The notes beneath the pieces were generated by a model, which searched no databases, had not been told where the DNA came from, and saw nothing but the letters and a program-made list of their open reading frames with translations. This document shows, piece after piece, positions 1-43,686 of a stretch of DNA of 43,686 nt. Both the position numbers and the translations under genes were made by a program. This stretch comes from Amycolatopsis thermalba (GTDB taxonomy: Bacteria > Actinomycetota > Actinomycetes > Mycobacteriales > Pseudonocardiaceae), in the NCBI RefSeq assembly GCF_003385215.1, contig NZ_PQHW01000057.1, positions 1 to 43,686 of the forward strand, written 5' to 3'. The first letter of the stretch is position 1, and every line of letters starts with the position of its first letter.

Positions 1-21
1 CCGGGGGTTGCCGTGGGGGCG

Positions 22-819
22 TTACGGGAGCACCGCCGGTGGCGGGGGTGTCAGCTGAGCTTGCAGCTCGTCGTGGTAGGAGCCGACTCGGGCGTAGACT
101 CCGGGCTTTCCTGGTTCGGCACAGCCTTCGCCCCAGGAGACCACTCCTACGACTCGTCCGGCGGCTACCAGCGGGCCTCCGGAGTCGCCCTGGCAGGTGT
201 CCACTCCGCCCTGCGGGTAGCCGGCGCAGATCATCGCCTCGGGGGTGTACTGCTGGGGGTACGCCTTCGCACAGTAGTCGTCGCTCGTGATGGGGACCGT
301 CGCCTTCAGCAGGACGTCCGACGAATCGCCCATCGGCTTCGTGTTGCCCCAGCCCAGGATCGTCGCCTCGGTGCCGGCCTGGTAGCCGGGGTCGTCCTTC
401 CTCGCCAGGGGCAGTGGCTGCGCGGACAACGGCTGCGTCAGGGTCAGCACCGCGACGTCGTAGCCCTGCGTGGCGTCCCGGAACTGCGGATGCACCCACA
501 CGTGGGACACAGTGGACACCGTCCCGTCACGGCCGCTCAGCTGCGTCCGTCCACTCACGACTCGCAGCGCCGTCGGGCTCTCCCCCTGCGCGCAGTGCGC
601 CGCTGTCAGCACCTTGGCCGCCGCGACCAGCGTGCCACCGCAGAACTGGAGGCCGGTGGCATCGGTCAGCGCCACGGTGAACGGATACTCCGCGATGTTC
701 GCGGGCGTGCCCCCGACGATCCCCGGCTCCGCCTGCGCGGCCGGCACGCAGACACACGCGGCGACCACACTCACGAAAACCACGATCGAACGGGTGAAGC
801 GGCGGACTACAGGGATCAT
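22..819 (-). CDS. Secreted trypsin-like serine protease (S1A family)
   Basis: A 265-residue chymotrypsin-fold endopeptidase, probably exported. Residues 1-30 form a signal peptide: RR near the N-terminus, a hydrophobic core, then an AQA cut region. The mature N-terminus would be IVGG at 34-37, which in this family is freed by zymogen cleavage. The catalytic triad is visible: His75 in TAAHC, Asp121 in YDVAVL and Ser213 in GDSGGP. Asp207, six residues before the serine, is the S1-pocket residue that gives trypsin-like cleavage after Arg or Lys. The Cys60-Cys76 spacing and later cysteines fit the usual disulfides. The ATG is preceded by AAGGAG at good spacing. The protein ends in a short proline-rich tail. 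It faces the same way as aceB but is separated from it by 220 bases with a strong hairpin, so it is probably transcribed alone. Confidence 0.95.
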   Translation of the reverse strand: MIPVVRRFTRSIVVFVSVVAACVCVPAAQAEPGIVGGTPANIAEYPFTVALTDATGLQFCGGTLVAAAKVLTAAHCAQGESPTALRVVSGRTQLSGRDGTVSTVSHVWVHPQFRDATQGYDVAVLTLTQPLSAQPLPLARKDDPGYQAGTEATILGWGNTKPMGDSSDVLLKATVPITSDDYCAKAYPQQYTPEAMICAGYPQGGVDTCQGDSGGPLVAAGRVVGVVSWGEGCAEPGKPGVYARVGSYHDELQAQLTPPPPAVLP

Positions 820-921
820 TACCAGCTCCTTCGGCGCCCTGGTGAACGGTGTCGCAGTCCAGGATTGCGCTTTCGGAGGGTTCTACACATCTACCTAAAG
901 GCAGAAATTTTCGGGGACGGG

Positions 922-958
922 TCGGGCCCGGTAGGTGGAGCATACCTACCGGGCCCGA
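922..958. terminator. Perfect hairpin between aceB and the protease gene
   Basis: A perfect 15-bp inverted repeat (922-936 and 944-958) with a 7-base loop. It lies about 80 bases past the aceB stop and before the protease start. It probably ends aceA-aceB transcription on the minus strand. There is no long T run, which is usual in high-GC actinomycetes. It could also act as an operator because it is symmetrical. Confidence 0.5.
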
Positions 959-1039
959 GTGTCCGCGCTGTCCGGCCACAGCCAGCGCGAGCCGGTTCTC
1001 CCCGTCAGGAGAGGGAAAACCGGGGTCCTTTCAGGAGAT

Positions 1040-2647
1040 TCAGGCCAGATCCGTCAGGTAGCGCGCGTACGCGCCCGTGGTCAGGAAGCTCGGCAGCTTC
1101 TCACCCAGCGCGGTCTCGACGAAGATCTCCCACGCTTCGTCCAGTTTGGCCTCCGGACCCAGATCCGCCCGCACCGCGGCGAGCTCCTCGTCCAGCATGG
1201 ACCGGACCAGCGAGTCGGTCACCGCCGTGCCGTCGTCGAGCTTCGTGCCGTTGCGGATCCACTGCCACACCTGCGCCCGCGCGATCTCCGCGGTCGCCGC
1301 GTCCTCCATCAGGCCGAAGATCGCCGCGGCGCCGGTGCCCCGCAACCACGAGTCCACATAGCGCAGAGTGACGTTGATGTTGGCCCGCAAACCCTTTTCG
1401 GTGACTTCACCGCCGGCGCTGGCCACGTTCAGCAGATCCTCGGCGGTCACCGAGACGTCGTCGCGCGTCCGGCCGAGCTGGTTCGGCCACCCGCCGAGCA
1501 CCTCGTCGAACACCTCGCGGCAGACCGGGACCAGGCCGGGGTGCGCGACCCACGAACCGTCGAAGCCGTCGCGCGCCTCGCGCTCCTTGTCCTGCCGGAC
1601 CTTCTCGAAGGCCAGCGCGTTCGCCGACGGGTCCTTGCTCGGGATGAACGCCGCCATCCCGCCGATCGCGTGCGCGCCGCGCTTGTGGCAGGTCTGGACC
1701 AGCAGCTCGGTGTAGGCCCGCATGAACGGCGCGGTCATCGTCACCTCGGCGCGGTCGGGCAGGACGAAGTCCGCACCGGCGTCGCCGAAGTTCTTGATGA
1801 TCGAGAAGATGTAGTCCCACCGCCCGGCGTTCAGCCCGGCCGCGTGCTCACGCAGCTCGTACAGGATCTCGTCCATCTCGAACGCCGCGGTGATCGTCTC
1901 GATCAGCACCGTCGCCCGGATGGTGCCCTGCGGGATGCCCAGCTCCTGCTGCGCGAGGCGGAACACGTCGTTCCACAGCCGCGCCTCGTGGTGGTTCTCC
2001 AGCTTGGGCAGGTAGAAGTACGGCCCGCTGCCCCTCGCCAGCAGCTGGCGCGCGTTGTGGAACAGGTACAGCCCGAAGTCCACCAGGCTCGCCGAGACCG
2101 GGCGCCCGTCGATGCGCAGGTGCTTCTCGACCAGGTGCCAGCCGCGCGGCCGGACGACGATCGTCGCCGGGTTGTCGCAGATCGCGTACCGCTTGCCCGA
2201 CCCGGTGGTGAAGTCGATGTCGCGCCGGATGGCGTCGAACAGGTTCAGCTGCCCGCCGACGATGTTTGACCAGGTCGGCGAGGTCGCGTCCTCGAAGTCG
2301 GCCAGCCACACCTTCGCGCCGGAGTTCAGCGCGTTCACGGTCATCTTGCGGTCGGTCGGGCCGGTGATCTCCACGCGCCGGTCCTCGAGGCCGGGCGCCG
2401 CGGGCGCCACCTGCCACGAGTCGTCGTTGCGGATCCAGCGGGTCTCCGGGCGGAAGTCGAGCACGTCCTCGCCGCTGGCGAGCTTCTCCCGCCGCAGCCG
2501 CCGCTCGTCCAGCAGCTCGCGCCGCCGTCCGGCGAACTCGTTGTCCAGCCGCGCGATGAAGGCCAGCGCCGCCGGGGTGAGGATCTCGTCGTACCGCTCG
2601 CCGGCCGGGCCGGCGACCTCGATCTGCGAGGTGAACCTGTGAGACAT
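1040..2647 (-). CDS. aceB: Malate synthase A
   Basis: A 535-residue malate synthase of the A type. It condenses glyoxylate with acetyl-CoA to make malate, the second step of the glyoxylate shunt, in the cytoplasm. The family signature is visible around residues 265-280 (REHAAGLNAGRWDYIF). The length fits isoform A and not the roughly 720-residue isoform G of mycobacteria. The ATG has GGAAGG just upstream. The gene follows aceA on the same strand after 67 bases, so the two are probably co-transcribed, with a strong hairpin in the gap that may set their ratio. Isocitrate lyase upstream supplies its glyoxylate. Confidence 0.97.
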   Translation of the reverse strand: MSHRFTSQIEVAGPAGERYDEILTPAALAFIARLDNEFAGRRRELLDERRLRREKLASGEDVLDFRPETRWIRNDDSWQVAPAAPGLEDRRVEITGPTDRKMTVNALNSGAKVWLADFEDATSPTWSNIVGGQLNLFDAIRRDIDFTTGSGKRYAICDNPATIVVRPRGWHLVEKHLRIDGRPVSASLVDFGLYLFHNARQLLARGSGPYFYLPKLENHHEARLWNDVFRLAQQELGIPQGTIRATVLIETITAAFEMDEILYELREHAAGLNAGRWDYIFSIIKNFGDAGADFVLPDRAEVTMTAPFMRAYTELLVQTCHKRGAHAIGGMAAFIPSKDPSANALAFEKVRQDKEREARDGFDGSWVAHPGLVPVCREVFDEVLGGWPNQLGRTRDDVSVTAEDLLNVASAGGEVTEKGLRANINVTLRYVDSWLRGTGAAAIFGLMEDAATAEIARAQVWQWIRNGTKLDDGTAVTDSLVRSMLDEELAAVRADLGPEAKLDEAWEIFVETALGEKLPSFLTTGAYARYLTDLA

Positions 2648-2668
2648 GGCAAGCCTTCCTGGAGGGGC

Positions 2669-2707
2669 CGCGAGGCGGCCAGGGCGAGCGCGCCCTGGCC
2701 GCTCGCG
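2669..2707. other. Strong stem-loop between aceA and aceB
   Basis: A 17-bp stem with a single bulged base and a 4-base loop (arms 2669-2686 and 2691-2707) fills most of the gap between aceA and aceB. It could be a partial terminator or an mRNA stabiliser that makes aceA transcript more abundant than aceB. There is no T-tract on the minus strand, and the aceB ribosome binding site lies outside the stem. Confidence 0.55.
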
Positions 2708-2714
2708 ACTTCTT

Positions 2715-4001
<1,287 letters not shown>

Positions 4002-4020
4002 GGGAGTTCTCCACCTTTGC

Positions 4021-4031
4021 GAACTTTGCGA
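4021..4031 (+). promoter_or_regulatory. Candidate RamB box upstream of aceA
   Basis: GAACTTTGCGA closely matches the RamB motif described in Corynebacterium glutamicum (A/G-AACTTTGCAAA). It lies 20 bases upstream of the aceA start. A second, reverse copy (GGACTTTGCGG on the minus strand) is at 4157-4167, near ramB. This pairing fits repression of aceA and autoregulation of ramB. Confidence 0.55.
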
Positions 4032-4086
4032 TGACTCGCTTGCTTGCAACGACCATGACATGCGCTGCGCAAACACCGCCAGCGCT

Positions 4087-4114
4087 CCAATTTGCCAATT
4101 TCTGCAAATTTTGG
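4087..4114. promoter_or_regulatory. AT-rich palindrome in the aceA-ramB region
   Basis: CCAATTTGC (4087-4095) and GCAAATTTTGG (4104-4114) form an inverted repeat with an exact ATTTGC/GCAAAT core around an 8-base spacer. It is the most AT-rich spot nearby. Two direct copies of GTTGTGAA follow at 4123-4130 and 4132-4139. It is probably an operator or promoter core shared by the divergent genes; the protein that binds it is not known. Confidence 0.45.
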
Positions 4115-4228
4115 CGTAGCATGTTGTGAAGGTTGTGAAACCAGGTTTCGCAGCCGCCGCAAAGTCCGGGGACTGAATCGGTCACGTGATCGGTGCGGTC
4201 GGGAAAAGCTCTTCGGAAAGGGCCTGTC

Positions 4229-5653
4229 GTGGAGAAGACTTTCGCCGGCGCGAAGCTGCGTCACCTGCGCGAGAGCCGGTCGATGAGCCAGGCTGACCTG
4301 GCCAGGTTGCTGGAAATCAGCCCCAGCTACCTCAACCAGATCGAGCACAACTCGCGTCCCTTGACCGTTCCAGTGCTGCTGCGCATCACCGAGGCGTTCG
4401 GGGTCGACACCGAGTTCTTCGCCAACAACGACACCAGCCGACTGGTCGCCGACGTGCGCGAAGCACTGCTCGACGAGTCGCTCGGCGTCGAGGCGACGAC
4501 CAGCGAACTCAACGAGCTGGCCACCAACCTGCCGACCATCGCGCAGGCCCTGGTCCGGCTGCACCGCAGCTACCGGGCGGCGGTGGAGAGCACGGCCGCG
4601 CTGGTCACCGAGAACGGCATGGGCCCGCACGGCAGCGCCGCCGCGCCCCTGCCCCACGAGGAGGTCCGCGACTTCTTCTACGAGCGCGAGAACTACGTCG
4701 CCGAGCTGGACGAACGCGCCGAGCGGATGGCCGAGGACATCGGGCTGCGGCGCGGCGGCGTGCACAACACCCTGCTGGAGCGGCTGGCCAACCACTACGG
4801 CGTGCAGGTGACCAGCGAGGGCATCGACGAGGCCGCCGGCCAGCAGCACCGCTACTCCCCCGACGCGAAGATCCTGCGGCTCGCGCCGAGCCTGCGCGTG
4901 GGCCAGCGGGCGTTCCGGATGGCTTCGCAGATCGCCCTGCTGGAGTACGACGACCTGATCACCGAGCTGGCCGACTCGTGGGCGTTCTCCGGCCCGGCGG
5001 CGCGGTCGCTGGCCCGCGTCGGCCTCGCCAACTACTTCGCCGGGGCGCTGATCCTGCCCTACGGCCCGTTCCTGTCCGCCGCGGAGAACTTCCGCTACGA
5101 CATCGAGCGGCTGTGCGACCACTTCGGCGTCGGGTTCGAGACGGTGTGCCACCGGCTGTCGACCCTGCAGCGGCCCAAGCGGCGCGGGGTGCCGTTCTCG
5201 TTCGTGCGGGTGGACCGCGCGGGCAACATGTCGAAGCGGCAGTCGGCGGCCGGCTTCCACTTCTCCCGCGTCGGCGGGTCGTGCCCGCTGTGGAACGTCT
5301 ACGAGGCGTTCAGCTCACCGGGCAAGATCCTCACCCAGATCGCGACCCTGCCGGACGGCAAGAGCTACTTCTGGATCGCGCGGACGGTCTCGCGCAACAT
5401 CGGCGGCTACGGCAGCCCGGGCAAGATGTTCAGCGTCGGTCTCGGTTGCGAACTCCGGCACGCCGGGCGGCTCATCTACTCCACCGGCCTGGACCTGGAC
5501 GCGAAGGCGGCCGCCACGCCGATCGGCATGGGCTGCAAGGTGTGCGAACGGCCGGCCTGCCCGCAGCGCGCGTTCCCGACGATCGGCAAGCAGCTCACGG
5601 TCGACGAGAACACCAGCACCTTCGTCCCGTACCCGGCGGTGCCCAAGGGATAG
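4229..5653 (+). CDS. ramB: RamB-like regulator of acetate/short-chain fatty-acid metabolism
   Basis: A 474-residue regulator with an XRE-type helix-turn-helix at about residues 8-62 (SMSQADLARLLEISPSYLNQ). An ImmA/IrrE-like middle region follows, then the C-terminal domain typical of RamB and Rv0465c, with the cysteine cluster CKVCERPACPQ near the end. Members repress or tune aceA, aceB and methylcitrate genes in response to acyl-CoA metabolism. I chose the GTG start (VEKTFAGAK) because GGAAAGG precedes it and the conserved domain begins there; an ATG 36 bases upstream is possible. It is divergent from aceA, the same arrangement as icl1 and ramB in mycobacteria. Its stop codon lies inside the promoter of the next gene. 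Confidence 0.93.
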   Translation: MEKTFAGAKLRHLRESRSMSQADLARLLEISPSYLNQIEHNSRPLTVPVLLRITEAFGVDTEFFANNDTSRLVADVREALLDESLGVEATTSELNELATNLPTIAQALVRLHRSYRAAVESTAALVTENGMGPHGSAAAPLPHEEVRDFFYERENYVAELDERAERMAEDIGLRRGGVHNTLLERLANHYGVQVTSEGIDEAAGQQHRYSPDAKILRLAPSLRVGQRAFRMASQIALLEYDDLITELADSWAFSGPAARSLARVGLANYFAGALILPYGPFLSAAENFRYDIERLCDHFGVGFETVCHRLSTLQRPKRRGVPFSFVRVDRAGNMSKRQSAAGFHFSRVGGSCPLWNVYEAFSSPGKILTQIATLPDGKSYFWIARTVSRNIGGYGSPGKMFSVGLGCELRHAGRLIYSTGLDLDAKAAATPIGMGCKVCERPACPQRAFPTIGKQLTVDENTSTFVPYPAVPKG

Positions 5654-5656
5654 CGT
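5651..5656 (+). promoter_or_regulatory. Leaderless -10 element of the FMN reductase gene
   Basis: TAGCGT fits the actinobacterial -10 pattern TANNNT. It is followed by exactly 6 bases and then the ATG, so transcription should begin on the start codon. The TAG of ramB forms the first half of the element. Confidence 0.5.
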
Positions 5657-5662
5657 GGGCGC

Positions 5663-6199
5663 ATGACGACGCTCTTCCGGATCCTGGCCGTCAGCGGGAG
5701 CACGCGAGCGGGCTCGACCAACTCCGCGATGCTCGCCACCGCGCGGGCGGTCGCGCCGGAGGGCGCGGTCGTGGACATCTACGACGGGCTGCGGTCGTTG
5801 CCGCACTTCGATCCGGACGACGACCGGGACCCGCTGCCGGACGCCGTCGCCGGCCTGCGCGGGCAGCTGAAGGAAGCGGACGCGGTGCTGTTCTGCACGC
5901 CGGAGTACGCGGGCACGCTGCCCGGGTCGTTCAAGAACCTGCTCGACTGGGCGGTGGGCTCGGACGCGATGGGCGGCAAGCCGGCGGCGTGGATCAACGT
6001 GTCGTCCTCGGTCACCGGCGCGGCCGGGGCGCACGAGTCGCTGCGGACCGTCCTGGGTTATCTGGGGACGCGGATCGTCGAGGACGCCTGCGTGCACATT
6101 CCCGTGCCGCGGGAGGCGATCGGCGCGGACGGCCTCATCGGGGACGAGACCATCCGGCAGCGGGTGCGGGAGGCGCTGACCGCGCTGGCGACCCGCTAG
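5663..6199 (+). CDS. NAD(P)H-dependent FMN reductase
   Basis: A 178-residue flavodoxin-like reductase of the NADPH-dependent FMN reductase family, the group that includes chromate and azo reductases. The FMN phosphate loop SGSTRAGSTN is at about 10-19. The flavin-ring motif PEYAGTLPGSFKNLLDW is at about 75-91. The protein is cytoplasmic and its physiological substrate cannot be read from sequence. It has no Shine-Dalgarno but a well-phased -10 element, so it is probably translated from a leaderless mRNA. It follows ramB by 9 bases and is convergent with the acyltransferase gene. Confidence 0.9.
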   Translation: MTTLFRILAVSGSTRAGSTNSAMLATARAVAPEGAVVDIYDGLRSLPHFDPDDDRDPLPDAVAGLRGQLKEADAVLFCTPEYAGTLPGSFKNLLDWAVGSDAMGGKPAAWINVSSSVTGAAGAHESLRTVLGYLGTRIVEDACVHIPVPREAIGADGLIGDETIRQRVREALTALATR

Positions 6200-6405
6200 A
6201 GGGCGGGAGTGATCGGCCAGCGCGGGTGTGCAGGAAGGTGTAGCCGCCGCCGTCGCGGTGGCGCGGTCGCCTGCGGCCAGGACCTAGCCGAACCGGGCCG
6301 ATCGTGTGCTCGCGACCTAGGTCGGCGACCAGGGGACCAACCCGTGCTAGGCCCTTGTGGCCAGCCCTCGCCCACCGCCACCCTCAACGGAGCCGCTACG
6401 CGGCG
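6200..6405. other. Convergent intergenic region, no gene seen
   Basis: No credible coding frame was found between the FMN reductase and acyltransferase stops. It contains the exact 12-bp palindrome CGACCTAGGTCG at 6313-6324, which could be part of a bidirectional terminator or a binding site. Nothing else was recognised. Confidence 0.4.
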
Positions 6406-7161
6406 CTAGCTTTGCTCGAGGGTCTTCTGCAGCGCCTTGTTCGCCTTGCGGGCCATGTCGGCGATGGCCTCGCGGCGTTCGGCGTCGGCCTCGTAGTCGG
6501 CGCGGCGGTCGCGCACCACGCGCGCCGGGGAGCCGACCGCGATGGCGTAGTCGGGGATGTCGCCGCGCACCACGGCGTGTGCGCCGAGGACGCAACCGCG
6601 GCCGACGCGGGTGCCGCGCAGCACCGAGACCTTCGTGCCGATCCAGGTGTCCGGCCCGATGCGGACCGGGGTCTTCACGATCCCCTGGTCCTTGATCGGC
6701 AGGTTGATGTCCGCCGTGATGTGGTCGAAGTCACAGATGTAGACCCAGTCGGCCACCAGGGTCGCCGCGCCGAGCTCGATGTCGAGGTAGCAGTTGATGA
6801 CGTTCTGGCGCCCGAAGACGGCCTTGTCCCCGATGCGCAGCGAGCCCTCGTGGCAGCGGATCGCGTTGCCGTCGCCGATGTGCACCCAGCGCCCGATCTC
6901 CAGGCGGCCGTAACCGGGGCGGCAGTGGATCTCCACGTCCTTGCCGAGGAACACCATGCCGCGCAGGATGATGTGCGGGTTCGCCAGCCGGAACTTCAGC
7001 AGCCGCCAGTACCGCACCAGGTACCAGGGGGTGTAGGCGCGGTTGCGCAGGACCCAGCGCAGCGAATCGGCGGTCAGGAACTTCGCCTGACGAGGGTCGC
7101 GCCGGGCGCGGCGCCACGCCTGCACCCGGGACAGCACCGGCGATCCCCACATCGATGTCAT
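6406..7161 (-). CDS. Acyltransferase with left-handed beta-helix (hexapeptide repeat)
   Basis: A 251-residue protein of the LbH acyltransferase type (maltose O-acetyltransferase/WcaF-like). Hexapeptide turns run from about residue 75 to 205, including IGDGNAIRCHEGSLRIGDKAVFG and VRIGPDTWIGTKVSVLRG (both shortened here to their core). The catalytic-type histidine may be in CDFDHITAD. The C-terminal part AIAVGSPARVVRDR is typical of sugar O-acetyltransferases. The target is unknown; cell-envelope sugars are a reasonable guess. I chose the ATG at 7161 (MTSMWGSPV) because a TACTGT -10 is phased to start transcription on it. The next ATG at 7152 is an alternative. Confidence 0.85.
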   Translation of the reverse strand: MTSMWGSPVLSRVQAWRRARRDPRQAKFLTADSLRWVLRNRAYTPWYLVRYWRLLKFRLANPHIILRGMVFLGKDVEIHCRPGYGRLEIGRWVHIGDGNAIRCHEGSLRIGDKAVFGRQNVINCYLDIELGAATLVADWVYICDFDHITADINLPIKDQGIVKTPVRIGPDTWIGTKVSVLRGTRVGRGCVLGAHAVVRGDIPDYAIAVGSPARVVRDRRADYEADAERREAIADMARKANKALQKTLEQS

Positions 7162-7173
7162 AGGTTGACAGTA
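7161..7173. promoter_or_regulatory. Overlapping back-to-back leaderless promoters
   Basis: In TAGGTTGACAGTA, the plus-strand -10 TAGGTT (7161-7166) ends at -7 of the nucleoside hydrolase ATG (7173). The minus-strand -10 TACTGT (7173 down to 7168) ends at -7 of the acyltransferase ATG (7161). Each predicted start site is also the first base of the opposite -10. The start sites are inferred. Confidence 0.55.
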
Positions 7174-8135
7174 TGCCGACACCGTTGATCATCGATACCG
7201 ACCCGGGCGTGGACGACGCCTTCGCGATCGCGCTGGCGGCGCTGAGCGAGGACGTCGACCTGCTGGGGGTCACGACGGTCTTCGGCAACGTCCCGCTCGA
7301 AGCGACCACCCGCAACGCGCGCCGCGTGCTGGCGCTGTGCGGGCGCGCGGACGTGCCGGTGGCGGCCGGGGCCGCGCGGCCGCTGGTGCACGCCCAGCTG
7401 CACCGCGCCAGCCACGTGCACGGGTCGGACGGGTTGTCCGGACGCTCGGCCGCGCTGCCCGAGCCGGGCCGGGCGCTGGAGCCGGGCGGTGCGATGAGCC
7501 TGCTGGTGTCGTTGCTGGAGGCCGCCGACGAGCCGGTGACGATCGCGCCGATCGGGCCGCTGACGAACATCGCGCTGCTGCTCGCCGCGCACCCCGAGGT
7601 GCGGGAGAAGATCGGCCGCATCGTCGTCATGGGCGGCGGGCTGGCCGGCGGCAACACGACGGGTGCGGCGGAGTTCAACATCTGGAGCGACCCGGAGGCG
7701 GCGCGGCGGGTGCTGGTCGAGGAGACCGTGCCGTGCGTGCTGGTGCCGATGGACCTGACCTACCGGTGCGCGGTGGACCGCACGTGGCTGGGCAAGCTGG
7801 CCGCGTCCGGGCCGATCGGCGCCGCACTGGAGGCGCTGACACCGGACTACGTCGCGCACTACCGCAAGGCCCTCGGGTGGGACGGCGTGGTGCTGCACGA
7901 CGCGGTCGCCGTCGCGGAGGCGATCCGGCCCGGCATCCTGCGGACCGAGACCTACCCGGTCGAGGTGGAGTGCTCGCTGGGCCCGGCCCGCGGCGCCACG
8001 CTGGTCGACCGGCGCCGGCAGGCCCTGCGCGAGGACGCGGAAGGCGATGTGGCGCCCGGCCGGATCGAGGTCGCGGTGGACACCGAGCTGGAGGGGCTGC
8101 GGGCCTTCATCCTGGAGCGGCTGGCGCGCGGCTGA
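7173..8135 (+). CDS. Inosine-uridine preferring nucleoside hydrolase family protein
   Basis: A 320-residue enzyme of the IunH family, which cuts the N-glycosidic bond of ribonucleosides to free base and ribose in nucleoside salvage. The calcium-binding motif DTDPGVDD is at 8-15. A further family block with HDAVAVAEAI is near 247-256, carrying the catalytic-type histidine and the calcium-binding aspartate. The length is normal for the family. Substrate preference (purine or pyrimidine) cannot be read from these motifs. No ribosome binding site is present; translation is probably leaderless. The stop is only 6 bases from the convergent VOC gene. Confidence 0.93.
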   Translation: MPTPLIIDTDPGVDDAFAIALAALSEDVDLLGVTTVFGNVPLEATTRNARRVLALCGRADVPVAAGAARPLVHAQLHRASHVHGSDGLSGRSAALPEPGRALEPGGAMSLLVSLLEAADEPVTIAPIGPLTNIALLLAAHPEVREKIGRIVVMGGGLAGGNTTGAAEFNIWSDPEAARRVLVEETVPCVLVPMDLTYRCAVDRTWLGKLAASGPIGAALEALTPDYVAHYRKALGWDGVVLHDAVAVAEAIRPGILRTETYPVEVECSLGPARGATLVDRRRQALREDAEGDVAPGRIEVAVDTELEGLRAFILERLARG

Positions 8136-8141
8136 AGCCGG

Positions 8142-8546
8142 TCAGCGCGCGAGCCTCGCCCTGGCCTCTTCGGTGAGCGGCGCGAAGAAGTTGACCAGGT
8201 TGCCGTCGGGGTCGCGGAACAGCAGCGACCGGTTGCCCCACGGCATCGTCGTCGGCTTCTGCACGATCTCGGGGACGACCGCCAGCGCCGTCAGCCGTTC
8301 GTACGCCCGGTCCACGTCCTCGACGAGGAACTCCAGGATCGCGCTCCGGTTCGACTCGGGCACGGCCGCCCCGGGGCTGAACAGCGCCATCGTCTCGGCG
8401 CCGCCGATCGCCAGCGTGCACGAAGATCCGGCGAACTCGGCGAACTGCTCGGCGAGCCACCGCGCCCGGAGGCCGGTCACCTGCTCGTAGAACTCGGCGA
8501 GGCGGGCGACGTCGTCGGTGATGACGCGGACGGAGAGAAGCTGCAC
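8142..8546 (-). CDS. VOC family protein (glyoxalase/bleomycin resistance fold)
   Basis: A 134-residue vicinal-oxygen-chelate protein with two beta-alpha-beta-beta-beta modules. The first begins VQLLSVRVITDDVARLAEFYEQ and carries the glyoxalase-like front edge. The second ends in LLFRDPDGNLVNFFAP, the usual family C-terminal block with its metal-ligand region. The function may be dioxygenase, lyase or drug binding; this cannot be decided. The GTG start has AAAGGA upstream. A TAGCGT -10 at 8584-8579 on the minus strand would give a leader of about 26 bases. It is divergent from the WYL regulator, which may control it. Confidence 0.88.
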   Translation of the reverse strand: MQLLSVRVITDDVARLAEFYEQVTGLRARWLAEQFAEFAGSSCTLAIGGAETMALFSPGAAVPESNRSAILEFLVEDVDRAYERLTALAVVPEIVQKPTTMPWGNRSLLFRDPDGNLVNFFAPLTEEARARLAR

Positions 8547-8630
8547 GGCGGGTTCCTTTCTGCGGAGGGACACCGGCCACGCTAGAGGCGATAGTGGACA
8601 GGATCCGCCCGGTATTGCGAGGATCTTCGG

Positions 8631-9599
8631 GTGACCCGGCCGATCGCCCGCGTGCTGGCCCTGCTGGAGATCCTCCAGAGCGGTGGGACCCGGACCGTCG
8701 CCGAGCTCGCCGGGCGGCTCGACGTCGACGAGCGCACCGTCCGCCGCTACGTCGATCACCTCCGCGACCTCGACGTCCCGGTCCGCGCGGTGCGCGGACG
8801 GCACGGCGGATACCGGCTGTCGCCCGGCTACCGGATGCCCCCGCTGATGCTCACCGACGAGGAGGCGCTCGCCGTCCTGCTCGGTCTGGTCGCGGGGCGG
8901 CGAGCCGGCCTGATCACCACGTCGGTCGCGGCCGCCGAGAGCGCGGTCGCGAAGATCCGGCGGGTGCTGCCCGACGCCGTCGGGCAGCGGCTCGACGCGC
9001 TGCTGGAGATCGCCGGCTTCACCGCGCCCCCACGACCGGCGCTCACGGCGGAGGCCGGGGTGCTGCTCACCGTGGCGGAGGCGGCGCGGGATCGCCGGCC
9101 GCTCGAAATCGCTTACACCGCGGGCCATGGCGGCGCCAGCGAACGCGTCGTCCACCCGTACGGGGTGGTGGCGCACTCCGGGCGGTGGTACCTGAGCGGC
9201 TTCGACTCCGCCGGCGGGCAGGTGCGCACGTTCCGGATCGACCGGATCAGGACCGTCGAAATCGGCGCCGGAACATTCGACGTGCCGGCGGGATTCGACC
9301 CTGCCGAGCGGGTGCTCAGCGCCCTCGCCGAGACGCCGTACGAGCACGAGGTGTCCGTGCGGATCCGCTCGGCGCCCGAACGGATCCGCTCCGTCTTCCC
9401 GCCGTCCGTCGCGTCGCTGGAGACGATCACCGGCGGCGAGCCCTGGGTGCGGGCCCGGATCCGGGCGCAGCGGCTCGACTGGATACCGCCCCTGCTCGCG
9501 GCGCTCGACCAGCCGTTCGTCGTCGAGCAGCCCGGCGCGCTCCGCGACCTGGTCCGGGCACTGGCAGAAAGGCTGGCCCGCCATGCCGCGGACGGCTGA
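8631..9599 (+). CDS. HTH and WYL-domain transcriptional regulator (YafY type)
   Basis: A 322-residue regulator. The N-terminal winged helix (about residues 5-60, TVAELAGRLDVDERTVRRYV) is the DeoR/HTH_11 type. A WYL domain spans about 160-215, where the family motif appears as GRWYLSGFD, followed by a C-terminal WCX-like region. WYL domains are thought to sense nucleotides or other small ligands. The start is GTG with a weak leaderless -10 (GAGGAT) placed 6 bases upstream. Its divergence from the VOC gene suggests local control. Its TGA stop sits directly beside the TCA stop of the convergent gene, forming TGATCA. Confidence 0.9.
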   Translation: MTRPIARVLALLEILQSGGTRTVAELAGRLDVDERTVRRYVDHLRDLDVPVRAVRGRHGGYRLSPGYRMPPLMLTDEEALAVLLGLVAGRRAGLITTSVAAAESAVAKIRRVLPDAVGQRLDALLEIAGFTAPPRPALTAEAGVLLTVAEAARDRRPLEIAYTAGHGGASERVVHPYGVVAHSGRWYLSGFDSAGGQVRTFRIDRIRTVEIGAGTFDVPAGFDPAERVLSALAETPYEHEVSVRIRSAPERIRSVFPPSVASLETITGGEPWVRARIRAQRLDWIPPLLAALDQPFVVEQPGALRDLVRALAERLARHAADG

Positions 9600-11096
9600 T
9601 CACCAGGGGTGCGCGGGGTGCGGGATGCGCACGGCGGCCAGGCGCTTGTTCCGGGCGGAAACGCTTTCCCCGGCCTTGGACACGCTCGTGCAGCGCGGAT
9701 AGCTCAGCTGCGGGTCGGGGTCGAGGATCTTCTCGCACGTGACGGAGTGCTCGACCGCGCCCACGAAGAACCGCAGGCTCGTCCCCGGCCGCACCAGCAC
9801 GTGCGACAACCGCACGTCGTGCTCGTCGCGGTCCTCGCCCAGGCCGAAGAACGGGTCGGCGTACCGCACACCGTCGGCCTCGAAGTGGTGCTCCTCGCCG
9901 TCCGCGTCGAGCGCCTCGGCGAGCACGCCGAGCGTCACGCTCGCCGGGATCACCAATCGCCACCACTGCGGCGGCTTCCGGCCGGTCACGGTGATCTTCA
10001 GCTGGTACACGGTCAGCCGCACCGACTCGGCGAACGCCCGCAGCTCACGGCGCAACGCCGTCGCCTCGGGCTCCAGCGCGTCGAGCCCGCCGCGGTCGCG
10101 TACGTAGTGGTACGCCTCCTCGACCCCGCTGCGCTCCCGCGCGGACAACGCGTACTCGGTGACCAGCCGCCGCCGCTCCGCTCCGGACAACCCCGGGCCC
10201 TCGTCCCACATCTCCAGCATCGCCGCGGCGTGCGGGCGCACGTTGCGGTAACTCAGCGCGACGTGCCAGGCCGGCAGCACCTCGTCGCCGAAACCGGCGA
10301 CCACCTCGATGGCCGCCACGCGCTCGACCGGTGACGCGAACTCCGCGGCGTGCAGCAGTTGCGCGGCGCCGTCCACCGGGCGCCTGCCCTCGAACCAGCG
10401 CAGTGCCTGGTGCCACGCCTCGTCGGCGGGCAGCGGCGCGAGACGGCCCAGCAGCTGCGCGGCGCGCAGCTCGGGCGTGACCGGCCGCGGTTCACGAGCG
10501 GCCCACTCGTCTAGCGCCCAGTGGCCCAGCGGCGTGACCTTCCGGTCGCCGTCCAGCGCGCCGAACTCGGTGAGCACGTCCAGTGCGGCGTCGAGCGGGA
10601 ACAGTTCCGCGCCACCGAAACTCGAAGCGACCGCGTCGCCGTCCTCGCTGCCCTTGAGCAGCCGGTGCACCGAGAACACCAGGTCGTCCAGCAGCGGGCC
10701 GTTGGCCAGCGCGGTCAGCACCGCCCGGCACAACGCGAACGCGCCACGACGGCGTGGATCGGCCGACTCGGCCCGCAGGACCGCGTCGAGGCCCTTGAGC
10801 CACAGCTGCGCCGGATCGTCGTGCGGCGGGCGCGCGACCGCCTCCGCGACACCGACCTCGATCAGCCCCGCGCCTTCCGCGGCCACCCACGGCCGGTGGA
10901 TCGTGACGACGTCCGCGGCCGAGCGGACCTTCTCCCCCACCTCGACGCCCAGCGCCCCGGCGGCCGAGGGAACGTCGGCGGGCCGCAGAACTCCTTTGGG
11001 GGTAACGGGTCTCCCGTCGCCGACCCAGCTCGCCAGGGCCCTCGTCCGGGACAGCGCGGGGCACTGACTCGCCAATGTGGAGATTCCGGTACTCAC
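9600..11096 (-). CDS. Plasmid pRiA4b ORF-3-like domain protein
   Basis: A 498-residue protein. The C-terminal third (from about 365, VYQLKITVTGRKPPQWWRLV) matches the pRiA4b ORF-3 domain, with typical features WRLVIP, GVLAEALD, the LSHVLVRPG block and a late cysteine pair in CEKILDPDPQLSYPRC. The long N-terminal part, including a TPKGVLRPADVP segment, resembles a region found with this domain in actinobacteria. The biochemical role is unknown. The domain also occurs as a passenger in IS1096-like elements, but no transposase or terminal repeats were seen beside this copy. Confidence 0.75.
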   Translation of the reverse strand: MSTGISTLASQCPALSRTRALASWVGDGRPVTPKGVLRPADVPSAAGALGVEVGEKVRSAADVVTIHRPWVAAEGAGLIEVGVAEAVARPPHDDPAQLWLKGLDAVLRAESADPRRRGAFALCRAVLTALANGPLLDDLVFSVHRLLKGSEDGDAVASSFGGAELFPLDAALDVLTEFGALDGDRKVTPLGHWALDEWAAREPRPVTPELRAAQLLGRLAPLPADEAWHQALRWFEGRRPVDGAAQLLHAAEFASPVERVAAIEVVAGFGDEVLPAWHVALSYRNVRPHAAAMLEMWDEGPGLSGAERRRLVTEYALSARERSGVEEAYHYVRDRGGLDALEPEATALRRELRAFAESVRLTVYQLKITVTGRKPPQWWRLVIPASVTLGVLAEALDADGEEHHFEADGVRYADPFFGLGEDRDEHDVRLSHVLVRPGTSLRFFVGAVEHSVTCEKILDPDPQLSYPRCTSVSKAGESVSARNKRLAAVRIPHPAHPW

Positions 11097-11156
11097 CCGC
11101 AGGACTTTAGCGAGCAGGCCCCGCCACCCGGACGGGTGTTTCCGTCCACAGTAGAG

Positions 11157-11437
11157 ATGTCGACAAGTCGATCATGGGCGGCGGGCTCAGCTCTGGTCAC
11201 CAGCGGCGGGACGCACGTGTGGCTCGGCGCCGGCCCGGGCACGCTCGCCGAGCTGCGCCGCCACACCGGCCTGGACCGGCTGGGCGGCATCTGGATCTCG
11301 CACCTGCACGCCGCGTACTACGGCGCCCTGTTCGCCGACCTCGACCTGGCCGCGCCAAGAACTGCGACGCGCTGCTGTGCGAGGCGGACGGCCCGGTCGC
11401 CTACGCCGCTCCCGGCGCGGTCTTCCACCTGCCCTAA
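11157..11437 (+). pseudogene. Decayed metallo-beta-lactamase-fold hydrolase
   Basis: Two frames together read as fragments of an MBL-fold hydrolase. The first (from the ATG at 11157) gives LVTSGGTHVWLGAGPGTLAE and IWISHLHA, then AYYGALFADLDLAAP. After a frame change near 11360 it gives CDALLCEADG and PVAYAAPGAVFHLP before a TAA. The metal motif is cut: SHLHA should be followed by DH, but that part is missing. The middle of the domain is also missing between AAP and CDALLCEA. The total is about 90 codons, against 230-260 for a full gene. It therefore looks like a relic shrunk by several deletions. Its TAA overlaps the stop of the convergent Ddn-like gene. Confidence 0.55.
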
Positions 11438-11817
11438 TCGAGGTCGACGCGCACCGTCAGCAGCGCGATCCCCAGGCGGCGCACGATCATGCTGTTGCCC
11501 GCCGGCAGTTTCTTCAGCCGCTCGTGCGGGTCGTCGCCGGGCAGGAGGTGGGCGGTGCCGGTGCGCCAGACGCGGCCCAGCCGCACGCGCACCTTCGGGT
11601 TGGCCTCGATGTTGCGGATGTAGGACGCCCGCCGCCCGTCGCCGGAGACGAACCAGAACGCGCCGTCGACGACCTTCCCGCCGACCGGAGTGTGCCGGGG
11701 CTGACCGGTGCGCCTGCCGATCGTTTCGAGGACCACCTGGCCGGGCATGCGCTTCGCCAGCGGGTTGACCAACCGGTGGAACGCGTCGGCCGCGCGCTTC
11801 TTGCGATCAGGATTCAC
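11434..11817 (-). CDS. F420-dependent nitroreductase/quinone reductase-like protein (Ddn/DUF385)
   Basis: A 127-residue split beta-barrel protein of the deazaflavin-dependent nitroreductase family, related to mycobacterial Ddn. The typical start of the fold, VVLETIGRRTGQPRHTPVG, is at about 28-46. WFVSGDGRRASYIRNIEANPKV (core GDGRRASYIRNIEANP) binds the F420 phosphate side. Members reduce quinones or nitroaromatics with reduced F420, often at the membrane. The GTG start lacks a clear ribosome binding site. It is divergent from the MarR-ABC operon and could be under the same control. Confidence 0.85.
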   Translation of the reverse strand: MNPDRKKRAADAFHRLVNPLAKRMPGQVVLETIGRRTGQPRHTPVGGKVVDGAFWFVSGDGRRASYIRNIEANPKVRVRLGRVWRTGTAHLLPGDDPHERLKKLPAGNSMIVRRLGIALLTVRVDLD

Positions 11818-11852
11818 CCTTCACGAATACTCCGCTTCCTCCGGAAAGCGAA

Positions 11853-11889
11853 ATTAGTGAGTGTTGCTAATAGCTCCGAGTCAGAGCTA
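11853..11889. promoter_or_regulatory. Two inverted repeats in the Ddn-MarR intergenic region
   Basis: ATTAG (11853-11857) and CTAAT (11867-11871) pair around 9 bases; extended, this reads TTAGTGA-GTG-TTGCTAA. TAGCTC (11871-11876) and GAGCTA (11884-11889) pair around 7 bases. MarR proteins bind sites of this length. The second repeat overlaps the likely -10 (TACCTT, 11888-11893), which fits autorepression. Confidence 0.5.
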
Positions 11890-11900
11890 CCTTGGCGGAC

Positions 11901-12341
11901 GTGCGAGAACTGGCCGAGAACCTGATGACGACCACGGCCGCGCTGCGGCGGGTCGTCCGACGGCGCGTGCGGGACACGCTGCCGCACGCGCCCCTGCGTC
12001 CGGCGCAGATCGAACTGCTCCGCGTGGTCGAGAAACACCCCGGCATCGGCGTCGCCGCCGCCGCGCGTGCCCTGCACCTGGCCGGCAATTCGGTCAGCTC
12101 GCTGGTCAACCAGCTCGTCGACGCCGGGCTGCTGGACCGGCGGATCGATCCCGGCGACCGCCGGGCCGCGCGGCTGGAGCTGACCGGCCCGGCGCGGGAC
12201 CGGCTGGCGAACTGGCGGCGCACCCGCGCCGAGTTCGTGACCTCGGCGATCGCGCGCCTGCCGGCCGGGGACCGCGACGCGCTCGAAGCCGCGCTGCCCG
12301 CGCCCGGCCTGCTGATCGCCGCGATCCAGGAGGGGAAATGA
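11901..12341 (+). CDS. MarR family transcriptional regulator
   Basis: A 146-residue winged-helix regulator. Recognition helix region: GIGVAAAARALHLAGNSVSS, followed by the wing RRIDPGDRRAARLELT, both classic for MarR. These dimers usually repress a linked exporter until a small phenolic or drug ligand binds. I chose GTG at 11901 because TACCTT ends 7 bases before it, which fits a leaderless transcript. A TTG at 11892 would add three residues. Its stop overlaps the ATP-binding gene as ATGA, so the exporter is translationally coupled to it. Confidence 0.9.
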   Translation: MRELAENLMTTTAALRRVVRRRVRDTLPHAPLRPAQIELLRVVEKHPGIGVAAAARALHLAGNSVSSLVNQLVDAGLLDRRIDPGDRRAARLELTGPARDRLANWRRTRAEFVTSAIARLPAGDRDALEAALPAPGLLIAAIQEGK

Positions 12342-13144
12342 CCACACCCGCGGTGCGCTGCACCGGGCTCCGGCACGCCTTCGGTGACGCGGTCGCCGTC
12401 GACGGCGTCGACCTGGAGATCCCGGCGGGCCAGGTCTTCGGGCTGCTCGGCCCCAACGGCGCGGGCAAGACCACCACCATCCGCATGATCACCACGCTGC
12501 TGCCGCTCGAGGACGGCGCGATCGAGGTGTTCGGCCTCGACGCCACGCACCGGAAGATGCGCGTGCGGCGGCTGATCGGCTATGTGCCGCAACAACTTTC
12601 CGCCGACGGCTCGCTCAGCGGGCGGGAGAACGTGGCGCTGTTCGCCCGCCTCTTCGACGTCCCGCGACGCGAGCGCGCCGAGCAGGTCGAGACCGCACTC
12701 GGCGCCGTGGGCCTGCTGGACGACGCCGACCGCACGGCCGCGACCTACTCCGGCGGCATGATCCGCCGCCTCGAACTGGCGCAGGCGCTGGTCAGCGCGC
12801 CCCGACTGCTGATACTCGACGAGCCGACCATCGGGCTCGACCCGGTCGCCCGCACCGGCGTGTGGGAGCGCATCGAACAGGTCCGCGCCGAGACCGGCAT
12901 GACCGTGCTGGTGACCACGCACTACATGGACGAGGCCGAGCAGCACTGCGACCAGGTCGCGCTCATGCACCGCGGCCGGATCCGCGCGCAGGGCAGCCCG
13001 GCGGAGCTCCGGGCCCGGCTGGGGCCGGAGTCCACTCTGGACGATGTCTTCCGGGCGGTCACCGGTGACGCGTTCGACGACGCCGACAAGGGAGGGATGC
13101 GCGATGTCCGCGCCGCTCGCCGCACCGCACGCCGCCTGGGCTGA
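12338..13144 (+). CDS. ABC transporter ATP-binding protein (DrrA/CcmA-like exporter)
   Basis: A 268-residue ABC-2 type ATPase. Walker A GPNGAGKT at 38-45, signature YSGGM at 137-141, Walker B LLILDEP at 157-163 and the H-loop TTHYMDEAE near 190 are all present. It energises export through the membrane protein encoded next, probably of a drug or lipid-like compound as in daunorubicin resistance DrrAB. It starts with AGGAGGGG upstream and overlaps the regulator by four bases. Its 3' end overlaps the permease gene by 41 bases. The extra Arg-rich C-terminal residues follow from that overlap. Confidence 0.95.
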   Translation: MTTPAVRCTGLRHAFGDAVAVDGVDLEIPAGQVFGLLGPNGAGKTTTIRMITTLLPLEDGAIEVFGLDATHRKMRVRRLIGYVPQQLSADGSLSGRENVALFARLFDVPRRERAEQVETALGAVGLLDDADRTAATYSGGMIRRLELAQALVSAPRLLILDEPTIGLDPVARTGVWERIEQVRAETGMTVLVTTHYMDEAEQHCDQVALMHRGRIRAQGSPAELRARLGPESTLDDVFRAVTGDAFDDADKGGMRDVRAARRTARRLG

Positions 13145-13916
13145 CCCGCGGCCGGTCCGCCGCCTGCTGTCCAGGGTGGGCACGATGTGCCTGGTGGAGC
13201 TGCAGAAGCTGCGCCGCGACCGCTCCGAACTCATCACCCGCGCGATCCAGCCCGCGCTGTGGCTGCTGATCTTCGGCGAGACCTTCACCCGGCTGCGCGC
13301 GATCCCCACCGGGGACACGCCCTACCTGGACTTCCTCGCCCCCGGCATCCTCGCGCAGTCCGCGTTGTTCATCGCGATCTTCTACGGCATCCAGATCATC
13401 TGGGAACGCGACGCCGGTGTGCTCGGCAAGCTGCTCGTCACGCCGACCCCGCGCGCCGCGCTGGTCACCGGCAAGGCGTTCGCGGCCGGGGTGCGGGCGT
13501 TCGCGCAGGCGGTGATCGTGCTGATCCTCGCGGCGGTCCTCGGCGTCGGCCTCACCGCGAACCCGCTGAAGCTGCTCGGCGCCGCGCTCACCGTGGTGCT
13601 CGGCTCGGCGTTCTTCTGCTGCCTGTCGATCGTGATCGCCGGGCTCGTGCTGTCCCGCGAACGGCTGATGGGCATCGGACAGGCGATCACGATGCCGTTG
13701 TTCTTCGGGTCCAACGCGCTCTACCCGGTGGATCTGATGCCCGATTGGCTGCGCGTGCTCAGCCACGTCAATCCGCTCAGTTACGAGGTGGACGCGCTGC
13801 GCGGGCTGCTGATCGGCACCCCCTCCCACGTCTGGGTGGACTCCGGGGTGCTCGCCGCTTCCGCCGCGATCGCCATCGGGGTCGCGTCCGCCCTGCTCGG
13901 GCGGCTGGTCCGGTGA
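13104..13916 (+). CDS. ABC-2 type transporter permease (DrrB-like)
   Basis: A 270-residue integral membrane protein with about six hydrophobic segments. The ABC-2 motif region reads LKLLGAALTVVLGSAFFCCL and later FFGSNALYPVDLMPDWLRVL, typical of daunorubicin-type permeases. I chose the ATG with GGGAGG 8 bases upstream (MSAPLAAPH); the frame is open further 5', inside the ATPase gene. It forms a half-size exporter with the preceding ATPase. Its stop codon is next to a likely sigma-B/F-type promoter for the following gene. Confidence 0.93.
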   Translation: MSAPLAAPHAAWADPRPVRRLLSRVGTMCLVELQKLRRDRSELITRAIQPALWLLIFGETFTRLRAIPTGDTPYLDFLAPGILAQSALFIAIFYGIQIIWERDAGVLGKLLVTPTPRAALVTGKAFAAGVRAFAQAVIVLILAAVLGVGLTANPLKLLGAALTVVLGSAFFCCLSIVIAGLVLSRERLMGIGQAITMPLFFGSNALYPVDLMPDWLRVLSHVNPLSYEVDALRGLLIGTPSHVWVDSGVLAASAAIAIGVASALLGRLVR

Positions 13917-13942
13917 GTTTGCCCGATTCCACCACCGGGTAA
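13917..13942 (+). promoter_or_regulatory. Candidate sigma-B/F-type promoter for DUF4383 gene
   Basis: GTTT (13917-13920), 16 bases, then GGGTAA (13937-13942). This matches the GTTT-N15-17-GGGTA pattern of mycobacterial SigF and Streptomyces SigB. The predicted leader to the ATG at 13998 is about 50 bases and includes an AAAGGGGA ribosome binding site. It suggests stress or stationary-phase expression. Confidence 0.5.
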
Positions 13943-13997
13943 CCCGTCGGGCACATCACGCAACCGTGGTGTCCGTCGGACAAAGGGGACAGGCGAC

Positions 13998-14639
13998 ATG
14001 TCTCGTTCGGAACAAGCCCGCGTCCGGGCGGCCGGCTTCCAGCCGGTCCAGGTGCTCGCCGCGCTCGTCGGTCTGGTCTACCTCGTGATCGGCATCATCG
14101 GGTTCGTGCGCACCGGCTTCGGTGACTTCACCGGCAACCCGGACCACATGCTGATGGGCTTCATGATCAACCCGCTGCACAACCTGGTGCACGTGGTGGT
14201 CGGCGTGCTGGGCCTGCTGTTCGCCGCGTCGTCGGCGTCGGCCCGCACCTTCGGCTGGATCCTGTTCATCGGCTTCGGCCTGGTGACCATCTGGGGCCTG
14301 ATGATCACCGGGGTGATCGCGTCCAACCCGGTGTCCGGGCTGGGCAACCCGCTCAACCTCAACGCGGCCGACAACTGGCTGCACGGGGCGAGCGCGGTGC
14401 TGGGCCTGATCATGGCAGTCATGCCCGCGCGCAAGAAGGTGCACGTCGAGAGCACCGACAGCGGTGCCGCGACGATGCAGCAGCCGATGGCCACCGGCGA
14501 CGTGCCCGGCAACGCGGACGTCCCGACGCGTCCGGTGCCGCAGCAGACCGGGTCGCCGGAGGCCGCCGCCCAGCAGCAGACCGGACGGCACCGCCCGTCG
14601 CGGTGGCGCATGCACCGGCCGGGCCACACCACCCACTGA
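13998..14639 (+). CDS. DUF4383 membrane protein
   Basis: A 213-residue protein with four predicted membrane helices in residues 15-140 and a hydrophilic Gln/Pro-rich tail. The family core is recognised from NPLHNLVHVVVGVLGL and from the DNWLHGASAVLGL block near the last helix. DUF4383 members are common in actinobacteria and have no known biochemical function. The histidines at the helix ends (HNLVH, LH) are conserved in the family and might bind a cofactor, which is a guess. The start has AAAGGGG upstream. The gene is monocistronic by spacing. Confidence 0.88.
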   Translation: MSRSEQARVRAAGFQPVQVLAALVGLVYLVIGIIGFVRTGFGDFTGNPDHMLMGFMINPLHNLVHVVVGVLGLLFAASSASARTFGWILFIGFGLVTIWGLMITGVIASNPVSGLGNPLNLNAADNWLHGASAVLGLIMAVMPARKKVHVESTDSGAATMQQPMATGDVPGNADVPTRPVPQQTGSPEAAAQQQTGRHRPSRWRMHRPGHTTH

Positions 14640-14660
14640 TCGTCGGGCAGACTGCCCCGC

Positions 14661-15401
14661 GTGAGCGGAACGGTGCTGGTGCTCGGCGGGCGCAGTGAGA
14701 TCGGCCTCGCCGTGGCACGGAAACTCGTGGACGGCGAGCGGAAGTTCGTACTGGCGGCCCGGCGCAGCGGCGACCTCGATGACGAAGAGGCGTCGCTGCG
14801 CCGGGCCGGCGCGTCCGAGGTGGCGCGGGTCGAGTTCGACGCCGACGACGTGGCGCGGCACCGCGAGGTGCTGGACGCGGTGGTCGCCGAGCACGGTCCA
14901 CTGGAGACGGTCGTGGTCGCGTTCGGGATCCTGGGCGACCAGGAGCGGGCCGAGCGCGACGCGGCGCACGCGATGGCCGTGATCCACACGGACTACGTCG
15001 CCCACGTGAGCGTCCTGACCGAGCTGGCGAACCTGTTGCGCGCGCAGGGCAGCGGGCAGCTCGTGGTGTTCTCCTCGGTCGCCGGGGTGCGGGTGCGGCG
15101 GGCCAACTACGTGTACGGCTCGGCGAAGGCCGGGCTGGACGGGTTCGCCGGCGGCCTGGCCGACGCGTTGCACGGCAGCGGCGTGCGGCTGCTGCTGGTG
15201 CGCCCGGGGTTCGTGATCGGGCGGATGACCGAGGGCATGTCGCCCGCCCCGTTCTCCAGCACGCCCGAACAGGTCGCGACGGCGACCGTGCGCGCGCTGC
15301 GGCGGGGACGCGGGGAGGTCTGGGTGCCGCCCGTGCTGCGCCCGGTGTTCTTCCTGATGCGCCTGCTGCCGCGCGCGATCTGGCGGCGCATGCCCCGCTG
15401 A
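14661..15401 (+). CDS. SDR-family reductase resembling DprE2
   Basis: A 246-residue short-chain dehydrogenase. It has the nucleotide-binding GGRSEIG near 9-15, the serine in VVFSSVAGVRVRR and the catalytic YGSAK near 153-157. The order of blocks (VAFGILGD, SSVAGVRVRRANYVYGSAKAGLDGF shortened to its core, and the late APV-like VPPVLRPV) resembles decaprenylphosphoryl-2-keto-ribose reductase DprE2. That enzyme works with DprE1 to make the arabinose donor for the cell wall. No dprE1 is next to it here, so it may be a paralogue with another sugar substrate. The start is GTG. A perfect hairpin follows the stop. Confidence 0.8.
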   Translation: MSGTVLVLGGRSEIGLAVARKLVDGERKFVLAARRSGDLDDEEASLRRAGASEVARVEFDADDVARHREVLDAVVAEHGPLETVVVAFGILGDQERAERDAAHAMAVIHTDYVAHVSVLTELANLLRAQGSGQLVVFSSVAGVRVRRANYVYGSAKAGLDGFAGGLADALHGSGVRLLLVRPGFVIGRMTEGMSPAPFSSTPEQVATATVRALRRGRGEVWVPPVLRPVFFLMRLLPRAIWRRMPR

Positions 15402-15406
15402 ACACG

Positions 15407-15438
15407 CCGAAGGCCACTCCCGCGGGAGTGGCCTTCGG
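15407..15438. terminator. Bidirectional terminator, perfect 32-base palindrome
   Basis: Positions 15407-15422 are the exact reverse complement of 15423-15438 (CCGAAGGCCACTCCCG and its mirror). It lies 5 bases past the reductase stop and 14 bases before the stop of the convergent gene, so it can end both transcripts. Confidence 0.8.
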
Positions 15439-15452
15439 TTCGCGTCGAGGGG

Positions 15453-16253
15453 TCAGCCGCCGAGCAGACCGCCGACCAGGCCGCCCACGGTGCCCAGCAG
15501 GCCGCCGTTCCTCTTGCTGGTCGGCTGGGTCGTCGTTCCCGGCGAGCTGCTCGGCTGCTCCGAGGTCGGCTCGGTCGTGGTCGGCGTCGTCGTGGTCGTC
15601 CGCGGAGTGGTGGTCTGGGGCTGGGTCCGGCTCGTGCCCGCGGTGTACGCCGGGGCGGCCGAGGTGGTCGTCGGCGCGGCCGTCGTGCCACGGCTGCTCG
15701 TCGACTGGCCGGTGCGCGCCTGGCCGTTCGAGCCGGCGGCGCCGCCCTGCTGGGCCGCCTGCGGCTGGGCCTGCGAGGACGCGCTGCCCGACGGCGGCAG
15801 CTCGGCGCTGCTGGTCGGGGTCGGCGTGCTGCTGGCCAGCAACTGCTGCTGGGGAGCGGCGATCGTGCTCGTCGGGGTGTGGCCGGTCCTGGTGTCCGGG
15901 CCGCCGCCCGCTCCGCCCGGCGCGGCCGCGTCGTGCAGCTGGCCGGTGGTCAGGGTGCTGACCGCAACACCGGCCAGGGCCGCCACGCCCGCGGCGAGCG
16001 CGCCGATGCGGCCGGCCTTGCGCTTGTCCCACCGGCTGCCCGGCTCGCTCTCCCGGCGCAGGATGCTGGCCGCCGGGATGCGCACGGTGGGCGCCTCGGC
16101 CATCTCGGGCGTGATGCCGGAGTCGTCCACGGGCTCCTTCGGCAGCTTGATCGCGGTGAACTCCTGCGTGACGCCTTCCCGGCGCAGCAACTCCGCGACA
16201 CTGATCTGCCGCGTCGTGGCACTCGCCCGAGTGTCTTTGTCGTCGCTCGTCAC
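15453..16253 (-). CDS. Single-pass membrane protein with Ser/Thr/Pro/Gln-rich outer region
   Basis: A 266-residue protein of unknown function. Residues 1-85 are hydrophilic and contain ISVAELLRREG (about 17-27), a motif I associate with Pseudonocardiaceae membrane proteins. One membrane helix lies at about 83-103 (GALAAGVAALAGVAVSTLTT), preceded by basic KRKAGR, so the N-terminus should face the cytoplasm. From 105 to 245 the chain is low-complexity TTT/SSS/PQ, like a disordered, possibly glycosylated, wall-spanning stalk. It ends in a Gly/Leu-rich repeat GLLGTVGGLVGGLLGG. The GTG start has GGAGAGG upstream. No enzyme domain is seen. Confidence 0.7.
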   Translation of the reverse strand: MTSDDKDTRASATTRQISVAELLRREGVTQEFTAIKLPKEPVDDSGITPEMAEAPTVRIPAASILRRESEPGSRWDKRKAGRIGALAAGVAALAGVAVSTLTTGQLHDAAAPGGAGGGPDTRTGHTPTSTIAAPQQQLLASSTPTPTSSAELPPSGSASSQAQPQAAQQGGAAGSNGQARTGQSTSSRGTTAAPTTTSAAPAYTAGTSRTQPQTTTPRTTTTTPTTTEPTSEQPSSSPGTTTQPTSKRNGGLLGTVGGLVGGLLGG

Positions 16254-16289
16254 GCTGAACCTCTCCGAATCCGCTTACTGCCCGCGACA

Positions 16290-16307
16290 TGATTACTGTT
16301 GTTATCA
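16290..16307. promoter_or_regulatory. Palindrome in a divergent promoter region
   Basis: TGATTAC (16290-16296) and GTTATCA (16301-16307) form a near-perfect inverted repeat in an AT-rich patch, 37-54 bases upstream of the membrane-protein GTG. It could be an operator or part of its promoter. Confidence 0.35.
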
Positions 16308-16432
16308 GTTCGTTGCCTCAGGTCGTGATCGAGCTCACATCCGATAGGCCGAATGTCCTACGCACGGTGACAAACCGATAGCTCAGACGGCCAGTTACTG
16401 TGACCGTGATCGCGCAGCAGGCGGAGGTGAAC

Positions 16433-16615
16433 GTGGCGGACCGCAACCCCTTGAAGTGGGTGAGCAGCGTGGCGGACTGGTTCGAGCAACGCGGCGTCTA
16501 CGTGCCCGGCGAGGACAACCACACGGTCGACCCGTGGCGCGATTTCGGCTGGCTGATCGTGGCGTGGCTGGTCGGCTGCGGCACCTTCATCCTCTTCCTC
16601 GCGATGGCGGTCTGA
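16433..16615 (+). CDS. Small single-pass membrane protein
   Basis: A protein of about 60 residues with a hydrophilic front containing WFEQRGVYVPGEDNHTVDPW and one C-terminal membrane helix (WLIVAWLVGCGTFILFLAMA). I chose the GTG at 16433 because GGAGGTG sits just before it. A TACTGT -10 at 16396-16401 would start the mRNA near 16408, downstream of the longest possible start at 16400. No function is recognised. The tail-anchored layout suggests a small membrane partner of another protein. Confidence 0.6.
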   Translation: MADRNPLKWVSSVADWFEQRGVYVPGEDNHTVDPWRDFGWLIVAWLVGCGTFILFLAMAV

Positions 16616-16802
16616 ACCCGCCGGGGTGAGCGCGATCACGGCTGGTGCCGCTCCGGTCACGGATCGGCCACATCCCGACACCAGGTCCGCGTCAACCCCG
16701 CGCGGTGACTCGCACGCACTCGCGAGTAGGGACAGAGTGGAGCGCGCCCGGCGGAAATACCTACCCCGAACGGACCAGCCGGGCGGCTGAAGAAGTGAGG
16801 AA

Positions 16803-17339
16803 GTGGCCCCTGTGCGCACCCCGAGGCACGCGATGGCCGCCCTCGTCCTGGTGGCGGTGACCGCTTGCGGTGCGCCGGCGCAGGTCGAGAGCGGGTCGAC
16901 GAGCACCGGTGGCGACGTGGCCATCCCGCAGGCGGTTCCCGCGCTGCCCACCCTGGACTTCGGCGGCCAGTTCCGGTTCGGCGACGGGGTCGCGGTGTCG
17001 GTGTCCGCGCCGAAGCCGTTCAAGCCCAGCGAGAGCGCGTATCCACGCAGCGACCGGGCGGTGGCGTTCGAGATCATCATCCGCAACGACGGCGACCAGC
17101 CGTACCGGCTGTCCGGGCTGAGCGTGACGGCGACCGTCGGGGACGTGCCGTCGAAGCAGGTGGTGGACTCGACGCAGGGGTACAGCGGAATCGTCGACGC
17201 GGGCAAGGACGTGCAACCCGGGCGCGACGTGCGGGTGAACCTGGCCTTCGCCGCGCCGCCCGAGCCTGCCGAGATGCGGCTGACCCTGCGGCCGACCGCG
17301 ACCAGCCCGGTGATCGCCGTGTACTGCGGGCCCGCCTGA
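16803..17339 (+). CDS. Lipoprotein with DUF4352-like Ig-type domain
   Basis: A 178-residue predicted lipoprotein. The signal peptide ends in the lipobox AVTAC with Cys22 as the lipid-modified residue. The mature part (about 50-170) is all-beta and resembles DUF4352/telokin-like domains (DRAVAFEIIIRNDGDQPYRL). Such domains are found outside the membrane; a ligand is not known. GTG at 16803 is used, but GTG at 16812 has better spacing to GAGGAAG. The neighbouring genes give no clear functional link. Confidence 0.75.
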   Translation: MAPVRTPRHAMAALVLVAVTACGAPAQVESGSTSTGGDVAIPQAVPALPTLDFGGQFRFGDGVAVSVSAPKPFKPSESAYPRSDRAVAFEIIIRNDGDQPYRLSGLSVTATVGDVPSKQVVDSTQGYSGIVDAGKDVQPGRDVRVNLAFAAPPEPAEMRLTLRPTATSPVIAVYCGPA

Positions 17340-17351
17340 CCGGCGCCCGGA

Positions 17352-17357
17352 TACGCT
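17352..17357 (+). promoter_or_regulatory. Leaderless -10 element of bcp
   Basis: TACGCT followed by 6 bases and the ATG places the predicted start of transcription on the start codon. No Shine-Dalgarno is present. Confidence 0.5.
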
Positions 17358-17363
17358 CGGGGC

Positions 17364-17843
17364 ATGACTGACCCCCAGCGTCTCACCGCCGGCGACAAGG
17401 CCCCCGACTTCACCCTTCCCGACAGCACGGGCACGCAGGTCTCGCTGTCGGACTTCCGGGGCAGGCACGTCGTCGTGTACTTCTACCCCGCGGCGGGCAC
17501 GCCCGGGTGCACCAAGCAGGCCTGCGACTTCCGGGACAACCTCGGCGAGCTCGACGGCGCCGGCTACCAGGTGCTCGGCGTGTCGCCGGACAAGCCGGAG
17601 AAGCTGGCGAAGTTCGCCGAGGCGGAGCGGCTGACGTTCCCGCTGCTGTCCGATCCGGACAAGACGGTGCTCACGGAGTGGGGCGCGTTCGGCGAGAAGA
17701 AGAACTACGGCCGGATCGTGCAGGGCGTGATCCGCTCGACGTTCGTGATCGACCCCGAGGGCACGATCGTCAAGGCGATGTACAACGTCCGGGCGACCGG
17801 CCACGTCGCGAAGCTGCTGAAGGACCTGAAGATCTCCGCCTGA
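17364..17843 (+). CDS. bcp: Thioredoxin-dependent thiol peroxidase (BCP/PrxQ)
   Basis: A 159-residue peroxiredoxin that reduces hydrogen peroxide and organic hydroperoxides with electrons from thioredoxin. The peroxidatic cysteine is Cys49 in TPGCTKQAC. Cys54, five residues on, is the resolving cysteine of the PrxQ subgroup. The rest of the thioredoxin fold is complete, including RSTFVIDPEGTI near the end. It is cytoplasmic. It is followed by the inverted 21-bp repeat cluster that separates it from the convergent GntR gene. Confidence 0.95.
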   Translation: MTDPQRLTAGDKAPDFTLPDSTGTQVSLSDFRGRHVVVYFYPAAGTPGCTKQACDFRDNLGELDGAGYQVLGVSPDKPEKLAKFAEAERLTFPLLSDPDKTVLTEWGAFGEKKNYGRIVQGVIRSTFVIDPEGTIVKAMYNVRATGHVAKLLKDLKISA

Positions 17844-17845
17844 CC

Positions 17846-18000
17846 GCGGAACTCGCCACCCCGAACGCAGAACTCGCCACTCGGAGCGTGGGACTCACCG
17901 CCCCGAACGTGGGACTCGCGGCGGCCGCGAGTCCCACGCTCCCGCACGCGAGTCCCACGCTCGGGAGCGTGAGTTCTGCACTCGGGAGTGCGAGTTCTGC
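17846..18000. repeat. Inverted cluster of 21-bp repeats at a convergent junction
   Basis: Four units in one orientation (starting 17846, 17867, 17888, 17909; cores GGAACTC, AGAACTCGCC or GTGGGACTC) face four in the other (starting 17927, 17948, 17969, 17990; cores GCGAGTCCCAC or GCGAGTTCTGC). Units are 21 bases apart. The centre forms a perfect stem, 17909-17920 with 17926-17937. The cluster fills the gap between bcp and the GntR gene and could fold as a long bidirectional terminator. Related units recur at 38198-38260. Confidence 0.8.
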
Positions 18001-18002
18001 GC

Positions 18003-18713
18003 TCACATCACCCGGCGGTAGGCCTCCACCAGCTGCTTCTCCGCGTCGTCCAGGTAAGCGGCCAGCTGGCGCTCCGCCGTGGCGCCGTCGCCGGCGCGCA
18101 GCGTCTCCAGGATCTCCCGGTTCCGCTCCAGGTAAGGCTCGTGGAAGGGCTGCGGGTCGGCCATCACGTGGAACACCAGCCGCAGCTCGGCGAGCAGCCC
18201 GCGGACCAGCTCGTCCACCCGGGGGCTGCCGGCGAGCGTGATCAGCGCCTGGTGGAAGTGGATGTTGGCGGTGCCGAGCTCGCGCCAGGCCTGACGCTTC
18301 TTGGCGTCCTCACCGTCGGCCACCGCGGCCTCCACCGCCTGCAGCTTGTCCCCCGGCGGGCTGGTGATCTCCCGCAGCACGGCGCACTGCACGAGCTTGC
18401 GCACCTTGTACAGGTCGATCACGTCCTCGACCGACAGCCGCCGCACGAAGACGCCCCGGTTCAGCTCGTGCACCAGCAGCTTCTCGTGCGTGAGCAGCCG
18501 GAACGCCTCACGCAGCGTGTTCCGCGAGACGCCCAGCGCCCCGCCGATCGCCTCCTCGGACAGGCGGCTGCCGGGCTCGAAGAAGCCCTCGGTGATGCGC
18601 CCCCGCAGGATGTCCGCCAGCCGTTCGGCCGTGCTGGTGCGCCCCAGCAGCAGGCGATCGGCCTCGAGCCCGGTGCTGGGGATCGAGCCCGTGGACTCGG
18701 CGTCGGTGGTCAC
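18003..18713 (-). CDS. GntR family regulator (FadR/FCD type)
   Basis: A 236-residue regulator. The N-terminal winged helix contains LSEEAIGGALGVSRNTLREA (about 58-77). The C-terminal all-alpha FCD domain (about 95-225) contains the metal/ligand histidines in NIHFHQAL and FHVMAD. FCD regulators bind small carboxylates. I chose GTG (VTTDAESTG) because CGGAGG lies 6 bases upstream; the frame is open for 24 more codons but without a good start. It is divergent from the MHS transporter and pxpABC, and is the obvious candidate to control them in response to 5-oxoproline or a related acid. Confidence 0.92.
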   Translation of the reverse strand: MTTDAESTGSIPSTGLEADRLLLGRTSTAERLADILRGRITEGFFEPGSRLSEEAIGGALGVSRNTLREAFRLLTHEKLLVHELNRGVFVRRLSVEDVIDLYKVRKLVQCAVLREITSPPGDKLQAVEAAVADGEDAKKRQAWRELGTANIHFHQALITLAGSPRVDELVRGLLAELRLVFHVMADPQPFHEPYLERNREILETLRAGDGATAERQLAAYLDDAEKQLVEAYRRVM

Positions 18714-18852
18714 GCGGGGCCTCCGTGTTTTCAGGGGTCGGACCGTGTAACGGAAACTTAACCAGTCCATCGAAGGACGGTCCAACCTGCGACTTGTTCT
18801 ACGAAAAGTCTATCCAGACGCTTCGAAGCCAGATCGATGTTCCTCGAAAGTA

Positions 18853-18881
18853 TTGACGGATCGTTCAACAATCCCTAACTT
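18853..18881 (+). promoter_or_regulatory. Promoter of the transporter-pxp operon with an inner operator
   Basis: TTGACG (18853-18858), a 17-base spacer and TAACTT (18876-18881) form a near-consensus housekeeping promoter. An inverted repeat, TTGA at 18853-18856 and TTCAA at 18863-18867, lies over the -35 and spacer, where a repressor such as the divergent GntR protein could bind. Confidence 0.55.
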
Positions 18882-18921
18882 CATGACCTACCTCACTCCC
18901 CTTCGATGGATGGACATCGTG

Positions 18922-20247
18922 ATGACCGCTTCGACTGAGCCCACGGACAAGCGCTCACTGCGCCGCGCGTTCGTGGCTAGCCTGTCCGGCACCACTCTCG
19001 AGTACTACGACTTCGCGGCCTACTCGGTGGCGGCCGCGACGTTGTTCGGCACGCTGTTTTTCCCGTCGGGCGACGCCCTCGTCGGCACGATGGCCGCGTT
19101 CTCGACCTACGCCGTCGGTTACCTGGCCCGGCCGCTCGGTGGGTTCATCTTCGGCCGCCTCGGCGACAAGCTGGGCCGCAAGCAGGTCCTGGTGTTCACC
19201 CTGCTGCTGACCGGTATCGCCACCTTCCTGATCGGCATCCTGCCGACCCACGCCTCCATCGGCGGCTGGGCCGCCGTGATCCTGGTGCTGCTGCGGTTCG
19301 CGCAGGGTGTCGGTGTCGGTGGCGAGTGGGGCGGCGCGGTGCTGCTGTCCAGTGAGTTCGGCGATCCGAAGAAGCGCGGCTTCTGGGCCTCCGCCGCCCA
19401 GATCGGCCCGCCGGCGGGCAACCTGCTGGCCAACGGTGTGATCGCGCTGCTGGCTGCGGTGATGTCGAAGGCGGCGTTCGAGTCCTGGGGCTGGCGCATC
19501 GCGTTCCTGCTGTCCGGTGTCCTGGTCATCTTCGGCCTGTGGCTGCGGATGAAGCTCGAGGAGACCCCGGTCTTCAAGAAGATCGCCGAGAAGGGCGAGG
19601 CGCCGACGGCCCCGCTGAAGGAGGTCTTCACCAAGGAGCCGCGGGCCCTGATCGCCGGCATCCTGGTCCGCGTCTGCCCGGACGTCCTCTACTCCCTGTT
19701 CACCGTCTTCGTCCTCACCTACATGACCACCGAGCTCGGCATGAGCCGCAGCGAGGGCCTCACCGCGGTGATGATCGGTTCGGCCTTCCAGCTGTTCCTG
19801 ATGCCGGCCGCGGGCGCGCTGTCCGACCGCATCAACCGGCGCACGCTCTACACGGTGGGCACGATCGCCGCGGCCGTGTGGCCGTTCATCTTCTTCCCGA
19901 TGGCGAGCACCGGGTCGTTCCTCGCCGTCGCGGTCGGCATGGTGATCGCGCTGGCCATCCACGCCCTGCTGTACGGCCCGCAGGCCGCGCTCATCACCGA
20001 GCAGTTCACCGCCCGGCTGCGCTACACCGGCAGCTCGCTGGCCTACACGCTGGCCGGCCCGATCGGTGGCGCCGTGGCCCCGCTGATCTTCACCGCCCTG
20101 CTGGCCGCCTACGACTCGTGGTTCGCGGTGGCGCTGTACCTGGTGGCGACCGCGGTCCTGACCGGGATCGGCATCGCGCTGTCCCGCCAGGCGCCCGAGG
20201 AGGAGCCGGTCGTGACCACGGCCGAGACGGTGGAAGTCGCACGATGA
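18922..20247 (+). CDS. MHS-family (MFS) organic acid:proton symporter
   Basis: A 441-residue transporter with 12 predicted membrane helices. The metabolite:H+ symporter subgroup is recognised from SLSGTTLEYYDFAAY in helix 1 and from GRLGDKLGRKQVL in the loop between helices 2 and 3. GVGVGGEWGGAVLLSSE in helices 4-5 is also typical. Relatives carry shikimate, proline-betaine, citrate or ketoglutarate. Because the gene overlaps pxpA by four bases (ATGA) and shares its promoter, its substrate is probably 5-oxoproline or a precursor; this is an inference from context. I chose the ATG at 18922, where the family sequence begins. Confidence 0.9.
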   Translation: MTASTEPTDKRSLRRAFVASLSGTTLEYYDFAAYSVAAATLFGTLFFPSGDALVGTMAAFSTYAVGYLARPLGGFIFGRLGDKLGRKQVLVFTLLLTGIATFLIGILPTHASIGGWAAVILVLLRFAQGVGVGGEWGGAVLLSSEFGDPKKRGFWASAAQIGPPAGNLLANGVIALLAAVMSKAAFESWGWRIAFLLSGVLVIFGLWLRMKLEETPVFKKIAEKGEAPTAPLKEVFTKEPRALIAGILVRVCPDVLYSLFTVFVLTYMTTELGMSRSEGLTAVMIGSAFQLFLMPAAGALSDRINRRTLYTVGTIAAAVWPFIFFPMASTGSFLAVAVGMVIALAIHALLYGPQAALITEQFTARLRYTGSSLAYTLAGPIGGAVAPLIFTALLAAYDSWFAVALYLVATAVLTGIGIALSRQAPEEEPVVTTAETVEVAR

Positions 20248-21020
20248 GCGCCCCCGCGACCACCGCCACCATCGATCTGAACTGCGACGTGGGCGAAGGG
20301 TTCGGCGCCTGGCGGATCGCCGATGACGAAGCCCTGCTGGACGTCGTGACCGGCGCCAACGTGGCCTGCGGCTTCCACGCCGGTGACCCCTCGACCATGC
20401 GGCACGTGTGCGAGGCGGCGGTGAAGCGCGGGGTCACCATCGGAGCCCACGTCGGGTACCGGGACCTGGCCGGCTTCGGCCGCCGGTTCCTCGACGTGGA
20501 CCCCGTCGAACTGATCGACGAGATCCTCTACCAGCTGGGCGCGCTCGACGCGCTGGCCGGCGCGTCGGGCGGCGAGATCGCCTACGTCAAGCCGCACGGC
20601 GCGCTGTACAACGCCATCGCCACGCACGAGAAGCAGGCGGGCGCGGTGGCCGAGGCGGTGTGGCAGTACGACCCGACGCTGCCCGTGCTCGGGCAGCCGG
20701 GGTCCCGGTGGCTGGCGCGGGCCGCCGAGGCCGGGCTGACCACCATCGCCGAGGCGTTCGCCGACCGCGGTTACTCGCCCGACGGGCGGCTCCTCCCCCG
20801 GCGCGAGCCGGGGGCGGTGCTGACCGACGCGGACGAGGTGGCGCGGCGGTGCGTGCGGCTGGTGCGGGACGGCGAGGTGGTGGCCGTGGACGGCACGGTC
20901 ATCCCCCTCCAGGCGGGCTCGCTGTGCGTGCACAGCGACACCCCGGGCGCGGTGGAACTGGCCACCGCGGCCCGGACCGCGCTGGTGTCGGCCGGGGTCG
21001 AGGTGCGGAGCTTCGCATGA
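20244..21020 (+). CDS. pxpA: 5-oxoprolinase subunit PxpA (LamB/YcsF family)
   Basis: A 258-residue protein of the YcsF family. With PxpB and PxpC it hydrolyses 5-oxoproline to glutamate using ATP. The family start IDLNCDVGEGFGAW is at 10-23, the next block ANVACGFHAGDP at about 38-49, then KPHGALYN and the C-terminal LQAGSLCVHSDTPGAV. The histidines in CGFHAGD and KPHGALYN probably line the active site. It overlaps its neighbours by four bases on both sides, so the three subunits should be made in fixed ratio. Confidence 0.95.
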   Translation: MSAPATTATIDLNCDVGEGFGAWRIADDEALLDVVTGANVACGFHAGDPSTMRHVCEAAVKRGVTIGAHVGYRDLAGFGRRFLDVDPVELIDEILYQLGALDALAGASGGEIAYVKPHGALYNAIATHEKQAGAVAEAVWQYDPTLPVLGQPGSRWLARAAEAGLTTIAEAFADRGYSPDGRLLPRREPGAVLTDADEVARRCVRLVRDGEVVAVDGTVIPLQAGSLCVHSDTPGAVELATAARTALVSAGVEVRSFA

Positions 21021-21637
21021 ACATCCGGCGATGCGGGGACCAGGCGCTGCTGGTGGACGTCGGGGACACCGGCGGGATCGACGCGGTGCTCGGCCTGTAC
21101 TCCGCGCTGTCCGACCCTCGTCCCGACGGCGTGACGGAACTGGTGCCGGCGGCGCGCACCCTCCTGGTGCGCTTCGACCCGGCCGTGATCGGCGCCGGCG
21201 AGCTGGCGGAGCTGCTGGCGGGCACCGAACCGGTGCCCGCCCAGGCGATGCGCGGCGAGCTGGTGGAGATCCCCGTGTACTACGACGGCGCCGACCTGGC
21301 CGAGGTCGGCAAGCACACCGGCCTCGGCGCGGACGGTGTCGTCGAGATGCACACCGCCGCCGAGTACACGGTGGCGTTCGGCGGGTTCGCGCCCGGTTTC
21401 GGTTACCTGACCGGGCTGCACCCGAAGCTGCACCTGCCGCGGCGGGCCACGCCGCGGACGCACGTGCCGGCCGGGGCGGTCGCCATCGCCGGTGAGTTCA
21501 CCGGCATCTACCCGCGGTCGTCGCCCGGTGGCTGGCAGCTGGTCGGCCGGACCGAGGTCCCGCTGTGGGACCCGGCCCGCAGGCCGCCCGCCCTGCTGCG
21601 GCCGGGCACCCGCATCCGCTTCCGGGAGGTTCGATGA
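21017..21637 (+). CDS. pxpB: 5-oxoprolinase subunit PxpB
   Basis: A 206-residue protein of the allophanate hydrolase subunit 1/KipI family. The block FGGFAPGFGYLTGLHPKLHLPR is at about 116-137, followed by GAVAIAGEFTGIYPRSSPGGW, which are the family signatures. It pairs with PxpC, and the two form the ATP-dependent kinase-like part of 5-oxoprolinase. It overlaps pxpA and pxpC by ATGA. In other bacteria the same pair was named for inhibition of a sporulation kinase, but the operon here supports the metabolic role. Confidence 0.94.
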   Translation: MNIRRCGDQALLVDVGDTGGIDAVLGLYSALSDPRPDGVTELVPAARTLLVRFDPAVIGAGELAELLAGTEPVPAQAMRGELVEIPVYYDGADLAEVGKHTGLGADGVVEMHTAAEYTVAFGGFAPGFGYLTGLHPKLHLPRRATPRTHVPAGAVAIAGEFTGIYPRSSPGGWQLVGRTEVPLWDPARRPPALLRPGTRIRFREVR

Positions 21638-22512
21638 TCGAGGTGGTGCGGCCGGGTCCGCTGACCACGGTGCAGGACCTGGGACGTCCCGGACTGGCCG
21701 CCTTGGGGGTCGGCCGGTCCGGGGCGGCCGACCGGCGGTCGGCCGCGCTGGCCAACCGGCTCGTCGGCAACCTGGACGGCGCCGCGGTGCTGGAGACCAC
21801 CTTCGGCGGTCTGGTGCTGCGGTTCCGGCAGGTCGCGCGGGTCGTGGTGACCGGCGCGCCGTGCCCGATCCGGCGCGGCAGCCGCGGAGAGGCGATGAAC
21901 GCGCCGTTCACCGTGTGGCCGGGCGAGGAGCTGACGCTGGGTGCGCCGACCTCCGGGCTGCGCACCTACCTCGCGGTGCGCGGCGGGATCGGGGTGGACA
22001 AGGTGCTGGAGTCCCGCTCGACGGATCTGCTGGCCGGGCTCGGCCCGGCGGCGCTGAGCGAGGGCGACGTGCTGCCCATCGGCACCGACGAGTGCGGCCC
22101 GCTGCCGTCGGTCGAGGTCGCGCCGGTGCCCGATCCGGCCGGGTTCGCGCTGACGGTGCGGGTGATGCCCGGCCCGCGGGACGACTGGTTCACCCCGGAG
22201 GCGCTGAAGACCTTTTCGACGGCGACCTACGAGGTGACGTCGGAGAGCAACCGCGTCGGCGTCCGGCTCACCGGTCCGGCGCTGGAACGGTCCCGGGAGG
22301 GCGAGCTGCTCAGCGAGGGCATGGTGCCGGGCGCGATCCAGGTGCCGCCCTCGGGGCTGCCGCTGGTGTTCCTCGCCGACCACCCGGTGACCGGCGGGTA
22401 CCCGGTGATCGGCGTCGTGCTGACCGACGACCTGCCGGTGATGGCCCAGGCGCGGCCGGGGCAGACCGTCTCGTTCCGCCTCGTGCCCGCCGATCTCCCG
22501 GCGGCCGCCTGA
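21634..22512 (+). CDS. pxpC: 5-oxoprolinase subunit PxpC
   Basis: A 292-residue protein of the allophanate hydrolase subunit 2/KipA family (biotin-dependent carboxyltransferase fold). The start VVRPGPLTTVQDLGRPGLA is typical, as are VTGAPCPIR, RTYLAVRGGI and the C-terminal DHPVTGGYPVIGVV block. It completes the PxpABC enzyme. No biotin carboxylase or carrier gene is nearby, which argues against urea carboxylase/allophanate metabolism. A strong hairpin directly follows the stop and ends the operon. Confidence 0.94.
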   Translation: MIEVVRPGPLTTVQDLGRPGLAALGVGRSGAADRRSAALANRLVGNLDGAAVLETTFGGLVLRFRQVARVVVTGAPCPIRRGSRGEAMNAPFTVWPGEELTLGAPTSGLRTYLAVRGGIGVDKVLESRSTDLLAGLGPAALSEGDVLPIGTDECGPLPSVEVAPVPDPAGFALTVRVMPGPRDDWFTPEALKTFSTATYEVTSESNRVGVRLTGPALERSREGELLSEGMVPGAIQVPPSGLPLVFLADHPVTGGYPVIGVVLTDDLPVMAQARPGQTVSFRLVPADLPAAA

Positions 22513-22515
22513 ACT

Positions 22516-22548
22516 CCCGGAGGCCACCTGCCCTGGGTGGCCTCCGGG
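22516..22548 (+). terminator. Terminator after pxpC
   Basis: A perfect 13-bp stem (22516-22528 with 22536-22548, core CCCGGAGGCCACC) and a 7-base loop, beginning 4 bases past the pxpC stop. There is no T-tract, as often in this GC range. Confidence 0.75.
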
Positions 22549-22601
22549 GCTCCACTGCTCAGCGTCCGGCCGGCTCGCAGGCGCTATAGCGGGAGCGGCC
22601 C

Positions 22602-22810
22602 GCACGGCGCCGCCAACACGCGCAACCCGCGAACTCCCCCGAGCACCCGGGCCAGGTGGCTGCCAGGCTCGAACTTCAGCGTCCAGCGACTTCGCACCGC
22701 GGGCAGCACCGCGCGCAACCCGCGAACTCCCCGGGAGCCACCCGAGCCACGTAGCTCCCGGGCTCCAACCTCAGTTTCCGGCCAGCTCGCGCAACGCGGG
22801 CAGCAGCGCT
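22602..22810. repeat. Degenerate ~93-97 bp tandem repeats reaching into the end of rdgB
   Basis: CGCGCAACCCGCGAACTCCCC occurs at 22619-22639 and again at 22712-22732 (shared core CGCAACCCGCGAACTCC), a 93-base step. The preceding GCGGGCAGCA block at 22699 recurs at 22796 inside the last codons of rdgB, a 97-base step. CTTCAGCGTCCAGC before the second copy mirrors CTCAGTTTCCGGC at the rdgB stop. The segment looks like duplicated and decayed copies of the rdgB 3' end. Confidence 0.6.
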
Positions 22811-23379
22811 CGCAGTGCGCGGCCGCGGTGGGAGGCCGCGTCCTTCTCCGCCGGTGCCATCTCCGCCGACGTGCGGGTCTCCCCCTCCGGCACGAAGACC
22901 GGGTCGTACCCGAAGCCGTTGCTACCGCGCGGCTTCCGCACCAGCCGCCCGCGCCACTCGCCGCGGACGACCGTCTCCTCCCCGCCCGGCAGCACCAGCG
23001 CGGCCGCGCACACGAAGCCCGCGCCCCGGCGCTCGTCCGGCGTGTCGGTGAGCTGCGCGAGCACCAGGTCCAGGTTCGCCTGGTCGTCGCCGTGCCGGCC
23101 GGCCCAGCGGGCGGACAGCACACCGGGCATCCCGTTCAGCGCGTCGACCGCCAGGCCGGAGTCGTCCGCGATCGCGGGCAGCCCGGTGGCCGCGACGGCG
23201 TCCCTGGCCTTGGCGACCGCGTTCTCCTCGAACGTCGCGCCGGTTTCCGGCGCCTCGGGGAACTCCGGCACGTCGGACAGGCCGACCACCTCGAGCCCCT
23301 CGATGCCCTCCGCCGCGAGGATGCGCCGCAGCTCGCCGAGCTTCTTGGCGTTGCGCGTGGCGAGCAGGACCCGGGTCAC
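22771..23379 (-). CDS. rdgB: XTP/dITP diphosphatase (RdgB/HAM1)
   Basis: A 202-residue house-cleaning pyrophosphatase that removes ITP, dITP and XTP from the nucleotide pool. The N-terminal [17 protein letters not shown] is the family signature. [28 protein letters not shown] carries the metal-binding acidic residues, and [12 protein letters not shown] the base-binding loop. The GTG start overlaps the rph stop as GTGA, so it is coupled to rph. The pair is conserved in the same order in mycobacteria. Its last codons lie in a tandem-repeat area. Confidence 0.95.
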
Positions 23380-24152
23380 TTCGAGCCCTTCTTCTTGCCC
23401 GCCACCGGCTCCGGCAGCTCGTACGGGTACGGCTCGGCCAGCGCCGCCGACTGCAACCGGGTCAGCTCCGCGCACCCGGTCTGCGCCAGGTCCAGCATCT
23501 TGTCCAAAGTGGAACGGGTGAAGGTGGCGCCCTCGCCGGTGCCCTGCACCTCGATCAGCGTCCCGGCGTCGGTGGCCACGACGTTCATGTCCACCTCGGC
23601 CCGCGAGTCCTCCTCGTAGGGCAGGTCCAGGCGCACGCGCCCGTCCACCACGCCGACGCTGACCGCGGACACCATCGCCGAAAGCGGTTGCGGGTCGGCC
23701 AGCCGCCCGGCCGCCGCGAGCCAGGTGACGGCGTCGGCCAGCGCCACGTAGGCGCCGGTGATCGCGGCCGTGCGGGTGCCGCCGTCGGCCTGGATCACGT
23801 CGCAGTCGAGCTGGATCGTGTTCTCGCCGAGCGCGGCCAGGTCGATGCAGGCCCGCAGGGAGCGGCCGATGAGCCTGCTGATCTCGTGGGTCCGCCCGCC
23901 GATGCGCCCCTTGACCGACTCGCGGTCGCTGCGGTCGTGCGTGGCCGAGGGCAGCATGGCGTACTCGGCCGTGACCCAGCCCAGGCCTGATCCGGTCCGC
24001 CACCGCGGCACACCCTCGCTGACGCTCGCCGCGCAGAGCACCTTCGTGTTGCCGAACTCGATGAGCACCGAGCCGGCCGGCCACTGCTGGAATCCCCGCG
24101 TGATCTTCACGTCGCGGAGCTGGTCGTCGTTCCTGCCGTCTTTTCGCACCAC
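23376..24152 (-). CDS. rph: Ribonuclease PH
   Basis: A 258-residue phosphorolytic 3'-5' exoribonuclease that trims tRNA 3' ends. The family blocks are all present: [35 protein letters not shown] with the arginine pair used for phosphate, [16 protein letters not shown], and [19 protein letters not shown]. The C-terminal tail is short and lysine-rich. It is the first gene of an rph-rdgB unit and is divergent from a secreted-protein gene. The start [10 protein letters not shown] is the family's usual one. Confidence 0.97.
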
Positions 24153-24187
24153 GCGTGCAGCGTAGAACCCCGCTACTGTGCCTGTTC

Positions 24188-24985
24188 ATGCGCGCCGCCT
24201 TCGCGACCCTGCTCGCCTGCCTGCTGTGCCTGACCGCCGCGCCGGCCACCGCGGCCACGACCACCTGCGCGAACACGCTGACCTGCACCGCCGAGGACAT
24301 CAACGGCATGACGATCGCGCAGCGGCTGGCGTTCGTGCGCGCGCTCTCGGCCGGCCCGGCGGCCGACATCGTGCCGGGCTACGCGCCGCGCTGGCGCAAC
24401 ATCGAGGGCGTGCTGCGGTTCTTCGCCGACCGCGAGCTGGGCGAACCGGGCACCTGGGTGTCCTATGTGGATGCCGGGATCCTGGAGGGCATCGAACGGG
24501 GCATCGCGCTGGCCCGCGGGGACAGCACGGACACCTTCGGCAACCCCGGTGCGTCCTTGTGGGCGAGCTATCTCACCCGCCTGCGTGACGGACGCCTGTC
24601 CCTGCGGTCGGTGCACGACCGCGCGTGGAGCGAGGCCGAGCAGGCTTCCACCGAGTACGGCGTGGCGCTGGCCGAACGGGTGCACGGCGTCGCGGCGACG
24701 CCGGTCGAGGAGCGCTTCTACCAGTTCTCCGAGTTCTACCGCTGGACGCTGCGCAACCGCCCGATGCTGCTCGACCTGCTGACCCCGCCGGTCGGCCCCG
24801 GCGACCAGCGGCAGCTGACCTTCCTCGACTGGTTCACCGACGTCACCAACGACGTCCCCGCCCACCGCGGCTCGCACCTGGCCTACGACCTCGCCGAGTT
24901 CGACGTGCCCGGCGGGACGCTGAACTTCCTGGCGCTGTTCGCCGCCTACGCGGATGCCCTGGCCGAGGACTACCTCCCGGCGTAA
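24188..24985 (+). CDS. Secreted protein of unknown function
   Basis: A 265-residue protein with a clear signal peptide (about 1-23: a hydrophobic stretch AAFATLLACLLCLTAAPATA, then cleavage after an Ala-rich site). The mature N-terminus has two close cysteines (CANTLTC) that could form a disulfide. The rest is helical and rich in aromatic and acidic residues, with FYQFSEFYRWTLRNRP in the middle. I do not recognise a domain. A TACTGT -10 (24174-24179) would start the mRNA two bases before the ATG. The gene is not part of the conserved rph-murI block and seems to be a local insertion. Confidence 0.7.
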   Translation: MRAAFATLLACLLCLTAAPATAATTTCANTLTCTAEDINGMTIAQRLAFVRALSAGPAADIVPGYAPRWRNIEGVLRFFADRELGEPGTWVSYVDAGILEGIERGIALARGDSTDTFGNPGASLWASYLTRLRDGRLSLRSVHDRAWSEAEQASTEYGVALAERVHGVAATPVEERFYQFSEFYRWTLRNRPMLLDLLTPPVGPGDQRQLTFLDWFTDVTNDVPAHRGSHLAYDLAEFDVPGGTLNFLALFAAYADALAEDYLPA

Positions 24986-25021
24986 TTCATCGCCCGTTGA
25001 CAAACTCGCGCACGAGAGGAG

Positions 25022-25041
25022 AATTCATCGTATAGTGAATT
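25022..25041. promoter_or_regulatory. AT-rich inverted repeat over the TATAGT -10 of the flippase-like remnant
   Basis: AATTCA (25022-25027) and TGAATT (25036-25041) pair around TCGTATAG, enclosing a TATAGT -10 (25031-25036). AATTCATCG also occurs 38 bases upstream at 24984-24992. A repressor bound here would block the promoter. Confidence 0.4.
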
Positions 25042-25054
25042 AGGGGGGTGCGTG

Positions 25055-25751
25055 ATGCGGCGCGGACTCTGGACCGGCCTCGGGCTGGTGGCCGTCCTGG
25101 CGATCGTGGTCCTGCCCCTGCGCGACCGCCTTCCCTCGCCGTCGGCGGTCGGCGCCGCGCTGCGCGAGGCGGACCCCCGCTGGCTGGCCGTCGCGGCGGC
25201 CGCCGAGTTCGTGTCGATGGGCATGTTCGCCCGCCAGCAGCGACGGCTGCTCACCGCGTTCGGCGTGACCCTGCGACGCCGGCGCGTGCTGGCCCTGACC
25301 TACAGCCGCTCCGCCATCTCGATCAGCCTCCCCGCCGGGTCGGCCGTGTCCGCCGCGTACGCCTTCCAGCAGTTCCGGGCCGGTGGCGCGGACCGGAAGG
25401 CGGCGGCCGCGGTGATGGTCCTCTCCGGCGTCCTGTCGGCGCTCGCGCTGGCCGCGGCGACCGCGAACTGGCTCGGCGACCTGGTCTGCCTGATCGCGGC
25501 CTGCCCGCGCCGCCGGCATCGGCCTCGGCCCGCTCGAACTGGCGACGCTCTACCTCGCGGTGCAGCTCGTGCGGCAGATCCCGCTCACGCCGGGCGGCAT
25601 CGGCGTCATCGAGGTCAGCCTGCTCACCGGCCTGGTCGCGGCGGGTGCCACGGAACCGGCCGCCGCCGCGGCCGCGCTGATCTACCGGCTGCTGTCCTGC
25701 TGGCTGATCATCCCGATCGGCCTGGCCTGCTGGGCGGCGCTGCGGCGGGCC
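25055..25751 (+). pseudogene. Broken flippase-like membrane protein (LPG synthase TM region, UPF0104)
   Basis: The first frame reads as a membrane protein start followed by RRRVLALTYSRSAISISLPAG, typical of the flippase-like/AglD-MprF transmembrane family. It runs to ATANWLGDLVCLIAA, then the frame is lost near 25500. The next frame continues with GIGLGPLELATLYLAVQLVR and PLTPGGIGVIEVSLLTGLVA, the family's C-terminal signature, and ends near 25750 with no stop of its own before the convergent gene. About 235 residues are left out of roughly 330, because a block between LSALALAA and ATANWL is also missing. So there is both an internal deletion and a frameshift. A sequencing error could explain the shift but not the deletion. 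Confidence 0.65.
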
Positions 25752-26519
25752 TCAGATGTCGTAGACCGCGCCCCGCTCGACGAGCGTCGCGCCCGGGAAC
25801 ACCGCCCGCGCCTCGGCGAGGATGGCGTCGGAGTCGCTCCACGGCGCGACGTGCGTGATGAGCAGCCGCGCCACCCCCGCGTCCCGCGCCAGCTCGCCCG
25901 CCTGCTTGCCGGACAGGTGCACGCCCGGCGGCCGGTCCGCGGCGTCGGTCCAGGACGCCTCGGCGAGCAGCACGTCGACGTCGCGGACCAGGTCGGCGAG
26001 GGTGTCGCAGGGCCCGGTGTCGCCGGTGTAGGCCAGCGTCCGGCCGGCGTGGCGCACCCGTAGCCCGAACGCCTCGGTCGGGTGGTCGACCGGGACCGCG
26101 GTCACCTCGAACGGTCCGATCTTCACCGGCTCGGCGGACAGCGCGTGGAACTCGTAGACGTCGGACAGGTCGGTCTCGGCCAGTTCCGCCTCGTTCGGCG
26201 CGTACGCCATCGCCAGCCGCACCGGCGCGTTCGCCGGGCCGTGCACCGGCAGCCGGCGCGCGGTGGTGTCGTGGGGCGGGGCCGGGTGGTAGCGGCGCAG
26301 CACGGTGAGCGCGCTGAAATCCGCGCAGTGATCCGGGTGCAGGTGCGACAGCACGAGCGCGTCCAGGTCGAACGGGTCACACCACTTCTGCAGCTCGGCG
26401 AACACGCCGTTGCCGAACTCGAGGCCGAGCAGGAAGCCGTCCGCTTCGAGCAGGTACCCGGACGCGGGCTGGCCCGGGCCGGGAACGCTGCCCGAGCAAC
26501 CGAGGATCGTCAGTCGCAC
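25752..26519 (-). CDS. MBL-fold hydrolase, Rv1339-like cyclic nucleotide phosphodiesterase
   Basis: A 255-residue metallo-beta-lactamase-fold enzyme of the RNase Z/class II phosphodiesterase group. The zinc motif SHLHPDHC is at about 58-65, with further ligands in VDHPTEAF, YTGDTGPCD and the late LITHVAPW. It lies between murI and rph exactly as Rv1339 does in M. tuberculosis, where the protein was reported as an atypical cAMP phosphodiesterase. The same activity is inferred here from context and family. The start MRLTILGCSGS is the family's usual one. A 19-base gap separates it from murI, so it should be in the same operon. Confidence 0.9.
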   Translation of the reverse strand: MRLTILGCSGSVPGPGQPASGYLLEADGFLLGLEFGNGVFAELQKWCDPFDLDALVLSHLHPDHCADFSALTVLRRYHPAPPHDTTARRLPVHGPANAPVRLAMAYAPNEAELAETDLSDVYEFHALSAEPVKIGPFEVTAVPVDHPTEAFGLRVRHAGRTLAYTGDTGPCDTLADLVRDVDVLLAEASWTDAADRPPGVHLSGKQAGELARDAGVARLLITHVAPWSDSDAILAEARAVFPGATLVERGAVYDI

Positions 26520-26538
26520 GGAAGAACACCCTGCCAGC

Positions 26539-27339
26539 TCAGGCGCTGAGGGGCGAGAGCACGCCGGGCGCGAATCCCATGAAACGCTGCGCGAGCCGGA
26601 CGAACGGCTCCGGCGAGCCGGTGGCGATGAACTCGTGCCGGGGCGGGGTGTCCCGTTCGGCCAGCATGTCCCGTTCGGTGAGCACGCGGACGACGTCCTT
26701 GGCGGTCTCCTCGGCGCTGGACACGAGCGTGACGTCCGGGCCCATGACGATCTGCAGGACCCCGGTCAGCAACGGGTAGTGCGTGCAGCCGAGCACGAGC
26801 GTGTCGACCTCAGCGCGCAGCAGCGGTTCGAGGTACCCCTGGGCGAGGCCGAGCACCTGGCGCCCGGACGTGACCCCGCGCTCGACGAAGTCCACGAACC
26901 GGGGACACGCGACGCTGGTGACCGACACGTCCCGCGCGGCGGCGAAGGCGTCCTCGTAGGCGCGGGACCGGATGGTGCCCTCGGTGCCGATCACGCCGAC
27001 CCGGCCGGTGTGGGTGGCGGCGACGGCCCGCCGCACCGCGGGCAGCACGACCTCGATCACCGGCACGTCGTAGCGCTCCCGCGCGTCCCGCAGGCACGCC
27101 GCCGACGCCGTGTTGCACGCGATGACCAGGGCCTTCACCCCGTCCTGGACGAGCTTGTCCAGCGCTTGGAGTGCGAGTTCCCGCGCCCGCGCGATGGGCA
27201 GCGGACCGTACGGGTTGTGCGCGGTGTCCCCGACGTACCGCAGCTGCTCGGACGGCAGCTGGCCGAGGATCGCGCGGGCGACCGTCAGGCCCCCGACGCC
27301 GGAATCGAACACACCGATCGGGGCCTCACGACTGCTCAC
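26539..27339 (-). CDS. murI: Glutamate racemase
   Basis: A 266-residue racemase that makes D-glutamate for peptidoglycan in the cytoplasm. The start [13 protein letters not shown] and the two catalytic cysteines in VIACNTAS and LGCTHYPLL are present, along with NPYGPLP. I chose the GTG giving VSSREAPIG, which overlaps the rhomboid stop as GTGA; a much longer open frame upstream is antisense-type carry-through of the rhomboid gene. It is translationally coupled to the rhomboid protease, as in mycobacteria. Confidence 0.96.
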
Positions 27340-27959
27340 GGAGTCGAGGGTACCGCCCGCTTCCGCCCGGATCGCGCGGCGAACCAGGCGGCCAGTACCC
27401 CGCCGAGCGCACCGAACAGGTGCGCCTGCCACGAGATGCCGGGCTGGCCGGGCAGCACGCCCCACAGCATCCCGCCCCAGCCGATGATCAGCACCGCGGC
27501 GAGCACGATCTGCCAGAACGCGCGGTTGAACAGGCCGCGGACCAGCAGGTACGCCAGCCACCCGAAGGCGAGGCCGGACGCGCCGATGGTGATCGTGCCC
27601 GGCTCCGCGGTCAGCCACACGGCCAGCCCGCTGACCAGCCAGATCGTCGCGGTCACCAGCGCCCAGCGGGCGATTCCGCTCGCCATCGCGAGGAAGGCGA
27701 ACACCACGACCGGCAGCGTGTTGGCCAGCAGGTGCGCCCAGCTGCCGTGCAGCAGCGGCGCCCACACCACGCCGTCCAGCCCGCCGAGCGAGCGCGGCGC
27801 GATGCCCTCGGCGTCGAGCCGGTTGTTCAGCACGACGTCGAGACCCTCGACGAGGTACAGCAGCGCGGTGAACGCCAGCACCACCAGCGCGGCGGTCTTC
27901 GGCTTCGCCGGCAGGACGCGCTTCGCCTGGTCGGCCTGAGGTGCGGGCAACGTGCTCAT
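27336..27959 (-). CDS. Rhomboid family intramembrane serine protease
   Basis: A 207-residue membrane protease with about six helices. The catalytic dyad is visible: Ser128 in GASG and His180 in [21 protein letters not shown] (71-81) gives the conserved His and Asn that line the oxyanion hole. It cleaves membrane proteins within the bilayer; its substrates are unknown. The gene matches Rv1337 by position. It begins a new transcript, with TACCGT placed exactly for leaderless initiation at the ATG. Confidence 0.93.
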
Positions 27960-27965
27960 GACTCC

Positions 27966-27971
27966 ACGGTA
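27966..27971 (-). promoter_or_regulatory. Leaderless -10 element of the rhomboid-murI operon
   Basis: On the minus strand TACCGT is followed by GGAGTC and the ATG, so the predicted start site is the A of the start codon. It lies after the cysM terminator and thus starts a separate unit. Confidence 0.5.
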
Positions 27972-28026
27972 CGAGCGGCGCGGACCCGCGGAATCGGGTG
28001 AAAACCCTGAATTGGCCGAGCAGCGA

Positions 28027-28059
28027 AACGCCCCTCTCCCGAGGCGGAAGAGGGGCGTT
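28027..28059 (-). terminator. Terminator after cysM
   Basis: AACGCCCCTCT (28027-28037) pairs perfectly with AGAGGGGCGTT (28049-28059) around an 11-base loop. On the minus strand the stem ends in GTTT, a short U-run. It separates the clpS-to-cysM unit from rhomboid-murI. Confidence 0.8.
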
Positions 28060-28071
28060 CCCCGGTCTCGC

Positions 28072-29025
<954 letters not shown>

Positions 29026-29304
29026 CTAGCTGGCGCCGCCGGCCACCGCGGGCAGGATGGTGACCGTGTCGCCGTCCTTGACCTCGGCGTCCAAGCCACC
29101 GGCGAAGCGCACGTCCTCGTCGTTGACGTAGACGTTCACGAAGCGGTGGAGCTTGTCCTCCTTGACCAGGCGGGCCTTGAGGCCGCCGTGCCGGGACTCG
29201 ATGTCGTCGATCACCTCGGCCACGGTCTTGCCGGACGCCTCGACCGACTTCTGACCACCCGTGTGCGTACGCAGGATGGTGGGGATGGACACGGTCACGG
29301 CCAT
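29026..29304 (-). CDS. cysO: Sulfur carrier protein CysO (ubiquitin/MoaD fold)
   Basis: A 92-residue beta-grasp protein. It carries sulfur as a C-terminal thiocarboxylate to CysM. The sequence SIPTILRTHTGGQKSV at the start and FVNVYVNDEDVRF in the middle match mycobacterial CysO. Unlike that protein, which ends in the diglycine, this one continues GGAS. The two extra residues would have to be removed, perhaps by Mec, before adenylation. The gene lies between mec and cysM in the usual order. Confidence 0.95.
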   Translation of the reverse strand: MAVTVSIPTILRTHTGGQKSVEASGKTVAEVIDDIESRHGGLKARLVKEDKLHRFVNVYVNDEDVRFAGGLDAEVKDGDTVTILPAVAGGAS

Positions 29305-29358
29305 GGGTAACTACCTCCGCTTGGGTTTCTTCCAGGACAGACGTCGGGCTGCCCGGCG

Positions 29359-29775
29359 TTATTCCGTGATCTCCACGGGCTCCTCGGTGACGACCCCGTC
29401 CACGATCCGGTACGACCGGAACTCGTGGGTTTCCGGGTCGCGGGTGGAGACCAGCACGTAGTGCGCGTCGGGCTCGGAGGCGTAGGACACGTCGGTGCGT
29501 GACGGGTAGGCCCCGGTCGCGGTGTGCGAGTGGTAGATCACGACCGGGACCTCGTCGTTCGCGTCCATCTCGCGGTAGAGCTTGAGCAGGTCACCGGAGT
29601 CGAACTCGTAGAACGTCGGCGAGCGCGCCGCGTTCAGCATCGGGATGAACCGCTCGGGGCGGTCGGAGCCCTCGGGACCGGCGATCACCCCGCACGCCTC
29701 GTCCGGGTGGTCCCGGCGGGCGTGGGCGACGATCTCGTCGACGAGTTCACGGCGGATCCGAAGCACGACGGACAT
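29359..29775 (-). CDS. mec: Mec, JAMM metallopeptidase that frees cysteine from CysO
   Basis: A 138-residue Mov34/JAMM zinc peptidase. The motif HSHTATGAYPSRTD gives the H-x-H-x7-S-x2-D zinc signature, with the acidic partner in DEACG. In M. tuberculosis it hydrolyses the CysO-cysteine adduct. I chose the ATG giving MSVVLRIRREL, since the longer frame runs into the gene upstream. A second job, trimming the CysO tail to diglycine, is suggested here because CysO ends GGAS. Confidence 0.94.
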   Translation of the reverse strand: MSVVLRIRRELVDEIVAHARRDHPDEACGVIAGPEGSDRPERFIPMLNAARSPTFYEFDSGDLLKLYREMDANDEVPVVIYHSHTATGAYPSRTDVSYASEPDAHYVLVSTRDPETHEFRSYRIVDGVVTEEPVEITE

Positions 29776-29776
29776 C

Positions 29777-30286
29777 TTACGTGCCGGACACCGGGGGTTC
29801 ACAGAGTGAGACTGCGCACGCCAGCGCCACGGCGTCCTGGGCGTGGGCGAGCCACCCGAGGGTGACGTCCCGCTCGGTGACCGGGAAGCGGTCCCAGGCA
29901 CGGCCGTCCCGCCACCGGGGTTTCCGCAGGTAGAGCACCTGGGCGTGGCCGAAGGTGATCATCCAGGCCCGCAGCGAGGCCGGGTCGAGCGTGAACGCCG
30001 GGGTGCCCGGCCAGCCACGCACGATCGCCCGCACGGCGGTGGTCACGCGCTCGCGCATCGCCGCGCCGTGCCGCTCGCGGAACCCCCTGGCCTCGCGGAT
30101 GAGCAGGTAGGCGTCGGGGAAGAGGTCCTCGTCGCGCAGCGGACGCCGGCCGCGGTGGCCGGTTTCCAGCGCGGTCAGCAGCTCCCCGGCGATCGCGTAG
30201 AGGCACTGGGCGACGTTCGGGGACATCTCGACCAGGACCTGGCCGTCCGGCAGCGCGTGCGCGTTCAGGAAGTCCACGTCAGACAC
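29777..30286 (-). CDS. DUF2017-like protein paired with a second ClpS
   Basis: A 169-residue cytoplasmic helical protein. No family is obvious at first sight, but its blocks follow the order of the DUF2017 protein at 31538-32095: a first helix (SPNVAQCLYAIAGELLTAL), then LFPDAY against LLPDY. Next come a helix before a glycine-rich gap, FTLDPASLRAWMITFGHAQV against [20 protein letters not shown], and a last GWLAHAQDAVAL against [14 protein letters not shown]. The GTG start overlaps the ClpS-like gene by 8 bases, the same tight coupling as in the main pair. GTG at 30277 is an alternative. I infer a divergent paralogue; the function is unknown. Confidence 0.6.
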   Translation of the reverse strand: MSDVDFLNAHALPDGQVLVEMSPNVAQCLYAIAGELLTALETGHRGRRPLRDEDLFPDAYLLIREARGFRERHGAAMRERVTTAVRAIVRGWPGTPAFTLDPASLRAWMITFGHAQVLYLRKPRWRDGRAWDRFPVTERDVTLGWLAHAQDAVALACAVSLCEPPVSGT

Positions 30287-30527
30287 CCTGCAGCGTCGCG
30301 TGCAGACCGAGCACCTGCAGTTCGGCGACCAGCGCCTCGGCCTGGTCGCGGGAGGCGAACCGGGTCAGTTCGGCGATCCCCTGGTGGTGCACGACGCCGG
30401 CGAACTCCATGCCCCGCTCGACCGGCATCCCGAGCGTGCCGTGCAGTGCGTAGACCACCGACTGGTAGGAGTTCACGTGGTCGTTGTGCACCACGACCGC
30501 CCACTCCCGTTCCCGCTTCACGGCCAT
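30279..30527 (-). CDS. Second ClpS-like N-degron adaptor
   Basis: An 82-residue protein with the ClpS fold. HNDHVNSYQSVVYAL aligns with the [15 protein letters not shown] block of the main ClpS. VVHHQGIAEL aligns with [10 protein letters not shown], and GLHATLQ with GLWATME at the C-terminus. The Asn-Asp that holds the alpha-amino group of an N-degron and the following histidine of the second site are kept. The N-terminal arm is shorter than in the main ClpS. It probably delivers a different set of substrates to ClpC/ClpA-type unfoldases, but this is an inference. It follows the P1 peptidase gene by 24 bases and overlaps its DUF2017-like partner. Confidence 0.8.
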   Translation of the reverse strand: MAVKREREWAVVVHNDHVNSYQSVVYALHGTLGMPVERGMEFAGVVHHQGIAELTRFASRDQAEALVAELQVLGLHATLQGV

Positions 30528-30551
30528 CAGATCGCCCCCACGGCAGCCGCG

Positions 30552-31541
30552 TTACTCGAACGCCTCCGGCCACACGTCCCGGTAGGCGGGCACCCCGGCC
30601 ACGCCGCGGGCGCTCACCAGCCCGTGCACGCAGGCCCGCGCGAACACCCGCGCCGCGGCGGCGCACAGCTCGTCCAGCCCGGCCGCGCGTGTCGTCACCC
30701 CGAAGGGCCCTTCGGCCGCCGGCAGGTCCCGCGCGCCCGTGGCCAGGGCGAACACGGTGTCGCCGTCGAACATCGAGTGCGCCGGGCGCACCGCGCGCGC
30801 CAGGCCGTCCTGCGCCGCCACCGCGAGGCGACGGCACTCGGCCTTCGACAGGTCCGCGTCGACCGCCACCACGCCGATCGTGGTGTTCAGGTCCGTCTCC
30901 CGCCCGGGCACCGAGGCCGCCCGGTCCGGCCAGCGCGCCCCGAACTCGCCCGCCACCTCGTGGTCGGCCGCGAAGGGGCGCCCGGTCTCGAACGACACCG
31001 CCTCGCCGCGCGCGTTGACCACCGCCAGCGCGCCGACCACGAAGCCGCCCACGCGCTCGCTCGCCGTGCCGACCCCGCCCTTGAGCGACCCGACCACCGC
31101 CCCGGCGCCCGCGCCGACACTGCCCTGCTCGACCGCGACACCCGCCGCCTCGCACGCGGCGTAGCCGAAGGAGGCGTCCGGCCGGTTGCCCCACTCGCCG
31201 CGCGGCAGGTCGAAGATCACCGCGCCGGGCACGATCGGCACCACCTCGTGCGGTTCGGTGCCGACCGGAAACCCGCGGTCCTGCTCCCCGAGCCACCGCA
31301 TCACCCCGTCGGCGGCCGCGAGCCCGTAGGCGCTGCCGCCGGACAGGCAGATCGCGTCGACGTGGCGGACCAGGTTCTCCGGCTCCAGCAGGTTGGTCTC
31401 GCGGGTGCCGGGCGCGCCGCCGCGCTGGTCGACCGCGCCGGTCGTGCCCGGCGGCGTGAGGACGACGGTGGTCCCGGTCGCCCAGCCGTCCCCGATCCGG
31501 TGGTGGTGCCCCACGAGCACCCCGGGCACGTCCGTGATCAC
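30552..31541 (-). CDS. P1 family (NylC/DmpA type) self-cleaving peptidase
   Basis: A 329-residue hydrolase of the N-terminal nucleophile fold, equivalent to Rv1333. Members cut themselves into two chains, and the new N-terminal Thr or Ser becomes the nucleophile. The likely cleavage site is Asn219-Thr220 in LNTTIGVV, as in the nylon oligomer hydrolase NylC. CLSGGSAYGL (65-74) and GVGTASERVGG are further family blocks. It may act as an aminopeptidase or amide hydrolase; the substrate is unknown. The GTG start overlaps the DUF2017 stop (GTGA). Confidence 0.92.
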   Translation of the reverse strand: MITDVPGVLVGHHHRIGDGWATGTTVVLTPPGTTGAVDQRGGAPGTRETNLLEPENLVRHVDAICLSGGSAYGLAAADGVMRWLGEQDRGFPVGTEPHEVVPIVPGAVIFDLPRGEWGNRPDASFGYAACEAAGVAVEQGSVGAGAGAVVGSLKGGVGTASERVGGFVVGALAVVNARGEAVSFETGRPFAADHEVAGEFGARWPDRAASVPGRETDLNTTIGVVAVDADLSKAECRRLAVAAQDGLARAVRPAHSMFDGDTVFALATGARDLPAAEGPFGVTTRAAGLDELCAAAARVFARACVHGLVSARGVAGVPAYRDVWPEAFE

Positions 31542-32095
31542 GCGGTCAGCGCCTGGACGAGGCTCTCCTGCACCCAGGTCAGCCAGTGGTAGACCCCGAG
31601 GTGCGGCGCCCGCGGATCGTCCTCGGGCAGCTCGTCGGGCATGTCCTCGGTGACGTCGAGCGCGGTGCCCAGCGCCAGGCGGACGTCGTTGAGCGCGGAC
31701 AGCCACGCGTCGGCCTGCTCGTAGGTCAGCTTCACGTCACCGCCGTCGCGCGGCAGGGTCTCCAGGACCACCGTGGCGACGCCGACCTTCGCGTCGACCA
31801 GCTCGGGCTCGTGCAGCGACCGCAGCGCGCTCGCCGAGTCCAGGACCTCCTGGCTGGGCGTGTCCGGGTCGATCTTGTGGTAGTCCGGCAGCAGGCGGGA
31901 CAGCACCGGGTCGTCCGGCGACTGCGACGGGCCGGTGCGGATGCCGGTCAGCTCGGCCAGCGGGTCCTGCGGAGCCTCCTCGGCGCGCGCCCGCAGCATG
32001 TCCTCGAGCTGGCTCACCAGGCCGCGCAGCACCGCGGCCTCCTGCTGCTCGAACCCGGCGTGCACGCGGCCGCCCTTGCGCTGCCAGCCCCTCAC
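31538..32095 (-). CDS. DUF2017 protein (Rv1332 homologue)
   Basis: A 185-residue protein of the DUF2017 family, always near clpS in actinobacteria. It has helical parts at both ends, an acidic linker, and the conserved segment [23 protein letters not shown] at about 121-143. The C-terminal end [14 protein letters not shown] closes the domain. No biochemical function is known. Because it overlaps clpS (TCG-TGA/GTG) it may be a partner or regulator of the adaptor. Confidence 0.9.
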
Positions 32096-32391
32096 GAAGC
32101 GTGCTCCATCGTCGCCCACAACCCCGCGGCGTGCAGTTTCGTCACGTCCGCCTCGACCTTCTCCTTGGTACCCGAGGACACCACCGCGCGCCCCTTGTGG
32201 TGCACGTCCAGCATCAGCTTGGTCGCGTGGTCGCGGCTGTAGCCGAACAGCTTCTGGAAGACGTACGTCACGTACGACATCAGGTTCACCGGGTCGTTCC
32301 AGACGATCGTCTGCCACGGCTGGTCTTCGGCGCCCGCCTCGGTGCCGAGTGGTTCAACCTGCGTCTGTTCGGATGCGACAGGCGTGGTCAT
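32092..32391 (-). CDS. clpS: ClpS, ATP-dependent Clp protease adaptor
   Basis: A 99-residue N-end rule adaptor that brings proteins with destabilising N-termini to ClpC-ClpP. The N-terminal arm (1-27) is acidic and disordered. The folded part begins [19 protein letters not shown], with the Asn-Asp of the N-degron pocket, then [11 protein letters not shown] with the conserved histidine, and ends GLWATME. The ATG giving MTTPVASEQ is used; an ATG 9 bases upstream is possible. It is divergent from pncB and starts the operon that runs to cysM. Confidence 0.96.
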
Positions 32392-32476
32392 GCGACCCAT
32401 GGTGTCACGGAACCGGCATGACGTGGACCGGTGGTGGGTCTGTTCGGGTGATTCGGCCGAACGCGCAAGTACCTCA

Positions 32477-32482
32477 TAGTCT
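32477..32482 (+). promoter_or_regulatory. Leaderless -10 element of pncB
   Basis: TAGTCT followed by GATCCC and the ATG of pncB gives a predicted start site on the start codon. No ribosome binding site is seen. Confidence 0.5.
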
Positions 32483-32488
32483 GATCCC

Positions 32489-33793
32489 ATGGGTTTCCCC
32501 GAGACGCACGGCAGCACCGCCCTGCTGACCGACCACTACGAGCTCACGATGCTGGGCAGCGCCCTCGCCGACGGCACCGGCGACCGCCAGTGCGTGTTCG
32601 AGGTGTTCGCCCGGCGGCTGCCGGCCGGACGGCGCTACGGCGTGGTCGCCGGCACCGGCCGGGTGCTGGAGGCGATCGCCGACTTCCGGTTCACCGACGC
32701 CGAGATCGACCAGCTCGCGGCCACCGCCGTGGTGGACGACGACACGCTGTCCTGGCTGGCGGACTACCGGTTCGGCGGTGACATCGACGGATACCCCGAG
32801 GGCGAGCTGTACTTCCCCGGCTCGCCGATCCTCACCGTACGGGGGACCTTCGCCGAGGCGGTCCTGCTGGAGACCGTCGCGTTGTCCATCCTCAACCACG
32901 ACAGCGCCATCGCCTCCGCCGCGGCGCGCATGTCCTCGGCCGCGCACGGCAGGCCGATCATCGAGATGGGCGGCCGGCGCACCCACGAGATGGCCGCGGT
33001 CGCCGCCGCGCGCGCCGCCTACATCGGCGGGTTCGCGACCACCTCGAACCTGGAGGCCGGGCGCCGCTACGGCATCCCGACCCGCGGCACCGTGGCGCAC
33101 GCGTTCATGCTGCTGCACGACAGCGAAGAGGACGCCTTCCGCGCCCAGGTCGAGAAGATGGGCACCGACACCACCCTTCTGGTCGACACCTACGACATCA
33201 CCCGCGGCATCGAGACCGCGGTGCGCGTGGCCGGCACCGAGCTGGGCGCGATCCGCATCGACTCCGGCGACGTGGGCGTGCTGGCCCGCAAGGCGCGCGA
33301 GCAGCTGGACTCGCTGGGCGCGAAGGACACCCGGATCGTGGTGTCCGGCGACCTCGACGAGCACGCGATCGCGGCCCTGCGCGCGGAGCCGGTCGACGCC
33401 TACGGGGTGGGCACCTCGGTGGTCACCGGGTCCGGCGCGCCGACCGCGGGGATGGTCTACAAGCTGGTCGAGGTCGACGGCCGCCCGGTCGCCAAGCGCA
33501 GCGAGAACAAGGCCTCGCGCGGGGGCGAGAAGTCCGCGCTGCGCCGGCACAAGCCGACCGGGACGGCGCTGGAGGAGGTCGTCTACGCGGCCGGCCAGCG
33601 GCCCGAGGCCGGGGAGTACGACCGCGAGCTGCCGATCCCGCTGGTGCGCGGTGGCAAGCCGGTGGACGACCTGCCCACGCTGGAGGACAGCAGGCAGCGG
33701 CTGCGCGAGGGGCTGGTCAGCCTGCCGTGGGAGGGGCTCAAGCTCTCCAGCGGCGAACCCGCGATCCCCACCGTCTTCCCCCAGGAGGCGTGA
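32489..33793 (+). CDS. pncB: Nicotinate phosphoribosyltransferase
   Basis: A 434-residue enzyme of NAD salvage that joins nicotinate to PRPP with ATP, making nicotinate mononucleotide. The start [15 protein letters not shown] is the family signature. The phosphoribosylated-histidine region and the PRPP block [19 protein letters not shown] are recognisable. [19 protein letters not shown] is a further conserved stretch. It is equivalent to PncB1 of M. tuberculosis, which also lies between dinG and clpS. Its stop overlaps the start of pncA (TGATG), so both salvage steps should be produced together. Confidence 0.96.
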
Positions 33794-34362
33794 TGAGCAA
33801 GGCACTGATCGTCGTCGACGTGCAGAACGACTTCTGCGAGGGCGGTTCGCTCGCCGTGGCCGGCGGGGCCGAGGTGGCCGCGAAGATCAGCGAGCACCTC
33901 GCGCGCGGCGGCTACTCGGCGGTGGCCGCGACCCGCGACTACCACATCGACCCGGGCGCGCACTTCAGCGACAACCCGGACTACGTGCGGTCCTGGCCGC
34001 GCCACTGCGAGGCCGGGACGCCGGGCGCGTCGTTCCACCCCGCGCTCGACGTCGGCCCGATCACGGCGGTGTTCTCCAAGGGCCAGTACAGCGACGGCTA
34101 CTCCGGGTTCGAGGGCCACACCGACGCCGGCGAGAAGCTGGCCGACTGGTTGCGCGAGCGGCGGATCACCGAGGTCGAGGTGGCCGGCATCGCGACCGAC
34201 CACTGCGTGCGGGCGAGCGCGCTGGACGCGGCGGCGGCCGGGTTCTCGGTGCGGGTCCTGCTGGACCTCACCGCGGGTGTCGCGCGGGAGACCGTGGACG
34301 CGGCGCTGGAGCAACTGCGCGCGGCGGGTGTGGACCTCGTCGGCACCCCGCGGGTCGGCTGA
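33793..34362 (+). CDS. pncA: Nicotinamidase
   Basis: A 189-residue isochorismatase-fold amidase that converts nicotinamide to nicotinate. The catalytic triad is Asp9, Lys96 and Cys138, and the metal ligands are Asp49, His51, His57 and His71. These positions are nearly identical to those of M. tuberculosis PncA (Asp8, Lys96, Cys138; 49, 51, 57, 71). The next enzyme, PncB, is encoded directly upstream and overlaps. As in that species, this type of enzyme would also activate pyrazinamide. Confidence 0.96.
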   Translation: MSKALIVVDVQNDFCEGGSLAVAGGAEVAAKISEHLARGGYSAVAATRDYHIDPGAHFSDNPDYVRSWPRHCEAGTPGASFHPALDVGPITAVFSKGQYSDGYSGFEGHTDAGEKLADWLRERRITEVEVAGIATDHCVRASALDAAAAGFSVRVLLDLTAGVARETVDAALEQLRAAGVDLVGTPRVG

Positions 34363-35021
34363 TGCGCACCGTGCTGCGGAAGCACAACAACCGCTTCCGG
34401 GAGCGGCTGGCGACCAGCCGCGTCATGGGGATCCTGCGGGCGGACTCGTCGGCCTGGTTCGCCGACGCGGGCCAGGTCCTCTACGAGGCGGGTCTCGGTG
34501 TGCTGGAGGTCGATCTGGCGACACCGGGCGCGCTGGATGCGATCGGGGTGCTGCAGGTCGAACTGGGGCAGGACGCGTTGATCGGCGCGGGCGGGGTGCG
34601 CACGGTGTCCGCGGTGGACCGGTGCGCCGCGGCGGGCGTGGACTTCATCGCGAGCGCGACGTTCTCGCCCGACGTGCTGTGGCGCGCGCAGGAGTACGCG
34701 CTGCCGATCGTGTGCGGCGCGCTGACGCCCACGGAGGTCGACGCGGCCTGGCGGTACGGGCCGGCCGCGGTGAAGCTGTACCCGGCGGCCACCTCCGGCG
34801 GGGTGCGGTACCTGGAGGAGGTCCAGTCCACGCTGCCGGAGGTGCCGCTGGTGCCCGCGGGCGGCGTGTCGCTGTCCGATGTAGACGGCTACCTGGCCGC
34901 GGGCGCCCTCGCGGTCGGCGTCGGCTCGGCCCTCCTCGGCGACGCCCTCGACGGCGGCAGGCTGGACGAGCTGGCCAAGCGGGCATCACAGGTGGCGACC
35001 ACCGCTGACCGCTACGCCTAG
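34362..35021 (+). CDS. KDPG/KHG-type aldolase
   Basis: A 219-residue class I aldolase of the 2-keto-3-deoxy-6-phosphogluconate/4-hydroxy-2-oxoglutarate family. The Schiff-base lysine is Lys138 in AVKLYPA and the general acid-base is Glu49 in VLEVDL. GAGGV and the phosphate-binding end GGVSL are present. It is a TIM barrel and gives pyruvate plus an aldehyde. The substrate cannot be read from sequence, and no dehydratase gene is nearby. It begins directly at the pncA stop (TGATG), so it is part of the pncB-pncA unit although the pathways are unrelated. Confidence 0.85.
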   Translation: MRTVLRKHNNRFRERLATSRVMGILRADSSAWFADAGQVLYEAGLGVLEVDLATPGALDAIGVLQVELGQDALIGAGGVRTVSAVDRCAAAGVDFIASATFSPDVLWRAQEYALPIVCGALTPTEVDAAWRYGPAAVKLYPAATSGGVRYLEEVQSTLPEVPLVPAGGVSLSDVDGYLAAGALAVGVGSALLGDALDGGRLDELAKRASQVATTADRYA

Positions 35022-35295
35022 CGAGCACCGGCAGGCGGCGCCGCAGGTTTCCGGCACCGCCGCAACGCGGCCGGCCGCAGGCCCAGCGCCCCATCGCGCC
35101 GGCGGCCTCCGGCGCGCCCGGCGCCTCCACCCCACACGGGTGCGCTCAGCGCCAACGGTCCCCCATCCCCGCCGCATCGCGACCGGCAGGCGCGGGCCCC
35201 ACGCCACCGGTCCCCACCATCGCAGCCCGGCCGGCCACCAACCCACAACGCTGCGGCCCGCCGCGCCGACTACCGCCGTCCCCCCGGCGCGCGCG
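35022..35295. other. GC-rich intergenic region, no gene seen
   Basis: Between the aldolase stop and the stop of the convergent anchor-P gene lie 274 bases of Pro/Arg/Gly-type low-complexity GC-rich DNA. Open frames exist on both strands, but none has a ribosome binding site, sensible composition or a recognised family. Confidence 0.5.
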
Positions 35296-35946
35296 TCAGA
35301 GCCCGAACGGCGCGCAGCTCGCCGATCCGACCAGGATGTCCCCGGAAGCCGGGCCGCCCTGCGGGAACAGCTTGATGTGCATCGCGTTCGTGGTCAGGCT
35401 GCCGTCCGCCGGCACCGGCACGATCAGCTCGTTCAGCACGACCTCCGCCATCGGCGGCGCGCCCGGCGTCGTGCCCGGGATGGTGATCACGTGGTTCGTC
35501 GGGATGTTCTGCGGCACCGTGATGCCGGTGACGGTGCCCAGCTGCATGTAGCCGTTGCTGCCGTTGGCCGTGGTGTTGCACCCCGCGCCGAACGTCCTGG
35601 CCTTGATCACCGGGCCGCCGAACTGCTGCAGCACGCTCGTCTCGAACCGCTGGCCGGTCACCTTCACACTCGCGGTGCCGTCCGGGTTGCGGGTGCACGT
35701 GGTGCTGCTCAGGCCGTACTTCGTGCGCGTGCCGACGGTGATCGGGTCGGTGCGGCCCTCCGCGGTGGCGTCCACGACGCACGGCGCGATCGGGTCCGAG
35801 TGCGCCGACACGCCGTCGACCGTGATGTCGACCGCCCCCACCGAACCGGCGCCGGTCGCCTCCGGCTGCGCCTGCGCGCTCGCCGGCACGGCCACCGCCG
35901 CCCCGAGGAGGGCCGCCACCACCACGATTCGCCTGGCCCGCTGCAT
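35296..35946 (-). CDS. Secreted choice-of-anchor-P family protein
   Basis: A 216-residue exported beta-rich protein. The signal peptide (1-30, RRIVVVAALLGAAVAVPASA then AQA) is clear. The mature part has the pattern of the choice-of-anchor-P family: repeated Thr/Val/Gly strands with IPTNHVITIPG, LTTNAMHIKLF, and a late GDILVGSASC. Paired cysteines suggest disulfides outside the cell. Its role is unknown; members may be surface adhesins. The ATG has AAAGGAG upstream. It is convergent with the pncB unit and divergent from dinG. Confidence 0.75.
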   Translation of the reverse strand: MQRARRIVVVAALLGAAVAVPASAQAQPEATGAGSVGAVDITVDGVSAHSDPIAPCVVDATAEGRTDPITVGTRTKYGLSSTTCTRNPDGTASVKVTGQRFETSVLQQFGGPVIKARTFGAGCNTTANGSNGYMQLGTVTGITVPQNIPTNHVITIPGTTPGAPPMAEVVLNELIVPVPADGSLTTNAMHIKLFPQGGPASGDILVGSASCAPFGL

Positions 35947-36108
35947 GAGCCGCTCCTTTCGCCTGAGGAAATCCCTCCTCGACAATCGGCAGGACACCCG
36001 GCCGGCGTGACCCACCCGGCCGGATGCCACCCGGACGAGTGGATCTCGATCTTTCCGGGAGCGGGGCGGTGGCCCGTTCCTGACGGTGGCCCCCGGTACC
36101 GTGTCCTG

Positions 36109-38154
36109 GTGGCCGTCCGTACTGCGTTCCCCGGTGTCAACGAGCTCCTCACGACCGCTGTCGAGGCGCTCGGCGGTGCGGAGCGCCCGGGGCAGGTCAA
36201 GATGGCCGAGGCGGTCGGCCGCGCGATCCGCACCGGCGAGCACCTGGCCGTGCAGGCGGGCACCGGCACCGGGAAGTCGCTGGCGTACCTGGTCCCGGCC
36301 ATCCGGCACGCGGTCGAGAAGGACACCACGGTGGTCGTGTCGACGGCGACGATCGCGCTGCAGCGCCAGCTCGTCGACCGCGACCTGCCCCGCCTGGCGA
36401 AGGCGTTGAAGAAGCCGCTGGGCCGCCTGCCCACGTTCGCGATCCTCAAGGGCCGCCGCAACTACCTGTGCCTGCACCGGCTCGACTCGGGCGCGCCGGA
36501 GGAGCCGGAGGACCCGGCGCTGTTCGACCCGTTCGCGGTGTCGCGGCTGGGCAAGGAGGTCACGCGGCTGCGCGAGTGGGCCTCCGACACCGAGACCGGT
36601 GACCGCGACGAGCTGGTGCCGGGCGTGTCCGAGCAGGCGTGGCGGCAGGTGTCGGTCACCGCCAAGGAGTGCCTGGGCGTGGCGCGGTGCCCGATCGGCC
36701 AGGACTGCTTCGCGGAGCGGGCGCGCGGCGAGGCGGGCAAGGCGGACGTGGTGGTCACCAACCACGCGCTGCTGGCGATCGACGCGCTGCAGGGCTACCA
36801 GGTGCTGCCGGAGCACGACCTGGTGATCATCGACGAGGCGCACGAGCTGGTCGACCGGGTCACGTCGGTCGCGACCGGCGAGCTGACCTCGTCGGCGGTC
36901 GCGGTGGCGGTGCGGCGCTGCGGGAAGCTGATCGACGCCGACACGGCCGACCGGCTGCAGGAGGCTTCCGAAGGTCTGGCGATGATCCTGGAGGACCTGC
37001 CGGCCGGGCGGATGGACACGCTGCCGAAGGCGCTGGGCGGTGCGGTCGCCGCGGTGCGGGACGGGGCGCACGCGTGCCTGACCGCGCTGGGTTCGGACCG
37101 CAAGGAGGACGTCGAGGAGGCCACGGCCCGCAAGCTCGCGCGCTCGCAGCTGGAGGAGGTGCACGACACCGCGGTGCGGCTGCTGGAGGCGTTCGCCGAG
37201 GACACCGCGCACCAGCGGGACGTGGTGTGGCTGTCCAACGACAAGTTCTCGTTCGCCAACCGCCCGCCGATGCTGCACGTGGCTCCGCTGTCGGTGGCCG
37301 GTCTGCTGCGGGAGCGGGTGTTCGCGCAGAAGACGACGGTGCTGACGTCGGCGACGCTGGCGCTGGGCGGCGCGTTCGACACGCTGGCGCGGCAGTGGGG
37401 GCTGCCGCCGTCGCAGGCTCGGGTGGTGAAGGCCGAGGGCGCGGCGACGGACAAGGCCGCCCCGGCGGACGACGAGGAGCTGAAGTGGTCCGGTTTGGAC
37501 GTCGGTTCGCCGTTCGACCACCGGCGCAACGGAATCCTGTACGTGGCGAAGCACCTGCCGCCGCCGGGCCGCGACGGTCTCGGTGAGCGGACGCTGGACG
37601 AGATCGCGTCGCTGATCGAGGCCGCCGGTGGGCGGACGCTGGGCCTGTTCTCGTCGATGCGCGCGGCGAAGCAGGCGACCGAGGCGCTGCGGGACCGGAT
37701 CGAGTTCCCGATCCTGTGCCAGGGCGAGGACGCGACGTCGTTGCTGGTGACGAAGTTCGCGGAGGATGCGCGGACGTGCCTGTTCGGGACATTGTCGCTG
37801 TGGCAGGGCGTGGACGTGCCCGGGCCGTCGCTGCAACTGGTGATCGTCGACCGGATCCCGTTCCCGCGCCCGGACGACCCGGTGTCGTCGGCGCGCCAGC
37901 GGGCGGTGGAAGCCCACGGCGGCAACGGTTTCCTGACGGTGGCGGCCACCCACGCGGCGCTGCTGCTGGCGCAGGGCACGGGCCGGCTGCACCGCTCGGT
38001 CGGCGACAGGGGCGTGGTGGCGGTGCTGGACTCACGCCTGGCAACGGCCCGCTACGGCGGCTTCCTGCGCTCCTCGCTCCCCCCGTTCTGGCCGACGTAC
38101 GACCCAGAGGTAGCCAAAGCGGCGCTCAAACGCCTGGACGCCGCCGCCAGCTGA
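36109..38154 (+). CDS. dinG: DinG/XPD-like ATP-dependent DNA helicase
   Basis: A 681-residue superfamily 2 helicase with 5'-3' polarity, used in R-loop and G-quadruplex resolution. Walker A AGTGTGKS is at 50-57 and DEAH at 242-245. Four cysteines (121, 188, 194, 200) fit the iron-sulfur cluster of this family. The late motifs QGVDVPG and QGTGRLHRS near the end bind nucleotide. The start is GTG (VAVRTAFPG), chosen because the family's N-terminus begins there; the frame is open far upstream. It matches Rv1329c in position beside pncB. The 3' side carries 21-bp repeats. Confidence 0.94.
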   Translation: MAVRTAFPGVNELLTTAVEALGGAERPGQVKMAEAVGRAIRTGEHLAVQAGTGTGKSLAYLVPAIRHAVEKDTTVVVSTATIALQRQLVDRDLPRLAKALKKPLGRLPTFAILKGRRNYLCLHRLDSGAPEEPEDPALFDPFAVSRLGKEVTRLREWASDTETGDRDELVPGVSEQAWRQVSVTAKECLGVARCPIGQDCFAERARGEAGKADVVVTNHALLAIDALQGYQVLPEHDLVIIDEAHELVDRVTSVATGELTSSAVAVAVRRCGKLIDADTADRLQEASEGLAMILEDLPAGRMDTLPKALGGAVAAVRDGAHACLTALGSDRKEDVEEATARKLARSQLEEVHDTAVRLLEAFAEDTAHQRDVVWLSNDKFSFANRPPMLHVAPLSVAGLLRERVFAQKTTVLTSATLALGGAFDTLARQWGLPPSQARVVKAEGAATDKAAPADDEELKWSGLDVGSPFDHRRNGILYVAKHLPPPGRDGLGERTLDEIASLIEAAGGRTLGLFSSMRAAKQATEALRDRIEFPILCQGEDATSLLVTKFAEDARTCLFGTLSLWQGVDVPGPSLQLVIVDRIPFPRPDDPVSSARQRAVEAHGGNGFLTVAATHAALLLAQGTGRLHRSVGDRGVVAVLDSRLATARYGGFLRSSLPPFWPTYDPEVAKAALKRLDAAAS

Positions 38155-38197
38155 CGAGAGACCACCGCGGACAACTCGCAAGCTCCGACCCACGCCC

Positions 38198-38260
38198 GCG
38201 AGTCCCACACTCACGCCCGCGAGTCCCACACTCACGCCCGCGAGTCCCACGCTCGCGCAG
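38198..38260. repeat. Three direct 21-bp repeats at a convergent junction
   Basis: Three consecutive 21-base units, at 38198, 38219 and 38240, each start GCGAGTCCCAC followed by 10 bases ending in CACGCCC or similar. They belong to the same family as the cluster at 17846-18000. A decayed inverted unit (ACAACTCGC at 38171-38179) lies upstream. They fall between dinG and the convergent OsmC gene. No other feature was found in 38155-38412. Confidence 0.8.
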
Positions 38261-38412
38261 CGAGCCACTTCCCTGGCTGCGAACCGCGCCCATGCGCGCG
38301 CCCCGCGCGCCACGGGTCCCGCGCACGCCCCGCGGGTTCCGAGCTCACCCCCAGGGGATCCGCCCCCGGCGGTCACGCTTCCCCACCCTGAACGCGCCGC
38401 CACGAGGCGCTC

Positions 38413-38808
38413 CTACCCGGCGAACTCCTCCGTCACCGGGATCCCCTTCTTCAGCGTCCGCGACACCGTGCACAACCGCTCGATCGCCCGGTCCACCGCC
38501 GCCACCAGCTTGTCGCGCTCGTCGGCCGGCAGGGTCGACAGGTCGACGTCGAAGAGCACGTGCACCGCGTCCAGTTCGGACGCGCCCTCCCGCCGATCAG
38601 CGCTCACCGCCGCGCGCAGTGGCGCGTCCGTCCGGCGCGTGATCAGCTCCTCGGCCGTCACCGCCGCGCATCCGGCCGCCGCGATCTGCAGCAGCTCCGC
38701 CGGCGAGAACGCCCCGGGCGCTCCCTTCCGGCCGATCCGCACCGACGCACCACGTTCATTGCGCCCGACGAACTCGTGCTCGCCTTCGCGGCGGACGTCC
38801 AGGCTCAC
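38413..38808 (-). CDS. OsmC/Ohr family peroxiredoxin-like protein
   Basis: A 131-residue protein of the organic hydroperoxide reductase family. The redox cysteines are Cys47 in AAAGCAAVTAEEL and Cys113 in RLCTVSRTLKKGIPV, with the conserved central helix between. It reduces organic peroxides in the cytoplasm with a thiol or lipoyl donor. The GTG start (VSLDVRREG) has GAGGAG 4 bases upstream. It is a tail gene of the ctaD-serB-pth unit or stands alone; the gap to the next gene is 19 bases. Confidence 0.92.
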   Translation of the reverse strand: MSLDVRREGEHEFVGRNERGASVRIGRKGAPGAFSPAELLQIAAAGCAAVTAEELITRRTDAPLRAAVSADRREGASELDAVHVLFDVDLSTLPADERDKLVAAVDRAIERLCTVSRTLKKGIPVTEEFAG

Positions 38809-38827
38809 ACGCTCTCCTCGGTCGGGG

Positions 38828-42613
<3,786 letters not shown>

Positions 42614-42723
42614 TCCTGCCTCCAAGGTCCTCTTCGGTGTGTCAGCGGCCGCGGCGACGCGACCAGTCCGGATCGTATCCCTCGCCCCCGACACCGGTGC
42701 GCACCGGCTGGGAAGATCACGCC

Positions 42724-43557
42724 ATGGGAGACCGGTACACGACCGCCGCCGTGGCGGCCGCGGTCGAGGTCGGCAAGAGGTTCCAGCTGCCCGCCGAGTA
42801 CCCGGAAGTGCTGGCCACGCGGTCGAACGTGCTGGTGAGACTGGGTGCGATCGTGGCCAGGGTGCCCGGAACGACGCTGGTCGCGCGGCCCGGGGTGCTC
42901 CAGTCGCTGGCGCGCGAAGTGGCACTTTCGTCGTTCCTCGAGATGCGGGATTCTCCGGTCATACCGCCGTTCGAAAGCCCCGGTCCGCACCTCGCGAACG
43001 GCCTTCCGGTGACACTGTGGCGTTTCACACGTCACGACCCCGATCACGTCTTCTCCGCCGCCGAGGTAGCCTGGTCGCTGGCCGAGCTGCACGCCGCCCT
43101 GCGCGGCTTCCCGGACGAACTGGACGCGCCGGGCCCGCTGGCCGAGGCCCGGTCCTGGATCGCGCGGTTCGACCTGCCCGCGGAACTGGCGGACGAGGTC
43201 GAGGCGCTCGCGGCGGTCCTGCCCGACGGCCCGGCGCAGGCTCTGCACGGCGACGCGCATCCGGGCAACCTGCTGGCCACGGCGAGCGGGCCGCGCTGGC
43301 TCGACTTCGAGGACACGTGGGCCGGGCCGGTCCTCTGGGACCTGGCGTGCCTGGCGCTGACCTCCCGGATGAACGGCCGCGCCGCGGTCGCCGCGTACCC
43401 GGACGGCCCCGATCCGGACGAGCTGGCGCCGTGGGTGCGGCTGCGTGATCTGTTCGGGGTGTGCTGGCGGTTCGTGATCGCGCACCGGTTCCCCGACCGG
43501 CTCCCGGAAGCGCAGGCTGACCTGCGGCGATTCAAAAATGTCGGTGGGTCCCGCTAG
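42724..43557 (+). CDS. Aminoglycoside phosphotransferase-like (APH family) kinase
   Basis: A 277-residue protein kinase-like fold phosphotransferase. The catalytic [10 protein letters not shown] (about 175-184) and the metal-binding [19 protein letters not shown] (equivalent to DFG) are clear. Substrates in this family range from antibiotics to choline and sugars, so the role is undecided. The start has only a weak purine run. It is divergent from ctaD. Its stop codon TAG is part of the GCTAGC target site of the IS481-like element; the coding sequence itself seems intact. Confidence 0.87.
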
Positions 43558-43558
43558 C
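43553..43558. other. Likely IS481 target site GCTAGC
   Basis: GCTAGC fits the NCTAGN target preferred by IS481-type elements. It lies immediately before the TGT that starts the element, as expected for the left copy of a 6-bp target duplication. The right copy would lie beyond the window. Confidence 0.6.
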
Positions 43559-43606
43559 TGTTGCGGGTCATGACGTTGGTGTCGGCTGCGGGGGCTTGAG
43601 ACGAGG

Positions 43607-43672
43607 GGACGGGTCTTTCGGCGGCAGGATGAGAAGTGCGACCCACTCATCCGCCGAGAGAAAGACCCGTCC
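43607..43672 (+). promoter_or_regulatory. Hairpin around the transposase ribosome binding site
   Basis: GGACGGGTCTTTC-GGCGG (43607-43624) pairs with CCGCC-GAGA-GAAAGACCCGTCC (43651-43672), 18 of 22 bases. The right arm holds the purine-rich site GAGAGAAAGA and ends at the base before the ATG. In read-through transcripts it would hide the ribosome binding site. Confidence 0.55.
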
Positions 43673-43686
43673 ATGCACCACCGTAA
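43673..43686 (+). CDS. Transposase start, truncated by window edge
   Basis: The ATG at 43673 opens a frame MHHR that continues beyond the window. The four codons resemble the N-terminus of IS481-type transposases, a helix-turn-helix followed by a DDE (rve) domain. Only the position inside the element and the GAGAG site upstream support it. Confidence 0.45.

Follow-up and report, generated by a model that had tools for sequence, protein, structure and literature searches.

The window analysed here, a stretch of 43,686 nucleotides from Amycolatopsis thermalba (contig NZ_PQHW01000057.1), contains two ClpS-DUF2017 gene pairs on its minus strand. Both had been recognized in a first-pass annotation of the sequence, which we confirmed with corrections. 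The first pair opens with clpS1 (32092..32391), a canonical ClpS adaptor gene encoding 99 aa (PF02617, E 2e-24; NCBIfam ClpS model NF000668, 151 bits against a cut-off of 86). As annotated for 31538-32391, it overlaps a canonical DUF2017/AosR-type gene (31538..32095; 185 aa; PF09438, E 7.7e-55), the clpS1 stop and the GTG start sharing the four bases GTGA. A P1/S58 family peptidase gene (30552..31538; PF03576, E 2.7e-65) lies between both pairs. The second pair comprises clpS2 (30279..30527), a divergent ClpS gene of 82 aa (PF02617, E 2.4e-11), and its partner, here called X (29777..30277), which encodes a divergent DUF2017 relative of 166 aa. Finally, mec (JAB/MPN peptidase; 29359..29766; PF14464, E 3.4e-31), cysO (ThiS-like sulfur carrier; 29026..29304; PF02597, E 1.3e-19) and cysM (PLP-dependent cysteine synthase; 28072..29022; PF00291, E 2.8e-72) complete the region, all on the same strand. 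In the two genomes of the same order examined in this respect (G231, G198), mec directly follows the P1 gene.

DUF2017 had been taken as a family without known function. This did not hold, since NCBIfam names its model for the family AosR (NF051854), an oxidative-stress regulator, and a function has thus been proposed. The canonical protein of the window falls below the cut-off of this model (241.3 against 260 bits). AosR, which we take to be Rv1332 of M. tuberculosis, operates in that organism through a redox disulphide switch. Such a switch cannot work in the window protein, because it has no cysteine; 10 of 14 AosR proteins from the order likewise show none (two of these rows, L190 and L195, are shortened by the profile match).

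The identification of the second small gene as a ClpS gene was borne out. Its product matched PF02617 with 43.7 bits, above the Pfam gathering cut-off of 23, and its best match in the PDB, 9ayn (E 0.00032), is likewise a ClpS; it stayed under the NCBIfam ClpS equivalog cut-off (41.4 bits against 86). The substrate pocket of ClpS consists of N34, D35, D36, M40, M62 and H66 (E. coli numbering). The window ClpS2 keeps N34, D35 and H66, and D36, M40 and M62 are changed, the gate residues M40 and M62 being replaced by Tyr and Ala, respectively. The retention of Asn-Asp and His described in the first-pass annotation therefore stands for the window, but not for ClpS2 as a set, where only 8 of 37 proteins have all three residues. 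In this set, which lacks the G001 copy (the ClpS2 of L165 and the X of L166 did not have the length required for the sequence sets), H66 is retained in 17 proteins, N34 in 11, M62 in 5 and M40 in 1, against 57, 56, 57 and 57 of 57 canonical ClpS proteins. Position 36 is Pro in 57/57 canonical proteins, so it is changed in ClpS1 too. Even within the genus, H66 is lost in three of six ClpS2 proteins (L006, L007, L008), two of which are also gapped at N34. Judging from these alignments, the substrate pocket of ClpS2 is mostly lost across the family. Two positions are invariant in 37/37 ClpS2 proteins, E82 and D35, the latter as the sole one among the six pocket residues. In a simulation study of M. 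tuberculosis ClpS, D35 (mapped by us onto E. coli numbering by motif) accounted for ~42% of the energy with which ClpS binds the ClpC1 N-domain (PMC6274998); W33 and P36, also simulated ClpC1-contact residues, are mostly not retained in the ClpS2 alignment.

The two ClpS proteins also differ at their N-termini. Only 8 residues precede the core Trp in the window ClpS2 (at most 16 if the frame is followed back to the preceding stop), whereas clpS1 has 25, and with this short tail the protein lacks the N-terminal extension that an unfoldase engages in an N-degron adaptor. The usual ClpS delivery is described as tail pulling in an E. coli ClpAPS study (PMC9663308), and this route would be weakened for the window ClpS2. 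These observations bear on the earlier suggestion that the second pair recognizes another class of N-degrons, with ClpS2 as an adaptor of altered specificity and X as an accessory. The three residues kept in the window copy, its altered gate and the differing N-terminal residue preferences of cyanobacterial ClpS1 and ClpS2 (PMC7966870) would agree with it. However, the rarity of the N34, D35 and H66 combination, the loss of H66 within the genus and the short tail count against this reading, which we consider quite unlikely.

The window X gave no match of its own to any Pfam or NCBIfam model, including PF09438 and the AosR model, and relatives of it in other genomes exceeded the PF09438 cut-off, among them those of G029 (5e-17), G023 (4.6e-11) and G003 (6.2e-5). 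Its proposed kinship with DUF2017 was upheld by a profile-profile comparison of the X set with the canonical DUF2017 set (hhalign probability 95.5%, E 1.4e-8, 157 columns), with a probability of 0.1 in the control against ClpS1. Reciprocally, a profile built from X alone recovered canonical DUF2017 genes of distant genomes in 29/29 loci read, with 11 candidates scored per genome. On these profiles, X is best described as a very divergent DUF2017 relative. In AlphaFold2 models of X and the canonical protein (4-row alignments; pLDDT 71.7 and 71.0), the elements follow one another similarly, as strand-strand-long helix-helices-strand-helix-helix; a PDB fold search with both was uninformative, with a best E of 1.5 and no significant match, DNA-binding or other. 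The start codon of X is probably the GTG at position 30277 and not the one at 30286, because its five nearest relatives (L004-L008) contain no in-frame ATG, GTG or TTG up to the earlier point. With this start, the reported overlap of the second ClpS gene with its neighbor would disappear, X starting one base past the clpS2 stop.

The 3' end of X coincides with a putative promoter of mec. A -10-like hexamer, TAAGAT (29774..29779), whose first three bases are the X stop codon, precedes mec, which is probably leaderless from its GTG at 29766. This GTG occupies the same codon in 41/41 mec loci (37 different genomes; L170, L172, L186 and L187 repeat others), and a TANNNT motif ends 5-8 bases ahead of it in all 41, against a random-position rate of 0.2%. 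Further upstream of mec, within X and in the -35 region, lies a dyad-like element, TCTCACTCTGTGAAC (29797..29811), a possible operator that is also found in the pair-less genome G026 of the same genus. Mec thus probably has its own conserved leaderless promoter-like element overlapping the end of X, and for this reason the pair is probably not part of the mec-cysO-cysM transcript, contrary to the first-pass annotation, which had placed it inside that operon. The overlap also explains two of the three cysteines that are invariant in six same-genus X proteins: the last two are encoded by DNA that is also conserved as the mec promoter, and near-identical DNA precedes mec in the X-less genome G026. 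We therefore dropped the idea of a redox switch in X.

An alternative reading has X as another AosR-type regulator, acting on the transcription of the adjacent mec-cysO-cysM genes and with a stability set by ClpS2; the pair would then be a module for sulfur and redox control. The AosR name of the canonical family fits such a role, as does the activation of the mec-cysO-cysM genes by SigH/AosR in M. tuberculosis that is stated in PMC11439070. Moreover, mec lies downstream of X within the stretch retrieved in 20 of 28 X loci, the pair of G029 comes after MsrA and a MOSC protein, and G068 has a ThiF (E1-like) gene between P1 and ClpS2. On the other hand, eleven pairs lie away from mec (three of them, in G001, in G006 and at the second site in G092, seem damaged or incomplete), conservation of the mec promoter is the same in 10 loci without the pair, the window AosR cannot form a disulphide, and the fold searches with both predicted models gave no significant match. 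Control by SigH was rejected as well, as a SigH/SigR-type consensus had two matches in the whole window, none near the genes, where 2.8 are expected by chance. Taken together, we regard a regulatory role of this kind as unlikely.

We then surveyed the distribution of the pair. Among 75 genomes of the family, ClpS2 and X were present in the same 25 and both absent from 50, and all 26 ClpS2 copies directly precede one of 26 X copies, located 4-103 nt downstream by profile match (X pieces in G001 and G006 were counted once per genome, and a G052 match to the canonical gene was left out). A second ClpS occurring mostly without this neighbor, which would have spoken against a pair, was thus not what we found, although the survey profiles were built from pairs and would miss a ClpS2 differing more than the known ones. 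Likewise, ClpS2 lies upstream in 28/28 X loci among L004-L032 (L029, a false X match, was excluded). The pair occurs in 16 of 46 sampled genera (g13 was left out as a canonical match). No second ClpS was detected in 117 genomes of other families, with up to 46 candidates scored per genome, so that a weak second copy could escape, and the pair seems, on this survey, confined to the family of the window. Its two genes also stay together away from mec, in 9 of 26 cases plus the second copies of G092 and G128. The constant adjacency of both altered genes in the sampled genomes points to proteins that act as partners; linkage alone could also explain why the genes are adjacent and inherited jointly. 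A DUF2017 protein is not always in need of a ClpS neighbor, as seven DUF2017 paralogues, forming one clade, have no adjoining ClpS (L154 and L156 were excluded, having no clear match or too short a match).

In phylogenetic trees from which near-duplicate loci were excluded, ClpS2 formed one clade and X another, and in G057 and G126, where pairs stand in tandem, the copies divided identically in the ClpS and DUF2017 trees. Both results indicate that the pair copies as a unit and, with the adjacency in 26/26 cases, bear out the earlier proposal to that effect. Both clades sit on long branches, so that the support values overstate how certain their single origin is. In both trees, the second pair adjoins the canonical pair of another family, f19 (support 84/73 for DUF2017 and 99/94 for ClpS), which was sampled less densely in earlier trees. 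The gene order clpS-DUF2017-mec was seen in the two f19 genomes read and in one genome of family f3 (G244). AU tests did not reject duplication within the family itself (p 0.263 and 0.344), and do not decide whether the second pair is a copy of the resident pair or an arrival from another family.

The pair evolves far faster than its neighbors, with omega at 0.43-0.44 against 0.03-0.14 for the neighbors and a mean dN of X ~7.5 times that of partial AosR in six same-genus genomes. ClpS1 was left out of this comparison, as the flanks of L004-L008 are without clpS1 and matches there are to ClpS2. The distances of X and ClpS2 remain correlated once the Mec distance is accounted for (partial r 0.53 over 20 genomes; 0/2000 permutations as high). 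An omega of 0.43-0.44 also fits relaxed constraint, and the pair could be a relic without a specific role, as the pocket loss in ClpS2 and the broken copies might suggest: both partners are damaged together in G001, where the ClpS2 match covers just 2-46 of 82 residues and X is in two pieces with a stop, and the second copy of G092 is broken. However, the frames stay open at a large majority of the pair loci, D35 and E82 are invariant, omega is well below 1 and the pair persists in 16 of the sampled genera, which makes a relic very unlikely.

The patchy presence of the pair, its fast evolution and its extra copies elsewhere would also be expected of an accessory module, defensive or selfish, at a variable chromosomal site. 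The P1-mec junction of the pair-less G026 indeed holds an insert of 51-60% GC with GmrSD-type and HipA-type genes. We consider this reading highly improbable, as PADLOC returned no match for ClpS2, X or AosR, and no transposase or integrase was present among those neighbors of the pair that were scanned. A defence module was accordingly rejected as a candidate. In G092, the surroundings of the second copy include an FtsK/SpoIIIE-type gene.

The reading we prefer, which we hold to be roughly an even call, is that the second pair is a family-specific, fast-changing copy of the actinobacterial clpS-DUF2017 unit whose two products assemble into a dedicated Clp adaptor complex. ClpS2 would retain the ClpS fold, and it keeps D35, predicted to meet the ClpC1 unfoldase, having lost most of the N-degron pocket across the family and, in the window copy, the long N-terminal tail as well. 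X would bind ClpS2 and supply the specificity no longer given by the pocket, acting either as a substrate selector or as a client whose level is controlled by ClpS2-ClpC1P. We infer the contact between ClpS2 and X, the docking to ClpC1 and the direction of control. In favour of this reading stand the adjacency, kept also away from mec, the identical splits in both trees, the joint damage in G001, the correlated distances and the invariant D35 and E82; against it count the possibility of mere linkage, the DUF2017 paralogues without an adjoining ClpS, an omega that also fits relaxed constraint, the mostly missing W33 and P36, the short tail and the long branches of both clades. More tentatively, the pair might be a new kind of two-protein Clp adaptor. 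In it, ClpS2 would no longer read N-degrons and would serve solely to dock an obligate complex on ClpC1, and the DUF2017 protein would provide a variable recognition that changes fast because the targets do. The interpretation put forward in the first-pass annotation is, as a whole, partly supported.

Compared with known systems, the second pair shares gene order, direct coupling and sequence families with the canonical clpS1-aosR pair of the window. It differs in being found in one family only, in the pocket of its ClpS and in the rate of X. By profile, X is a distant relative of AosR, yet it gives no match to the AosR model, under whose cut-off even the cysteine-free canonical protein of the window falls. 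Cyanobacteria likewise have two ClpS paralogues per cell (PMC7966870), but their ClpS2 binds N-terminal residues, whereas the ClpS2 described here has mostly lost its pocket and has a second protein alongside. A precedent for a ClpS with a second, unrelated partner is plant ClpF, proposed to form a binary complex with ClpS1 for substrate delivery (PMC7966870); ClpF has UVR and YccV domains, whereas X is a DUF2017 relative.

We found no published explanation for the linkage of clpS and DUF2017 in actinobacteria, whether DUF2017 was searched by itself or together with ClpS. The existence of a second pair that was duplicated, is inherited jointly and diverges fast argues for this linkage being a working partnership, and provides a natural pair for tests in an environmental genus. 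Furthermore, the loss of the N-degron pocket from a ClpS in which other sites remain invariant may separate two adaptor functions.

On the minus strand of the window, the genes follow the order clpS1 (32092-32391), canonical DUF2017 (31538-32095), P1/S58 peptidase (30552-31538), clpS2 (30279-30527), X (29777-30277), mec, cysO and cysM. Judged by its sequence, ClpS2 is a divergent yet clear ClpS: it scores 43.7 bits in Pfam, and the NCBI ClpS model (cut-off 86) gives it 41 bits. Scans of the window X against Pfam and NCBIfam gave no match. Its start is probably the GTG at 30277, which is common to X relatives and lies one base past the clpS2 stop, and not position 30286, where the first-pass annotation had put it: the nearest same-genus relatives (L004-L008) have no start codon at the equivalent point.

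Three concordant lines of evidence place X in DUF2017, as had been proposed. The hhalign comparison of the X alignment with the canonical DUF2017 alignment gave a probability of 95.5 (E 1.4e-8, 157 columns), against 0.1 for the ClpS control. X relatives, including those of genomes G029, G023 and G003, reach the PF09438 cut-off. Finally, an X-only profile found a match in 145 of 296 genomes of the class; at all 29 of these loci examined the canonical DUF2017 profile outscored it, and 28 of the 29 have a canonical ClpS within the fetched stretch. In AlphaFold models of X and the window DUF2017, strands and helices follow one another in much the same way (mean pLDDT 71.7 and 71.0, four alignment rows each), while searches of solved structures found no relative of either.

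We looked for copies of the second ClpS lacking this neighbour. Across 75 family genomes, non-canonical ClpS2 occurs in 26 copies in 25 genomes and X in 26 copies in the identical 25 (the two X pieces in G001 and the two in G006 being counted once per genome), and every X match starts 4-103 nt past its ClpS2 match. An earlier single-sequence X search of 150 family genomes gave matches in 30, one of them false; with the window excluded, ClpS2 lay upstream in 28/28 true X loci. Outside the family, 111 of 117 genomes have one ClpS and six have none; two were never found.

Seventeen of the 26 pairs stand between P1 and mec, counting G028, which ends at a contig edge, and G003, G049, G040 and G074, where other genes separate X from mec. 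This gap holds a GAF-domain gene, a 507-aa gene and small genes in G003 (L183:1208-5406) and G049 (L184:1644-5318); of the two 507-aa genes, the one in G003 was scanned for domains and is an aldehyde dehydrogenase. In G068 (L186:4799-5890), a ThiF (E1-like) gene separates P1 from ClpS2; together with ClpS2, X, the JAB gene mec and the sulfur-carrier gene cysO it makes up a single run. Nine pairs are placed elsewhere (G044, G047, G029, G021, G059, G007, G065, G001, G006), as are the second copies of G092 and G128, and the same-genus genome G026 lacks the pair. In G029 (L161:5113-6995) it forms a single run with a peptide methionine sulfoxide reductase gene and a MOSC-domain gene. DUF2017 paralogues without ClpS also exist, seven of which form one clade within the family's canonical clade, apart from X. 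One such orphan (L151:4589-5137) adjoins a gene with Rpb2 domains for the beta subunit of RNA polymerase and has a Mce-type gene close by, and the neighbours of another (L155:5004-5576) run similarly in size.

The X and ClpS2 proteins each form a single, long-branched clade (support 100/100 and 100/99, respectively). G057 and G126 carry two tandem ClpS2-X pairs ahead of mec (L169:3783-5237 and L030:1106-2572). Paired up by position from coordinates and scores, these four copies fall into two types, and the ClpS2 and X trees divide them identically, which indicates that the pair copies as a unit. This part of the proposed duplication as a unit held; duplication within the own family was not rejected by the AU test (p 0.263 and 0.344), and the nearest attachment of both clades is the canonical pair of another family, f19, whose two examined genomes have clpS-DUF2017 ahead of mec and no P1. 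Among six same-genus genomes, mean omega was 0.44 for ClpS2 and 0.43 for X, compared with 0.11 for AosR (partial gene), 0.14 for P1, 0.06 for Mec, 0.10 for CysO and 0.03 for CysM (partial), ClpS1 being left out owing to an invalid row.

The mec GTG occupies the same codon in 41/41 loci (37 genomes; 10 loci without the pair). A TANNNT hexamer ends 5-8 nt ahead of it in all 41 family loci, against 0.2% of random positions, and a dyad-like TCTCAC..TGTGAAC or variants were seen by eye upstream of the hexamer, including in genomes without the pair. In the window, this putative leaderless-type promoter (29764-29811, minus strand), whose hexamer is conserved among family loci, holds the TAA stop of X within its TAAGAT hexamer. 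Given the conserved GTG and hexamer, mec-cysO-cysM probably has a promoter of its own that yields a leaderless transcript, with the pair ahead of this unit and not, as first annotated, inside the operon. By eye, similar hexamers precede the mec GTG in two f19 genomes and one f3 genome, and not in the two f2 genomes examined. The P1-mec junction of G026 (L173:2180-5240) contains an insert of low GC that carries genes of the GmrSD and HipA types, and therefore accepts insertions; its GmrSD_N gene matches PADLOC PDC-M55C.

DUF2017 is not without a proposed function, as had been assumed: NCBIfam names the family AosR, an oxidative-stress regulator, and the canonical window protein scores 241.3 against that model (cut-off 260). 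M. tuberculosis AosR has a disulphide switch. This does not look like a general trait, because most of the AosR-type proteins compared lack cysteine, including that of the window (zero), 26/29 at class level and 10/14 in the same order (two of the 14 sequences partial). In open-licence full-text literature, no paper was found for DUF2017 alone or with ClpS. The source paper for AosR, Khan et al. 2021, EMBO J, is cited in PMC11361707, and an extract of PMC11439070 names SigH/AosR as activator of mec-cysO-cysM in M. tuberculosis. The main rival reading, which we regard as rather unlikely, is that X would be a regulator of mec, itself controlled by ClpS2.

The second ClpS had been said to keep its Asn-Asp and His residues, perhaps for another N-degron class. 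The window ClpS2 does have N34, D35 and H66 (E. coli numbering), with Tyr at the M40 and Ala at the M62 position, but the pattern did not extend across 37 ClpS2 proteins. D35 and E82 are kept in 37/37 ClpS2 and 57/57 canonical ClpS, whereas N34 is kept in 11/37 versus 56/57, and H66, M40 and M62 in 17, 1 and 5 of 37 versus 57/57 each; both sets include close relatives, so these counts are not independent events. Eight residues precede the core in the window ClpS2, versus 25 in ClpS1. The N-terminal tail of E. coli ClpS is the part pulled by ClpA, according to a section of PMC9663308; M. tuberculosis ClpS binds the unfoldase ClpC1, with D35 making the largest share of the simulated ClpC1 N-domain contact, according to one of PMC6274998. 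What ClpS2 has kept would thus fit a docking role better than the recognition of N-degrons.

The nearest published idea that we found is the plant ClpF-ClpS1 pair, as outlined in part of PMC7966870. Our preferred reading, to which we give about an even chance, is that ClpS2 and X constitute a dedicated adaptor complex, in which ClpS2 would dock on ClpC1, X would attach to ClpS2, and the bound X would either select substrates or be the client itself.
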